From: Nannochloropsis salina CCMP1776 | Lineage: Eukaryota > Sar > Eustigmatophyceae > Eustigmatales > Monodopsidaceae | Length of the DNA stretch: 64,000 nt | Direction: 5' to 3' | NCBI GenBank assembly: GCA_004565275.1 | Contig: SDOX01000001.1 | Location: 496,001 to 560,000, forward strand | In this document: piece by piece, positions 1-64,000 of the stretch | Layout of the letters: every line of letters starts with the position of its first letter | How positions within the stretch are numbered: the stretch's first letter is position 1 | The notes under the pieces: generated by a model | Database searches by the model: none | The model's input: the letters and a program-made list of their open reading frames with translations, nothing else | Told to the model about the DNA's origin: nothing | Program-made: the position numbers and the translations under genes

Positions 1-1173
1 AAGTTGGAAAAGGCTAGAAAGGCTGGTCATCAGGGTGTCTTAATGATGGATGGGAAAGGCGTCGATAACACTGAACGTCGAGGCACTTCCAAGGTACGTC
101 GCTTAAAATCCAATCAGAAATTGTCATTTTTTTCACTATTGATGCGTCTTTTCATGCTTGAAGACTTGGCCGTATGTTGTTTTACATGTAAGACTCTCTT
201 CTTTAAATACCAGAAATCATCTTTGTCAGCGGAAATTGTGAGTTTTACATCTACTTCTTCTGAATCTTCTGTTCTCGAGCAAAAGAGGCAGAAAAATGAG
301 CCAGCGGCTCACCTGCCAGGTCCTGCGCAGCATACTACTGTACGCCCTCTTGTACCTGCCACAAGAGCCGCACCTTCAGGCTGCCCCCCAACTGCGCCCG
401 CAGGATTCGTGCCGTGGATGGTAGGCCCATACGCTTGTGTCCCACCAACATACTACAACATGCAAATGATGGCCCATGGATATGACTTTGGTGCTCCGCT
501 GGTATCGCCATCATCACAATATCGTGCGAGTTTTTCAAATCCCCTGTCCGCACCCGTAGGAAATTGCCAAGAGCAGGACTTGGGACTAAACGCACCTCAA
601 TCTGTGAGAATGCCCTTGGAGGCTGAAATGGCTGCACAAATTCATTACCTGGGCATTGACAACGAGGAAACTATCGCGCAAAACCAGCCAAATTCCTATA
701 AGCGTCTACGTGTCCCCGCAGGTCTGGCTATGGCGACGCCTGCCGCGGTTTCTACGGCACATTCCTCTCACCGTAAAGTCTACGTTGCCCCGCAGCAGTC
801 ATGCACCTCGCCTTCTGATATGACTCCGACTCTAACCGCATCAGCCTTACATCTGCCACCGCAGGGATCTCTTTGCCCGTTCATGACATCTAATCCTTTA
901 GACGAGCTCATGCAAAGCCTGTCGCAGGAGAATCTTTCTTCCTCCTCCTCCTCGACCTCTCCATCTATCGCACCCGAAGTTGATGTACCCAGCATGCATG
1001 ACATACTCATTTGGGACCTAAATGGGAAACATAGCCGCCCTTCTTCCCTTAGCTCCTGGGACGAGGAGGGCTTCGATGGAGTCTCAACCTCATCTTTCCC
1101 TGCAAGCATTGACAATCACGTTGTTTGCCAACCTCCGGATTTGAGCGAGCTTCAGTATGCGAAAGCTGCGTGA
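1..1173 (+). CDS. Unknown Ser/Pro-rich protein, 5' end outside window
   Basis: I do not recognise this protein. The reading frame is open from the left edge with no convincing ATG, so the gene begins upstream. A good donor (AAG|GTACGT, intron from 94) and a CAG ending at 213 would remove a 120-nt phase-neutral intron rich in Leu, Phe and Cys codons, which looks non-coding. A second acceptor ends at 229. What remains starts with a short basic stretch (EKARKAGHQGV). A long region of low complexity rich in Ser, Pro, Thr and Gln follows, including a Ser run near residue 314. The C-terminal part is acidic. Such composition is common in transcriptional regulators with a DNA-binding domain further upstream, but no domain is visible here. 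Stop is TGA at 1171-1173. Confidence 0.55.
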   Translation, partial: KLEKARKAGHQGVLMMDGKGVDNTERRGTSKVRRLKSNQKLSFFSLLMRLFMLEDLAVCCFTCKTLFFKYQKSSLSAEIVSFTSTSSESSVLEQKRQKNEPAAHLPGPAQHTTVRPLVPATRAAPSGCPPTAPAGFVPWMVGPYACVPPTYYNMQMMAHGYDFGAPLVSPSSQYRASFSNPLSAPVGNCQEQDLGLNAPQSVRMPLEAEMAAQIHYLGIDNEETIAQNQPNSYKRLRVPAGLAMATPAAVSTAHSSHRKVYVAPQQSCTSPSDMTPTLTASALHLPPQGSLCPFMTSNPLDELMQSLSQENLSSSSSSTSPSIAPEVDVPSMHDILIWDLNGKHSRPSSLSSWDEEGFDGVSTSSFPASIDNHVVCQPPDLSELQYAKAA

Positions 1174-2043
1174 AGCGTTTCTTGTGGTATGGTAAGGTCA
1201 ACTTTTCGATTTTTTGTTGACAAGCCTCCTGCTCTCGTTTTAGATGCTTATCGTGTTTGGCAGATATGAGCGCCGAGGCACTGAGTTACATTGTCCATGT
1301 TCCACGCGTACAAAATCCACACCGATGTCTTCGTATGCCTGTGAGCATATGTGGAATTTACATATTACGACTTTTATTTTGGCGGGGAAAAGGAACGCAA
1401 CGTGTGCAAAGAAAGGCATGTACTCACGTCAAAATGAATACTGAATCCGTTGCGCACGTGTGGATCCATGGAAACATTCCTTTTTTGATTTTATGGTTTT
1501 CTTGTGCCCCTTTCAGGTAGTTTGCAGAGTTCTAAATAATTGAATTAATTGATCTCTGGGAGTGAAAGTTTAGTCAGAAAAAAATCATTAAATGACAAGA
1601 GTTATTACCCTTTATTTGTGCTCAACTTCTTAGTCCAGCTCGACGTAAATAAAAAGCTACTGGCGTACGTCTCTCACGGCAATGAAGAAACATGTTTCTC
1701 GTTGATCTTTCACCACTAGATGATAAAATTCTACGTCTCGATACGATGTAGCTTCTCATCCTTCATTGCGGGAATGACTATTTATTTCTTTCACATGGCG
1801 ACTGTACACAGGCATTGACAGGCATATGTAAGTAGAATTTTTCTGACCTATAAACTACGAGAATATATAATATAAAATCGAAAGAGTCCCCTCTATTCAG
1901 ATTTTTCATCTATAGCAAGAATTATAATGCCTGAAGTAATAATCCTACTACCGAAATCTCAAATGGTGTGATGAGGTGTATGCGAGACTGGATTTGTTGA
2001 TGGATTACTTATCTCGACGAGCCGTTTAGGACAATCGCGCAAA
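1174..2043. other. Intergenic, convergent 3' ends
   Basis: About 870 bp lie between the stop of the left-edge gene and the stop of the kinase on the other strand. The sequence is AT-richer than the flanking genes and has only short open frames with no family resemblance. It presumably holds two 3' UTRs and terminators. I see no RNA gene or repeat. Confidence 0.5.
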
Positions 2044-3567
2044 TTAATAACTGTTTCGCCGCTTATGACCGCCTGTGTCGTTCTCTCCTGGAATTTGGCC
2101 GATCGCATCCGGGGGCCCAACCGCCACCTCCTTCGGGGTTTCCATCTCCGTCCTCTCTTCCTCATCTTGTGGAATGGGTTGAAGTACTTGGCAGGGCGCT
2201 GCGGCCGGTTGTCGCTCGGGTTCGGGTATTGGTGGCGGGAGCGTAGTGGTCTTCTGGTTTTCCTTGGCATCTGAAGGCGGCTGTGTCTCTTCTTGAGGCT
2301 TCTGCTGTGGTTCCTCTTGCCCTCTATGCTCTTCGCCTTCCTTGAAACCCACTTTCTCCCCGGATGCACCAACACAGGCGCTGGACCGGCGCCGGTCATG
2401 GTGCACACCATTCACCGTTCCCGTAGCGCCCACAACATAGTCTTCCGCCCGTTCCTTGATCATGTTGAACATGTTGCGAACGCGCGAGAGGGAAGAGGAA
2501 GTTCCAGTGGAGTTGCGACGATGGCGACTTAGGCCGCGAACGATGCTTCCGAGGGTATCCACGAACTCCCGGGCTGTCGGGCGCTTGAGTTGGTCGGGAT
2601 CCCAGGCCTGCACGATGATGCTACTGAGCGCGGGAGGCCATTTAGGGTCGACTGGGGGCCGGAAATGCCGGTGCACCACATGATGGAAGAAGTCCTTGCG
2701 GCTCATGCCTTGGAATGGCTTTGTTCCTTGCACCATCTGCCACGTTATGAGAGCGAGACTGTACACATCTGCCTTGGCATTGTAGAGCATACCGAGGGCA
2801 ACCTCAGGCGCCATATAGCGAAGACTACCGGTCTCCCCCGTCATTTCATAGACCTCATTGATGGAGGCCCCCCGGGGCACTGAGCGAGCCAGGCCAAAAT
2901 CGATGAGTTTGACACTGCCCGACTCCCCGAAAGCCAGGTTGTCGGGCTTCAAGTCTCGGTGAAGGGTAACGTGACCGCTTATGGCCGCATCATGGAGGTA
3001 GACCAATGCCTCCCCGATGGCCATTGCATATGTAAGGGATTCGAGCATGGTAAGGCGCACCTCGCCCCCCATGCGCTGATTGAGCGTTTCGTCGAGCCGC
3101 TCCAGCACGGTAAAAGGCACACCATTATACACCCCTGTCCCGATAAACTCAACAATATTAGAATGATCCAACTGGCTGAGGAGTGTCTGTTCGAAGCGCA
3201 TTTGTTTCAGCGTCACTTGGCTCTCCTTGTACTGCTCTCGTAGCAATTTCACAACCACGTTTTTGCCCTTGTAGATAGCCGAAAAGACATGAGAAAATGC
3301 CCCCGACGCAAGAAATTCAACGTTTTCAAGCTGCTCATAGTCGAAGACATCCAGGGCGACGGCGCCTGTTGCCTTATCTCGGACTATCACGTCTGGTGGC
3401 CCTGCTGTGGCGCTGCGAATGCGGTAATCTGAATCCTGGATGCCTTGGGTCTTGTCAAGCCTTTCTTGAGTAGGAGGTGCTTTACTCGGAACCACACTCA
3501 ACGATTCCCTTTTCTTACGCATGGTTACAATACTTCCCTTGCTAGCCGCTCTGACTGCAGACGCCAT
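2044..3567 (-). CDS. Ser/Thr protein kinase, TKL/Raf-like
   Basis: Single-exon gene for 507 residues. The kinase domain spans about residues 78-345: catalytic Lys in VVVKLL (K107), HRDLKPDN (203-210), DFG (223-225), and APE (253-255). The sequence after APE (ADVYSLALITWQMVQG) resembles tyrosine kinase-like (TKL) kinases such as Raf/MLK/CTR1. The glycine loop is degenerate: SGAFS keeps only the middle glycine, with Ala and Ser in the outer positions. Lys, HRD and DFG are intact, so activity is likely. Residues 1-75 are basic and carry no domain. The tail after about 350 is low-complexity, rich in Glu, Gln and Pro, and may be regulatory. There is no transmembrane segment. ATG at 3567 is the first in frame. 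The pathway is unknown. Confidence 0.85.
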   Translation of the reverse strand: MASAVRAASKGSIVTMRKKRESLSVVPSKAPPTQERLDKTQGIQDSDYRIRSATAGPPDVIVRDKATGAVALDVFDYEQLENVEFLASGAFSHVFSAIYKGKNVVVKLLREQYKESQVTLKQMRFEQTLLSQLDHSNIVEFIGTGVYNGVPFTVLERLDETLNQRMGGEVRLTMLESLTYAMAIGEALVYLHDAAISGHVTLHRDLKPDNLAFGESGSVKLIDFGLARSVPRGASINEVYEMTGETGSLRYMAPEVALGMLYNAKADVYSLALITWQMVQGTKPFQGMSRKDFFHHVVHRHFRPPVDPKWPPALSSIIVQAWDPDQLKRPTAREFVDTLGSIVRGLSRHRRNSTGTSSSLSRVRNMFNMIKERAEDYVVGATGTVNGVHHDRRRSSACVGASGEKVGFKEGEEHRGQEEPQQKPQEETQPPSDAKENQKTTTLPPPIPEPERQPAAAPCQVLQPIPQDEEERTEMETPKEVAVGPPDAIGQIPGENDTGGHKRRNSY

Positions 3568-4746
3568 AGTCGTTTCTTCGTTTCCCTTCAGTCAATGTCA
3601 ATCACCTTTTCACTTTTCGCCTCAACCTAAGAAATCCCAAAAGGCAGTAGATCCAGCCTGTATGTTGCATATTTAAAAAATAAGGCTTCGCATGAGAGGG
3701 CCATTCATTTAAACTACTGTCCCTGCTTGTGCAGAATGTAAAATAGATCAGCTTTTCAAGCCTGTAATTCAGAAGTCGCTGTTATTATGCATTCATACAT
3801 CAATATCTGAAGATTACAAATTGTGCATATTTGAAGGTAATCACGTCCTTCCCTGGCTTTGCCTCGCCTCCCCATGACATGTAAGACCAATGCTTGGTTT
3901 GACCAAAAGCACCCTAAAACAACCTCTGCGTAAATTGCCTAAGTAAAGGGCAATTGACCCCAGGCCTTGCCAGGTTGTGAGTGAAGGATTCATTTATTTC
4001 CTTAAAACGTGGCAATTTTTGGCAAAAAAGTGTTTAAACAATGCATGGAGCTCGCGGCATCAGAAGGACGCGCGTAAACCTCTCTCAAGGACTCTCCGCT
4101 TCAACATCGCATTTCTACTAAAACATGGGCAAAAAGTTGACTTGTGTCCCTTTTCACCACTTTCAGATGGCTTGAAATGAAGTAAGGTATATGTGAAGGA
4201 TGAAATAATGTTGTTTGTTTACACGATTGGTATACGGCGGAGATGGAGATGTCATGTTTAGAAGGATGCAAACCGAAACAGGATTCGCCCCACCTTGCTG
4301 ACGTTCCTGTCCGGGTCCCGGGGGAGTTGGAACGGTTATTTGAAAATTTAAAAACCAGAAGTTATTCCTGCCTTGAACGCGAAGAGTTTCAGTGAGTTGC
4401 TTAAAAAGACATTGTTCAAGTTTACCTCATGCATGAGTGAACCATGTTCAAAAAAGGATATTTCCTTTAAAGGTATGCTTTTAATTTGTGGCATAATTTC
4501 CAATTGACTCTTTCTATCTCTGATAATCCTCGACAACTAGTTGCTTACTTGTCGCTTAAGTCGTCTGTCTCACAGTCATCGCAACGTCCCCCCAAACTGC
4601 AAAACATGGTGGGATTTTACACCCTTTCACCGGACGGAATACATTCTATTAACATCGTGTACATAAATTCAAGCGTGCAGATATGGGTGCTACCACCAAA
4701 CCAATTTTCAGCACATGCACCCTTTCCTTCATCATTTCCACCCGTT
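3568..4746. other. Intergenic, upstream of kinase and downstream of next minus gene
   Basis: About 1.18 kb of AT-rich DNA separates two minus-strand genes. It must contain the kinase promoter and the 3' UTR of the 4747-6300 gene. The open frames here are short, full of Phe, Ser and Leu, and unlike the codon use of the neighbours. I see no RNA gene, repeat or mobile element. Confidence 0.5.
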
Positions 4747-6300
4747 TCACGTATGTCCCTTCCAAAAATGAAGGAGGCCGCCTCTCTTGCGCTCGCGTGC
4801 AGTGTTGCCTTCCTTTGCTTCCTGCACTGCAAGTGATGGCGTGTGCGCTGTCTCCTGCGCTTCCATCGCATTACCCGAAAAAGGCGTATGCTTTTTTACA
4901 AGATACTCGATTTTCTCTCGGCTGGATCCCAAAAAATTATCAAGCGAACATAGAAGAGTCTCAAGACGCACAGCAGGAAATAGAAGGACTTGGATGAGGC
5001 GCGGCATATCTTGACCTTCACGATGACTTTGATACATGCAGCCTACAGCAGTCCACAAGAAATTAGACAGCAAGTATAAGCATTTGTCATTCAACAATCC
5101 CGTGCCAGGTCCGTCTGCTCCCGCGTCCATTACATCCACTAGCATGTCAGTAACCCAAAGGGCACCCAAGGCCGATGAAGAAATGACAAGTGTAAGGCGA
5201 GGCACGACAAAATGTACGACAATTAGCCCCTTGAGTACAGAGACCAAGGACACAGTCATTCCAAGAAGTTTTTGTGTCTCTCTAGGCAAGTATTGAAGAA
5301 CCTCCAAGCGAGGAATGCGCTCTGCCACAGCCTGCACAGCGTGGTCAATGTGCTGGGATATCAAGGAGGCCAGGTCAAAGCCTATGGAGAGACCCCGCAA
5401 TGTCGACGAGGACGCCGTTGCAAAACATGCTAAAGCCGAAGTGTAGATTCCAGAAAATAAATCCTTGATCTTTACAACGTCGATTGCAGCTGCCACAGCG
5501 TGCATTGAAGAAAAGGCTTGGTTGAGGATCCAGGATTTCTCGTTCAGCTCTCGTAGATTGAGTTTGGCTTTCCGAACTGCTTCCCTAGCTTCTGACTTTG
5601 TCACTTTTCCGTCCTTGGCAGCTTCAGCGGACTCCTGTAACAATTTGCGCGTTGATTGGATCTCATAGTGCACAGCCTGCAGGAGTTTTTTGGTATGCAA
5701 CATATTCGGGTATTCCCTTTTGATAGTCCGTCGTGCGGTGCCGTACATGTCGACAAACTCATTCCATGCTCTCTGTATTACAGGAAGCCCAGTTACTCGT
5801 AAGGTGTGAATGAAAACTACTAAATGAGAAAAGTGCATGCCGTAAAGCACCATGCTCAATCCAACGCAGCCCTTTATAATCACCTGGCGAGCAAACGCTG
5901 TTTCCTGTAATACATTGAGCATCCGATCTTCAAGCTGCTCGAGGTAAGGTTTCTCAAGACCCAAATACTCGCGAACGTCCAACGTGGCCTCGTCAACTAC
6001 ATCGGTAAACTTTTCTTGCAATTTGAAGGCTTGCTCCTTCACCTGTAAGGCCCTTTCCCTCACCAAATGGATGCCTTCCTGGAAGTCTTCGTTGAATTCC
6101 TCCATGCTATCTCTGAACAACTCGAAAGTCGTCATCACACCCTCCGTTTCTTCCATTTTTGCCATATGTTGATCTTCGCCTCTCAAGTTTTCGTTCCCCC
6201 CAATCCATTCCGATGCCTCCTCGACGGCGAGTAGGCGACAAACAAAGTATGAAAAGAAGACAATACGCAGAGCCAGTTGATATTTTCTGATAGCCGCCAT
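4747..6300 (-). CDS. Unknown multi-helix membrane protein with signal peptide
   Basis: Single-exon gene for 517 residues; no family recognised. Residues 1-25 form a hydrophobic leader ending near LLAVEEA, consistent with a signal peptide into the ER or secretory system. No plastid-type Phe follows it. Residues 60-130 are charged and helical, with heptad character (RERALQVKEQAFKLQEKF). Hydrophobic helices lie near 138-160, 275-295 and 348-390. A second charged helical region lies at about 205-255. The C-terminal 50 residues are polar and end in a basic stretch. No catalytic motif, metal site or glycan motif stands out. The ATG at 6300 is directly followed by the leader. It sits head-to-head with the WD40 gene about 360 bp away. 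It may be a lineage-specific organelle membrane or tethering protein; this is inference only. Confidence 0.7.
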   Translation of the reverse strand: MAAIRKYQLALRIVFFSYFVCRLLAVEEASEWIGGNENLRGEDQHMAKMEETEGVMTTFELFRDSMEEFNEDFQEGIHLVRERALQVKEQAFKLQEKFTDVVDEATLDVREYLGLEKPYLEQLEDRMLNVLQETAFARQVIIKGCVGLSMVLYGMHFSHLVVFIHTLRVTGLPVIQRAWNEFVDMYGTARRTIKREYPNMLHTKKLLQAVHYEIQSTRKLLQESAEAAKDGKVTKSEAREAVRKAKLNLRELNEKSWILNQAFSSMHAVAAAIDVVKIKDLFSGIYTSALACFATASSSTLRGLSIGFDLASLISQHIDHAVQAVAERIPRLEVLQYLPRETQKLLGMTVSLVSVLKGLIVVHFVVPRLTLVISSSALGALWVTDMLVDVMDAGADGPGTGLLNDKCLYLLSNFLWTAVGCMYQSHREGQDMPRLIQVLLFPAVRLETLLCSLDNFLGSSREKIEYLVKKHTPFSGNAMEAQETAHTPSLAVQEAKEGNTARERKRGGLLHFWKGHT

Positions 6301-6664
6301 GATCTCTATATCATCTCTGTTTCAAAGACTTGCTGTTTCCAGTCCTGTTTCAAAGTTGTACAGCGAAATTCTCGTAAACCTCCTACCTACTAGCACCTTT
6401 CTGCTTGCAGTCTTTGTCCGCGTTGAAAGTGATTTCTCTGCCAGGCAGTGGAAGAAAATGTGAAAGGATCGTGTTAAGATACATCGAGTTGTATAATGCG
6501 CACTAAACTTCTTTGGCGCTCTTGGCATGTTCCGAGAAGTGTGTTGCAAGCTTCTTCCGCGATTAGCCTCAGGCTAGCTCGCCCAGCCGAGAGGGGTCGT
6601 ACGTCCTCAGTGATAGTCCTTCTCATCTAATAATGCAAACACCATCATTAAATTATCGGTAGTC
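6301..6664. promoter_or_regulatory. Divergent promoter region
   Basis: The 364 bp between the start codons of the minus-strand membrane protein and the plus-strand WD40 gene must hold both promoters. I see no clear TATA box or repeated operator-like motif. The call rests only on the gene arrangement. Confidence 0.4.
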
Positions 6665-7996
6665 ATGCAGGGACAGTGTGTTGATGAACCAAAGGACAAA
6701 AATGCGAGGCTTTCGTCCGATCGAGGCCCTTCGAAGGCCTCATCTATGTGTCTATGGGGATCTCAAGCAACAGCATTACCGCAGGCACATAGCGAGCGGG
6801 TTTTCGACCTAGCCTTCGACAAATCCAACAGGTGGATGGCCTCAGCCTCTGATGCTGAAGATGTGAAAATTTGGGACGTCGCAGCTAATGGAGAAGTGCC
6901 AAAACTTTTGCAGAGGCTCCCGCATGCAGCTGAAGTGCTTCGAGTTGCCTGGAAAGGGCAACCGAGGGATGGAGAGCAACCGAGGGATGGCGAAAGGGTT
7001 GCTGATCTTCCGAACACAACATCATGGTTTGCCACTGGTACCGCCGCAGGAACTGTACGTATATATTCTGTGACAGCACAGGCGAAAAGCGAGAGAAATC
7101 CGAATATGAGTCATGACCAAAAGGAAGCTGGTGCGACCTTTGCCTTGAAAACCGAATTTGCGCATCCCGGCCCGGATCAGCAAATTTATGCGCTTCTTTG
7201 GCTCGAGACTACAGAACTGAATTCTCAGCCTTCACTCATGACGGCCGCGGACGACAAAATCTACTGGTGGGACGTGGAGAACCAGAGCTTGACTAACACG
7301 TGGGCCTTCGACTCCGTGGCTCCAACGACAGAGCCAGGAAATCGGGCGGCCTACGGCGGCGTCAAACGGAACCCTGCAAACATTTGCTACATATTTGACG
7401 CCGTTGTGGGTGAGCTGTACCCCGGGCAGGGCGAAGACGTGGTGTGTGTGGCCCTGAGCGACGGAAGTGTGCGCGTGCTCGATCGCCGGTCGGCCCGTAC
7501 GGTTGCCAGGGTGCAGGGGGCGGAGGGGCACCTGACTGCATTGCGCCTTGCCACCCATGAACATCTGCTCTTAGCGTGCGGAGGACGCGGCGACGTGGTT
7601 GCTTTCGATACACGAACCTTCTCCGTGCGCGCTGTCTTGAAGGGCCATGGACGGCCGGTGTTCGGTGCTGCGCTTGTGCCCCCCGACCTGACAAATTGTT
7701 TTGGAAGCGAAGGTATCAAGGCGCCAATGGTGATGACCTGGTCGACGGACACGACGCTACGCTTCTTCGACCTGAATACCGGCAATTCCACAGCCCGCCA
7801 TGTCGCGTGCCACCCACGTTTTCCGATTTTGACTTGCGCGTTCAGCCCCGGGCACAGACAGCTTGTTTTGGGGGGGGGGACGGGAGTGCCAGAACCACAC
7901 ACGCACCTGCCTCAGGATCTACAGAAGACAGGAAAATGTTGCGCACATGGCGATGTCAAGCCTCCATCGCTCCTATACTACAATCTTCATGGCTAA
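6665..7996 (+). CDS. WD40-repeat beta-propeller protein
   Basis: Single-exon gene for 443 residues. About seven WD-type repeats can be followed, for example ending in VKIWDV (near 75), VRIYSV, IYWWDV, VRVLDRRS, VVAFDTRT and LRFFDLNTG, which makes a complete propeller. It has no extra domain, signal peptide or membrane segment, so it is probably a cytosolic or nuclear scaffold. The exact subfamily is not clear. An 18-bp in-frame tandem duplication near 6957-6992 repeats the residues QPRDGE. A run of nine G at about 7869-7877 lies in the last repeat, and the wording after it (VPEPHTHLPQ) no longer looks like a WD repeat. The +1 frame reads GGGDGSAR there, closer to the family pattern, so a homopolymer length error is possible. 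The next gene on the other strand ends only 79 bp downstream. Confidence 0.8.
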   Translation: MQGQCVDEPKDKNARLSSDRGPSKASSMCLWGSQATALPQAHSERVFDLAFDKSNRWMASASDAEDVKIWDVAANGEVPKLLQRLPHAAEVLRVAWKGQPRDGEQPRDGERVADLPNTTSWFATGTAAGTVRIYSVTAQAKSERNPNMSHDQKEAGATFALKTEFAHPGPDQQIYALLWLETTELNSQPSLMTAADDKIYWWDVENQSLTNTWAFDSVAPTTEPGNRAAYGGVKRNPANICYIFDAVVGELYPGQGEDVVCVALSDGSVRVLDRRSARTVARVQGAEGHLTALRLATHEHLLLACGGRGDVVAFDTRTFSVRAVLKGHGRPVFGAALVPPDLTNCFGSEGIKAPMVMTWSTDTTLRFFDLNTGNSTARHVACHPRFPILTCAFSPGHRQLVLGGGTGVPEPHTHLPQDLQKTGKCCAHGDVKPPSLLYYNLHG

Positions 7997-8075
7997 TTGT
8001 AAAAAGCAAAGTACAGTGATCATACCATCGGGGGCCACTTATATCAGTCGATTATTTCATTCAAAGTTGTCTGTT

Positions 8076-11000
8076 TCACCAATTCAACGGGAATCGTATT
8101 GCAGAGATGCTAGTGCTGTTGCCATTGTTGTAATGCTTGGCCGCACTTTGCTCCTCTTCTCCAAGCCGGTCTCCGAACGCTTTCAACAAGGGCCCACCAG
8201 AGTTGAGCATGACATCGTAGATGTAGGCAAGCTCACCCTGCGTGGCACTCGTGCGCTGGGCGTAGGCGTCCAGACACAACTGGACAATTTGCCAATGAGC
8301 AATTTCTGCTGCCATCCTGGGATCTCGCCGCTTACTAGGGAGGCTTTCCATACTTGCCTCGTCTTCCGCAGCACCGCCCTCCTGAAAGACTCGCTTGTCC
8401 ATGTAGTAGATAGACAAGAGCTCTTCCACCAGCGTGCGTGCCGAGCAGCGTTGAAGAATGTGCGGTGAGCTGAGCTCGAGAGGAGCGCGGGCGAAGAGCG
8501 CGTCCAGCAAGGTGGAGGGCCGGAGGTTGGCTGTGAAGCGCTCTTTCAAGAGGCCCTTCACTGTCAAGGGGTTTTGCTCGTCTCCGAAGAAACACAGCTC
8601 GCGAAACGCTTTCAGCTCCAGGTAAGGGGCACCCAGCTCTGCGAGTTTAGGATGTAGGGAGTAGAGGGCTGTCTCTAGCATGGCCATGTCGTTGGTTATT
8701 TTCGCCTTGCCTGCCTCGTTGAGAGGGCGGATGAGCGCCGCATGGCTCACATAAAGGCGCAGTAGCCGTCCGGCGAGAGCTTTGAAGGCCCGGGAGACAA
8801 ATTCGCATTGTAAAGGGAAACGGCTGAGGTGGTGCTTCCGCAAAGCTTCCACAGCGGCTTGAAAGGTACTGATAAATCGGGAATTCATGGTTAGGCCTTT
8901 GTCTCCTTGTTCTTGCTCTTGAGGTAGAGGCGCATAGTTCTCCAGGTGCATCTCCGCCAGCGTCCCACCCAGCTCCGTCGCGATGTCCACCATGTAGGGA
9001 TGTACCAAGTTGACGACTGCTAATGTCTCCAGGGCCCCCACGGCCTCCGCCAAAGCTTTCGTGCCAGAGACTCCGACGCGAAAGGCAGGCGCCAGCTCTT
9101 GCGGTAAGCGTTGAAGGCCGTGGTGTAGGAGGGCCACCAGCTGCAGGAGTTGCAGGTTGTGCTCTTTCTCGGACCCCAGCATCCACCCACGCAGCGGATA
9201 AAGCTTGCGTGCGCCCTCTCCAGTGTAGACCATGGCCTCGATCTTCGCACAAAAGAGATGCACCGCCTTCACCATGCCCTGCAGCACGTGAGGGAGGAGG
9301 AGCGGCCCTCCCTCCGCAAGGGCGCTTACAACCTCGGTTTGCATGACGCGAAGGAGCGCCTGCAAGTCGTGTTTGCTGGGAATGGCCGCCTGGTAGCCTT
9401 CCTGGCAGGGGAACATCTGCTCTATGGGCCGACACAGACGCTGCAGGCTCTGTCCTAAGTATAGATCGCGGAGGCTCCTCAGAGCCTCTGCACCCACCGT
9501 CCGCTCTTCATGGCTGCCACCGGCCGTTTCGGGCGCAAGCGACAGCGAGGAAGGCGACAGACGCTCAGACATCGGCCCGTGCTCTTCTTCGCCTACAATC
9601 AAACCCGTTTGAGCCTCCGACGACGTCCCCTCACCCAACGCCTCCACAAGCGCCAAAAGCGCGGCCGGATTGCCCCTCTCTTTGGAGCGACTGAGTACTC
9701 CATGCGGTGCACCTTGTAGCAAGCTATGGCGTTGCTTGGACGTGCTGTCCACCAGACTGTCCAGAGCGTCCGTTAGACTCCGCAGAAAATGCGGGTAGCT
9801 ATTGACTAATGGCGCAGCCGCCACTGAGGAAGGCGCCGCAACGACAGAAGACGCGCGTCGCGAGGCCCTCTCTGTCGTGGAGCGTATGATGGCCGTAAGC
9901 TCCAACCAGTATAGCCAGTACAGCGCACCAACACCAGACGGTGCCCATCCGCGCGCTCGGTCTCTGACTCCGGCGGACTCTATGTGGGTGTTGTTCTTAC
10001 TCGAGCCTGTCCTGCCCTTCGCAGCGGAAGACGACGCGACGCTCGGCAATGCCATGACGCGGTCCGCGGCGCGTGCGAAGTCGGAGGACTGCAGCACTAA
10101 TGACAGGAGATCTTGGTTCGTGGCCGCGTCAGTCTTCATGTGGAGAGCTCTCTGGAGGGACCAGACTTTCAGCGAGGACTGCAAGAGCACTGTCGCCCAC
10201 CGATCACAGTGGTCCCGGAAGCGCACTTGCCGCTGTCGGAGGGCAATGGCTTCCATCTGCCCACCACCCTGTCGCTGAGGGGCGGCTGTGCTCGCGGGCG
10301 GTGAGGAAGTAGGCGCTGTTGAGGAAAGGCGTGGCACGGAGGAGTCCGGGGCGACGACCGCCTCCAGAGCCCCCGGGTCCAAGGCGAGCCGAGTGGCCTC
10401 GGCCCCCTCCGCCACCATCGCCGCGAGGCATTTGAGTACCGCAGGGGCAAGATGTTGCAAGTTATGAAATACCTGCAAGGCCGGGTCAAGGTCTGCTTGA
10501 TTCATACTCTGCATGGCCGCCTTGAGACTGGCCATGCCAGTGCGACGCAGGCCAAGTCCGAGAGAATCCACGTATGGGCGCTCCGCCGCCACCAAACTCA
10601 ATTCTGCCAGAGCCCGATCCTCTAAAATCGCTTCCACCTCGTGTAAATGCTGCGCAGCCTTAGCGATATCACGGAGCTCTAGCCCTTTACGCGCCGACTC
10701 GGGATCCTCTTTTGCAAGATCCACGTTCGACAGGGTAGTGCTTTCTTTGATCCGAGTCAAAGCCATCGAGAAACGAGCAATTTTCTTGAAAATGTCGTTC
10801 GACTCATGGATTCGCCTGAGTTGCTGGGTGCGACGCTCCGTGTCCTTGTATGGCTCGAGCAGCTCGGCGCTCAATTTCCTCACAGATCGACGCAACTCCT
10901 TGCTCCGGACAGTCAGCACATCACAGTTCTCGCGGAGTTCACCCAGGTCTCCCATACCTTGCATGAGCTCCTGTTGATGCTGCAAAATGTGCTTCTCAAT

Positions 11001-11336
11001 GGCTGCTTCGACAATAGTCAGCTGCTCTGTCAGTTGCGCTACCATGACTTCAACCCGTGAGCGCGCTGAGGATGGGTTTGTACTCGACGCTGTCCTCAAG
11101 GGAGATCCCGTCGCGCCACTTGCGTTGTCGGTACCCACAACATGAGCAGAGAAAGAAGCTGCATCAAAATGTGGCTCGAGCAATGGTGCCAGGGCTGGAT
11201 CTTGACGTAATGACACAAGAAAAGCCTTTCCATTTCCATGTCCAGGGCCTGCCAGGTGAGATAAGTCATCGTCCAAACTTTTCGGATTACTGAATGGCAT
11301 CCGCTTTGGCGAGGAGATTTCAGAAGGCATGGTCAT
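8076..11336 (-). CDS. COG5: Conserved oligomeric Golgi complex subunit 5
   Basis: Single-exon gene for 1086 residues; animal COG5 is about 840. COG5 belongs to lobe B of the COG tether, which captures retrograde vesicles at the Golgi. The N-terminal third matches the family: a coiled-coil stretch with LEPYKDTERRTQQLRRIHES (about residues 165-185), then NVDLAKE, then AKAAQHLHEVEAIL and DPALQVFHNLQHL, where COG5 has AAQSLNELD and TALQVFYNL. The C-terminal half is the helical bundle typical of CATCHR tethers and keeps a LFARAPLELSSP segment also seen in COG5. The extra length is in low-complexity Ser/Ala loops in the middle (about 340-370 and 460-560). It is head-to-head with methylmalonyl-CoA mutase and tail-to-tail with the WD40 gene. 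COG7 or another CATCHR subunit is a less likely alternative. Confidence 0.82.
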   Translation of the reverse strand: MTMPSEISSPKRMPFSNPKSLDDDLSHLAGPGHGNGKAFLVSLRQDPALAPLLEPHFDAASFSAHVVGTDNASGATGSPLRTASSTNPSSARSRVEVMVAQLTEQLTIVEAAIEKHILQHQQELMQGMGDLGELRENCDVLTVRSKELRRSVRKLSAELLEPYKDTERRTQQLRRIHESNDIFKKIARFSMALTRIKESTTLSNVDLAKEDPESARKGLELRDIAKAAQHLHEVEAILEDRALAELSLVAAERPYVDSLGLGLRRTGMASLKAAMQSMNQADLDPALQVFHNLQHLAPAVLKCLAAMVAEGAEATRLALDPGALEAVVAPDSSVPRLSSTAPTSSPPASTAAPQRQGGGQMEAIALRQRQVRFRDHCDRWATVLLQSSLKVWSLQRALHMKTDAATNQDLLSLVLQSSDFARAADRVMALPSVASSSAAKGRTGSSKNNTHIESAGVRDRARGWAPSGVGALYWLYWLELTAIIRSTTERASRRASSVVAAPSSVAAAPLVNSYPHFLRSLTDALDSLVDSTSKQRHSLLQGAPHGVLSRSKERGNPAALLALVEALGEGTSSEAQTGLIVGEEEHGPMSERLSPSSLSLAPETAGGSHEERTVGAEALRSLRDLYLGQSLQRLCRPIEQMFPCQEGYQAAIPSKHDLQALLRVMQTEVVSALAEGGPLLLPHVLQGMVKAVHLFCAKIEAMVYTGEGARKLYPLRGWMLGSEKEHNLQLLQLVALLHHGLQRLPQELAPAFRVGVSGTKALAEAVGALETLAVVNLVHPYMVDIATELGGTLAEMHLENYAPLPQEQEQGDKGLTMNSRFISTFQAAVEALRKHHLSRFPLQCEFVSRAFKALAGRLLRLYVSHAALIRPLNEAGKAKITNDMAMLETALYSLHPKLAELGAPYLELKAFRELCFFGDEQNPLTVKGLLKERFTANLRPSTLLDALFARAPLELSSPHILQRCSARTLVEELLSIYYMDKRVFQEGGAAEDEASMESLPSKRRDPRMAAEIAHWQIVQLCLDAYAQRTSATQGELAYIYDVMLNSGGPLLKAFGDRLGEEEQSAAKHYNNGNSTSISAIRFPLNW

Positions 11337-11844
11337 GAATCTAAAATAGCAGGAGAAAGTATCAGGAGGAGTAAGAAGGAGAAAGTGGGCTACAGAGTAT
11401 TAACAGTTTAGGGCAGGGTGGGCCATGCCGGCGCTTGTCGAGCCTCCTGGGGCAGAAAGGTATCTCCGGTCAATCAGGGTGGAAAGGGCTGTCACATAGG
11501 CCAACTATTGTACTAAGAAGAGGCAAAAATAGCAGCAAGTACACACCTCAGTGTTGCATGGGGGATGGTACCTTTTCTCAGAGTATTACGAGGCCAGGGA
11601 CGGCTTTCTACGCCCCTCGCGGTCTGCTCTTGGCGATGAGGGCCTTCAAGACCCGGGGGCATCGGTTATGTACCACAACATTTGTGTAAATCAAACGGGC
11701 ACTGCGCCATGTTGCTGCCTCGAACCTCTTCTAACTGTATTCTGGCTTGCTGGATGCTATGACAGGGCTCAAAGGAAGGAGAAGCACGAACGAGCGCAAA
11801 TTCGTCACCTATTGTTCAAGTTCCTCTTGAGAACGACTCCAAAC
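11337..11844. promoter_or_regulatory. Divergent promoter region of COG5 and MCM
   Basis: About 508 bp lie between the two start codons. An open frame in phase with the mutase extends up to 11551, but its residues are Cys/Leu-rich and resemble no presequence, so I treat it as leader or promoter. No distinct core-promoter motif is seen. Confidence 0.4.
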
Positions 11845-14625
11845 ATGTTGATGCCCCAAACATTCATGCAGCGAGCCCTTTCGAGCCGCCTCACCCGTAA
11901 AGCTGTTGAGTGCGGTCAGTTTAAATCATCGCAATTGTTTCGGATGTTAATCATGGGGAATGAGGGCGGGAGGAGACCGCTGTCATCTTTGTCCTCCTCC
12001 TCGATGACCTACCCGGAGGGGTGGGCTGCTGCGGCGGAGAAAGAATTGAAAGGAAAAAAGCCACTGGACTCGCTCTTATTCCACACTCCCGAAGAGATCA
12101 CTATAAAGCCGGTATATGGAGCGCACGACCTAAAGGGCATAGAGATTGATCAAGGTAAGCGGAACATGAGGCTTTCACAAGCTCGTGGTAGCAGGATTCC
12201 CCGTTCTTGTTTACTGCCTGGTAAGAGATTGAACACTACTCTTCATTCTTATGTGAAACAGCTCCGGGTGCATTTCCATATTGTCGCGGCCCCTATGCCA
12301 CGATGTACACGTCGCGGCCGTGGACCATCCGGCAGTACGCAGGCTTCTCGACTGCTGAAGAGTCCAACGCCTTTTATCGCAAGTGAGTGCAACAGAGGAA
12401 GATAGATGGCTACGTGCTATGGATGTCAATGCGTCATAAGCTATAAACCACCCGCCGTTGAATTGCTCCAGTGTATTTAAATCACATTTCCCCTTGCCTA
12501 CTCCTCCACGCTTCAGGAACCTGGAGGCCGGTCAGCAGGGATTGAGCGTGGCTTTCGACCTTGCCACGCACAGAGGCTATGATTCCGATCACCCACGCGT
12601 GACTGGAGACGTTGGGATGGCGGGCGTACCCATTGATACGGTCGAAGACATGAAGATCCTATTCGACGGCATCCCGCTGGATCGCATGTCCGTCTCCATG
12701 ACCATGAACGGAGCCGTCCTCCCCATCCTGGCCTTCTACATCGTGACCGCCGAGGAGCAAGGCGTGCAGCTGGAGCAACTAAAGGGCACTATCCAAAATG
12801 ATATTCTCAAGGAGTTCATGGTCCGGAACACGTACATTTATCCGCCGACCCCCTCCATGCGCATCATCTCGGACATTTTTGGGTACACTACCGACTTCAT
12901 GCCGAAATACAACTCTATTTCCATCTCGGGATACCACATGCAAGAGGCTGGGGCCGACGCTAAGCTGGAACTGGCCTTTACCATCGCCGACGGTATCGAG
13001 TACATTCGAGCCGCCCAACAGGCGGGCTTGGACGTGGACAAATTCGCCCCACGCCTCTCCTTCTTCTTCGGCATCGGCATGAACCTGTACATGGAGGTGG
13101 CCAAGCTCCGTGCGGCCCGGAAGCTGTGGGCTTCGCTCGTCACCAAATATTTTGCCCCGAAGAACAGAAAAAGCACGATTCTTAGGTGAGCCCTCGGGTA
13201 GTGTGGGTGAAAGTAATAGAAAAGGAGGTATGGTACTTGCGCGGGCGCCGTCCTCGTGGCCATTGCTTCTTTTCTAGCACATTTATCTCTCAGGAGTATA
13301 TCAGTTGTTTACTGGTACATATCTACTGACCTGTTGCCCCTTTAATTGTTTTGTCGGCTGACCGCGCATCTCCTTTTACCCCAAGGACGCACTGTCAGAC
13401 ATCCGGGTACTCGCTGACGGAGCAGGATCCCTACAACAACATCGTTCGTACGACTGTTGAGGCCATGGCGGCAGTCATGGGCGGGACACAATCCCTTCAC
13501 ACCAACTCCTTCGACGAGGCCATGGGCCTGCCCACAGAGTTCTCCGCTCGGATTGCGAGAAACACCCAGCTCATTCTCCAAGAGGAAAGCCACATCACTA
13601 GGGTGGCGGACCCCTGGGGTGGATCCTACATGATGGAGGCGCTGACAGAAGACCTGTACGACGGCGCGATGAAGGTCTTTGAGGAGGTGGAAGGGCTGGG
13701 CGGCATGACCAAGGCCATCGAGAGCGGCATGGCAAAGCTCCGAATCGAGGAGAGCGCGACCAAGAAGCAGGCGCGCATTGATTCCGGGACGGAGACGATC
13801 GTGGGTGTGAACAAGTATCGTCTCGGAGAGGAGCAGCAGTTGGACGTACTCAGCATAGACAATTCGGTCGTGCGCCAGAAGCAAATAGAGCGTCTGGAGC
13901 GCGTGAGGGCCGAGCGCGACACAGGACGCGTGAATGCGGCCCTAGCCAAGCTCACGGAATCCGCAAGTTTACCTCGGGACCAGTCCACTTCAGAGGGCTC
14001 GCACCCGCTTAATCTTCTCGCGCTTTCAGTCCAGGCCGCCCGGGAACGCGCGACTTTGGGCGAGATCTCGAACGCCTTGGAGGTAAAATGGGGTCGGCAC
14101 ACCCCCTCCAGCGCCGTGGTCCAAGGGGCCTACATGGCTACTTTCAACAAGTCTGTGGCAGAAAAAGAGTATAGCATGGTGCTGGCCCAAGTAGAGGCAT
14201 TTGCTGAGGAGGAGGGCCGTCGGCCTCGGATCCTGGTCGCCAAGATGGGTCAAGACGGGCACGACCGCGGGGCTAAGGTGATTGCCAGCGGCTTCAGCGA
14301 TCTCGGTTACGACGTGGACGTAGGCCCTCTATTCTCCACACCGGAGGAGGCGGCGCAACAGGCCATAGACGCGGACGTGCATGTAGTGGGTGTCAGCTCC
14401 CAGGCGGCGGGACACAAGACGTTGGTCCCGGCCTTGGTCAAAGCCCTGGCGGAGCAAGGGGCTGACGACATCTTGGTGGTGTGCGGGGGGGTAATTCCTT
14501 CTCAAGACTACGACGTCTTGTACAAGGCAGGCGCTTCTGCCATCTTTGGGCCTGGCACGCGTATAACTACCGCCGCTTTGCAGGTTTTGAACAAGATCAA
14601 AGAGAAGCGACACAAATCAGCGTAG
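11845..14625 (+). CDS. MUT: Methylmalonyl-CoA mutase, mitochondrial, B12-dependent
   Basis: Converts (R)-methylmalonyl-CoA to succinyl-CoA with adenosylcobalamin, in odd-chain fatty acid and branched amino acid breakdown. Four exons fit phase and alignment: 11845-12154, 12262-12382, 12517-13185 and 13386-14625, giving 779 residues (human enzyme 750). Exon 2 encodes the conserved [17 protein letters not shown]. Exon 3 starts with the [20 protein letters not shown] block and continues with [14 protein letters not shown]. Exon 4 has [17 protein letters not shown], then the C-terminal cobalamin-binding domain with DGHDRGAK (histidine ligand near residue 657) and VVCGGVIP. The first ~35 residues are Arg/Ser/Leu-rich without acidic residues, a typical mitochondrial presequence. 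All joins are GT/AG. The gene ends 117 bp from the stop of DNAAF4. Family assignment is essentially certain; only the first exon's start is open. Confidence 0.95.
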
Positions 14626-14742
14626 ATGACGTGCGCACGTGGATCGCAAGAATTTCCAGTGCTTGTGGATAGTAAATAAGGACTAGATAGATAAGAGAAT
14701 CATTCTTTCGATTGTGATGCTGAGTTTTCTCATCATCATAAG

Positions 14743-16175
14743 TCAGCTTGTGCCGTCACAGACAATGTGTCGGGCAGATTGGACCCTCTTGTTACCCCGG
14801 AGCTGCTCTTCGTTCACCTCCCTGGTCAGCTTCTCGATATCCATTTTTAAGCTCAAGTCATTGGGAGAGTAATAGAGGGCCATCCTGTGGTGATAGTGAG
14901 AGGGAGCCTGCATTATTAAATTTTGGGAGCGACCCACTAATATTGACGCATCGACAGTTACCTGTAATCCTTCAATGCTATTGCGTAATTTCCCATCTGG
15001 CAAAAACTTGCACCACGGCGAGCGTACAACTGTAATAATATACCAACTGACGCATCGGAGTCTTGGTGTTCACTCGATTGTAGAAGCTTTAAAGCCTCTG
15101 TGCAGTCGTCAGCGCATTCCTGATATCGCCTGATTCTGAAGAAGCATAAGGCGCGATTTCCAAGGAGCAGGTGGTGCTGTCGGTGTCGAGAGTCACAGCA
15201 CAAAGCCGTAGTATAGGCATTTATGGCTGATTCATAGTCGCCTGCTCTGCACATATTGTCACCGCGAGCCTTTAGCCAAAAGGGGTCTCTTTCGCTCACC
15301 GAACGCATATCATCATATTTGGGCTCCTCGTCATGATTTCGCGCCTCAAGCTTTTGGTGGACATTTTCATTCCATGCTGGCTTAAATTTCTTAATCCACA
15401 GATCCTCATCAGGTTTCTTGGACTCCCGCAAAGGGGTCGGGAACATTCGCGGTGTGAATGTCACGTTTATGACTTTGCGTCCACTTTCGGAACGCACGGC
15501 AGGCGCCACGGGCACTGACAAACTTTTAGATGTTGGGATCGATAGTGTTGACAATGTTTCTTGGGGATCGATCCCTGTATCTAAGGCAAAAAAAAGTTGC
15601 TTTTCCTCATTCAAAGTCCTCTCTTGCTGAGCCCTACGCGCCTCGTCCATTTCCATGCGAGACTTGAGGACTTGCACTTCGAAGTCCTTTTTCTTCTCTT
15701 GGGTTGCTTTGTGGAGACTTTGCTCTTTTCCCCGCCTTTCTTCAATTGCATGTGCCCTACGCGCAGCAAGAGATCCTTTATAGAGCGTCTTAAGAGGAAC
15801 TGTTAAGCTTGGCCAAATTCCTTCATTATCCAAACCCTTCAACTTCTGCATGGTGAGGATCAGCTTGCCGCCTATTTTTGCACTTGCTTGGACACTTTCG
15901 TCATCAATACTATGCAGTAGATCTAATGCCAACAAGTATTTGCCAAAGCTAACCTTCAAAAATGTGCGAGCGACTTGTGAAGAACGCAAAAAAAGGTAGA
16001 AAGAATGAGCCGAAAATATTTAAAGGCATGAACAGAGGATTTTACTGATAGCAATGCAAAGATAAAACTTACCATAGATATCAATATCTTCTGCTTTTAC
16101 ACCTCGAAAGCTTATAGTTAGGACTATTTGATACTCATCTTGCTCCCATACGTAGGAGGGCACAAGGGGCGGCAT
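14743..16175 (-). CDS. DNAAF4: Dynein axonemal assembly factor 4 (DYX1C1)
   Basis: Cytoplasmic HSP90 co-chaperone that preassembles outer and inner dynein arms for motile cilia. Three exons join in phase: 16073-16175, 14962-15973 and 14743-14884 (introns of 99 and 77 nt). The product is 418 residues; human DNAAF4 is 420. Exon 1 starts MPPLVPSYVWEQDEYQIVL, the p23-like CS domain, completed in exon 2 (LKVSFGKYLL, then DDES). A charged coiled coil follows (about 85-165). The family signature FTPRMFPTPLRES is near residue 215. TPR repeats run from about 270 to the end, with SAINAYTTAL and RRGASFCQMGNYAIALKDYR. Exon 3 supplies MALYYSPNDLSLKMDIEKL, matching the last helices of the family. All domains are intact, so it is a full-length gene. 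Retention is notable if the host has no flagellum. Confidence 0.92.
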
Positions 16176-17022
16176 GTTGTCCTAAAAAAACGTCAGAAAA
16201 GGACAAGAAATCTGGTCTTGAAGTACTCAAAAATCGCATCGGCCAGTACACGCACCCACAAACGCTAATACTGACTAAGTTACTAAGATTCAGAGGCCAA
16301 AGCTTCGACTTTGATGACACTGCGTCTGAAAATGTCCTCCCAAAATGCACATTTCCGGCCCTCGACCCGCGCCGGAACCTCCCGCCCCCTCAGCCGAGGC
16401 CCTCGGGGGGCGGGCCCTTCTCAACACATCACGCCGACTCCTCGTCCTCAGAAGGCCGGACGTACGTGTCAATACGTGGTCCACACAGCCTTCACAAACG
16501 TACAAGTTCACTCCCGTGCTTTGCCTCCATAGTTCGAAAGTGAGACTTGCAAGCTGACCGCAATGGTGCCGGCTTGACATGATGTTTGCCTCTGCGCTCG
16601 CTCCCGGTTGGCGATCAGGCTGGCACGCTGTTACCCTATCTTATTGGCGCGAGCACCGCTGTCCCTTTCCGGACAGGTATATATGAACGAGGCGAGAGTG
16701 CCAATGTATGTTGAACCTTCGACATGTGGGTGTTACGCCTTAAATTTCTTATCCGGTGATGCTCTTCTGTAAGGTGAGGAGCCAAGTCGCGCTCCGCGTG
16801 AGTCAAAGCAAAGTGCATCACGCGATCACGGCCACGACTCTGTAACCTCTTTTTCCTTCATGTTCAAAGTTGAGACTTACCTCCTTTGATCCCTCATAAT
16901 ATTTTGGTACAGGTTACCCCATCATCCGCTTTCCCTAAGGAGGCGATTGAAGAGCTACTTGAAGCTGTTGAGGCAGTCACCGAAGAAGCTGAATCCGTCC
17001 AAGGCCAGCTCTTGAGAACGAA
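16176..17022. promoter_or_regulatory. Divergent region between DNAAF4 and RING gene
   Basis: About 850 bp. A GC-rich patch lies near 16360-16470. A TATATAT at 16678-16684 points toward the RING gene but is about 340 bp from its ATG. An acceptor-like CAG near 16913 is followed by a frame (EELLEAVEAVTEEAES) that stays open past 17023 in a different phase from the RING gene. It could be an unplaced upstream exon, but I found no donor that links it. No RNA gene seen. Confidence 0.35.
16678..16684 (+). promoter_or_regulatory. TATA-like element
   Basis: TATATAT in the divergent region between DNAAF4 and the RING gene. Distance to the RING ATG is about 340 bp, so a long or spliced 5' UTR would be needed. 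Weak call. Confidence 0.2.
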
Positions 17023-18828
17023 ATGGCACGCCGTGGATTGTCGCATAACTTGCCAAATTACGTCAAGGGCGGGTGCACCGTCGGGGCATGCACATATCAA
17101 AGCCAAGCGGCGCGTACCTTTCACGACGACGATGATGACGACAGCGGGGGTGTTGGCCGTGACTCAACCGTGTTGACAACAAACACCACAACGGGGGAGC
17201 GAGCGGAGGAAGTGCGTGTCCAGAGCAACACCCTCAAAGACGCAAATCTGTCACCCGTTGCGATACCGGCCCCGCATCTCTCAAGGGACTGCACCATCAG
17301 TGCCAGGGAGGTTGAAGAAGCGTCCCGCATTCTTTTCGCGCCAGAGGGCGCGACCTCTCACTTTCATCGCCATCGGGCGGAGGCTGCATATCAAGACTCA
17401 GGGGCAAATAAATTGCAGAAGCGGGTCTCAGGTGCCGCCAAGACAAGTGAAAGAGGCCCTCAAGTGGAGACAGGGATCGATGAGGCGGTGGAGGACAAGC
17501 AGCGCGTCAATCTTGCTGAAGGCATGGCTCCGACTCAGTCGTTGCCGCCCATGTTGCGAACCCGGTCGCCAGTTCCTCGAAGTTTGGCACCCTTGCCATC
17601 GACCTTGCTGGCACGCTTGCATCCGCAACCGGAAGTGCACGCCGAGATCTTGCGTTTTGGGGAGGCTCTTGCTTCTAATCCAAGGATTCAAAACGCCATC
17701 GTGGAGGAGCTAGACATGCACTACCCTCCTTCCCGTAAGGCTTTCGACCGGGAAGGTACAGGTGAGAACGACGAAGGAGCAGCGGAAAGGTCTCTGGCGC
17801 AGATGGAGTCGGCAGTGCGGCGGTTGCTCGGGCGGACTTCGGCCGAGGATCGGGCGGAGGCGTCAACCCAGGAAGGAGAGGAAGGGAATGAAGAGAGACG
17901 AGGATTTGAAAGCGCTGGCGGCGGTTGCAGTGGCCGGAGCAGTTTTTTGACGGATTCCTTTGAAGTGCTTGGAGCTATGAGCGCCGAGTGGTCGTCGGCA
18001 AGCTCCAAGAACGGAGAAGCAGAGGAGAAGGTGGGGAATGAACGCGAGGATATGGCGGAGAACCTTCCCTCTAACTCCTTCGTAAGTTTGGGCCGCTACA
18101 TGCGGCGAAAGGACAGCTTGGCAGGGGAGGTTTCGGACGAGGTGCTGGACGAGCTGCTTCGCTCTGAAGACGACGACGACGTGATCACCCAGAAGCTCTT
18201 CGCCGAGACGCCGGATGACCAAGTGCGGCGCTTCCTTCGCAACCTCGACCTGGAGTGTGTCATCTGTCACGAGTACATGGTGGAGGCGGCGGCAGTTGAT
18301 TGTGGAGAAGGGCACACTTTCTGCGGAGAATGCATCGAAAGATGGCTGGAACTCCCTGTGGCGGGCGGCTCTCGATGCCCCACCTGCCAGAAACCTGTCC
18401 ACTCAACTATTCCCATGCGACAATACGACGCCATGATCGAAAAGTATGTTCGCGCTTCAAACCTCTGGGACGAACAATGCTCTTTCTACCGTCGTCGTAC
18501 CCTGGCGCACATGCGACGTGAAATGGAGCGACAAGACAGGGAGGAGGAGGAAACAGCGACGGCTGCGACTCAGGGCCCTTTTGCTGGCATTGGAAACCTG
18601 TTTGGGTTGGGCACGCGCGCGAACGCCCGCCGCCAGCGTCGTCGCAGCCGACGGGCTACTGCTGCCGCCACGCGTACCGCCGCTGGCGCGTCAAGGACCA
18701 CGGGAGACGGCGGGGCGGGGGAGGCAGCGCAGCCTTGGTGGAAGAGCGAATTGCTGAGCACGGCCTTATCGGTGGCCACGATGCTAGTGCTCCTGGTTTT
18801 ATTCAAACGCGGTTTCAAGACTCGATAG
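17023..18828 (+). CDS. Membrane-anchored RING-finger E3 ubiquitin ligase
   Basis: Single-exon gene for 601 residues. A C3HC4 RING lies at about 411-460 (CVIC, then DCGEGHTFCGEC, then CPTC) with spacing C-x2-C-x11-C-x3-H-x2-C-x2-C, so all eight zinc ligands are present. A Trp follows the CGEC pair (CIERW), as in E2-binding RINGs. The last 25 residues form a tail-anchor-like hydrophobic helix (ALSVATMLVLLVLF) followed by a basic end, which would place the RING in the cytosol. Upstream is a ~390-residue acidic, Ser-rich, probably disordered region with a poly-Asp run near residue 33. After the RING is a basic Arg/Ala-rich stretch (about 530-570). ATG 17023 is the first after an in-frame TGA at 16990. 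Substrate unknown; ER or organelle quality control is a guess. Confidence 0.8.
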   Translation: MARRGLSHNLPNYVKGGCTVGACTYQSQAARTFHDDDDDDSGGVGRDSTVLTTNTTTGERAEEVRVQSNTLKDANLSPVAIPAPHLSRDCTISAREVEEASRILFAPEGATSHFHRHRAEAAYQDSGANKLQKRVSGAAKTSERGPQVETGIDEAVEDKQRVNLAEGMAPTQSLPPMLRTRSPVPRSLAPLPSTLLARLHPQPEVHAEILRFGEALASNPRIQNAIVEELDMHYPPSRKAFDREGTGENDEGAAERSLAQMESAVRRLLGRTSAEDRAEASTQEGEEGNEERRGFESAGGGCSGRSSFLTDSFEVLGAMSAEWSSASSKNGEAEEKVGNEREDMAENLPSNSFVSLGRYMRRKDSLAGEVSDEVLDELLRSEDDDDVITQKLFAETPDDQVRRFLRNLDLECVICHEYMVEAAAVDCGEGHTFCGECIERWLELPVAGGSRCPTCQKPVHSTIPMRQYDAMIEKYVRASNLWDEQCSFYRRRTLAHMRREMERQDREEEETATAATQGPFAGIGNLFGLGTRANARRQRRRSRRATAAATRTAAGASRTTGDGGAGEAAQPWWKSELLSTALSVATMLVLLVLFKRGFKTR

Positions 18829-19169
18829 AGTTGTGGGAAGAAGAGCATTCGAAGAGTGTCCTGGTCGTGGCGTCGACGAGGAGAAGCGAAAGTATTGAAC
18901 GGGAGGAGCGATACCCTCGTGTGTCGGGTGTTGTGTTGCTGTACATAGGTCTAGGAGGCGTGCGGACCAAATTATAGAGGCCCGGGAGGAGACGAGCGAG
19001 CCCACAAGACTCTTGAGAATGGGAGGGCGTGATAATCGAAGGCCTCCATTTCCCCGCTGAATATTGGCGAGCAGGAGGGGAAAATGAAAACGAACAGATG
19101 TTAAAGAAATACAATACATGCCATTGGATTCATCCACAAGTAGGACGCACAAGCTTATTTTCCTTCACT
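18829..19169. other. Intergenic between convergent genes
   Basis: 341 bp hold the 3' ends of the RING and ZNG1 genes. The short open frames present have no family resemblance. Nothing else seen. Confidence 0.45.
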
Positions 19170-20693
19170 TCAGCTGAGCTCCTCATGATAGGAACTGACC
19201 GTAGCCAAGAAGCCTGCCCTCAAACATGCCTCGTCGAGCGCCTTGCCGATGATGACCAGCCGACATTCAGCCCCTCCCTCCCGAGCAGCCTCTCCCTCGC
19301 CCCCCCCCCGCGCAGGCGTCTGGCTGGCCTCAAGCTCGAAGGTCTCGTGCACTGCCTGCAGGATGTGGACCATGTCGGAGCCCGCCACGGACAGGGTGCC
19401 TTTCATACGATAGATCTGCTGCCTCTGGCACCTCGACGCACGGATCGAATCTTGGATGCCCTCATCCCGCCCCCGGTCTTCTCTTTCCTCCTCCTTTCCG
19501 TCTGCCGGGTCGTCGCGCCACAGCAAGTCTGCCAACCAGCGCTTCACGGCCTCTCCGTCCACCTCCACCGGCTCCACTATCGCCAGCGTTGTCACCTCTT
19601 TCACGCCACCGTGGCTGTGTCGCTCTCCATGGCCGTTTCTCTCACCGCAAGACAAAAATGGCAGCGGATCCTCCTTCGTCTTCCCGCTGTAACATTCCAG
19701 GCCGAGCACGAAGTCAAGGTCCACATGAGAATATAGTGTGCGTTGGATGCGTGCCATTCCATTTAGACCCCGCAACTCGTCCTCCAGGGAGATCGTGTCT
19801 TCTTCGGGCACCAAGTCGGTTTTGTTGAGCACTATGCGGTCCGCCACACAGATCTGTCGAAACGCCTCTTCTCGGTAATAGACTTCCTCTCTCGCAACGG
19901 GGCAACGTAGATTTTCACGAACGTTCGAGACATCAGAGGTCACCCGTTCAGCCCCTCTAAATTTCCCTCTCTCTAAATGGCTACCCTCTTGAAAAGTCTG
20001 GCCTTCCTGCCCCCCTCTATGAATGTGTCGGGAGATGTACTTGGCGTCTACAACAGTAACGATGCCGTCCAGACGCAGCTGGCTCTCCAACTCCTCGTCT
20101 ACCCACAAGCAGCTTGCGACGGGACCAGGATCTGCTAGACCACTTGTCTCTATTATTACGTAATCAAACTGAGATTTGCGCTGCACCAGGACCTCTAAAG
20201 TGGCTAGGAGATCGTTTTTGACTGAGCAGCAGATGCATCCATTTGCAAGCTCAAAAAAACCTTCCAAACTGCTTCCATCGGCCCCATCCTTGGCAATGGC
20301 ACTTTCAATACCTAAGCCTTTACCAAACTCATTCTCAATCACAGCAATCCGTTTTCCGTGCGGCTGAGTTAGAATATGGTTCAGCAGTGTTGTCTTCCCT
20401 GTGCAGAGAGGGTGGGGAGGTTGGGCCTGAGTGAGCTCGCTAGTTAGCGCTTACTTTCCACCAACTCACACCATACCTGAACCTAGAAACCCAGTGATTA
20501 TGGTCACAGGGACAATCTTGTCAGTTGAAATTGTATTGGAACTGCCGCTTTTGGTTTCAGAGAGATCCGTATCGCCTTCCCCCGGCCGGGAAGAAGGCTG
20601 CGAGACGACTTGAGATGACAAAAGAACCAGCTCAGGAGGTTCCTCATCATCCTCGCCTTGCTCGGTCAGGAGATCATCTTGCGAGCTTGTCAT
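19170..20693 (-). CDS. ZNG1: CobW/COG0523 GTPase, ZNG1-like zinc metallochaperone
   Basis: G3E-family GTPase. The eukaryotic ZNG1 (CBWD) branch delivers zinc to methionine aminopeptidase 1. Two exons, 20477-20693 and 19170-20398, give 481 residues. The 78-nt intron splits the Walker A motif GFLGSGKTT (68-76), and the split codon restores its second glycine. The metal motif GCICCS lies at about 126-131, followed by ETSGLADPGP and the base-recognition NKTD (LNKTDLV). The C-terminal CobW domain is present but carries a long charged insert and a Gly/Glu-rich linker (about 440-455). A His-containing stretch (GERNGHGERHSHGG) near 350 may bind metal, as in many family members. Length exceeds human ZNG1 (395) because of the acidic N-terminal tail and inserts. 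No organelle leader is visible. Other COG0523 roles cannot be excluded. Confidence 0.88.
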
Positions 20694-20972
20694 CTGTAAA
20701 CTTTTGCGATCGGATATAGCCTAAGTAAAATGTAGGAATGCAAGTCTTTCAAATTGATCGATCCTAGTACGTCCGACCCCCCCCTTCAGTGCTTCGGAGT
20801 CGGCGAGGGCTGCGGCTGGCAGACTAGTTTTTATGCATTTATGGTTTCGCTGTCGTACCTTCGCGTAAGATTAAACATATACAATTGTCCAATCAAACAC
20901 ATGAATACAGACTGGTTTATAGAGTCGCATGTCAGGTCTTGCGAGTGGCTGAGAGGAAGGCAACGCGGAACG
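20694..20972. promoter_or_regulatory. Divergent promoter of ZNG1 and SLC52-like gene
   Basis: The 279 bp between two start codons must serve both genes. I see no TATA-like element. The frame of the plus-strand gene is open upstream to 20754 but lacks membrane-helix character, so it is likely untranslated. Confidence 0.4.
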
Positions 20973-22648
20973 ATGCTGCAGGCGTCTCCCCTCAAGCCCC
21001 CGCCCCCCGCTCCTCCATGGGCTCTGCAAGCTGCCTTTACGGCCTTGGGATTGTCTTCATTCATGCTTTCCAATGCGTTATGGGCGGAGATGCCGGCCCT
21101 TGTCCCTGTTCTCCCGGAGGGCAACAAGCTCGGGAGCTATCTGCTTCTATCTCTGCAGGTGAGCAGTACGTGCAAGTGAAGGCTATTTGCATGTCACTCA
21201 AGATTTGCGAAGGAAATGGTAAATAAAGGCCAAACTATCTCTTATTGTGTTTAGTAATCAATGGCCTTTCCCCAATTATTGCTCTACGCGTAATCTTCCT
21301 CGCCCCTTGAAGGCCATATGCTCACCCTCGCTCCTCTCTCTCCTCGGCCGTTCAGGCCGCGAATGTGGTGCCTGCGATCGCCATGCTTCGGGGTCCGGAA
21401 GTTGTGCATCTGGAATCCATCATTTGGGCGCTTCTCTTAGGAGGAGTGGTGGTCAGCCAGCTCATGAGCTTTTGCTGGGCCGCTACCACCCCCATCCCCG
21501 GGGCAGGTGGCAAGTCCCATGCGCTCGCCCTCATTCTCCTGACATTCCTCGCTGGCTGCATCAATAACTCCTCCAGCCTCTTCCTCTATCCATTTGTGGC
21601 TCGTTGGGAACGGCGGTACGTGTCGGCGCTGGCCACGGGGGAGGGGCTGTCGGGCATCCTGGTCTCCCTCCTCGGGCTGACTCAGAACGTAGGCGGGGCC
21701 CGGCCCCGCTTCTCCGTCCGGGCCTACTTCCAAGGGGTCAGCACCTTGTACGTCTTCTCCCTTCTGGGCTTCCTCTTCCTCCTGCACGAAGAGAGGCACA
21801 AGAAAGCGCGCGTGGCCCTCAGCACAGATCGAGTTGTAGCGGAAGAGAGGGAGACTGCCTGGCAGGGGGGGGCCAAGAAGCGAGTGCTCCTGAGTGTCAA
21901 GGACGAAGACAGCGATGCCCTAGACATGCCGCTGTCCGCCCCGACATCGGCACCCGCCCCCGTCCTTGCTCTCATTTGGCCCTTTCTCTTGGCCCAGTTC
22001 GGGATCAGCCTCTGGGCCTATGGTGTCATTCCCGCCCTCACCCCCATATCCACCAGCGGCTACCAGCACGCCGCCCACGTCCTGCAGTACTCCTCCATCG
22101 TCTCTATGGCGCTCGATCCTCTCAGCCGCGCCCTCACCCACCGCCTGCGCTGCTACCGGCTCCCGCTCCTCGTCGTCCTGGTCAACGTCCTTGCCGCTGT
22201 ACTCTGCGTGGCGGCCGCCATCTCCCCCCGCCCGCCCTTCGTGGACCAGCCGCTCGGAGGGCTCTTTGTCGTGTTTTTCAACGGAGCCTTCACTGCCGCC
22301 TTCGCCTTCACCTCCACCATGGTCTTCTTCTGCATCCACCGGGCCCTTGGGCCGCGGCGCGGGCTGCCTCTGCCCGTCCACGCGAGAAGGGCTGGAGGGG
22401 CGGACGAGGCGCCAGGCCTACAGGAAGATGCCTGTGCCCTGATGGTCGGTCAGAGGCGGGGAGGGGGGGTTCCGGTGTCTATTGGGAGAGGAGAGGGCGA
22501 GGGCGAGCACGCGGGCGAGGTCGGGCCGGGGGGAGAGGAGGACTTCGTGCAGGTCTTACGGCGGCAGGACGGCTTTCGGTGGTCAGGCTTTATTGTCCAG
22601 GTTGGAGCCTTCGTGGGCGCATTGGCCACCTTTCTTCTGGTCGCCTGA
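20973..22648 (+). CDS. Riboflavin transporter, SLC52 family
   Basis: Multi-pass plasma membrane carrier of the SLC52/RFVT type, importing riboflavin for FMN and FAD. Two exons, 20973-21158 and 21356-22648, join in phase 0 to 492 residues. Exon 1 has NALWAEMPALVPVLPEG, where animal RFVTs have GLWVELPVVVKELPEG. Exon 2 continues with the second helix, then LTFLAGCINNSSSLFLYPF and GEGLSGILVSLLG, matching the CASNVTFLPF and GQGLSALLP blocks of SLC52. About eleven hydrophobic helices can be counted, with a charged loop near 215-260 and a long Gly/Glu-rich loop near 410-460 before the last helix. The family call rests on these blocks. Substrate is inferred. The gene converges on uL22m with about 100 bp between stops. 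Confidence 0.78.
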
Positions 22649-22747
22649 CCCGGATCAAGCCGCCATGTAATATACGCAAAGCAAAAGCAATGATCGAATG
22701 TGGCGCCCCCTCCTCTCACAGCCTTCCGTCTTTTCTTTCAACGTGCT

Positions 22748-23737
22748 CTATGCCAGCCCCGAGCCATCCCTCGCCCCGTCCCCCTCCCGCGCCTCCCTCA
22801 CTTTGTCCGCCAGCGCCCTCCTGGTCTCCCACCGGGCCCTCTGGAATCGGTTCTTGCACGCAGCCAGGGAGCCCTCGAAATCGATCTCCTTCAGGCGGAC
22901 CACCACGTGGCTGTACCTCCGGAGCTTGAGACCGAATCTGCCCTTCCCCATGAACATGATCCCCTTTTGGATGTTGGCGCGGTTCACGAAGGCCTCGGCC
23001 ACCATCAGGTCCTCGGCTTGCAGGTTGTGCCGGATATTGGCCAAATTGGCCGCGTTCTGGATGACCTTCGCCACCAAAGGAGGCCCTTTCTGCTTCCGGG
23101 AAAACTTGAGCTGCATGAGGGCCTCCACGACGGGCAGTCCGCGCACTTGCCGGGTAAGGAGGTTGATCTTCCATGGGGACATGCGGATCCTGTTCTTGCG
23201 GGACACTACCTCCCGCATTTCGCTGTGGGTGCACGCGACGCGGGAATCACGATAAGAAAGATGAGACGCTCAACGATAGAGGTGAAAAAGACGAGTGAGA
23301 CTGCGTGCAGGGATGCCTTCTTCGAGCGCCCGCGGCACCGAGGGGACAAGGGAGGGGGGCCGTGTGGTCACGCTTCAACCCGTGACTCGGCAGCGCAGCG
23401 CGTATTAATGTGTTCAAAGCGGCCCCGTCTCGGCACACGGTATATAAGCACAGGAAGGGTCTTGGCCCAGGACCCCCTCGAATTCCTCGATTCACAATAG
23501 TTAATCGCTCCCTAGAACGTACCGCGACACAACTGGCTCATCAAGAGCCCCAGACGGCGCAACTCCTTCAACTGCAGTGGAAGACATGGCCCGCTTATTC
23601 ACGGCAACACACGGCGCGGATGAGAGCGAGACTCGCGACTCGCATTCGAGGGGCCGCTGCAGCATACTCAGTGGACTGCGAGCAAGTGGTGCAGAGGAAT
23701 ACCGGCTAAAAAGGCGTCGCAGCATCGTCGATGCCAT
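22748..23737 (-). CDS. MRPL22: Mitochondrial large-subunit ribosomal protein uL22m
   Basis: Binds 23S-type rRNA domains and lines the peptide exit tunnel. Two exons, 23523-23737 and 22748-23222, give 229 residues. Exon 1 encodes a presequence (MASTMLRRLFSRYSSAPLAR, Arg/Ser-rich, no acidic residues) and a linker. Exon 2 starts at the split Arg codon and contains the bacterial-type L22 core: RIRMSPWKINLLTRQVRGLP, then VIQNAANLANI, VAEAFVNRAN and KGRFGLKLRRYSHVVV (canonical KGRA...RTSHI). The C-terminus is a charged helix absent from bacterial L22. The presequence argues for mitochondrion rather than plastid, since it lacks a signal peptide. A TATATAA at about 23441 lies inside the 300-nt intron. 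Head-to-head with PRP16. Confidence 0.9.
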
Positions 23738-24144
23738 TGATGACCTGTGAGAGTTGATGTATAAAATTGTTCCATCCAGTCGTTTTTGGCCGTGTGAGGT
23801 GTCAAATCGAACCGGGAAATCCCCCCGAAAGCTGGGTCGGCGGTGAGGGGTGGTTGAGCCTCCCTGCCCCCCTTTCCCTTCCTGGACGTTGCCTTCGTCC
23901 TTCGTCCTTCATGTGAACGAATCGATAGGTTCTGTAACCACAGAAATCCTAAAATCAGAATTAACTTGCCTCTCTCATGCGTTAACGTGTGCTCTCGCTC
24001 AGGGGCGCGCATGAATGTGGGGAGACGCAGGCCGTCAAATGCAGTGTCCGCCCTCACCTCCTCCCCCTCCTTCTGCTTCAGCTCGAGCGCTTTACAGGGT
24101 CAGCTTGGCGGCATCTGCCCAAGCTTGGTAGGGTGCGGCCCGTG
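23738..24144. promoter_or_regulatory. Divergent promoter of uL22m and PRP16
   Basis: 407 bp between start codons. It includes pyrimidine-rich tracts near 24058-24080, but no clear core-promoter motif. The call rests on gene arrangement. Confidence 0.4.
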
Positions 24145-27100
24145 ATGTCAGACATAGATGCTGGCAGGGTCAAGGCTGCGCAGGAGGCCACGCTTCAGGA
24201 TGAGGCTTTAGTCATGCGAGTGGCTTCTGAGGTTGCACAGGCCCTCAAACTACCGGTTCGTTGTTTCCCCCCCGCTGCCCGTGCCTTTTCGCCAGTGTTT
24301 TGTGTCAAATGTCATGTCTGTGTATGCATGCACTAGGTAGATGGCATAAAGCCGGACACACGTCTTCAGTTTTGAAGAGGACATGGTCCTGACTGTCGTC
24401 GTCGGCGTACTTCACTATTTCTGACGTGCACTTCCTCGTTTCTCCGCTGGGCCCAGGGAAAAAATGTGACGTTAGGACGCAAACTTGTGCGGCTGGGTCT
24501 GACGCATGCGGACAGCGTGGACGGCTTCTGCGCCGAGGCCCTGCAATTGGCCCCCATCAGCTCCTCTCTTTTACAGGAAGTGCACCACACGCTCAGGCAA
24601 CGCTACCGTCAGGCCTACGCCACGGCCGGCGAACAGGCAGGGGAGACGGCAGCGAAGCCGATCACTGGCGTAGGGGGGACCATGGACGGCTTCGTCATGT
24701 CTCCGTCCAAGCATCTGCCCGGTGGGAGCCAGCAGGCAAGCAAGGAGGAGAAGCCTGTTTTCTTCAAGCCGCAGCCAAAGGGTAACGCGAGCCCTGTGGA
24801 GCGGAAGTCGATGCTGGGATTGGACCGGTTGGCTGCCATGAAGCGCGCGGAAAAGGAAACGACGAAGGACACCTGGAGCGGGGGGAAGCCGATGGTGAAG
24901 AAGGAGGAGGGGGAAGGGGAGGAGAGAGGCAAGGGCGGACCCCGCCCTGAGGATGCGGCGCAGAGAAAGAGCGACTTCCACAGGAGCTCGACAAAGGCCG
25001 CGGATCGTTCATACAGGCCTAGGCGAGAACCGGACACGCCCTCGCACCCGGGGGGCGTGAACGTGGAGGCGCGGCGGGGACTGGAGGAGAGGGAGCGGGG
25101 GCGTGGTCGGGGGGGGGGAGTGGCGGTAGGCGAGCGCGGTCGGGGCCGCGTGGAGGATCGAGACGGGCGCAGCAACGGAGACAGGAAAAGGGATGGGAAG
25201 GGCGTATACCTGTCAGGGAGAGGCGAGGAGGAGCGTAGTCGTCGGCGGGGGCGGGACCGGGAAGAGGAGGAGAGACAGAGGAGGCGGTCCGAGGGTCGTC
25301 CGCGCGAGAACGTGCGCGGGGATAGGGAGGGCCGGGGGAGTCGGAGCCGCAGCCGGAGTCCGAGATACACCTGGAAGCGGCATCGAGGAGAGAGCAGGGA
25401 GAGGGGGAGTTTTAGGAGCGAGCGGGAGGCGCGAGAGGGGAGCGGGGGGGGTCGCAGCCGGCGGCGGGAGGCAGAAGGCGGCGGCGGCCCTTCCGGTCGG
25501 TGGGGGGAGTATGGGCCGCCCACCCCGTCGCGCAGTGGCCTGGGCCTGGACGAGGACGAGTGGGAGGCGCCTGAGAATTTGCAGTCCGTGCGACGACCCA
25601 GCCTGACTCCCGGAGCGACGCCCTTGGCTTCTCCTCGGGCCACCCCGCGGGCCTCTCTCTATGGCCGTCCCAGCGACGACCCGGGGGAGGCCGCGTGGGA
25701 GGTGGAGGAGCGCCGCGAAGGGCGCAGGGGGGATCGCGGGACCGGGAGCGAGAGCATAAGGCCCGCAGTGCCCGAGACCCCCTTCGACTGGCGGGCAGCG
25801 ATGCGGGAGGACGGGCGGGAGGCGGCCTACGTGGCCGACGGGCGGAAGCCGGGAGGCCCCGATGCCAGGCCTGGGAGCTCGCTGCGACAGAGGCAAAGGG
25901 GGCGGAAGGAGGAGGATGAGGAGGATGAGGAGTACTACGAGGCCTTCTATTTGGCGGAGGAGGGCGTCTCTCGGGGGGAGGACCTCTTCGGGGGCGACCC
26001 GGCCACGCTCCGAGAGAAGGAGGAGGCCATGCGCAAGCTGCAGGAGCGGAACGAGGCCAACAAGCGACGGCAGCAGCAGAACACACGCAAGAACCAGCTA
26101 GCCGCGGACCAGAACGCCTGGGAGGAGAACCGGCTCCTGACCTCGGGCGTGGCGGTCAGGAACGAGGTGGACACGGACCTGGCGGACGAGGAGGAGACGC
26201 GCGTGCGCCTGAACGTGCACCATACCAAGCCGCCCTTCATCGACGGCCGGGTCACCTTCTCGAAGCAGCTGACCACCGTCTCGGTGGTGAAGGAACCCAC
26301 CTCCGACATGGCCATCCTGTCCAAGAAGGGTTCTGCTTTGGTCCGAGAGCGCCGAGAACGCCGGGAGCGGGGCAAGATGCGGCAGCGGTTCTGGGAGTTA
26401 GGGGGAAGTCGCATGGGCCAGGCGATGGGCCTGAAGGAGGAAGGTGAGGAGGCAAAGGAGGGGGGTGCAGGTGCGTCGGGCGAGGGCCCGGGGAAAGAGG
26501 AGGAGGAGTACGACTACCGAAAAGAGAGCAAATTCAGCGAGCATCTGAAGGACATGAAGAAGGAGGGGCAGAGTGACTTTTCCCGGAGCAAATCCATGGC
26601 AGAGCAACGACAGTACCTTCCCATCAGCACCGTGCGGGACGAACTGCTGACCGTCATCCGCGAGAACCCGATCGTCATCATTGTAGGCGAGACGGGCTCG
26701 GGGAAGACCACGCAGATGACTCAGTACTTGCATGAGGAGGGTTTCACCGACTTGGGAATGGTGGCATGCACGCAGCCCCGCCGCGTTGCCGCAACCACGG
26801 TGGCCATGCGCGTCGCAGACGAGATGGGGGTGGAGTTGGGCGAAGAGGTGGGGTACTCGATCCGCTTCGACGACTGCACCTCGGATAAGACCCTCATCAA
26901 GTACATGACGGACGGCATTTTGTTGCGCGAGTCCTTGCGGGAACCGGACCTCGACTCTTACGCCGCCATCGTCATGGATGAGGCCCACGAACGGTCGTTG
27001 AACACGGACGTGCTCTTCGGGATGCTTCGTAAGGTTGCTCAACGCCGACGGGACTTGAAGCTCATTGTCACGAGCGCCACCCTGGATTCGAAGCGCTTCT

Positions 27101-28692
27101 CGGACTTCTTTGGGGGGGTTCCCGTCTTCGAGATCCCGGGACGCACGTTCCCGGTGGAGCGCGTGTACGCGAAGACGTCGGTGGAGGACTACGTGGACGC
27201 GGCCGTCAAGCAGGCCTTGGCCATCCACCTCTCCCACCCCCCCGGCGACATCCTCGTCTTCATGACCGGCCAGGAGGACATCGAGACCGTCTGCGAGGTC
27301 ATCGCAGAGCGGATGATGGATTTGGGCACCGACCGGGTGCCCCCTCTCCTGCTCCTCCCGCTCTTCTCCAACCTGTCTTCGGACCAGCAGTCTAAGGCCT
27401 TTGAGGCGACCGAGAAGGCCGTGCGGAAGTGCGTGGTCTCCACCAACATCGCCGAGACGTCCGTGACCGTGGACGGGGTCAAGTACGTGATCGACTGCGG
27501 CTTCTCCAAGCTGAAGGTCTACAACCCGAGCATTGGCATGGACTCCCTCCTGGTCACACCCGTGGCGCAGGCCAACTCGGACCAGCGGGCGGGCCGGGCG
27601 GGCCGCACGGGACCCGGACATTGCTACCGCCTCTACACGGAGCGGCAATACCGGGACGAGCTGCTCAAGACGCAAGTGCCCGAGATTCAGCGCACGAATT
27701 TGGCCAACGTAGTGCTGCTGCTCAAGTCTTTGGGCGTGACCGACCTGAAGGAATTCGACTTCATGGACCCTCCGCCTCAAGAGAACTTGCAGAACTCCAT
27801 GTACCAACTTTGGATCCTGGGCGCCCTGGACAACACAGGGCAGCTTACGACGCTGGGCCGCAAAATGGCCGAGTTTCCCATCGACCCGCCGCTGGCCAAG
27901 ATGCTCATCGTCTCCCATGATTTGCGCTGCTCGGAAGAGGTGCTGATTGTAGTCTCGATGCTCTCTGCCCCGCCCGTCTTCTTCCGGCCCAAGGACAGGG
28001 CGGAAGAGTCAGACGCCAAGCGCGAGAAATTTTTTGTGCCTGAGTCGGACCATCTGACCCATTTGAATGTATATCTACAGTGGAAAAAGAATCGATACAG
28101 CGCGCCATGGTGCACCGAGCACTTTTTGCACGCCAAGTCCCTCAAGAAGGCCCGAGAGATCCACGGGCAGCTCTCCGACATCATGCAGTCCCAACGCATG
28201 CCCTTACACGCGGCCGGTAACTCCAACTGGGACAGAGTACGCAAGGCGATTTGCTCTGCCTACTTTTACAACTCGGCGCTCATGAAGGGACTGGGCGACT
28301 ACCGCAACCTCCTGACAGGCATCCCCTGCCACGTCCATCCCACCTCAGCCCTGGCTGGTCTGGGATACACGCCTGACTATGTCACCTACCACGAGCTAGT
28401 CATGACCTCAAAGAGCTTCATGCAATGTATCACAGCCATCGAGCCTGAGTGGCTGGCAGAACTGGGACCCGCCTTCTTCTCCCTTCATGAAAGTTCCACC
28501 AACAGGATGGCGCGGCGGCGAGAGGAGAAGGAACTGAAGGATAGCATGGAGGCAGAGATGCAGGCAGTGATGAAGCGGGACGAAGAGGAAAAAGCAGCAC
28601 GAAAAGCTGCTCAAGTTAAAGAGACGCCCAAACATGTAGGGAGCCGGATGCAAACGCCGGGTCGGTGGACCCCCCGCCGCGTGGGTTTGTAG
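24145..28692 (+). CDS. PRP16: DEAH-box pre-mRNA splicing helicase Prp16/DHX38
   Basis: Spliceosomal ATPase that remodels the active site between the two splicing steps. Two exons, 24145-24255 and 24457-28692, give 1448 residues (human DHX38 1227). The first donor is GTTCGT, weak but in phase. The N-terminal ~500 residues are Arg/Gly/Ser/Glu-rich with RS and RGG-like stretches. The Prp16-specific block follows: [32 protein letters not shown] and WELGGSRMG, which separates it from Prp2, Prp22 and Prp43. Helicase motifs: GETGSGKTT (I), TQPRRVAA (Ia), DEAH (II), TSATLD (III), [12 protein letters not shown] (V), [12 protein letters not shown] (VI). Winged-helix, ratchet and OB regions follow to a basic tail. 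Very high GC and short glycine repeats mark the N-terminal part. The helicase call is certain; exon 1 is less so. Confidence 0.93.
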
Positions 28693-29242
28693 TGCCCGAG
28701 GTGAGGATGCTACCGCTTCTCGCATGTGCATTGCATGGGAGCGCACTTAATTATGAAAGCATTCATTAAAGTTTTTCGCATGCATGTACATTAACAAAAG
28801 AAACATAAATTCATAAATTTGACAAGTAATGGAAAGGGAGGGGGGGAGGTTGGATCCGAGTCAATGCCCTTCGTTGTACCTTCTCCTTTTTTCTTCAGTT
28901 TCGATTTCCAGAGATTCTGCCACTCACCTCTAGCTGCCCTGTGTGAGCAATTTTTCCTACTCAACCTGGCGAACGGGAACACAACGTGATATAGATAAGC
29001 ACCTTTAAAAGCTGCGTGTACGGGGATGGAGAGCGACCTGTGTGCCTCTTTTTCTTCGCGATCGCCTTGGTCGAAAACCTCGCCAGAATCGTCCTGACTC
29101 GTTCCGGCTGGCGTGATGTACAACAAACCCGATAATGCCAGTCGCCTAGGCGTTGCAATGTACGCCATCACCCATCCCAAGATATTTATTGACCGGCATG
29201 ACCTGACCCCACAGAGACACAGACCGAGGCGCCTTGAAGAAG
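28693..29242. other. Intergenic between two plus-strand genes
   Basis: About 550 bp with the PRP16 3' UTR and the promoter of the plastid-targeted gene. A 163-codon frame on the minus strand (28791-29282) overlaps that gene's first exon antisense and has no family resemblance. I see no other feature. Confidence 0.45.
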
Positions 29243-30612
29243 ATGATGAGGACGACAAGAGCAATGACGCTGCGCGGATCACTCTGCCTACTAACCGCTC
29301 TGGCCTTCACATGCATGGCCTTGCTGCCTACGACGGCTGCATTTCTGGCCCCAACTGCCCAAGTGTCTCGTCGACGAGCTTTAACTGGTATGCTCTAATC
29401 ATGCACTAGATGGAAGATGGCAAGGGTCGCCGCAGAATGCCCGCCGCATGGCTTGTAAATGAAGACTCACACATTTTCCCCCGTACACATCTTTTACTTT
29501 TTGAATAGGTCTAAGACTAAACTTAGGAGCGAGAGGGTAAGCGCGCTTGATCTGCTCGAGTCGGGAATTGCAGTACATGTCTCATGGCTCTCATCACTCA
29601 TCACAACCTTCGATTATCCCTTCCTTGTCCTCCTTCACAAAGTAGCAGTTTCTCCAGCGGCGAATTCGACAAAGGAGGGCTTTTTGCCAGCAGCAGCGGC
29701 TTCCCGTCCATTGGTGATGGCTTTCCTGGGATGGGATCCTCCGGGTCTACCTCCCCCCCCGCCACCGCCGATGGGTTCCCCAGCCTGGGCGAGATTTCTT
29801 CCTTGTCATCGCCACGTCGCGGGGTGCTTATCCAAAACATGCCGGCAGACTCCAATTTTAAGATCCGCATCCTGGACCGGGAGCATAAGCTGGGGATCAC
29901 GGGTATTGTTGAGACCATTGCCGTGGTCAAAGACGCGCGTTTCGCGCTCTGTCGAGTCAGGGATCGCGCTGCCGCCATTTTGGACGAGTTTGTCTTTCCT
30001 GTGGATGTAGACTCGCAGCCCATGGCGGCTCTGATCCGCAAGGCAAACCGACAGCTTGCGAAGGAGGGCCTGGAACTCAAATGGACGGCGCATACGCTGA
30101 CAGTGCGAGGCTTGAAGAGGCCTGACACCGGGTACATGTCCCGGAAAGAACCTTTCAACGTGCAGGAGCGACGTCTGCATTCGTCTTGGGGGGCTCGAGG
30201 TGGGAGAGTAGCGGTCGGAGAGGATGATGAGGGCGCGAAGGCCCAGGAGGAAGGTTTGGCAAAAGCGGAGGCGACGGCCACTCTGGCGTCCGCGGAGGAG
30301 ATGGCTGCAGGCATGGATAGACTGGATGCCGCCTTCTTTGCCGACGTGAAGGATGAAGACTACGCAGGAGACGCGGCCGAAGGCCTTGACAAACGCACGC
30401 CCCTGCTGGAGCCCGAGATGCTTTGTCAGTTTGAATGGCAGCGTTCGAAATACCGCGTCGTGGTCTACCGGGAGCCGGTGCCTGTCCTTGCCCAGTGGAT
30501 GGAGGATGGGACCTGGCGCCTTCTGAAATCGGTGGAAGCCGAGCTGGTGGAGGACGCCATGGCCTACAAGGGCCTGCAGAACGTAGATGTGGAGCTTGTA
30601 GGGTCCGAGTAG
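29243..30612 (+). CDS. Unknown plastid-targeted protein, with 28-nt exon
   Basis: Three exons fit phase: 29243-29387, 29509-29536 (only 28 nt) and 29643-30612, giving 380 residues. The leader is bipartite: a signal peptide (SLCLLTALAFTCMALLP) then TAAFLAPTA, the A-F cleavage motif of stramenopile plastid proteins, then an Arg/Ser-rich transit segment. The next ~70 residues are Ser/Gly/Phe-rich with repeated DGFPSLG/DGFPGMG words. A conserved-looking domain runs from about 120 to 225 (RILDREHKLGITGIVETIAV). A linker with acidic stretches follows, and a compact C-terminal domain (FEWQRSKYRVVVYREPVPVL to the end) could be a small beta fold. The C-terminal part loosely recalls plastid DUF3727-type domains, but I would not assign it. 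The microexon join is supported by clean GTAAGC donor and AG acceptors and an uninterrupted frame. Confidence 0.7.
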
Positions 30613-31772
30613 AATTTTGCACCAGCGAACCTCGATAAGGGCAAAACTCAATTGAAAGAGAATGGTGCACGACACGATCCGGGCAAACCTAGAAGGGCAA
30701 CAGGATGTAAATGATTACGGACCTATGTTTGAGACTATTTTTCGAAGGGTTTTTATGGAAAAGTGGAAGATGTTACTTGTGCTGCGACCTGCGGGATCAC
30801 TTTGGTATAATACGCTAACGACAAAAGAAACATTGGCATTAGCGCTTGTAATTGTTTTAACAAATGTGAAGTCGTTGGCATTATTTGAGTTGTTTTTCTT
30901 TTCTTTGGCCATCTTCGCCGGAGCTTATGGCAGGTCTTCCCCGCCTGCAGCACGATGAACAGACACGTACCACATGGAATTTACAGGATTCAAGAGAAGC
31001 GCCTCCAGAGCCTGGCCAACGGTGAGTAGGGAAAAATAGCACCACAGAGCCCACCTTCTGCAGGAAGAAGCTCGCGCGTTACGTTGCTGCGCGGGCGCGG
31101 GGCCTGCTCGACGGTAGTTGTAGTTAGCTCCGCAATGGCGTCATTTCGGCCTTGGGAAGCGTCGATGTTCTTCAAGCCGCCATCCTTTTTTTCAGCCTGG
31201 CCGAACTCAACGCCACACGCCTCTTTTGGAGCCTGTCCTCTTGACAAAAATATCAAGAATTTGAATGCTACGCTTTTGAGTGAAGAGTTGCGATTGAAAA
31301 TTTTTCAAGTAAATCACTAAGTTAGCTTTTCGAAAGCGTTCCTCATTCCCTCCCTCTCCAAGAAGAGGGGCGTCAAAAGAGGGAGGCGAGATCCCTGGCT
31401 TTCAATCCCGTTCTCATACATTCACGCACAAACTGATCCAGAATTTGGCATATTCGCGCTGGATTCGGAGGCTTGTGGGAAAAGCGGCACGCTACCACCG
31501 GCACAAGGTTCCTCGTCTCGCAGCAAGTGCATATTAGGAAGTAACTCGTCGCATAGCTGGGGTAACTAAGGCGGCGGAGAGAACGCAAAAGTAAGGGTCA
31601 GCTTTTAAACCTCATAAGAGAAATCATGAGCGCTCACGAATTATACCGGTACGTGTGTTTGGAATTTGCATCGCAGAATCGCATAGTGTAGTTTTTGTGC
31701 TTTTTCCTTCTTATGATCGAAGCACGACTCTCGGTACGGATGATGGTTGTCTTCTAGCATGCGCCAGATAAG
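30613..31772. other. Intergenic, upstream of SMG7-like gene
   Basis: About 1.16 kb, AT-richer than flanking genes. A possible small two-exon frame (30955-31021 joined to 31063-31320, 41-nt intron) is open but resembles nothing. A 98-codon frame at 30662-30958 begins just after the upstream stop and is likely 3' UTR. No RNA gene or repeat seen. Confidence 0.4.
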
Positions 31773-34397
31773 ATGAAATGGATTCCTGTCGGTTTTTGGG
31801 GTGAGCCTGTCTTCTTTGTTGTTATCTCACCATACGCTCGAACCACTTTTTGCAATTTTCTGGCTAGTTCGGTCAGCCAGCAAGAACAAGTTTTGAAACA
31901 AATTTTGCGATCGCGACCGTGTGATGTGCAGAAAATTGAGGCTTTGCGCAAAGTTATTCGAGACGCCTATGTTGAGTTGCTCTTTCACGACCCGGCGTAT
32001 GCTTCCGGCAAAGACATGGACCAAAGCCTGTGGAAAACCTGCTTTTACCGCAAAATTGAAGAGTTTCGAAAGCAAATCAGGAGGCTTGCTGCGGCTGCTT
32101 CCAGCGTTGACAACAAAGCTTCATGCCAAAAGGCACGCGCCGAATTGCACGACGTATGTACAGCGTTTGGAGATTTTATCGCCGATGCTATCGGTTTCTA
32201 TCAGGACCTTATGGGTCGGTACGAGCGCCTTTATGCCACGCAAAGGGACGTGCGGCCGCCTGAGGCGGAGGGCGATGAAAGCGAATTAGGGGCCGTCTGC
32301 GTGCGTAGCATTCACCGGTGCCTGATCTTTCTGGGGGACCTGGCCCGGTACCGAGAGCTCCACTCCGAGGCCACGCGCAAGGACTGGACGGAGGCGGAGA
32401 AGTGCTACCACCGAGCCATCGACACCATGCCCACGAGCGGGAACCCTCACAACCAGCTGGCCGTTCTTGCTACGTACACGGAGGCCGAGTGCGTCGCCGT
32501 CTACCGCTACTGCAGGGCTGTGCTTTGTGCCAGCCCCTTCCCGACCGCCAAGGAGAACCTGGCCCTCCTCTTTGAGAAGAATCGGCAGAAAATTCCTGAT
32601 CCCTCCACGAAAGACGGCGCCCAGATCCTAGAAGAGGAAGGCCGGATCCGCGATGGTCTGGCGGCGGGAACCATCACAGGCCAGCAGGCGGGCATCGCTC
32701 GTGCGACGATGCTGAAGTCTTTCCTCCTGCGCTTCGTTCGCCTGCACGGCATCCTCTTCCGCTGCCAGCAACGGAAGGAGGCGTCATCAGCAAACGATGA
32801 GGGCGGGGATGAAGGCGTGTTCCCGACCGACGAGGCTCTCCGGCTGCTGCACACAACTCTAGTCGACCTACGGCAACTCCTGAAGATGTCCGCCTTCGGC
32901 GACGGACTGCTCCTGCAAATGGTGGCGATCTGCGTCTTCTCCGTGGTCACGTCGTGGAGAGACGGCCAGGATCCAGAGACCGTGACGGAAGAGAGTTCCG
33001 CCCAGGTTCTGTCTCTGAGCCTGGCTGTGGGGTTGGTGGCCGAGATCGCCGCGTGCGTGCGCACGACCTGTCAGTCCGAGCACACCACGGCCAAGCCCCC
33101 CGGGTCCCGCCTGCTCGGCCCCGTCGTCGTCTTTTGCGACTGGCTGGCGTCGCGGCCGGCGCTCTGGCGTCTTCGCCCTCTGGATCGCTCTAGAACGGCG
33201 ACTGATCGTCGCGTGTCGGAGAAGGAGGCGGAGGCGGCCGTCCGCGAGAACTTTTGGAGGGCTGTCGGCAAAGTCGGGAGCGAGCTGCAGCCCCACCTGC
33301 CCACAAGGGAAAAGGTACAGGGGAAGGACACGCCCCAGCATCTCGTCTGGACGCCACAGGACGGTCGGGTTTTGAAGGAACAGCATGACATCCGGGGGTT
33401 CGAGCCCCTGCACGCTATCTACGGCGCCGCGTTCATGACCAGGCCTAAGCCGGAGCTCGCTCGCCTGGAGGTGGTCTCGGACGAGCTCGCTGCCACATGG
33501 CGGACCCTGCGGCTGCTGCAGTTTTTGAAGAGTGTAGGCGTACAGAGCGGGGCAGTGGGCATGGATAATCACCCTACCACGCCTGGGTGTTGGCTGTTCA
33601 CGTGCAACGGCCGCGAGAATGTTTTCGCTCTTTCATACCCGGATCAAGTAGCCGGCCAACACATTTTTGGAAGCGCTGGTCTGAGGGAGGCACAAGGGAC
33701 GCAGGGAGCAGAGGGGACGAGCAGAGCCCCCATAGGCTTCAAACCCTCTTTCATCAGCCCGTCGGGGGCTGGCGGGCACCTGGATGCATCGCACATTTTG
33801 TACTTACAGCAGCAACACCAGCTCATGGTGCAGCAGCAACAGCTACTTCCCCAGCACCAGCGACTCCCCTCGCTTGACGACTCCTCGCAGCTCCCAAAAG
33901 AGATGGTGGAAGCCATGGTGGGTAGTCTTTTGGACTGCTCTGACTCGGGCCCCCGCCCTCCTTACGCAGCCAGCTGCCGTCCTCTCGACGGCTCTGGACT
34001 TCAAGGGTCCGCTGCTCGTGGTTCTCACGCTGTCCAGGCTCAAGCCGGACCACACGAGAGCAAGGGCTCAAACTCGCATGGAAAACGTACCACGGAGGGC
34101 CGCCCAGAGGGCACATCCTTGACCTCTCAGGTGCTCGAGCGATCTTCGGCTGCTGGCTTGATTGTTGCCAGGGGGTCCGGATTGTCTTTGTTTGCTGATT
34201 TCACCCCAGAAAGCGGGGGCGACAGCCCCACAGCTCCGCCAGAGGGGACGTACAAACCTTTTGGCGGCGGGAGCGGTGTGCTGGGCTTGCCAGGGGCCAA
34301 GCTAGGGGAGGGAGGACGACAATTTGCGGCATCCGAGGGGCGAAATCTGACCACACGGAACCCTTTCTTGGAAGGCGCCTTCAGCTTTATGCCATAG
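31773..34397 (+). CDS. SMG7: SMG7/EST1-like nonsense-mediated decay factor
   Basis: Binds phosphorylated UPF1 through a 14-3-3-like fold and recruits mRNA decay machinery. Single open frame of 874 residues. Family blocks: an N-terminal helical region (KVIRDAYVELLFHDP, LWKTCFYRKIEEF), then CLIFLGDLARYRELHSEAT, then AEKCYHRAIDTMPTSGNPHNQLAVLA and AVLCASPFPTAKENLALLF. These match SMG7's LGDIARYR, YRHAAQLVPSNGQPYNQLAIL and FPFPAASTNL. A helical hairpin region continues to about residue 600 (EPLHAIYGAAF). The C-terminal 250 residues are Gln/Ser/Gly-rich and disordered. No PIN domain is visible, so SMG7 or plain EST1 is likelier than SMG5/6. The first ~35 residues (CNFLASS before QQEQVLKQ) look unlike coding sequence, so the true start may differ. 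Confidence 0.82.
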   Translation: MKWIPVGFWGEPVFFVVISPYARTTFCNFLASSVSQQEQVLKQILRSRPCDVQKIEALRKVIRDAYVELLFHDPAYASGKDMDQSLWKTCFYRKIEEFRKQIRRLAAAASSVDNKASCQKARAELHDVCTAFGDFIADAIGFYQDLMGRYERLYATQRDVRPPEAEGDESELGAVCVRSIHRCLIFLGDLARYRELHSEATRKDWTEAEKCYHRAIDTMPTSGNPHNQLAVLATYTEAECVAVYRYCRAVLCASPFPTAKENLALLFEKNRQKIPDPSTKDGAQILEEEGRIRDGLAAGTITGQQAGIARATMLKSFLLRFVRLHGILFRCQQRKEASSANDEGGDEGVFPTDEALRLLHTTLVDLRQLLKMSAFGDGLLLQMVAICVFSVVTSWRDGQDPETVTEESSAQVLSLSLAVGLVAEIAACVRTTCQSEHTTAKPPGSRLLGPVVVFCDWLASRPALWRLRPLDRSRTATDRRVSEKEAEAAVRENFWRAVGKVGSELQPHLPTREKVQGKDTPQHLVWTPQDGRVLKEQHDIRGFEPLHAIYGAAFMTRPKPELARLEVVSDELAATWRTLRLLQFLKSVGVQSGAVGMDNHPTTPGCWLFTCNGRENVFALSYPDQVAGQHIFGSAGLREAQGTQGAEGTSRAPIGFKPSFISPSGAGGHLDASHILYLQQQHQLMVQQQQLLPQHQRLPSLDDSSQLPKEMVEAMVGSLLDCSDSGPRPPYAASCRPLDGSGLQGSAARGSHAVQAQAGPHESKGSNSHGKRTTEGRPEGTSLTSQVLERSSAAGLIVARGSGLSLFADFTPESGGDSPTAPPEGTYKPFGGGSGVLGLPGAKLGEGGRQFAASEGRNLTTRNPFLEGAFSFMP

Positions 34398-34807
34398 AGC
34401 TTGGGTAATAGAAAGACACGAGAATTCATACAGTGGAGCATGGAGAGTATGTTCCAAGATAAGCAAGGAACTTGGCAAGCGTCGTCACTGCAGCTATGAC
34501 CTGAAGGATGTTTGCAAGTATATGCTTGTATCGCTGGGCGCAAACGCACATACTATACACCATCTCGTATAGAAGGACAGCGAAATAAGAACAGGGGTCC
34601 TGCAGTACCAATGCGGGCATTACTCCCTCCCAAATGTGCATTAAAGAGGAAGTAGGAGTTGTGAAGGAGTGTGAAGATCATGAATGAGCGCTGAGTGTAC
34701 TTTCCCCCCTGATCCTCATTTTTGGCACAATTGTGTAAAAGTATGCGACAAGATCCGTAATAGTAGGGGAGTCACTTGAAGTTGACGAGGTGTAGACTTT
34801 TGGAAGA

Positions 34808-34834
34808 TTTTGTGTCACAAACGGCGACACAAAA
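34808..34834. repeat. Inverted repeat, 9-bp arms
   Basis: Arms TTTTGTGTC (34808-34816) and GACACAAAA (34826-34834) are perfectly complementary around a 9-nt loop. It is one of several hairpin-forming sequences in this gap and could form a stem in RNA or a protein site in DNA. Function unknown. Confidence 0.5.
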
Positions 34835-34875
34835 ATGTATCATTTGGGCTCTATGTTTTTTAGGAGACCATCACG

Positions 34876-34885
34876 CCCACGTGGG
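34876..34885. promoter_or_regulatory. G-box palindrome CCCACGTGGG
   Basis: A 10-bp perfect palindrome with the CACGTG core bound by bZIP and bHLH factors in plants and algae. It is followed at 34895-34911 by a 6-bp stem with a 5-nt loop. It lies over 1 kb from the next gene start, so a regulatory role is only a possibility. Confidence 0.3.
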
Positions 34886-34951
34886 TCCGTAAGATGGGAA
34901 GTTTATTCCCACTTTTGAAATTAAAAAAATCAAGAAATAGTGAGAAGTCAC

Positions 34952-34972
34952 GAAACTTTCCAAAAAAGTTTC
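34952..34972. repeat. Inverted repeat, 8-bp arms
   Basis: Arms GAAACTTT (34952-34959) and AAAGTTTC (34965-34972) with a 5-nt loop. Smaller stems lie at 35026-35040 (AAAAAG/CTTTTT) and 35169-35201 (CTGAAAAA/TTTTTCAG). No poly-T tract marks it as a Pol III terminator. Confidence 0.45.
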
Positions 34973-35929
34973 TATGAATAAAAGCAAGAATACCTGTTGA
35001 AGGCCGAGATGGTGTTCTGCTCGCGAAAAAGAGGCTTTTTGGGACACCTTTTTTGTGGCGATTACGACCTAATCTTCATCTACCCTAAAAATCATATTTC
35101 TTTTTATTCAAACTAGATTTTTGAAAATTATTATTGTGTTCAGGCCCCTGATTTGTGGCCTAACATGACTGAAAAAAGACGTCCGAAAGCTTGTTTTTCA
35201 GACGTGCGAGTCCGATGGAGTCTCAGGATGTGCGACCCATGTCGCGGAAGTCAAGGCGAACCAAGGGTCGGCAATACGTGTACCAGGGCCAAGGCATAAG
35301 GCATAATACAAGTCCGTGGAAAAAATCAAATCTTTTCATACATTATTAACCACCGTTTCACAATAATGAAACCCAAATGAGCTGCAAACTGCCAACTGTT
35401 GACACGCCCCTTCACGGTGACCCTCCTTCGCGAGAAAGTCGTGTGACTTACTTTCAGGGCAAATAAGATTTCCTTGGCAAATCCTTTGTATCATGATAGC
35501 TGTTCCATCAAATATCAACAGCATGCTGAACCTGTGGATCTATAAATTACCACCAAGTCACCAAGACACAGATTTTTTGGCCCTTGTCGGCGTCCGGCGC
35601 CCGGAGATTGATGATGATTGTGATGGAAAAGACTTCATAGGGGGGGCGCGGTGCCGTGCTGGGGTGCCTTTAGAAAACATGAAGCATTTTTTATGCCTAC
35701 GGGTTCGCGAAGCTCTGGCTGTTGACATGCATGTGTGTTAATCACGGGCACCTCAAAGAAGTGATGGACTGTCCGAAAGTTGCGCTAGTTCAACCGTGAG
35801 GACGCATGTGTGACACGCGAAACTGTGAGGCAATCACCTTCGTGGGGTTGTAGTTTGGCGTTTCCCACCCGCTTCACACTGAAAAGTTCCCATCACCAAT
35901 CATAGGCCGTTGTCGGAGCGTCAAATCCA

Positions 35930-37963
35930 ATGCTTACGTGGCACAGGCTTGTGGGGCTGCTTGTGATTTTAGCCTTCCTTACAGCCAGCACCTACGGACA
36001 GGCGCACATAGCTGCCAAGGAAAATGAGCTGTCCCCAGGCCGCCGGCGTCTGAAGGCTCTGAAGTCATTCGATAGCAAACTTCCCGACGTGAGAAATACT
36101 GTAGCGTCTCAGTCTGAAGATCGAAAAAGCAATGAGACCGATGCTTTGGGAACAGATCCAAAGAGCGCAAAGGCGGCTGTGGGTCAGAGAGGAGAGGAGG
36201 AAGAGGCGGAAGCAGAGGATAATGCGGCCACCGCGTCAGAGGCCGGCAACACAAAGCCTCACGTGAAAGCAGGCGAGGAAGAATCAGAAAAGGGAGACGA
36301 GGAAACAGAGGAAGAAGGGGGCACGGCGAAGAAGCCCGCAGAACCTTCTTTAGACAAGACTAAGGAAGTTAAAGAGGACGAGAAGCCCTCTGGAAGTGAA
36401 CAGGACGGATCTGCCAGAAAAGACGAGGAGCGCCAAAAGTCCTCTGGTCTTTCATCTTCGACTGACGAAAGCCCGGCCGAGACAGACGGCGCGTCTCTGG
36501 AACAGGGTAAAGACTCCGCGTCTACGGACAAGGGAGGCGAAGAGGAGGTAAAGGCCGGTGAGGAGGAGGCGGAGGAGGATGCCGAGGAGGAAATGAACAG
36601 AGACGACGGGGTTGGTGAACATGCACACGCACAGGGGGCTTCAACGACAAAAGGGGAGAACGAAGTTCCGGCCGGTGAGCAGGACGAGGTGCCCGAGGTC
36701 CCAGGCGCGGAGGCCCGGGGGGAGGAAGGGGAGAAAGGAGAGAAGGAGAAGGCTCGTGGAGAGGACGGGGTCCCGTCGGGCAAGGGGACGATGGATGCAG
36801 AGGGAGCGTCACCAGCACGGGACTCTTCTGAGGCCTCTCACGGAAAGGATGGGGCGCCTGCTCCAAAAGCCGGCGTGGAGCCCCCAACCGAGCTTGAGTC
36901 ACAGGTGGCGGAAGGCAACTCTCAGGAGGACACTCAGCTTCCTGAGGAAACAGAATCCTCCTCCTCTGAAGGAAATATGTCTAGGACAAACACAGGCGAA
37001 GAACTCGGTGAGGCTGACGCGCAGGTCGGCCCCGGGAAAGCCGAAAAGACGAGCACAAAGAGCGCGGAAGAGGCCTCAGCGCCGGAAAAGGCAGAGTCCG
37101 TCGGCCTGCCTCCTGTGGTAGCGGGCGCAGTGGAGGACTGTGATGATCTAGAGACCTGCAATGGGCACGGGAAGTGCGAGAAGGACGGAAGCTGCCGGTG
37201 CTTCCCCCCCTACACAGGGCATTCCTGCCTCCGCGACGCGTGCTTGGACATCTGGGACTGCAACGAGTGCGTAGGGTCGTCACTGGGCTGCTACTTTTCG
37301 GAGGGAGAATGCCGGGGCGACGGTCTCATGTCACGCGAGGAGTCCACATGCCGACCCGCGTGGCTGGCGACTGTGTTGACGTACCTTCAGTTCGGCGTCT
37401 TCTTCGGTGTGGTTCTCATGGTAGCGGGCTGTCTGGTGTGGAGAAGCCGTCGCGCCGGTTTCGATGGCCGCTCGGGCACTGGCTTTGTTCGCATACCCAC
37501 GGCGGGGCCCGAGGGTGGTGAGGACTGGAACTGGGACCCTGAGGAAGACAACGTGGAGCTTCTCAAGCCGCGCGGTGAGGGTGAGAAGGACGATGTTGGG
37601 GCGCCCACAGCCCAATCCACGAAAACCGGTATCTACGCCCTCTTCCGCTCGAGTCCCGCGTCTGCTGCCCCGCCACGCAAGAGCTCCTCTGCTGTTGCCG
37701 GAGAAATCGCATTGCGGCGTGTGTCGGAGGGGCATGAGCTGCCCTCGGCGGACGATCTGTTCGCAGAACTCGGCATGGAGGCCCAGCCCCACTTCACACT
37801 CAAGATGGCAAAGTTCGAAGAGAGGGAGGCGGACTCCGGCCACTCAAGTAGGGGCACACGTAGCAGCCGGCTGTCGGCGGCGGGTTGCAGTCCTGTAAAG
37901 AGCAGCACGGGAGGAGGAGCGCCAGGGCCCGGCTGGGTGGATGATGATGACTTGGACATGTAG
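35930..37963 (+). CDS. Acidic type I membrane protein with EGF-like domain
   Basis: Single-exon gene for 677 residues. Residues 1-23 are a signal peptide (LVGLLVILAFLTASTYGQ). Residues ~50-395 are a long Glu/Ser/Ala/Lys-rich stretch, strongly acidic and surely disordered. Near 402-434 is a complete six-cysteine EGF-like module (CDDLETCNGHGKCEKDGSC, then CFPPYTGHSC). A second Cys-rich PSI-like stretch (CLDIWDCNECVGSSLGC) follows. One transmembrane helix lies at about 480-504 (FGVFFGVVLMVAGCLVW), leaving a ~170-residue cytoplasmic tail with Ser- and Arg-rich segments. The layout suggests a cell-surface or endomembrane receptor, or an adhesion protein linked to the wall. No catalytic domain is seen. 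The family is not recognised beyond EGF. The simple-sequence coding tract could hide small length errors. Confidence 0.75.
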   Translation: MLTWHRLVGLLVILAFLTASTYGQAHIAAKENELSPGRRRLKALKSFDSKLPDVRNTVASQSEDRKSNETDALGTDPKSAKAAVGQRGEEEEAEAEDNAATASEAGNTKPHVKAGEEESEKGDEETEEEGGTAKKPAEPSLDKTKEVKEDEKPSGSEQDGSARKDEERQKSSGLSSSTDESPAETDGASLEQGKDSASTDKGGEEEVKAGEEEAEEDAEEEMNRDDGVGEHAHAQGASTTKGENEVPAGEQDEVPEVPGAEARGEEGEKGEKEKARGEDGVPSGKGTMDAEGASPARDSSEASHGKDGAPAPKAGVEPPTELESQVAEGNSQEDTQLPEETESSSSEGNMSRTNTGEELGEADAQVGPGKAEKTSTKSAEEASAPEKAESVGLPPVVAGAVEDCDDLETCNGHGKCEKDGSCRCFPPYTGHSCLRDACLDIWDCNECVGSSLGCYFSEGECRGDGLMSREESTCRPAWLATVLTYLQFGVFFGVVLMVAGCLVWRSRRAGFDGRSGTGFVRIPTAGPEGGEDWNWDPEEDNVELLKPRGEGEKDDVGAPTAQSTKTGIYALFRSSPASAAPPRKSSSAVAGEIALRRVSEGHELPSADDLFAELGMEAQPHFTLKMAKFEEREADSGHSSRGTRSSRLSAAGCSPVKSSTGGGAPGPGWVDDDDLDM

Positions 37964-38341
37964 GCGTTTCAAGGACGGGGGCCTGAGGAACGCTCAAACG
38001 CGACTGAGCAGATATTGCCTTCATGCATCTCCGTCCTCTCTTTCCTTCCTTCCTGTATCGCCAGTACTGTAGTGTACTTTACGAACGTGAACAAATAGAG
38101 CAGAACCTTGCGGTGGGACAATGCCCGTGCAGAAATAGAGGGCGCACGGGAAGAGTGGCATCTTGTGCAGAGCCATCCCGTCAGGTGGCCAATCAAAGAC
38201 AACATTTACATGAGACTCGATGTTCTAGCGATGCTTCACTTTTCATTTGAATTTAAATTTGATTTAGGCACGGAGATGGGTGACAATTCTCTCATGGCCA
38301 ATTTCTCTATACACTTTAGCTGTTCTGGGACCGGGGGTCTA
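37964..38341. other. Intergenic between convergent genes
   Basis: 378 bp contain the 3' ends of the EGF-domain gene and the TMEM175-like gene. Nothing else seen. Confidence 0.45.
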
Positions 38342-40806
38342 TCAAATGTGTGCGCTATCTCTGAAGTGGACATATTTATCGCGATTTGGATCCCCCGACA
38401 CTGCTCGCGATTCGTGTCTGTCGCCCTCCTTGTACTCCCCCCCTTCCATCACTCCCAAGAGCCTCTCTGCCCCCTCCTCCGATTCTCCCACAGAGGAGAC
38501 AAGCGACTCTTCACGTACGGTTTCCAATTTGGAGGACGGAGACACCTTCGCAGGTAGAAAAGGTGGATATCCATGCTGCTCCTGCTGGTGTTGCTGGAGT
38601 TGCCTCTGGATTTTTCGAATCTTTCGGGCAGCGCGGGGCCGCAGAATCCGGTGCTCGGCGGTGTAGACGAAAAAGGTGAGCAGAAAGGCGGCGGGAGTGT
38701 ACGGGCTTGTCTCTCTCGCGAATTGTAGGGATGCGGTCAACAGTGTGAGGAAGAAAGCCATGACGGGGAGGATGCTGGCGCTGCCGATCTCGTACTCGTC
38801 CCGGATGGCTTGCAAACGCCGCAGCAAATTTGAGTCGATTCCCCTGCCTTGCGCGAGGCAAGAGGGCTCTTGAAAGAGACGAGGCGCGCGCCTAGGCATC
38901 AGCCTATCATCCACGTCGTCCTTTTTCTCGATTTCCTGACTTGAGCGTGGGCTGTCCGCCGGCGAGGCCAGGATGTTTCCGGGTATGATCCCCATTCCGC
39001 AGGCGATTGGTCGGCCCAGCATCTCCGAGAGCAGGGTTTCAGCGCTTTCGTTGATACCGTCCGGTGCTTCGGCGAGTGGTGCCGCTTGCAGTGCTGCCAT
39101 CAGGAGGAAGAGAAGCAAAAGACTGGCGACGAGCAAGAAGGCCGCGCCTGTGGTGAGCGAAGCGGGGTGGTGGCCCCAGGAGGGGTCTAGGATGGTGGAG
39201 AGCGTGGGGATGAAGGCGACCGAGAGGCAGACCAGGCTGTTGATGGCAAGGAGCCGCTCGTTGAAGACGGAAATCTTGGCGACAATGTTTTGATGCGAGC
39301 GGTGAAGCACGGCCACCACGTGGAAGCAATAGATGTAGTTGACAAGGCTGGGCCACACCGAGCCTCCGTGCTGCCCGCCCCCCGCCTCGGCACCCTCGTC
39401 GGCGCGCAAAAGCCCGCTCAACACCTCAATCATCAGCCCTGTCGCTGCAGCTGCGTAGACGCCGTCCGAGAAGATCTCCACCCGCACCCGCGGGACGGCA
39501 CCATCGAAAAGCACGGCGCTGCGTGGCCCCAGCCACATCTGCAGGATCCGAAAATTGATTCGAAGCGCGAGGCACAGCCAGTAAATCAGCACGCCCACGA
39601 CGAAAAGGACAGCTGCAACCCTGACGTGACCTGGGCGAAAGGCTTGCTTGTAGTCGTCCGTCAAGATGTCCAGGTGCTCCACCCGCGCGAGGAGCGAGGC
39701 CCCCGCTGTGACGAGCCCGACCTGGAATAGGGCGAGCGTCAGAGCCAGGTCACGCTGCTGCCATCCTTTCCTTTCCTGGACGCCCAGGCGTAAAGCTGAA
39801 AGGCGTTGGGTGGCTGAGGAGAGCCAGTGGGAAGCGACCCCGACCAGGAGGAGAACGCAAGCCCAGAGCCCGAGGTAAAGGAGGTGGCCCGTGGCGGTCG
39901 CGGGCACGAAGAGGATGACAAAGTGAAAGGGAAGCAGCGTCATGGAGGCGATCCATAACACATTAATTTGGGGCAGTTTCTCATCCACGTGCTCCAAGCG
40001 GCAAAAATCTTGGCAGTGAATTTCCCTACCACACAAGTCATGCACCAAGAGGAACAGGCGTAAAGAGAAGAATTGGAGTCGAGCGAGCGACCTTGCGGCG
40101 AACGGACACCAAAAACACAAACACAATGACATCGATACGTGGAGCACGGCAAAGCGGGTTGGTTGCCTCACGCCCACACCCTTCAGTCAGTAGGAATCGG
40201 GGAACACAACAAAGACGATCAAGGCCTTACAGAGAGGCAAAGGGCCATATATGCATATCAGACGTCATAACTTCATAAGATATGCTCAACATTCGCGTCA
40301 TCGTTCGATCGTTGAACACTGAGCATTGATGTTGTGAAGAAGACCTGCATCTCCTCACCAGAAAATAACGCATCTCTTAGGCGGCACTTGCTCGGTTAAA
40401 AAAAATGAGAGGTCCTTCACACCCAGTCAACCCCCGACACTACTCACCACAGCCGACTCAAAATGAAGAAAGTGGTAACAAAAGGAACCAAACGCACCGG
40501 GTTGAAGTTGCGTGTTCCATTTGCCCAGAGCGGGACGGCACAAGATGTGCATATAATAGCTAGAATGGCGTCCGTAAATGCCATGATCCTAGCAAAGATG
40601 GCGTAGTCATCGCCAAATAGGGGGTTTACGCTTGCGGAATTAGCATTTCGGGTATATGAAAGCTCCAATCTATCCCATCTCGAAAGTTACACATGCATAC
40701 ACAAGCCTCGCGCCCTCATCCAGTCTTTTGTTTGCATCCCCATGTGTCCTCACCTGTCCGAATCTTGCAATCTTCCCATACGCCCACTGACAAGGATACT
40801 CTGCAT
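38342..40806 (-). CDS. TMEM175-like potassium/proton channel
   Basis: TMEM175 is the K+ and H+ leak channel of endolysosomes, with a two-repeat pore and the signature R-x3-F-S-D in the first helix of each repeat. Three exons fit phase: 40754-40806, 40448-40669 and 38342-40025, giving 652 residues (human 504). Repeat 1 has RIMAFTDAILAII (R45, F49-T50-D51; Thr for Ser). Repeat 2 has RVEIFSDGVYAAAATGLMIE near residue 275. The segment after the exon 2/3 join (HVDEKLPQINVLWIASMTLLPF) matches TMEM175's region before helix 3. Roughly twelve hydrophobic helices can be counted. A polar loop (about 440-515) and a charged C-terminal tail with a Gln-rich stretch are extra. Ion selectivity and compartment are inferred from the family. 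Confidence 0.78.
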
Positions 40807-41578
40807 GCCCCAGCTACCCAAAGTAGGCAGCGCGGAGTCGCTATTACTCCTCTGAAGTAGTGGCTCGTTCATGATGGACAAACTGAGAGGCCCATTACAC
40901 GCGGATTAAAAATTTGGTGTCCGATGGCTTGGGTCAAAATCGGAGCCTGCCTCTTAACGACGCGTTCGATGCAAGTATACGAGGCTCAGGCGAAACCTAC
41001 ATGAATTTGAGCGTGAGAACTACGAGTCCAGTGATTTTCCCGTGTACGCAGCACTGCGTCGCAGACGATCTCCGCGCTCGGTCGTCGGCTGGACGATCCG
41101 ATCCTTTGGGGGGGGGAGGTTAGAATGCCACATTCCGCAAACTTGGTTTGGGGGCATTTGCGATTAAAGCTTTGTGTACTCGGAGAAGATGAAGTCGCTT
41201 AAGCCCTGAGTCCTTCAACGGGTTGCGGACACGCGAGGATCCTCATTTGAACTCGAACTCCCATAACTTTCTCTTTCCATATCTAGGTAGCCCGGCCGAC
41301 GGTTTCTCTCTTCTTGTAGGCCTTCGAAAGCGATTGCATTCCACAGGTAATGGCCAGATTCGTCATGTTCTAATGAAAATTCATAGGGAAAACTGAGATT
41401 TCAAAGCGGCGTGATTGATATTTCTTTTTAACAGTGCTAGTAAGAACCTCGTCCATCTAAGCAAAATGGTGGTGCTATCAACAAATCGTATTTTTGTTAG
41501 TTGATTTCTTGTATGTAGGAAACTATTGTATACACAAATTGATTACCGCAAGTATCAACTACATTTCTGCGCATCGGG
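40807..41578. other. Intergenic between two minus-strand genes
   Basis: About 770 bp hold the promoter of the TMEM175-like gene and the 3' UTR of the D27-like gene. A run of eight G lies near 41108. Only short frames without resemblance are present. Confidence 0.45.
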
Positions 41579-42587
41579 TCAGCCGTGGCAATTTCTAGCT
41601 TCTGAGATCGAGACCGACATCTCTTTCGTCACTCGCTGTTGAAGAGGGCTTTGAGGCAAACTTAACCTCTCATCTTTTTCAAATGATTGAGGCAGAACCC
41701 CTGCTACGAAAACAGGAGCCTTAGAGACATATACCTTGTCATAACTCGATTTGATGGCAGTTTGACAACTCACCAGTCGGGGCTTTGGCCGTCGGACACT
41801 GGCTAAAGCACGCCACTCGCATGGCCTCATCGTCGACTTCAGGGGGCGGGGTAAGCCCGAAAGCAAAGGTGCAACTGAAGTCGTCGTAGTCTGGCGTCAT
41901 GGTCAGGGGCAGACCCATGTCCTGACAGAAGAAATTCTGAGTAGGAATCTTGCAGGTGTTGACACAGATGCTTGCACACCCTGCCTCCTCTAGGTAGCGG
42001 CAGCGTTTGACGAGCAAGCCTTGACCCACTCCCACGCTACCGCCGGTAACATCGACATCAATGATTTCGCTTTCCCCCATCAGCCAATAGGTGGTAAGTC
42101 CCGTTATGATAGCATTCATGCGAGCAGAGAACGCGGGGAAAGGCTTGCTGAACATGACAGCGAAAGCAGCGGGAAGCCAAGACGGGAACAGAGAACGTAG
42201 AATATTTTGCGCCGCTTTCTGAGTACCAACTTTGCCACTGGCAGGGAAGTGTGTATTCAGTTTCCGAATCAATTCGATGAGTCCAGCAAAATCCTTGCTT
42301 GCCGTATCCGACCCACCCAGCTGCTGCACCAATTTCGCCCGGAAAAACGCGTAAAGTAATCCATCGAAAGGTCTTCTCTGCATACCGTACTCCGGGGGGG
42401 CATCTATCGGGCCACGGCGCTGCAGCCTCGTGGCAGCTATCAAGGTTTGAGGGGAGATGTCCCGAGCGGAGGGAAGAATGAAGAGGGGAATAAGGGCAGT
42501 AGCTGACGTTTTGGCATGGGAGTGTTGAAAATTGGACACCGATATCAATGCACTGAAGAGGAGTAGACAGCTCCTGCCCCGAGCCAT
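41579..42587 (-). CDS. D27-type beta-carotene isomerase
   Basis: DWARF27 family (DUF4033): iron-dependent plastid enzyme that interconverts all-trans and 9-cis beta-carotene, the first step toward apocarotenoids. Two exons, 41774-42587 and 41579-41700, give 311 residues. The family core is in exon 1: GLLVKRCRYLEEAGCASICV, then NTCKIPTQNFF, MGLPLTMTPDYDDFSC and CFSQCPTA. A TMEDYSC-like block with spaced Cys is the hallmark. The N-terminus has a hydrophobic signal-like segment (CLLLFSALISVSN), consistent with import into a secondary plastid. The donor GTGAGT and acceptor GTAGCAG after CPTAKAPT add a 40-residue polar tail. Without splicing the protein ends 11 residues later. Head-to-head with a lumenal protein gene across about 255 bp. 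The family has several paralogues, so the product specificity is open. Confidence 0.88.
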
Positions 42588-42841
42588 TCCTGTGAGATAA
42601 GCACCGGGAAAAGGAGACAGGTCGTGGGGGAGGTTAAAGGAGGGATTAGGCGGTGAATGTGGCCGCCTTGCTAAATTTGACTGACTGCCAGGGCTTCTGA
42701 TGGGGTCATTGTTTAATTTAAAGCTTGAATTATAAATAATGTAACTCTGCTCGCCGAGGGAGGGGTCGCCGTTTTTCACGAGAAAGGTGCTTGACCCTCT
42801 CATCCTCTCTTAATTTCATCGAATGCACGGCACAGACGAGG
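42588..42841. promoter_or_regulatory. Shared promoter of two plastid-protein genes
   Basis: About 254 bp separate the start codons of the D27-like gene and the Psb31-like gene. Both products are plastid-directed, so joint light or plastid-signal control is plausible. An AT-rich patch near 42705-42740 (TTTAATTTAAAG, TATAAATAAT) could supply core elements. This is inferred from arrangement and composition. Confidence 0.4.
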
Positions 42842-43450
42842 ATGAGAGCGCATGCCGTCCTTCTACTTGCCATGGCTACAGCCGTACAGGCCTTTTGGCC
42901 ATCGTTTGTTGCGGTGAAGCAGAGCTTTTGCGGGAGGAAGGAGGCGCTGACACTGTGTGCTTTCAAGGGCACTGCCGATCGTCGTGACCACATCCGCAGC
43001 CAAGTAGCCCTCGGAGGGCTTGGCGCTCTCCTGCTGGCAGCAAATCCTCCACAGGCTTTGGCCGACTCCACTGGCAAATACAGCACCAAACAGACCGCTA
43101 AAAAGCGATATCTTCCTCGGGTGCGCAAGGGCGTGGCCAAATTTCAGGCTTTAGGCGAGACCTTGGAAAATCCCGAGGCAATCAAGGCTTACAATCAGTA
43201 CGTGGAAGACAGCTTAGCCGCAGCTCTTGCATTGTACGGCTCCTCTACGCGCATTGGTGAGCTACCGGATCCAAAATCCCGCACCGTGGAGAAAGAGGCT
43301 GAGGATTTCGTGAAGGAGGTAAACGCCATGGCTAAGGGGGGTGACGTGAAAGCCTCATACGAAGGTGCTAAAACTGCACTGGCTGCGTACCTCGCGGGCA
43401 CTAAGCTAGAGCCTTTAGGTGATCCAGTTTACAAAGACATGGATAGGTAA
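42842..43450 (+). CDS. Thylakoid lumen protein, Psb31/PsbQ'-like
   Basis: 202 residues with a three-part leader. A signal peptide (AVLLLAMATAVQA) is followed by FWP, the A-F cleavage motif of stramenopile plastid proteins. A transit region and then a Tat-like lumen signal follow (RRDHIRSQVALGGLGALLLA) ending in ALADS. The mature part is about 130 residues, all helical. Its start, GKYSTKQTAKKRYLPRV, resembles the start of diatom Psb31 as I recall it (GKYTT, AKRRYYGRV), an extrinsic photosystem II subunit with a four-helix bundle like PsbQ. No cysteine or cofactor site is seen in the mature part. I chose the ATG at 42842, not the in-frame one at 42791, because the hydrophobic core then follows at once. 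Lumen location is well supported; the Psb31/PsbQ' identity is moderate. Confidence 0.68.
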   Translation: MRAHAVLLLAMATAVQAFWPSFVAVKQSFCGRKEALTLCAFKGTADRRDHIRSQVALGGLGALLLAANPPQALADSTGKYSTKQTAKKRYLPRVRKGVAKFQALGETLENPEAIKAYNQYVEDSLAAALALYGSSTRIGELPDPKSRTVEKEAEDFVKEVNAMAKGGDVKASYEGAKTALAAYLAGTKLEPLGDPVYKDMDR

Positions 43451-43762
43451 GTGGCAGGGAATAGCCAGAGAGAGAGTACGTCGGTGAGGATCGAAGCTTC
43501 GTATTTGTGTAATTGTATTTCGAATTGCGCACCCCACACCGGATGGCGCGATCGTGTGACGGCACACACAGCCTTGATGTGGGCTTGAAAAGGAACAATC
43601 AACTCGAATGGTAGGAAACATGCAGGATGGTAATGCAGTGGCATCATGACGTCGAGTTCAATCAATTTGTGTTACTGCATTTGTGCATGTGTTCTCTGTA
43701 CGGTTCAATCAGTTGCTGGATCCACTCCTTCTGCGCGACACCCGCCCGCGTCCACGCGCGCT
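43451..43762. other. Intergenic between convergent genes
   Basis: 312 bp contain the 3' ends of the lumen-protein gene and the aspartokinase gene. Several overlapping short minus-strand frames have no resemblance. Nothing else seen. Confidence 0.45.
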
Positions 43763-46471
43763 CTACGCCTCGATGAGGGAGTCACTCAGGACCCGAGCCC
43801 CCTGGACCGTATGCCCCTTGTCTGTGGCCCCCAGGCGTTGGGCGACGAAGAGCAAGTCCGAGAAGAGGCCGGCCGCCGTCGCCTTGGGGAGTCCGATGGT
43901 GCCCTGGATGGTGATGGGGTCGGGGCTGTGGAAGGCGGAGAAGATGCGAAAGCAGTAGCCGGCGCCGCGGACGGTGGCAAAGGGGTGCTCGAAGGGAACC
44001 TCCTGGATGCCGATCTCGGCCTCGCCCGCCTCGTTGATGCAGCCAACGTACCGCAACACCGAGCCCCGGATTCGCGCCGCCGTCACGCGCGCCGCCACCT
44101 CCTCGTTGTACCGGGGGATCTCGTCTAGAGGAGTGTCCTTGGGCACGAGTGTCTCGATCTTCACGTCCCCCAGGCGCAAGGGCAGGCCCATCTCGCGGGC
44201 CAGCACCAGGAGCTTCTGCGCCATCTCGACGCCGTTCAGATCGTTGAGGGGGTCGCGCTCGAACACTTCCAGCCGCGAGGCTTCCGAGACGGCCTCTGAG
44301 AGGCTGAGGGGCGTCTTCGCTGTCTCGTGCGTGTGCCCGTTCAGCAAGCTCGAGTAGCTTCGTCGAAGCCCCCCGCTGCCGCTGCTGTTGCTGATGCTGC
44401 TGCTGATGCTGCTGCTGCGGCCGTTGCTGTCCAAGGAGGGTACCCGACAGGGGGGCACGGGGGAGATCAAGCCCATCACGTAGTTCATGGAGGCCGAGAG
44501 GGCGCCCTCGAGGCGGAGGATGCTGTCCCCGCCGATCAGCATGGCTTGCAAGGAGGTGATGATCCGGAGCCCCCCCCCTACGGTGACCTCGTACATGTAG
44601 TTGTGCTGCTTCACTTTGCGCTGCCGCAAGATCGCGTTATAGAGCGACATACTCCCGCAGAGCCCTTTCTTGTTGGCCGTGACCACATGGATGTTCTGTT
44701 CAAGCCAGCCCGGATGCTCTCTGGCCACCTCCTCGGCGTCGGAGCAGTCGATGATGATCGCGTGCGGCAAGTGCTCCGCCCGCACGTGCTTCGTGAAAGC
44801 TTTCAAGTCGGCGGGAAGCTTGTGCGCGTTGAAGGCCGCGTCTAGACCCTCTAGACCCAGGGTGGGGCCAGAGCTGCTCAAGAGCATGCCCGTCGAGTCC
44901 ATCACTGCCCGGAGGTGGAACTCGGTGCCAAAGCGGCCATAGAGCATGTCCGCTTGGGCCCGAAGCACCTCCACCATCGCCTTGGCCACCTTCCCGCGGC
45001 CCACCAGGCCGACGCTGATGACTTGGTTGGAGAGCAGAAAGGCGGAGTGGACGGCCCGGAGGGACTTGGTCGAGTCCGAACCCTTGACCACGGCGGAGAT
45101 GATTCTCTCCGAGGACCCCTGCGAGATGGCCAGGACGTTAACGCCCGCGTTGCCCAGGGCCTTGAAGAACTTCCCCGCCGCCCCCTTGGTGTTGCTCATG
45201 CCATCCCCCACGGCGGCGATGATGGAGCAGGGCCGGATGATGTCCACCTTGTTCATGAGGTGGGACTTGAACTCCCGGAAGAACTCGTCCGTGACCGCCT
45301 TGGCCGCCGCGTCGGCGTCGCACTGGCGGGTGGCGAAGGAGATAGAGTACTCGGAGCTCGCCTGGGCGATGAGGGAGACGGAGATGCCTGTCTGCTGGAT
45401 GGCGCCGAAGAGCCGGTTGGCGATGCCAGGGACCCCGATCATCCCCGAGCCTTCCAGGTTCAGGAGCGCCATGTTGTCCACCGTGGAGAAGCCGCAGACG
45501 CACTTGTCCCGGTCCATGGTGGAGGCGGAGGAGACGTAGATGCGGGTGCCGGAGAAGCTCGGGTTGAAAGTGTTGCGGATAAAAATGGGGATGGAGGCCG
45601 CCACGGCGGGCGTCATCGTCTTCGGGTGAATGACTTTGGCGCCAAAATAAGCAAGCTCCATGGCCTCGCTGTAGGACACGTCTGCGAGGACCTTGGCCTC
45701 CGGGACACGGCGAGGGTCGGCGGAAAGGACGCCGTCCACGTCGGTCCAGATGGTGATGCCCGTGGCGTTCAAGAGGCGACCGAAAATGCTGGCTGAGTAG
45801 TCGCTGCCGTCCCGCTTCAATGTTGTGACCACGCCCTCCACCGTGGAGGCGACGAAGCCCGTGATGACCGGACAGGCGCCCGGACTCTGGGCCATGTAGT
45901 CATCTAACGCCCCCTTGGACCGCTCCCACATCACGTCAGGTCCGCTCTCGCCCGATTCGTCCACAAAGAGCACCTTCCGGGCATCCACGAACATGAAGTC
46001 GTGCCCTCCGTCCCGGAAGAGCCGCGTCAACATGCGGGCGGACCATATCTCTCCGTGTCCGGAGACGAGTTCTATTATTTTTTCTCCGCTGTACCGCATG
46101 AAAGAGACAGCTCGCAAAATATCTCGCAAATTTCGAATGTCCTCGTCCAGCTCCGTCTCATAAAATTGAGCCCCCGCCGGCGAGAAGAGCTGCGTTGCGC
46201 ATGCAAGGTGCTTCTCTCGGACAAGGTGCAGCATCTGCTCATAGCCTTCGACGTCTCCCTTGGCCGCAAGCATGACGGTCTCAATGAGTAAATCCGTCAC
46301 TTTCGGCTTCCCCCCCATGGCCGACACGACCACGGCCATCCTGGGCGTGCTTTCTTGGGCCGTCAAGATGATGTCCCGCACAGTTTGATAGCATTCTGCA
46401 CTTGCCACACTCGTGCCCCCAAATTTGTAAACACACCACCGAGTTGTATCTCCTATTCTTCTATCCGGCAT
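43763..46471 (-). CDS. Bifunctional aspartokinase-homoserine dehydrogenase
   Basis: Catalyses the first and third steps of threonine/methionine synthesis from aspartate. Single-exon gene for 902 residues. Aspartokinase domain: YKFGGTSVASAE (15-26) through FGRLLNATGITIWTDVDG and YSEAMELAYFGAKVIHPKT. Two ACT-type regulatory units lie at about 325-475 (GVPGIANRLFGAIQQTGISV, then VGDGMSNTKGAAGKFFKAL), so feedback by threonine is expected. Homoserine dehydrogenase follows: GLVGRGKVAKAMVE (NAD(P)-binding), VTANKKG, then VGGGLRIITS. A Ser-rich insert of about 45 residues (SSSISSSISNSSGSGG) sits between the catalytic GLIS and LSEAVSEAS segments, where bacterial and plant enzymes have almost nothing. 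No transit or signal peptide precedes the kinase domain, so the enzyme looks cytosolic unless an upstream exon is missed. Confidence 0.93.
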   Translation of the reverse strand: MPDRRIGDTTRWCVYKFGGTSVASAECYQTVRDIILTAQESTPRMAVVVSAMGGKPKVTDLLIETVMLAAKGDVEGYEQMLHLVREKHLACATQLFSPAGAQFYETELDEDIRNLRDILRAVSFMRYSGEKIIELVSGHGEIWSARMLTRLFRDGGHDFMFVDARKVLFVDESGESGPDVMWERSKGALDDYMAQSPGACPVITGFVASTVEGVVTTLKRDGSDYSASIFGRLLNATGITIWTDVDGVLSADPRRVPEAKVLADVSYSEAMELAYFGAKVIHPKTMTPAVAASIPIFIRNTFNPSFSGTRIYVSSASTMDRDKCVCGFSTVDNMALLNLEGSGMIGVPGIANRLFGAIQQTGISVSLIAQASSEYSISFATRQCDADAAAKAVTDEFFREFKSHLMNKVDIIRPCSIIAAVGDGMSNTKGAAGKFFKALGNAGVNVLAISQGSSERIISAVVKGSDSTKSLRAVHSAFLLSNQVISVGLVGRGKVAKAMVEVLRAQADMLYGRFGTEFHLRAVMDSTGMLLSSSGPTLGLEGLDAAFNAHKLPADLKAFTKHVRAEHLPHAIIIDCSDAEEVAREHPGWLEQNIHVVTANKKGLCGSMSLYNAILRQRKVKQHNYMYEVTVGGGLRIITSLQAMLIGGDSILRLEGALSASMNYVMGLISPVPPCRVPSLDSNGRSSSISSSISNSSGSGGLRRSYSSLLNGHTHETAKTPLSLSEAVSEASRLEVFERDPLNDLNGVEMAQKLLVLAREMGLPLRLGDVKIETLVPKDTPLDEIPRYNEEVAARVTAARIRGSVLRYVGCINEAGEAEIGIQEVPFEHPFATVRGAGYCFRIFSAFHSPDPITIQGTIGLPKATAAGLFSDLLFVAQRLGATDKGHTVQGARVLSDSLIEA

Positions 46472-47069
46472 ATTGCTTCAGGTGGAGCCAAGGATGGCTG
46501 GCGATGTGAAAGTCAGGCTGGGGCACGTACGGTGGGTGGCTGGGAGTCTAAGCCAGGCGCTACTTTCAAGCTCCCGACCAGGAGCTGTCTTTCCGCCCAG
46601 GGAACTGCCCTTCTGATGCGCACGTCAAGGGCAACTGTGGTTTGTTCGTTTTTGGAGGGGCGTCGGGGGAAAGGAAACAATCGCGATGTGAGGCTCCTTG
46701 TGTGACGTTCGCCTTGAGTTGTACTACGGACGTATCCATGGTCAAATGTATGCGACCACATCCAGAAGTCACAGAAATGATGGCATTAAGGAGGAATTTC
46801 AATCTCAAGGTCTTCAACACTCGTTTTGCATCTTACGTCATTAGATTTTTAAAGGATTCGATGCGAAATTAAGGAGGAATAAGACAAGAGAAAAGCAACG
46901 GTGCCGGAGAGGCTCGACGTGGCCACCGGAGGCTGGGCCAAAGGCAACCTCCCGAACACGTGAAGTGCTTGTCACGCATGCTTGTCCTCGTTGTGCCTCC
47001 GACGACATTGCGAAAACTAATTAAAAAAACAAATGGTTATTGCTCTGAGCATATCGCTTTCGTTTTCCT
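46472..47069. other. Intergenic between two minus-strand genes
   Basis: About 600 bp hold the promoter of the aspartokinase gene and the 3' UTR of EMC2. I looked for an upstream targeting exon for the aspartokinase here and saw none that joins cleanly. No RNA gene or repeat. Confidence 0.4.
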
Positions 47070-48632
47070 CTACTTTTTAAGACTTGCATCACCGATAGCC
47101 TGCTGCAGCAGAGTAACTTCTACCAGAGGAAGCATAGACGGATTGACCCGTCTATAGTGAGACTTTAACTTGTCGACGGCAAGCTTGAAGAGCGCACCAT
47201 TCACTGCTGCGTCTGATTTGTCTTCATGGGCGCTCTTATGGGTACAGCGTGCCAGTGCATGGCATGTCTGGAGTATGGTAGAGCAAAGTGTGAGCCCAAC
47301 CTTTCACGACGGAAACAAGTGTTGGGCGGTAGACCACTATCTGATGTCCGTAGACAGAGAGCGAGCAACTTGCATGGATAAAGCACATACGTTGGGTGCA
47401 GGAAGGTATACTCACCGAACATATTCCATAAAGAGATCGCAAATTGTCGTCTCCTTGGTGCAGCGCCATGGACTGAGCATAGTGCTTCCGAGCCAACCGC
47501 AGGGACTCAGCCCCCCCCATGGCCGCGTAAATTTCAGCCAGCGCCACATGGTGGGAAAAAATCGATGGGCCTGAGAGGACCAGCTCCTCATAGCAAAACG
47601 CGGCTTTGCCCAAATGACCCGTCAGCAAGTAGAGCTCGGCGAGCTCCTGCCACTGTCATAAAGTGCAAAGAACGGCATGGAGGAGAGCACATTAGGATGT
47701 CATGTTATTTTAAAAGAAATAGCTCATCCCAATGACCACAACTAAGCCTTTTAAAGGTCTTTAAGATGGAGGAACACAGCATGCGCCGCGCTCGCTACGT
47801 CCGCCACCCTGGGACCTACCGCGCTCGTATCGTTCTGGAAGACCTTCAAGTACTCGTTGCATCGCTTGATGGCCTCCGGCAGATCTCCCTGGGCCTTTGC
47901 CAAACTCACCCATCGCTTCCAAACCACCTGTTGCCAAAAAAGTGAAAAATCGCAGACCCAATATCGAGTAAGGGGACAGACCACAGACCACAGCCGGGCC
48001 CCTTATCGGAGGGAGATGCTCACCGGGTCCGTGGGATGCGCCTCCCGCAAGCTCTTGTACACCTCTGCCGCTACTGCATAATTCCCTTCCGCCTCCGCTT
48101 GCATGCCTACCAAGCGCCCGACGCGTGCGCTGTCTGGAAACTGCTTCCGCAATAAACCGAGTGCCCTCTAGCGCCCGCGTGGAAGTGAAGTGAAGAAAGT
48201 GCGTGCTTGAGTACTTTTATAGTAGCCGTACGACTCCTTGTCCAAGTGCTTACCTCCGCCAACAGCGTTTCTCCAAGGTCTAAAGCTGCCAAAAAAACTT
48301 GCTCGTAAACTGGCCATGCTGTACGATGCAAGTTGAGAGAATGCTGGCCGACATCAGCTATGCGGTCATCTTCCAAGAGCTATTAGAAGGACCCAACATT
48401 ACCTTCGATTCCTAGGCTTGAACCTTTCCCTTTGGCAACGAAGCCCTGTCCATGCTGAACCACTTCAGCTGAAGCACGAATCTATGTTGTGTTTGAAGGG
48501 CATCACTGAGAGTTGCAGGATTGACTGGGCGAAGACTTGCCTCGGAGATAAGAAACTCACCCGATTGTGCCGTAAATAGCGGAGTATGGCGACTGAGTCG
48601 CCCCTCTCCAGCACCTGGTCTAGTTCCTCCAT
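47070..48632 (-). CDS. EMC2: ER membrane protein complex subunit 2 (TPR)
   Basis: Cytosolic TPR scaffold of the EMC insertase for tail-anchored and multipass proteins. Six exons all join in phase 0: 48561-48632, 48254-48379, 48024-48167, 47820-47927, 47416-47652 and 47070-47267. The product is 294 residues (human 297). Family blocks appear in order: DVGQHSLNLH with WPVYEQVFLAALDLG (exon 2), LLRKQFPDSARVGRLVGMQAEAEG (as separate words, exon 3), KRWVSLAKAQGDLPEAIKRC and NEYLKVFQND (exon 4), WQELAELYLLTGHLGKAAFC then AMGGAESLRLARKHYAQSM (exon 5). Exon 6 adds a 65-residue helical tail ending in SLKK. Introns are 92-181 nt with GTGAGT/GTAAGC/GTAGGT donors. It is the most intron-rich gene here. Head-to-head with the deoxyhypusine hydroxylase gene, 239 bp apart. 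Confidence 0.9.
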
Positions 48633-48871
48633 GTCGTGCTGTGTTCGAGACACGAGATGATTAGGCTGAGTCCTCGCGGCTGCATCTATTGCCTGCCGTT
48701 GTAGGCTTCTCTGAGACGACAGCGAGCGGCCGTGCTGCCCGTGGAGTTGGCACCAAGTAATGGCCTGGATAAGACAAAGCGCAATGGCCTTGCGCCTCTG
48801 GGTGCTTTTTAGATCGTCCAGCTACCTCTATAGCTCTTTATCAATGCAACGCACGATATTTAAGCCTGGAC
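48633..48871. promoter_or_regulatory. Divergent promoter of EMC2 and DOHH
   Basis: 239 bp between the start codons of two genes for basic proteostasis functions. I see no clear core-promoter motif. The inference rests on head-to-head arrangement. Confidence 0.4.
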
Positions 48872-49897
48872 TTGTCTCATATGTCGTCGATGCAATTCTG
48901 TAGTAGTACTATGACCTTCGCCTCCTCTCACTTACCTCCCCTACATCTCGATTCAGGGCTCGTGCGTATGGCTCCAGACGTGGCTGCGTTAAGGAAGTGC
49001 CTCCTGGACGTAAGTCAGCCTATTCAGAAGCGTACTCACGCAGCATTCGTTCTGCGAACAGACGGAGAATCTGAAGCCGTGTCTGCGATCGGAGAGGCTC
49101 TACGGAATAAACAAGACTCAGCCTTACTTCGCCATGAGCTGGCATATGTCCTTGGTCAGATTGGTGACCGCAAGGCGTGTCCCAACCTGATTGCTGTTCT
49201 ATCAGACGAAAATGATGACTCTATGGTCCGGCACGAGGCCGCTGAGGCCTTGGGTGCTATTGGCGAGGTTGAGGCCGTGCCGGTCCTGGAGACCTTCGTC
49301 CGGGACTCCGTGCCTGAAGTGGCCGACACATGTCGCCTTTCCTTAGACTTAATCCGCTGGAGGCATCAAAGGGGGGAGGATGCCAGCCTTGCTCAAGAAA
49401 AGGGGCAGATCGGGCTGGACAAGAGCCCATACATGTCCGTGGACCCGGCCCCAGCGGACCGCGTGGATGTGAGCACCGCCGAGCTGGAAGCTCGTCTTCT
49501 GGACACTTCCTTGCCTCTCTTCGCCCGGTACCGCGCCATGTTCTCCCTCAGAAACCGGAACACGACGGAGGCCGTGGCCGCCCTCGCCCAGGGGTTGAAG
49601 GACCCGAGCCCCCTCTTCCGCCACGAGGTGGCTTACGTCTTCGGACAGATGCAGAATCCGGCGTCGGTGCCCGCCCTGAGGGCCGTCTTGGAGGACGGGA
49701 CGGAGCATCGGATGGTGCGACACGAGGCCGCGGAGGCCCTGGGGGCGGTGGGGGGCGCAGACTGCGAGGGCGTGCTGGCGAGGTTCGTGCGGGACGAGGA
49801 GGTGGTCGTGCGCGAGAGCTGTGAGGTGGCCCTAGGGATCGCTGAGTACTGGGGGGAGTCGGTGGCGCGAGAGGTAGTGGAAAGCTCGGCGTCCTAG
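48872..49897 (+). CDS. DOHH: Deoxyhypusine hydroxylase
   Basis: Di-iron HEAT-repeat enzyme that completes hypusine on translation factor eIF5A. Single-exon frame of 341 residues. Two four-repeat halves each carry the paired His-Glu metal ligands: LLRHELAYVLGQIGD and MVRHEAAEALGAIGE in the first half, LFRHEVAYVFGQMQN and MVRHEAAEALGAVGG in the second, so all four HE pairs are intact. The linker has PYMSVDPAPA, close to the family's PYLSVDPAPP, and the second half opens with LPLFARYRAMFSLRN. Family similarity begins at MAPDVAALRK, so the ATG at 48968 (309 residues, human 302) is the likelier start. The upstream 32 residues look like leader. Soluble, cytosolic. It converges with the capping enzyme gene, 170 bp between stops. 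Confidence 0.93.
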   Translation: MSHMSSMQFCSSTMTFASSHLPPLHLDSGLVRMAPDVAALRKCLLDVSQPIQKRTHAAFVLRTDGESEAVSAIGEALRNKQDSALLRHELAYVLGQIGDRKACPNLIAVLSDENDDSMVRHEAAEALGAIGEVEAVPVLETFVRDSVPEVADTCRLSLDLIRWRHQRGEDASLAQEKGQIGLDKSPYMSVDPAPADRVDVSTAELEARLLDTSLPLFARYRAMFSLRNRNTTEAVAALAQGLKDPSPLFRHEVAYVFGQMQNPASVPALRAVLEDGTEHRMVRHEAAEALGAVGGADCEGVLARFVRDEEVVVRESCEVALGIAEYWGESVAREVVESSAS

Positions 49898-50067
49898 GTG
49901 GATTTGCCGATGGCATACGTTTGGGATGAATCGCATAAAAGCAACAAGAAAGAGTGCGGTAGCATGGTCTTGTGACGCATTTGGGCGGGATCGACCCCCG
50001 ATCCTGTGTTTCCTCTGTTCTTTTCTGCAACATGACAGTCACCGTATTCACGTCTCAATTTCGTTAC

Positions 50068-53000
50068 TTACGAGCGCTCCATCCTAAATACCATGACGGA
50101 GTAAAGCTGAATGGCCTCCCACTCCTCCTCAGTCACCAGTCCCACCCTCAGAGCCTCCAGCAGGTGCCCGTACTCGGACAAGTGCTCGTGGACAAAGCTC
50201 CCAAAGTTGCGGCGATAGACCAGCTTCAGGTTTGCCACCCTCGCAGCGATCTCTGCCAGCTCCAAGGCGGGAACCACGTACTCGGCGCATGCCTCTACGG
50301 CGGAGGAGAGGGAGAAAGTGTAGCGCCGGCCGAGGCGATGGAGCAGCGGTCCCCCGTCTCCCCTGGCATCGCTGAGAGAATCCGGGGAGAATTCTACCCG
50401 GTAGACGGCATTCCCGAACTTTCCTGATGGGTGGAGAGCGAGGTGTTGACCGAGGGTACGGTCATCCACGCACGTGAGGATGAGCAAGCCGTCATCCCTC
50501 AGGAGGCGACCTACGTCCCGAAGCAGTCCAGAGAGGCAAGTCTCGGAGGCGCACGCGTAATGGAGGGCAAATTGGATGGATACAGCGTCAAAGCCCCTTC
50601 CATTACGCTCCAACTCCTCGTCCAGACCTTTTCCGCCAAGCCGGTCAATCACGGCGTCGGCCACGGTCCCGCTGAGCATGCTGTGTCGAAACACACAGGG
50701 ACACCTGGGCCTCCCCCTCCGTCGCTGGCTCTCCTCGACTCGGCTACGGCACTCTATCACGCTCTGCTCCGAGCTGTCAAAGCCCACGTAGATGTCGGCG
50801 CCTTGCATCACCCACTTTCCCACGTCCCCGCCTCGCCCACAGGCCATGTCAATCACTGCCCGCAGCCCGCCCCGGCACCCTCTCCTTCGGTCGCCGTCCT
50901 TTTCACTGCCTCCGCTGAGAGCGGCGGCGTTTCGGTCCTCCACGGTAGCCAACGGGTTGCTCATGGCGCCTAGATGCTGGTCCTCCTCTGTCACAGGCTT
51001 CTCGTCATTCGCAAGTCTCCGCCGCAACCCCCCGCACATCTCTATCAGGACAGCCTTGATCCAGTTATTGAGGCGCCGTAAGTTGTGGATGCGCGGGTCC
51101 AAGGCCCCTTCTCCCGCTTCCCACCGCCTTTTCTGCAGCACATCATAATGATCAGCCACCTCGTCCACAGTAGGCTTCTCTCCTTTCTCCGGACACGACG
51201 GTTCAACCCGCAGCCTCTCCAGCGCCTCCACCAGCTCCTCAAGAGCCAAGCCCTCCGCCAGGGCCTCCAAGTTGTTCCAGGCCGTCTGGACGGAATTTGG
51301 CCTAGCTTTATCGCCTCGAATCAGCCGCAACACCCAAGAGCCTGCCCCGCCCCCTGCCCCCCGCACAAAGTCGCACTCCACCACGCACTCGCTGGGCTTC
51401 TCATCTGTCCCCGACAGGGACGGAGCCCCCTCCACACCTTTGAAGTGATCCACCAGACGGCGGTAGGCGTCCTCCCGCCACAAGTCGAGCGCTGTAAATT
51501 TGGTGTCGAACTTCATGAGCGTCAAGTAGAGCGGTACTTCCCAAAGCCCGTTCCCGGCGGACGAGGCATCGTCCAAGTCGGTCTTTTTCACCTTGAAATC
51601 GATACTAATGCGGCCAGGTGTCTTGAATTTGTGGACTTGATAAAGATAGTAAGGCACACAGGAAGGCGTGAAGACCAAGCCATCTGAGATGGAACGACGC
51701 TGCCCATCGTCAAAAACAAACTGGTCCATTCTGGCCTGAGCCTCTCTCTCCTCCACCACTTCGACAGCCTCCTGCGTGCTCTCGTCGCTCTTACCCCCGC
51801 AGGGCCGCATCATCGTGTTCAACATGCCAGAGAGACGGTCCAAAGCATAGAACTCCTTGGGGAGGATCGTTAGCGTGCATCCGGGGCGGCTGAGGCCGAA
51901 TTTGACCGAGAGCGGGCCACGCGCTGGCGTCGGACTAGAGCCAATGACGTCTTTCAGCGCCTGCATGCGCGCGCCCAAGGACGGGATGGCGCCCACGTCC
52001 CTCCCATCCAAGAACACCACGTCAAACACCAGAAACAGGAATGCGTCCCCTGTCGCCCCCCCGTTCCGACCTTCTTCCTCTCCTCTGTCGCGCCCTGGGG
52101 CAGGCAAGGGCCGCACGAGCTCCCCATCCAAGAGAGTTGTCTCTCCTCGCGGGCTCAGGACCGACGACAGCCCCCAGTCCCCTCCATCCTCCGCCAAGCG
52201 CTCCACCTTCCACTGTCGGTCGAGCAAGAACCCCCCCGCTCGCCCTCCACCCGCTTCCTCGATCTCCTCTCGAACCTTTTCCTCCGGCACAAGCAGGAAG
52301 AGGCGCGTGCCGTCAGACTTCTCGCACACGACGTGAGGGGGGGCGCGTGGCCCCGCCACCTCCACCAGGTTCTTTCGACGCAATTGGATCGCTCTCGGGC
52401 CCGGCGTCTCCTTCCTTTCCATGTAGTGCCCGACCGTCAAGTCTGGTCTCTCCCGACGCATGCACTCGGAGGCACAGAACGCCTGCAGCACGACCGCCTT
52501 CAGCCGCGACAGATCGTAGGGAGGGATCGGGTGGGCGGTGGGGAAAAAGGCCGAGGCGGTTCCCCGGACATAGGCTCCGCTGTCGGGGGTCTGGGCCATG
52601 GCGCGAAGATGAGCAACGAGCTCTCCCTCCAAGGAGAGGAGGTCGTCCGGGGGCTGGGCGGCATCACTGTACTCTGGCACCAGGACGCAGGTTCCCAAAG
52701 GGTTGCGCTCGAACTTCTCCAAGTGGTTGTCCACCAGGATCGTGCTGCTCGCATCGAAGGCCACCCGGTCCAGCTGCTGCTTCCAGAGCCGGGAGAGGTC
52801 CTTGAGAAAGAGGGGCTTGTCGACGGAGACCGCGGAGTGCCGCGGCCAGAGATTGATGCTGTGGGCACTGTAGTTCGAGAAGAGGAGGTCTTTCTCCCGG
52901 GCGCCGAAGACGCCCAGTTCCATCGTCTCCTTGTTGCAGCAGCTCCAGCAGGCCACGTGGAAGTGCTCAAAGCAGAAGTCCAGAAACTCCTCGCACTTGG

Positions 53001-54195
53001 GTCGCTTCTGGATCTCTCCCAGCCCTCGCCGCTCGTCGTGCACCGAGTACCGGTTGAAGAGGACGCCGTTCAGGTCCAGGATGAGGAGCTTCCTCTCGGG
53101 GACGAGGATCAGCTCCACCCGCGGCTTGCCCCCCACCGGGCGCTCCATGCTTTTGACCCTGAGCGGTAGCAGCCACTCAGGACGAACTAAGCCTGGAGCC
53201 CATTCCCGGGCCCGGAGCACCCGCCTCTCCATGTCGGCGATCCACGGGCTGGGCAGGCCGGAGCGCGTGATGCGGCCGGAACACTCGAAGCTGCGAAATT
53301 TCCCGCCGGGGTCCAGGCGCCCGAAGTAAAAGAAAAAGCCGTGCATCTCGTGCGAAGCGTACACAAATCCCTGGTAGGTCCCATCCACCTCCGCGTCGTC
53401 GAGGGACAAGGGCTCGCCTCGAGAAAGAGGGGTCTGGTCCCCGGTCCGAGCTCCCTCCCGCCCCGCCTCCTTCCCAGGCCTGCCCACATGACACGCCTGT
53501 GCGCCTTGCAAGCCTCTGCCTTGACCCTTCGCATACGGCGACTCGGACCGCGTGCTGCTTGACTCCTCTCCAAAATCCATGGGCCGATCGGAACGCGCTC
53601 CCGTCCCCCTCCCGTCGCCCAGATTTCTCCTCCACTCCCCGCGCCCTCCTCCTTGCCTCCCGATTTTGGCGTGTCCACGACGCACATCTTGATGCTCTTG
53701 TCGGCTTGGCGGGAGCTCCCGACCGCCCCATCTGCCCTGGCCCAACTCCCTCTCTCCCCTCCGCGGGGCATCGCCCAAGTCACCGGCCCGCCCGCGTCCC
53801 GCACTGCCATACCCGGCTCTCCGTCTGCCCCGTGCGTCCTCCCTGTCCAGGCCCCTCTCAGTGTGCTTGTACCGCTCAGGGTACTCCGACTCAATGCCTC
53901 CTCTGCTCCTTTGGTCCCCGGCTCGGCCATCCAAGTCGTCATCTCGATCCTGCGGGCGACTGCCCGCACGGCCTCCCCGCCTACCGCGATAGCTATCCGA
54001 CCATTCTCGCTTTCCACCGCCCCGCACATCCCCAGAGGCAAGAGAATGGGACTGCGGAGATTTATGATTGACGTGCATGCCACTTTCCCGATTGCCGTGT
54101 TTTTCAAAGTCCCTCCCACGTTCATCGTCAAATTCCTCCCCCCATCTCCTCACATCAAGGCTTCCACGACGTCCTCGTCTGCTTTCCTCTCTCAT
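50068..54195 (-). CDS. Fused mRNA capping enzyme: HAD phosphatase-like + guanylyltransferase + N7-methyltransferase
   Basis: Single-exon gene for 1375 residues with three catalytic modules. Residues 1-240 are a disordered Arg/Gly/Asp-rich tail. Residues ~362-530 are a HAD/FCP1-like fold (LLILDLNGVLFNRY, D374 with Asn at 376 where phosphatases usually have Asp; HILVDNH-like DNHLEKF near 489). Residues ~560-960 are an mRNA guanylyltransferase: EKSDGTRLFLL with nucleophile K626, LLDGELV, LVFDVVFLDG, ISDGLVFTP and SIDFKVKK, the nucleotidyltransferase motifs in order, then an OB-like region. Residues ~1090-1375 are the cap guanine-N7 methyltransferase: VIDMACGRGGDVGKW (SAM motif near 1118-1124), VGFDSSEQS and FALHYACASE. 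Guanylyl- and methyltransferase in one chain is known in some viruses and protists. The HAD module is unusual and may stand in for a phosphatase; that role is inference. Confidence 0.88.
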   Translation of the reverse strand: MREESRRGRRGSLDVRRWGEEFDDERGRDFEKHGNRESGMHVNHKSPQSHSLASGDVRGGGKREWSDSYRGRRGGRAGSRPQDRDDDLDGRAGDQRSRGGIESEYPERYKHTERGLDREDARGRRRAGYGSAGRGRAGDLGDAPRRGERELGQGRWGGRELPPSRQEHQDVRRGHAKIGRQGGGRGEWRRNLGDGRGTGARSDRPMDFGEESSSTRSESPYAKGQGRGLQGAQACHVGRPGKEAGREGARTGDQTPLSRGEPLSLDDAEVDGTYQGFVYASHEMHGFFFYFGRLDPGGKFRSFECSGRITRSGLPSPWIADMERRVLRAREWAPGLVRPEWLLPLRVKSMERPVGGKPRVELILVPERKLLILDLNGVLFNRYSVHDERRGLGEIQKRPKCEEFLDFCFEHFHVACWSCCNKETMELGVFGAREKDLLFSNYSAHSINLWPRHSAVSVDKPLFLKDLSRLWKQQLDRVAFDASSTILVDNHLEKFERNPLGTCVLVPEYSDAAQPPDDLLSLEGELVAHLRAMAQTPDSGAYVRGTASAFFPTAHPIPPYDLSRLKAVVLQAFCASECMRRERPDLTVGHYMERKETPGPRAIQLRRKNLVEVAGPRAPPHVVCEKSDGTRLFLLVPEEKVREEIEEAGGGRAGGFLLDRQWKVERLAEDGGDWGLSSVLSPRGETTLLDGELVRPLPAPGRDRGEEEGRNGGATGDAFLFLVFDVVFLDGRDVGAIPSLGARMQALKDVIGSSPTPARGPLSVKFGLSRPGCTLTILPKEFYALDRLSGMLNTMMRPCGGKSDESTQEAVEVVEEREAQARMDQFVFDDGQRRSISDGLVFTPSCVPYYLYQVHKFKTPGRISIDFKVKKTDLDDASSAGNGLWEVPLYLTLMKFDTKFTALDLWREDAYRRLVDHFKGVEGAPSLSGTDEKPSECVVECDFVRGAGGGAGSWVLRLIRGDKARPNSVQTAWNNLEALAEGLALEELVEALERLRVEPSCPEKGEKPTVDEVADHYDVLQKRRWEAGEGALDPRIHNLRRLNNWIKAVLIEMCGGLRRRLANDEKPVTEEDQHLGAMSNPLATVEDRNAAALSGGSEKDGDRRRGCRGGLRAVIDMACGRGGDVGKWVMQGADIYVGFDSSEQSVIECRSRVEESQRRRGRPRCPCVFRHSMLSGTVADAVIDRLGGKGLDEELERNGRGFDAVSIQFALHYACASETCLSGLLRDVGRLLRDDGLLILTCVDDRTLGQHLALHPSGKFGNAVYRVEFSPDSLSDARGDGGPLLHRLGRRYTFSLSSAVEACAEYVVPALELAEIAARVANLKLVYRRNFGSFVHEHLSEYGHLLEALRVGLVTEEEWEAIQLYSVMVFRMERS

Positions 54196-54418
54196 GCCTT
54201 TGAAAGAAAAATTACGCTAGAGTAAAACCTGGGAGCTATTTTGGGCATGAAATGCGCATTTGTTTGTTAAGGGCGTGATTAGGAGTGCTTTAACGGAACC
54301 GTATTGAAGGCAGCGATTGAAGAAACGCGTCGATCAAGGCCGGAAGACTGATGCCCATGAATTTCCGAATTTTGGCTTCATTACCATCCATATATCAAAC
54401 ACTTTAAGCCACTACCAC
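54196..54418. promoter_or_regulatory. Divergent promoter, capping enzyme and propeller gene
   Basis: 223 bp between start codons. No recognisable core motif. Called from arrangement only. Confidence 0.35.
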
Positions 54419-56284
54419 ATGCGGGAAGTAGAGATCGGTGCATGCGACGCTCTTTCCCCGACCCAGGATTACTTGCAAGGTGAGAGCACATTAACCTCCC
54501 CGAGAGCCATACCTCCGCGCCCGGGCTTTCCCCTCTCTATATTCCGTACTCAACCATACGAGCACATCAGGGGCCTCGTTCCTTGACGGGAAATGCATTA
54601 TTGTTCTACCTCTCGACGGCAAGGCGGTGCTTGTGAGTATACCCTTGGTGCAAAGGAACTCAAGCGCAAGCACGCAGACAGTGGGCACGTACGGTGCAAA
54701 AAACGGTACTCTGCATCTAGCATCTGTATCACCTTGTGCAACAAGGCTGGCACTAACTTTTGCATGCGGCATTCTAGAGGTTTATGAGGTCGTTATGAAC
54801 GCGGAGGGCCGTTATGTGGAGGCTGTGACCTTTCTTGCGTCGACTCGAGGAGAGAGGTGAGTCTCCGGTTGTTGAGGTCGAGGAGGGTCTAGTCTTTCGT
54901 GAGTCACGAGTCTCCGTACAATATTATCCCAAGCAAGAAGATACGAAAGCTAAGTTGGCAGTGCACTTCAAAGGCAGCTTATCTAGGCGTGTCAGATGTC
55001 CGACGATTGCGCGTCTATGACTGCAGAGCTGGAGGTACGGGTGGTCTGGCGCTCGTCCACGAGACGATACTTTCAGAGCCCATAAACGACTGGTCATGGC
55101 TGGACTCCCAACGAATCACTTTATTGTTGGATAATGGTGTGCAACTGTGCGATTTGAGGCCGAATGCTCGGTCGGTAGGCGTCATGTCATGCGAGGCACC
55201 AGACTCTCGGGCCTTGGGTGTGGGATTTCAGGAGAAAAGAAAGGTCATGTCCCCTGTGCTAGTCAGCGGCGATACAGTTTACTTTGCCATCCTTACAGAG
55301 CCATGTTTGCAGACGCAAGTATGTTCTGCAAGTAGGAAGCATCGCGGGATGAACGAGACCCTGGCGAGGTTACGCGGCCTGCAAGGGCAGATCCGGCAAA
55401 GAGAGAACATGGAGAGGGAGGGCGTCCAGGAGGATGATGGGAGCAAAACTAACGCTATGTCATTGAAGGGAGGAGGGAAGGAGAAGGTGAAGGCACCAGC
55501 TGTGACAGAGGACGGGGGGAGCGTCGGTATCGGTAACAATAGCATCGAGGTTATCGATTTGTGCGGGAAGCTCGGTCTCGGCTCTGAGAGCGATCCTGCC
55601 GCGTCGCCTTCTTCTCTGCTCCACAGCCTGATCCAAAATTGCTCACGTCTTAAAGTCCTCAGCCTCGACACGTCATTTTCGTCCCCTGATCAACAGGCCA
55701 AGCTAGTGGTCTCAAGGTTTATGGCCGGAGGCGCTGCAAGGCGGGAGGTCGTCCTGACCACTCTCGCCCAGGACGGAAGGCCCTCGCTGCTCGCTGCTTC
55801 TCGGACACACCTTGCCCTCGCCGACCCATGGCGCTCCGTCCTGCACGTCTTTTTTCTCCCCGATCGTTTCCCCCGCGTCGCCACGACAGAGAAGCGCATG
55901 CTTGAGCTTCCTGTCGGCTTTCTCCCCCGCGGTCTTGTCCTGGCGGCGTCCGGGGGGCTCTATTGTCTGGCCACTCAAATTAAGCAAGGGAAGGGCAGCG
56001 AGGAGGGCTCGGCCACCTCCTGGAAGCTACTCCACTTCCCTCTCCAAGAGCCTGGAGCCAGTCCGGAGGCTGGGCTGCCGACGTGCCCGCCCCCAGGGGG
56101 CCCTTCATGTGGACCGAGGGCGGCCTGGCCAAAAGCTCCCTCCTCAATAACGGGCGACGTTCAGCTCCGAGAGAAGGCGGACATAGTGGCACTGGTCCAG
56201 GGCCTTGAGCGGAGGATGAACGCACGCTTTGACGCTCTGGAAGCCCGCCTGGACGGGCTCGCACGGCATCTCGGCGCTCTGTGA
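54419..56284 (+). CDS. Beta-propeller-like protein with C-terminal coiled coil
   Basis: Three exons fit phase: 54419-54479, 54571-54856 and 54934-56284 (introns 91 and 77 nt), giving 565 residues. I do not recognise the family. The sequence shows WD-like strands without strong WD dipeptides, for example FLDGKCIIVLPLDGKAVLV, LALTFACGILEVYEV, KAAYLGVSDVRRLRVYDCR and WSWLDSQRITLLLDNGVQLC, suggesting one divergent propeller in residues 15-230. A low-complexity region (about 255-300) and a further beta-rich part (320-440) follow. The last 45 residues are a regular heptad coiled coil (ALVQGLERRMNARFDALEAR). No signal peptide or membrane helix. A nuclear pore or tethering component would fit that layout but this is a guess. 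The exon 2/3 join is supported by phase and by the continuing propeller pattern. Confidence 0.65.
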
Positions 56285-56717
56285 ACGAGGACACGTCTGC
56301 CAAATAAAGCACGCACAAAAAAACAATGTAAAGGAAGTCGTCATTGATACCGTTCACCCTGCTATTTTCTTCTTGTACATGATGTCGCCTGCTCCCTGCT
56401 CGCCGCTTACATGCTTAGCTTTGTACGTCTCGCTGCCAGTGGGAAAATGCGGCCTGACGCCGCTATCCTTCACGAGTTTCATCGACTCTCGTAGCTTCCC
56501 CTTTTTTCCCATTCCTATCTATGACACAGAGCGTCCTTATCATGGCCTCTGGTTCGCCGTGCCGTCAGAAAACGTGCTGGCACCGAATGGCCTCTAGCCA
56601 TGCATGTGCTGAATTTCAACTAGTGCTGTGCTCTTGCTGCTACTTTTATACTTTGCGGGATACGTTCCCTCACCTCTTTCGTCCACTATTTCCTGCCCGC
56701 ATCCCCCCCGCGCCGGC
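56285..56717. other. Intergenic between convergent genes
   Basis: 433 bp contain the 3' ends of the propeller-like gene and the zinc transporter gene. Short frames only, none with resemblance. Confidence 0.45.
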
Positions 56718-58175
56718 CTAGTGCGCGTGAGCCTCCCCCAGGGCCACCCAGGCCATTAGTCCTATCCCGCCCACCACGCCTCCCACCTCCCTCAGAGACT
56801 GCGCGCCCCCCGGCTTCCCCGCCAGCAGCTCGGGCAGCACCGAGACTGTGGCTACGTAGAGAAAGCCCCCGGTGGTCAGCGCCAGGACCAGGCGCTCCAA
56901 GCCCTCCTGCCGCTTGGCCACCAGCCCCAACAGGGTGCCTATAAAGGCAGCGACGGCCGTGCAAAACTGCAAAAGGAAAGCGCTCTGGACGCTCAGGCCG
57001 CTCTGGACGAGGATCGCGAAATCCCCGATCTCGTGCGGAATCTCATGCAAAAACACCGAGAGGGTCGTCGCCACCCCGACCCCGTGGCCCGAGGCAAAGG
57101 ATGCACCGATGGCCACACCGTCCGTTAGATTATGGAGCACGTCTATGACGACGTTCAGGTAACCGCTCGATTTAAGCGCTGTGGTCCCTTTCCTCCCCCC
57201 CCCACCCAATCGCGGCACTTCTTTTCTCTTGGCCGTAGGTGCTAGCGCTTTCATTCCGTGCCCGCCATTCGTCCCTCCTGCCGCTGCTGCTGCCTCCCTC
57301 ATCTGGCGCCGCTCTTGGTTCGAATATCGTTCACGAATACGAGGACTTCGGCGTCTTAGTTTACGTGAATCACTCCAGTCCTGATCCTCCTCTCCCTCAC
57401 CCTGCTCCTCTTGTTCCATCTCCTCTTCCCGCTCCCCCTCAATTTCTCCATTGACCATCCCCTTAACTATGTGCAGTGTCGTATCCTTTCCATGATTGTG
57501 CCCATGGATATGACCACCGTCCTCCTCGCCAAGGAGTAGCTTGACGACTTTCTCGGAAATAAAAAACAACAGGAAGCCCGCAAGCACGTGCATGCTTACC
57601 CGCAGGGCCTCCCCTTCATCTCCTCGCACGCCGTCCTTTTCGTGGTGCTCTTGCTCCTCTCGGCAGCACTCAGCTTTAGTGTTATCCAACGTGCAGACAG
57701 TGCCTACGGAATGGTGGTAGTGGCCATGACTACTGCTGAAGTGGTCGTGCCGCTCGAGCAAATGCGGCAAAGAATGCAAAAAGACCTCCCCAAGCAGACC
57801 TCCTGTGGCAAAGCTGAGCAGCAGCCTGTGTAAATCTTCATGCAAAGAGGCGACACCGTCCACAAAGCTTACCAGAGGGATAAAGGGCAAGATCAAGGTT
57901 GGGAAGATGCTTATCACGGCCGTAGCGCCGAACGCCTTGGCCCACTCCCCCGCGGGCAGGGTATGGTTTGAAAATGAGTTGGCAGCTATGAAAGGCGGCT
58001 CAAATCCATGATTGCGTCCAAGATTGTGGGATGCTAGGCATGCCGACGACTCCCATGCTTCACAATCATTATTACCTTGCACTGGGTGTGCATGTATTGC
58101 CCATTTCAATCCAAACAGCGCGAAGAAAAAGACAGACAGCGTCCTCATCCACCCCTTCATTGGCGCTGAATACAA
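56718..58175 (-). CDS. ZIP zinc transporter, LIV-1/ZIP7-like (SLC39)
   Basis: Moves zinc into the cytosol, in the ZIP7 branch from ER or Golgi stores. Single-exon gene for 485 residues. A signal peptide (FFALFGLKWAIHA) opens a short lumenal region, followed by helices 1-3 (VISIFPTLILPFIPLVS, LLSFATGGLLGEVFLHSLPH). Two His-rich loops flank helix 3 (SSHGHYHH; GGHIHGHNHG). The metal-site helix 4 has HNLTDGVAIGASFASG (about 347-362), helix 5 has FLHEIPHEIGDFAILV (about 376-391), the HEIPHE signature of LIV-1 ZIPs. The end is LGEAHAH. A long acidic/basic loop (about 255-330) separates helices 3 and 4. Lengths and motifs match ZIP7/ZIP13. Compartment is inferred from signal peptide and branch. Possible functional partner of the ZNG1 gene at 19-20 kb through zinc, though unlinked by operon. 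Confidence 0.9.
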   Translation of the reverse strand: MYSAPMKGWMRTLSVFFFALFGLKWAIHAHPVQGNNDCEAWESSACLASHNLGRNHGFEPPFIAANSFSNHTLPAGEWAKAFGATAVISIFPTLILPFIPLVSFVDGVASLHEDLHRLLLSFATGGLLGEVFLHSLPHLLERHDHFSSSHGHYHHSVGTVCTLDNTKAECCREEQEHHEKDGVRGDEGEALRVSMHVLAGFLLFFISEKVVKLLLGEEDGGHIHGHNHGKDTTLHIVKGMVNGEIEGEREEEMEQEEQGEGEEDQDWSDSRKLRRRSPRIRERYSNQERRQMREAAAAAGGTNGGHGMKALAPTAKRKEVPRLGGGGRKGTTALKSSGYLNVVIDVLHNLTDGVAIGASFASGHGVGVATTLSVFLHEIPHEIGDFAILVQSGLSVQSAFLLQFCTAVAAFIGTLLGLVAKRQEGLERLVLALTTGGFLYVATVSVLPELLAGKPGGAQSLREVGGVVGGIGLMAWVALGEAHAH

Positions 58176-58339
58176 GACGCAATTCCCGTCTTAAAGCCTG
58201 CCAATCAGCTTATTTCGCGAGAATTCCTGTTAAATATGCCGATGGACGTGGTAGAGATGCAGTGTGAAAACAATTCAGCGCAGTACGTATATAGATCAGG
58301 CGACGCTCCGAAGGCGGCAAGCATTGCGCCGTCGATCGC

Positions 58340-58411
58340 CTTAGGTCAATTTCATCACCCCCACATCGTCACCCAGGCGGTCGATCCGTCGGCTTAGGTC
58401 AATTCCATCAC
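58340..58411. repeat. 19-bp direct repeat, 53-bp period
   Basis: CTTAGGTCAATTTCATCAC at 58340-58358 recurs at 58393-58411 with one mismatch (C for T). Each copy is preceded by a GTCGATC or GGTCGATC word, so the whole unit is about 50 bp and imperfectly duplicated. It could be paired protein-binding sites between two divergent promoters or a small chance duplication. Confidence 0.5.
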
Positions 58412-58529
58412 ATCATCGAGAAGCGTCGAGACGACAGGGTACCGACAGGCTACCCGACACGCGAGACATGCATTGCGGCCTTTTGACCCCCATAACTCGA
58501 CTGGACGGCGCCATGCATATCAATCCCCT

Positions 58530-58537
58530 TATATATA
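58530..58537 (+). promoter_or_regulatory. TATA-like element
   Basis: TATATATA upstream of the NDUFA1-like gene, about 340 bp before its ATG. Weak call based on sequence alone. Confidence 0.2.
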
Positions 58538-58872
58538 CAGCGCTACTCCCCGAGCGCAGTATTCACATAGTTTTGTCTTACCGAGAGGACTGGTGTGTCG
58601 GCGGTTTGCTGCCTCGCATGCTGCGAGCGTGGTCAATCTAGCCAAGTATTTGCTCGTCTGTGGGGAAGTTGTCCGTGGCTGATGTCCAGCTACATGTGAT
58701 AAGGAGATTTAGCCTTGCAAGTTTTCTTGCGAGCAGCCTGGTTTGGTAGTCTCGACAGAGCCTTGTTTTGAGACGTCTCTTCGTTGCCCTGCTCCAATCT
58801 GACTTTCTCTTCTCGTTTCCTACAATCGACCATAACACTTCGCAACAACATGCTACCGCCAAGGAAGAGAAT

Positions 58873-59405
58873 ATGGCATGGCAAACAGCTCCTGGTATGC
58901 TTGTGATCATAGGGGGTTTTTCCTTGGTGGGAGCATTGTACGCAGGAGTGGACGGCCTAGCGAATTGGATTTACAAGAAGGTAAGACAATAGCTGATGAC
59001 ATATCGAAACGCAATTCGAAAGGTAGAAGACATCTTGTACATTCTCTCGTATGGGAGTCTTTGATTGTTTCTGTATGGGTGTAATTTTGTGTGTGTATGT
59101 TTCTGTGTGTCAGGAGGGAGTGGATGTCAGTGTTCAAGTGTGATGGAGGTGTCTCAGCTGTGGGCCTCGCCCTTTGCACGCAGTACCAGCCTGAAGTTTC
59201 CGATCGATGAATGGCCACGCATCGAGTAGAAGGCCGCCATGGAAAAGCACATGATCGCAAAGAGTGCCGTGCGATGGGTCAAATTTGCTAATGTAATCTC
59301 ACCCTTCTTAACTGCGTCCCGTTCCCCCAGCCTCGGCACATTCAACAAGACGATTTCGATTTCATGATCAATAAGAAGTACGGCTACGGCGGAAGGAAAC
59401 TCTGA
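58873..59405 (+). CDS. NDUFA1: Complex I subunit NDUFA1/MWFE-like, 60 residues
   Basis: Small single-helix accessory subunit of mitochondrial NADH dehydrogenase. Two exons, 58873-58980 and 59331-59405, join in phase 0 to 60 residues (human 70). Exon 1 reads MAWQTAPGMLVIIGGFSLV and continues as one membrane helix ending in WIYKK. Exon 2 starts PRHIQQDDFDFMINKKYGYG and ends in RKL. This follows the NDUFA1 pattern: short N-terminus, one helix, then a basic stretch with P-[KR]-H, then an acidic/aromatic word (plants have PKHIGHDEWD). Donor GTAAGA and acceptor CCCCCAG are both good. The 350-nt intron is GT-rich. The gene is far too short and split to be seen as a simple open frame, so the call rests on the pattern match. 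A different tiny membrane subunit is possible. Confidence 0.65.
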
Positions 59406-60002
59406 GAATCGAAGTATTGCGTGTAAATGAAAGCGACAAAGGGAAAGGCCTCACCGCTTTCGGGACATCACGTGTATGTTGAGGTGATTGATTGGCGCGA
59501 GGAGGGGAAAGCCAACAGTGCAACCTTGGAGTATGCTGTTTTTTGCTCGACTACCTTTTTGATTTGCAGGAACAGTCGCCGGGTCAAGTCGACAAGTATT
59601 GATAGCAAAAGACGGTGACCCGTATCGCAGCTTGAAATCTCTCATTTGTTTTACTTACAGAGAAAAACTTTGTAGCTTTATGCGTGGTCCTCAGGTAAAT
59701 AAGAGCCCAACGTAGCAGAACATAGATAATACACTGTACATGCCCTCTGCCGAGCGCAGGTTCAATCACAGCCGGGCTCCTCACGTCACCGGTCGGTCAG
59801 CAGTCATCAAGGTTCCGGCGTCCAAATTGACCCTCACACCCAGCGCACCCATGCGACCCTCCTCCGTCCTCGCTCTTCTTCGCGTCGATCCCCTCCCCTT
59901 CGCTTCCAGCATCTCTTCTGTTCCCCTCTCTCTCCCCTCCACGCCTAGCCTTCCCCTTTCCCAGACTCATATCCACTGGACTTCTGTCTACCCGCCAGTC
60001 CT
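59406..60002. other. Intergenic between convergent genes
   Basis: About 600 bp with the 3' ends of the NDUFA1-like and lipase-like genes. A CT-rich tract runs from about 59860 to 60000. Short frames only. Confidence 0.4.
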
Positions 60003-62754
60003 CTAACTTGCCATCCCCCCCCCCTGCTCCCCCTTCCCTTCCTGCTCCCAAACCACGTCGTTTCGCTCCAAGAACGCTGCCAGAGGCAGGTCAGACTCCT
60101 CATCTTCCACGTGGCGAACCTCCACCCGCTGGCGGGTCGCCTCGCTACCGGGTACTTCCGGGCCCTTCGCAATGACCCCACACCCCATGGCCGGCGCTGA
60201 ATCCATCCTGCGCGTCCCACAGACGTCCACTGCTTTCCTTCTTCCCTTCCCCTCCCCTCCTTCGCACTCCTCCGACCCATCCGTGGCCGCACAGGCCGGG
60301 CCGCCAGCCGCCCTTGCTTGCTCTTGCTCGGGTCCATCCTCTCTCTCCTGACCCGAAGAATCAGACCCCGCGCCCACTCCCTTTTCCCGCGTAGCTGGAA
60401 GCTGGCCTGGTGACTCCTCCTCTAATGTCTCTGAGCTTATCGAGTCCGACCGCAACTCCTCGGCGGCGACATCAGCACCCGACACTGCCGAAGCCCTCGC
60501 TCCCTCCGTGGCCGCCTCCAGCTCTCCCCCTTCTTTCGCCTCGCTCGCTTTCACCGCTCTTGTGCCCGGAGCATCCTTCTCCTCAGGAATCCCATTCTTT
60601 TGCGGGGAGGCTGGGAGCACGGTGTCAAACGCCCCCGAGTTGACAGATACTGCAACGGGCTCTCTCGACCCCTGGCTGTCTTGAACCTTCGTCTCCCCCT
60701 CATACCCTCTCCTCTGCGTCCCTTCCAGCTTGTTTAAAACATCGTCCTTGGGCTCCATAGTTTCCGGCTGCGCCCTCTCCTTCCCGCCCTTCTTCCCCTC
60801 TACCCCCATCCCCAGCCCTTTCCTCCCCGCCATACCCGCTAACCCCGCGTCCTCCCTGACCTGAGTATCCTCGCTAAACTTACTCCGGCCGAAAAAGAAG
60901 AGAAAAGGGTGGCCACCCTTCACTGCCTTCTCCGCCTCTGCAAGTGCTGCCGCTGTCCGGGCGGCCTCCGCAGCCATGGCTCTTTCCCTCCCTTCTCTGC
61001 CGGCAAAAAAATGCCGGCGCCCCGTCCAGCGTGCCGCCCGCTTGCGCACGCGTCGGATGTGATGCTGAGCGTGGATTCTGAGATCTTGAACAGCTAATCT
61101 AGACACGTGTAGAGCGCTACTCCATCCAGGACTCTCTACGCTGAACTTGACGAGTGACCCTGCCTTGCTCGGACTCCCCCTGCTGCTCCCACGCCCGCGG
61201 CCGAGCACTCCTCTACCCTTTCCGTTGAACCACCCTTGGAACGAGAAGGAATTCCTGTCGGGGGTAGGTACAGGGACAAGCGCTTGCGTGTTCTTCTGCC
61301 TCCAGGACCGCCCAATCCAGGAGCTAAGGGTGGCCGGCAACGACGAAGACCAGGACGTGGCGGCGCCGTCGATGCCCCAACCGGGGCGATCCGACCGTTC
61401 CTGATGGCGGTGGTTTTCCTTCAACTGCCTCTGTTGCTCTTGCCGGAGCTGCTGTTGGATGAGCTGCTGCTGCTGAACTTGTTTGGCGGGCACGGGAATG
61501 TTGACCTTGTCAGGCTTGGCGGACACGTAGGGAAGGCCGCGAAGACTGAAATATTTCTTGCGCAGGTACTTTCGAACGCGCTTGGGAAAATGGAGGGCTG
61601 CCCGCGAGGTGCTTTCCCACGTCGAGCTATCCATCAAAGGGTCTCCATAATACAGGCGGACCAAGGTCGAGTTGGAGAAGTAGTTGTGGAAGCCCGTGGC
61701 GGCAGCGACGCGCTTGCGGACGAAGCGCGCCCACCCCATGTCCGGGGGCTTGGCTATGATGAGCCCGTCCAGCCAGTATGGCCGGTAGTAGGAGCGGCGG
61801 AATACTGCGGCCTCTTTGTTAAGCGCCATGAGATAGGTGGGCCCGATGAAGGAGTGGTCCGTGAGGGCATCCCCGGCCCGGCCCTGGAGGAAGACGAAGG
61901 AGGTGTTGTGCTTCAGGTAGATCACCTCCCCGTCCGCGCTCTCATTCAACAGCTGCTGCATCAGATTCATGGCGCGGCGATTCACCAGGAGAATGGGGTC
62001 GTTCCGTGCGTAGTAGTTGGTGGCCTTTCCAAAGTACTTTTGAGTGATGCTTCGCGCCCCTCCAAAATTCAACACGTCGATGCGGCGCCTGTCGGCCTCC
62101 TTCAAGTGGTACTTAGCTACAAGGTAAGTGAGCAAGGCACCACCGCTGTGCGCCAAGTGAATGACACGACCCTTGGGACCCACCTCCAAGAGCACACGAG
62201 AGAGGTGTCTGGCCAGGCCCGTCACGACCGGGTCCTCCGTTGGCGAACGGATGTACATATAGCTAACGCGCGTCAGGTCCCGCAGCCACCAGCCCAAAGA
62301 CGGGTTGTAGTAAGGGCGTACACGGCACCCGAACAAGGAGGACAAGAACCGGGCCTGTTCCTCCATTTCTTCGTTCGTGTAGTTGATACCATTCACCCAT
62401 GTCAAGGCAATGCTGGGATTGAGGGATGGCTCTCCCCACCGCCATGTGTCCCGTACCCACTCCTTTACCACGCGGTCAAAGGTGGTATTTTTCCCCAACC
62501 TAATAAGTAGAGGAAAGCGAAGGTTAAGTTGGATATTATTTGGACAAACGACGTGAAGCAAATCTCAGAGACTGCGCTCATGCAAGAGACAGAGGCCTCG
62601 ACATGACACCATTGCGAAAAGCTGAAAATGCAACGTACTTGGCCACTATGTGGTTGGGAACCAAATCGTAAGCCTTCGAGGTTGGTGGTAATACGTCCCA
62701 GGTGGTGATCAGCGCCGCCAGAAAGGCATGAATGAAGGGCCATATAAAAACCAT
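60003..62754 (-). CDS. Lipase-like alpha/beta hydrolase with long disordered tail
   Basis: Two exons, 62639-62754 and 60003-62499, give 870 residues. Exon 1 is a signal peptide (FIWPFIHAFLAALITTW), so the protein enters the secretory route. The catalytic-like part (about 45-390) has WVNGINYTNEEMEEQARFLS, typical of the oxyanion strand of DUF676-like hydrolases. The nucleophile elbow HLAHSGGALLTYL follows near residue 160 (A-H-S-G-G, where the usual pattern is G-x-S-x-G). Candidate acid and histidine are NYYARNDPIL and GDALTDHSFIGP. From about 400 on, the chain is Gln-, Arg-, then Glu/Gly/Ala-rich and disordered, with a basic helical stretch (RIHAQHHIRRVRKRA). Substrate unknown; lipid or ester in the endomembrane system is likely. 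The Ala in the elbow occurs in some true lipases, so activity is not ruled out. Confidence 0.7.
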
Positions 62755-63398
62755 GCCGAGTTGATGTGGGGGGATGAGAGGGTGCTAGGAGACGGCGCGG
62801 GTCCGATAGGGGCGCGCGGCCATCCCTGTGTGCTTACTGACGTGATATGGACGAGACCACCGGTTACTAAAGCTCATGTGAATGTGCATGCCCTGCCTCG
62901 AGTCCGTGTACGCGAGCACGCGGAAGCGAAAGCGTGAGGGAGGAAGCGGGAGACAGAAAATGCCGGCGACGCGAGGAGGGAGAGCCTCTTGAGTGGTCTG
63001 ACTGAAAGCCGCCGCGCAAAGTACGAGGGCACCTAGGGGTCAGGAATGCTCACAGGGTACACGATAAGGGTGCAAAGGCTAGCAAGTGGTTCACGTGCGG
63101 GTGCATTGACCACAACCCCCGAAGTTCCTCAGCAAACGTGGTGGATCCAGCTCCGGCGTGAAGGGCAGATGCAAGAACGAAGTAAAGATTAGGTCAGGCA
63201 TGTGGTCCAAACGCTTTAGGTGTCCGATCTTTTTCCGCTGCCGTCCTGATGACTACAAATTTATATGTACTCTTGTGACAACATCGACCCTAACCCACGG
63301 CTTGCTGGGAATGTCATGTTCATGGCTAGAAAGATCTTACATTTCACTTCTACTCCTTTCCTCTTCAACACGCTTACGGAGACAGCAAGCACCACAAC
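62755..63398. promoter_or_regulatory. Divergent promoter region of lipase-like gene and TPI
   Basis: 644 bp between start codons. CT-rich tracts precede the TPI start (63350-63380). A spliced 5' UTR for TPI is possible. No distinct motif is seen. Confidence 0.35.
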
Positions 63399-64000
63399 AT
63401 GTCGACATCCAAAGCATGGGCAGAATATCTGGCCCGTGGCGTTCCCCCGCAAAAGCGCTATTTGATCGGTGGGAACTGGAAAGCCAACGGGACCTTGGCA
63501 CAGACGGCCGGAATTGTCAAGATTCTCAACCAAGGCGGAGCTATCCCCCTGGAGGCTGAAGTGGTGATTGCCCCCCCGGCGCACCTTTTGGGCTACGTGA
63601 AAGACAATCTCCGTCCAGATGTGGCTGTTTCCGCACAAAACTCGGCCCTGACGACCAAGCCGGGCGCTTTCACGGGGGAGTTGCCCGCTGTGCTGCTGAA
63701 GGACTTCGGCCTGAACTGGGTAATCGTCGGCCACTCCGAACGACGCGAGGGCTTTGGGGGCCCGGGGGAAACGGACGATGTCGTGGCAACCAAGACGAAG
63801 GTAGCCGTGGATGCCGGCCTCCATGTCATGGCTTGCGTGGGCGAGAAGCTCGAACAACGCGAGGCGGGGAAGACGACTGAGGTGGTTTTGTCGCAGTTGA
63901 ATGCTATTGCATCCAAGCTCGCGCGTGAGGATTGGTCCAAGGTGGTAATAGCCTATGAGCCTGTGTGGGCCATCGGCACGGGAAAGGTGGCCACGCCCGA
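63399..64000 (+). CDS. TPI: Triosephosphate isomerase, 3' end outside window
   Basis: Interconverts dihydroxyacetone phosphate and glyceraldehyde 3-phosphate in glycolysis, gluconeogenesis and the Calvin cycle. The frame is open from ATG 63399 to the right edge, about 200 residues of a usual 250. Catalytic residues are present: YLIGGNWKANG (Asn and Lys near 25-27), VIVGHSERREGFG (His near 109), and YEPVWAIGTGK (Glu near 186, then the start of the phosphate loop 6). CVGEKLEQREAG is the usual block between them. There is no signal or transit peptide before WAEYLARGVPPQK, so this copy is probably cytosolic; plastid and mitochondrial copies would lie elsewhere. A small change (GFGGPGETDD for the common GES-DE) lies in the loop after the catalytic His. 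The stop and last ~50 residues are outside the window. Confidence 0.95.
   Translation, partial: MSTSKAWAEYLARGVPPQKRYLIGGNWKANGTLAQTAGIVKILNQGGAIPLEAEVVIAPPAHLLGYVKDNLRPDVAVSAQNSALTTKPGAFTGELPAVLLKDFGLNWVIVGHSERREGFGGPGETDDVVATKTKVAVDAGLHVMACVGEKLEQREAGKTTEVVLSQLNAIASKLAREDWSKVVIAYEPVWAIGTGKVATP

Follow-up and report, generated by a model that had tools for sequence, protein, structure and literature searches.

In the eustigmatophyte alga Nannochloropsis salina CCMP1776, a single long open reading frame joins an RNA guanylyltransferase and a cap guanine-N7 methyltransferase, as recognized by motifs and profiles, to a NIF/FCP1-type HAD domain. The families are known, and their combination, a capping enzyme fused to NIF/HAD, appears to be new. 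We found the frame in a 64,000-nucleotide stretch of the genome (the window), whose positions are used as coordinates below. Our best explanation, which we consider about evenly balanced between right and wrong, is that the chain is a capping guanylyltransferase-N7-methyltransferase fusion whose triphosphatase acts in trans and whose HAD domain handles the phosphorylated C-terminal domain (CTD) of Pol II.

One reading frame with two capping domains

The frame (50068..54195) lies on the minus strand, as do all of the features described here; the first-pass annotation, which was made from the sequence of the window, had given no strand. It runs from an ATG to a stop, without an internal stop, and encodes 1375 amino acids: a low-complexity tail, a segment that precedes the HAD domain, the NIF/HAD domain, the guanylyltransferase, and the N7-methyltransferase. 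The first-pass annotation had placed three modules in this order on one chain and had picked out the motifs DLNGVL, KSDG, and ACGRGGD. Pfam matches and motif positions agree with that order, and the motifs are where it put them.

The stop-to-stop run at this locus is 1382 codons, versus a maximum of 337 codons in 60 Markov-simulated 64-kb sequences, so a chance origin of the frame is excluded. An artefact of the gene model (at least two genes read as one, or an assembly error that joined sequences in frame) seems extremely improbable. There are 1375 codons without a stop, and the coding bias is unbroken across both linkers: third-position GC is at least 0.65 in all 60-codon blocks from residue 61 to the end. 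Also, the nearest long non-overlapping frames, which we took as the neighbours, lie outside the frame, with one ending at 49897 and the other starting at 54899. What favours an artefact is the weak third-position bias of residues 1-60, where third-position GC is 0.47. Because of this low value, the true start may be downstream of the annotated ATG. The next in-frame Met codons are at residues 40 and 206.

Three segments had no family match at E values up to 10. These are the Arg/Gly-rich low-complexity tail (residues 1-255, 53431..54195; 20% Gly, 20% Arg, and 15 RG), whose start is uncertain; the segment preceding the HAD domain (residues 256-368, 53092..53430); and the linker between the HAD domain and the guanylyltransferase (residues 524-615, 52351..52626), across which the coding bias carries on.

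The guanylyltransferase domain (about residues 616-1000, 51196..52350) has six motifs in order: I at K626 (in the KSDG of EKSDG, residues 625-629), III at 688 (LLDGELV), IIIa at 721 (FLVFDVVF), IV at 837 (SDGLVFTP), V at 868 (KVKK), and VI at 960 (RGDKARPN). These are presumably the right residues for each motif, and aligning the chain with 3kyh (mRNA-capping enzyme subunit alpha) partly supports the assignment. The set of motifs I, III, IIIa, IV, V, and VI is the one named in PMC2904801 (this and the other papers are cited for excerpts). The Pfam models PF01331 and PF03919 match in order along the chain, at scores under their cut-offs (24.0 vs. 29.6 bits and 19.2 vs. 26.5 bits); PF03919 scored 22.9 bits on a sub-segment. 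When the 26.5 Mb genome was searched in six frames, a search that scores the best candidates only and takes exons singly, the two models scored 26.0 and 24.6 bits, and the window's frame was the sole guanylyltransferase match found with each model. Given the motifs, and with scores short of the Pfam cut-offs, the chain is most likely the organism's mRNA capping guanylyltransferase.

The N7-methyltransferase domain spans about residues 1007-1371. Its start (residues 1007-1052, 51040..51177) is weak alone, at 20.8 bits, and reaches 63.2 bits with its neighbours in the frame. The core (residues 1113-1371, 50083..50859) matches PF03291, the cap N7-methyltransferase family, at 155.1 bits, versus a cut-off of 26.6 bits. 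The SAM-site motif DMACGRGGD (residues 1116-1124) and QFALHY align to 8q69 and 1ri1. When the whole chain was compared to its own genome, it matched itself and, by the methyltransferase only, contig C72, which carries a second and separate cap-methyltransferase gene.

A NIF-family HAD domain with an altered active site

Residues 369-523 (52627..53091) match the NIF family (PF03031) at 51.6 bits, versus a curated cut-off of 21.8 bits, so the profile check proposed in the first-pass annotation led to a known family. The DLNGVL motif (residues 374-379, 53059..53076) departs from the DxDx(T/V) signature: the sequence is DLNGV, with Val at the T/V position and, as the first-pass annotation had read it, Asn for the second Asp. 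Because the profile cut-off is passed and the signature is absent, the domain is a relative by homology, and its status as a phosphatase is predicted at most. Four of the five catalytic positions that we compared by alignment are kept (the five are D374, N376, S418, K465, and D489), with Ser for Thr at one of them; S418 is Ser or Thr in paralogues. In an alignment of the genome's NIF domains, a TIM50-like paralogue has Glu at the position of the second Asp, so this site varies within the family.

The domain did not reach the cut-off of any NIF subfamily. Among the eukaryotic subfamily models listed, its best was HAD_IIID1 (UBLCP1 type, TIGR02245), with E = 4.1e-7 and 29.7 bits, versus a curated cut-off of 192.25. 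The SCP/Dullard model matched weakly (E = 0.024), and the FCP1 model was absent from those listed. When we compared the domain alone to solved structures, it matched one chain, from UBLCP1 (E = 0.01). A profile of six NIF domains from this genome, including the window's, led to the CTD phosphatases SCP1 and FCP1, mostly driven by the other five; the 17 solved NIF sequences that it matched go by the names of CTD phosphatase, nuclear-envelope phosphatase, UBLCP1, or TIM50. The alignment suggests that, of the SCP1 pocket residues, only the Arg is kept, along with the Tyr as Phe; the loops align poorly, and the pocket positions were located with what we take to be the SCP1 residue numbering. The genome also carries FCP1-like and SCP-like genes. 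By these sequence comparisons, the CTD phosphatases are not the nearest relatives of the HAD domain. AlphaFold2, run on the single sequence of residues 255-600, gave a mean pLDDT of 31.5, with 346 of 346 residues below 50.

In CTDSP1, the second Asp beside the nucleophile assists catalysis (PMC7281111, which also names the SCP1 pocket residues). Members of the NIF family can use other substrates: TbTim50 hydrolyses phosphatidic acid, and a double mutant with both Asp changed lost nearly 99% of its activity according to the text of PMC8546626, in whose table the values are 52.5 vs. 234 nmol/min/mg, with a GST background of 46.

A separate candidate for the first capping step

The first-pass annotation saw no triphosphatase domain in the chain, and this holds as far as Pfam reaches: neither tunnel-type nor cysteine-type models matched. 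A three-function capping enzyme has the RNA triphosphatase in the same chain, and we found none in these 1375 residues. The first-pass annotation had also suggested a check for a separate triphosphatase of the Cet1 or cysteine type. Contig C47 encodes a cysteine-type candidate, with the loop HCSYGWNRTG and the tail FAQARPPGI. Its closest solved structure is an mRNA capping enzyme (2c46, E = 5.8e-16), followed by RNA/RNP complex-1-interacting phosphatase (presumably DUSP11; E = 9.1e-10) and polynucleotide 5'-phosphatase (1yn9, E = 1.6e-8). With its HCxxxxxR(S/T) loop and a capping enzyme as its closest match among solved structures, it is a plausible RNA triphosphatase. In Pfam it passes the cut-off only for DSPc, a general family, at 35.5 bits versus 33.5. 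When we read the loops of the genome's 12 DSPc matches, only this one had a capping-type loop together with the FAQARPPGI tail. The pattern HCxxGxNR matched 10 times in the genome, versus 9 times for the reversed control, and just 2 of the 10 matches are inside DSPc frames (HCQAGINRS on contig C6 and HCSYGWNRT on C47).

For the Cet1 type, PF02940 had no matches in this genome, and this zero is not proof of absence because 14 control genomes also gave none. A CYTH-type search had one match, a hydrolase-CYTH fusion on contig C36, which showed no sign of a capping role and was set aside.

An ordinary stand-alone enzyme encoded elsewhere in the genome probably carries out the first step of capping. 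Once the C47 candidate was found, we dropped the HAD domain as an RNA triphosphatase from the position of main reading, and it now seems very unlikely that the domain is an unrecognized RNA 5'-triphosphatase or another kind of RNA 5'-end phosphatase. This idea, from the first-pass annotation, would suit a chain that lacks a triphosphatase domain, in a genome with no Cet1-type match (from a search that lacked a positive control), and C47 remains a sequence-based candidate. But the genome does have that cysteine-type candidate, the HAD active site is weakened, and none of the 17 solved NIF sequences is named as an RNA phosphatase. The modules, their order, the Asn, and the missing triphosphatase all stand; of the three roles that the first-pass annotation offered for the HAD domain (RNA 5'-phosphatase, CTD phosphatase coupled to Pol II, and dead scaffold), the RNA 5'-phosphatase option is largely removed. 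The first-pass annotation had said that its proposal would fail if the HAD part belonged to a known non-RNA family and a separate triphosphatase gene was present; the NIF match and the C47 candidate come near to that situation.

The Pol II CTD and other capping systems

Capping is tied to Pol II via the phosphorylated CTD. To our knowledge, the writers and erasers of the CTD phosphate mark are separate from the capping enzyme. Small internal exons of the genome's Rpb1 gene encode 13 heptads, each of which has Ser2 and Ser5, and the PF05001 match lies in frame within an 84-nt heptad exon. Because the heptads keep both serines, we prefer a CTD-linked role for the HAD domain.

We infer that the CTD is the target of the HAD domain, and we infer all of the enzyme activities. 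The C47 triphosphatase would take off the gamma phosphate, Lys626 would accept GMP from GTP and hand it to the diphosphate end, and the C-terminal domain would then methylate the guanine. The HAD domain would handle the phosphorylated CTD, either as a docking module or as a slow phosphatase, and this contact would hold the enzyme at the early polymerase. The domain lacks only the second Asp, having kept the nucleophile (D374), the Ser or Thr (S418), the Lys (K465), and the Asp further along (D489); it could therefore bind phosphoserine with poor or no turnover. A more specific proposal, which we offer tentatively and consider rather unlikely, is that one Asp-to-Asn change turned a former CTD phosphatase into a natural substrate trap. 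The trap would grip the CTD phosphorylated at Ser5 during cap addition and methylation by the same chain, and the triphosphatase would have separated into a free cysteine enzyme. Several observations count against a CTD target: the best score is to the UBLCP1 type, few SCP1 pocket residues appear to be kept, the genome has its own FCP1-like and SCP-like genes, and NIF proteins have other substrates.

The domain might instead be inactive or structural and unconnected with CTD phosphate, for instance a scaffold that binds proteins and brings in the separate triphosphatase; we consider this possible but doubtful. Yeast Cet1p and Ceg1p pair via protein contacts (PMC3813497), and a triphosphatase that acts in trans would require recruitment. 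The Asn at the position of the second Asp, the low similarity to CTD phosphatases, and the near-inactivity of the TbTim50 double mutant (PMC8546626) also fit this idea. However, the remaining catalytic positions are kept, which would be needless in a purely structural domain. We think it unlikely that, the Asn notwithstanding, the domain works as a phosphatase on CTD Ser5/Ser2 and erases the mark once capping is done. It does retain the nucleophile and the three other catalytic residues named above; the NIF family takes in SCP1 and FCP1; Rpb1 has heptads with Ser2 and Ser5; and the second position varies in the family (the TIM50-like paralogue has Glu). But the DxDx(T/V) signature is absent, and the second Asp aids catalysis in CTDSP1 (PMC7281111).

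The chain resembles several known systems in part. In Trypanosoma brucei, the single protein TbCGM1 acts both as a guanylyltransferase and as a cap methyltransferase, and TbCMT1 is a single-function methyltransferase (PMC6057678). N. salina similarly has both domains in one protein and a second, separate cap-methyltransferase gene (on C72); the likeness to TbCGM1 is in the paired activities, domain order aside. Unlike TbCGM1, the N. salina chain has an N-terminal NIF/HAD domain, and unlike trypanosomes, whose RNA triphosphatase is a metal-dependent tunnel enzyme (PMC4791841), N. salina has an unfused triphosphatase candidate of the cysteine type, which is the metazoan and plant class. In the capping enzyme of metazoans, plants, and Trichomonas, a cysteine-type triphosphatase is fused to the guanylyltransferase (PMC2904801). 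N. salina shares the class of triphosphatase (HCxxxxxRT) and the guanylyltransferase motif set, but the two are on different contigs and the guanylyltransferase is joined to the methyltransferase and the HAD domain instead. The three-function capping enzymes of viruses (vaccinia D1 and mimivirus) also have a guanylyltransferase and a methyltransferase in one chain, but we found no tunnel-type triphosphatase domain in the N. salina chain. As for the NIF/FCP1-SCP family (PF03031; SCP1, FCP1, TIM50, and UBLCP1), the HAD domain shares the fold, by profile, and four of five catalytic positions, and it differs in the Asn, in the fusion to a capping enzyme, and in reaching no subfamily cut-off.

Searches for relatives in viral contigs gave 3 pattern matches for the whole protein and 93 matches for the methyltransferase alignment, and the latter had 58 matches in genome contigs; none of these were confirmed. 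Phage records and PHROGs had no match to the protein. These searches say little about eukaryotes because the collections hold viruses and prokaryotes. In titles and abstract openings from the open-licence literature, we looked for a HAD-capping fusion or for capping enzymes from stramenopiles, algae, or protists, and none of the matches listed dealt with the fusion.

If the HAD domain is truly kin to CTD phosphatases and fused to the guanylyltransferase, this would be direct evolutionary evidence for the coupling of capping to the CTD and would offer a simple setting in which to test that coupling. Also, the genome appears to keep a metazoan/plant-type triphosphatase apart from the guanylyltransferase, and these two are usually joined. 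The origin of the triphosphatase-guanylyltransferase fusion has been discussed from few lineages (PMC2904801). Finding parts of the same class unfused in one lineage would bear on whether the fused form is ancestral.

A three-module capping enzyme

As the first-pass annotation had proposed, positions 50068-54195 hold a single open frame of 1375 amino acids; it lies on the minus strand. The stop-to-stop run is 1382 codons, versus a maximum of 337 in 60 trials of a Markov simulation with the window's dinucleotide make-up. Third-position GC is at least 0.65 from residue 61 onward, both linkers included, and a gene-model artefact is scarcely credible; introns that keep the reading frame are conceivable. 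Over residues 1-60 it is 0.47, so the start of the protein is uncertain. Shorter frames also occur within the gene on both strands; of the nearest long non-overlapping frames, one ends at 49897 and the other begins at 54899. By eye, the convergent neighbor (48872-49897, plus strand) has HEAT-like repeats and resembles a deoxyhypusine hydroxylase.

The three annotated modules hold up. The NIF domain (the HAD domain; residues 369-523, 51.6 bits) and the cap N7-methyltransferase (residues 1113-1371, 155.1 bits) exceed Pfam's curated cut-offs. The capping guanylyltransferase is matched in two halves (residues 620-749 and 926-988, also minus strand), both of which fall below theirs. These weak scores are offset because all six guanylyltransferase motifs are present in order, and because each guanylyltransferase model matches this frame alone in a six-frame search of the assembly (103 contigs, 26.5 Mb; E up to 1). 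The best solved relative of this part, mRNA-capping enzyme subunit alpha (3kyh, which we take to be yeast Ceg1), is weak (E = 0.0095).

The assembly also encodes a second cap N7-methyltransferase (L011:1036-3153, contig C72, minus strand; 705 amino acids, 35% identity over the aligned part). Its first 200 residues look SPOC-like by eye, which neither Pfam (E up to 10) nor PDB supports. A fused enzyme plus a second methyltransferase resembles Trypanosoma brucei, which has the two-activity TbCGM1 and the single-activity TbCMT1 (PMC6057678).

A separate triphosphatase candidate

A search for a separate cysteine-type RNA triphosphatase, which the first-pass annotation had suggested, turned up a candidate of the metazoan/plant class: a 447-amino-acid frame on another contig (L037:2899-4242, C47, minus strand) with both HCSYGWNRTG and FAQARPPGI. 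Its best solved relatives by phmmer are named mRNA capping enzyme (2c46, 5.8e-16; 8p4b, 4.6e-15; 1i9s, 1.1e-14; presumably human and mouse), followed by RNA/RNP complex-1-interacting phosphatase (DUSP11, 9.1e-10); it also matches polynucleotide 5'-phosphatase 1yn9 (1.6e-8), which we take to be baculoviral. Among the assembly's 12 DSPc matches, this frame is the one of capping type. We found no guanylyltransferase fused to it, the sole match in the assembly being the window frame.

The window chain therefore need not supply the triphosphatase step. This counts against the earlier idea that the HAD domain is an RNA phosphatase, by the annotation's own reasoning, and we consider that role very unlikely. 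Instead, the C47 enzyme would make the diphosphate RNA end, and the window protein would add the cap and methylate it.

Fusions of a guanylyltransferase with a methyltransferase are known, as are NIF domains and cysteine-type triphosphatases. We did not find the combination of a NIF domain on a capping enzyme with a free cysteine-type triphosphatase among the open-licence papers listed by our searches, though protein databases may already carry it as an unremarked annotation.

Separately, a single frame at L014:415-2199 (contig C36, plus strand) joins a CYTH domain to an alpha/beta hydrolase region that matches UPF0227 and related models.

A diverged HAD domain

We aligned all six NIF matches in the assembly, one of which (L006) is an incomplete exon that lacks the first motif. 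The window domain keeps the nucleophile D374, as well as K465 and D489, and has S418 at a position that is Thr or Ser in the other domains. The reported Asn in place of the second Asp is confirmed as N376; three of the four others showing the motif have Asp, and L005 has Glu. Across the superfamily in general, HAD enzymes with Asn at this position may bind substrate, yet turn it over poorly. A working CTD phosphatase is unlikely, and a scaffold is a possible but doubtful alternative.

CTDSP1 uses the first Asp as nucleophile and the next Asp assists (PMC7281111); in TbTim50, changing both to Ala lowered activity on pNPP and phosphatidic acid by almost 99%, according to the text of PMC8546626. 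The portions of the CTDSP1 and TbTim50 literature available yielded no test of a single Asp-to-Asn change.

The best-fitting model for the window domain is UBLCP1-type (E = 4.1e-7); SCP/Dullard fits weakly (E = 0.024), and FCP1 is not among the matches listed. The other five fit SCP/Dullard or FCP1 (E = 9e-34 or better), and two of them exceed the curated cut-off. These differing fits indicate a separate, diverged NIF lineage within the assembly.

We give roughly even chances to a CTD-linked role, in which the domain would most likely touch the phosphorylated CTD. The support for it is indirect: the NIF family includes CTD phosphatases, as seen with a profile to which the other five domains contribute most, and the assembly's Rpb1 heptads all carry Ser2 and Ser5. 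Two points speak against this role: the CTD phosphatases are not the nearest match of the domain, and the domain's pocket is kept only in part, as far as the alignment is trustworthy.

Apparent heptad-sized exons in Rpb1

The Rpb1 gene was identified by Pfam (L042, C57:1133500-1143400, plus strand). Because this Pol II-type gene has apparent introns, we consider the assembly a nuclear eukaryotic genome. The 13 heptads of Rpb1 (11 of them AYSPSSP) lie in small internal exons, and judging by the predicted borders, the CTD appears to be spread over eight tiny ones (L042 positions 6529-7869). Their putative lengths (21, 42, 21, 21, 21, 21, 84 and 42 nt) are all multiples of 21 nt in the same phase, with one heptad per 21 nt. 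The nine predicted introns of this region (107-283 nt, GT/AG ends) are no more alike than shuffled sequence. A literature search found nothing on heptad-sized CTD exons. Exon skipping in Rpb1 would alter the length of the CTD by whole heptads.
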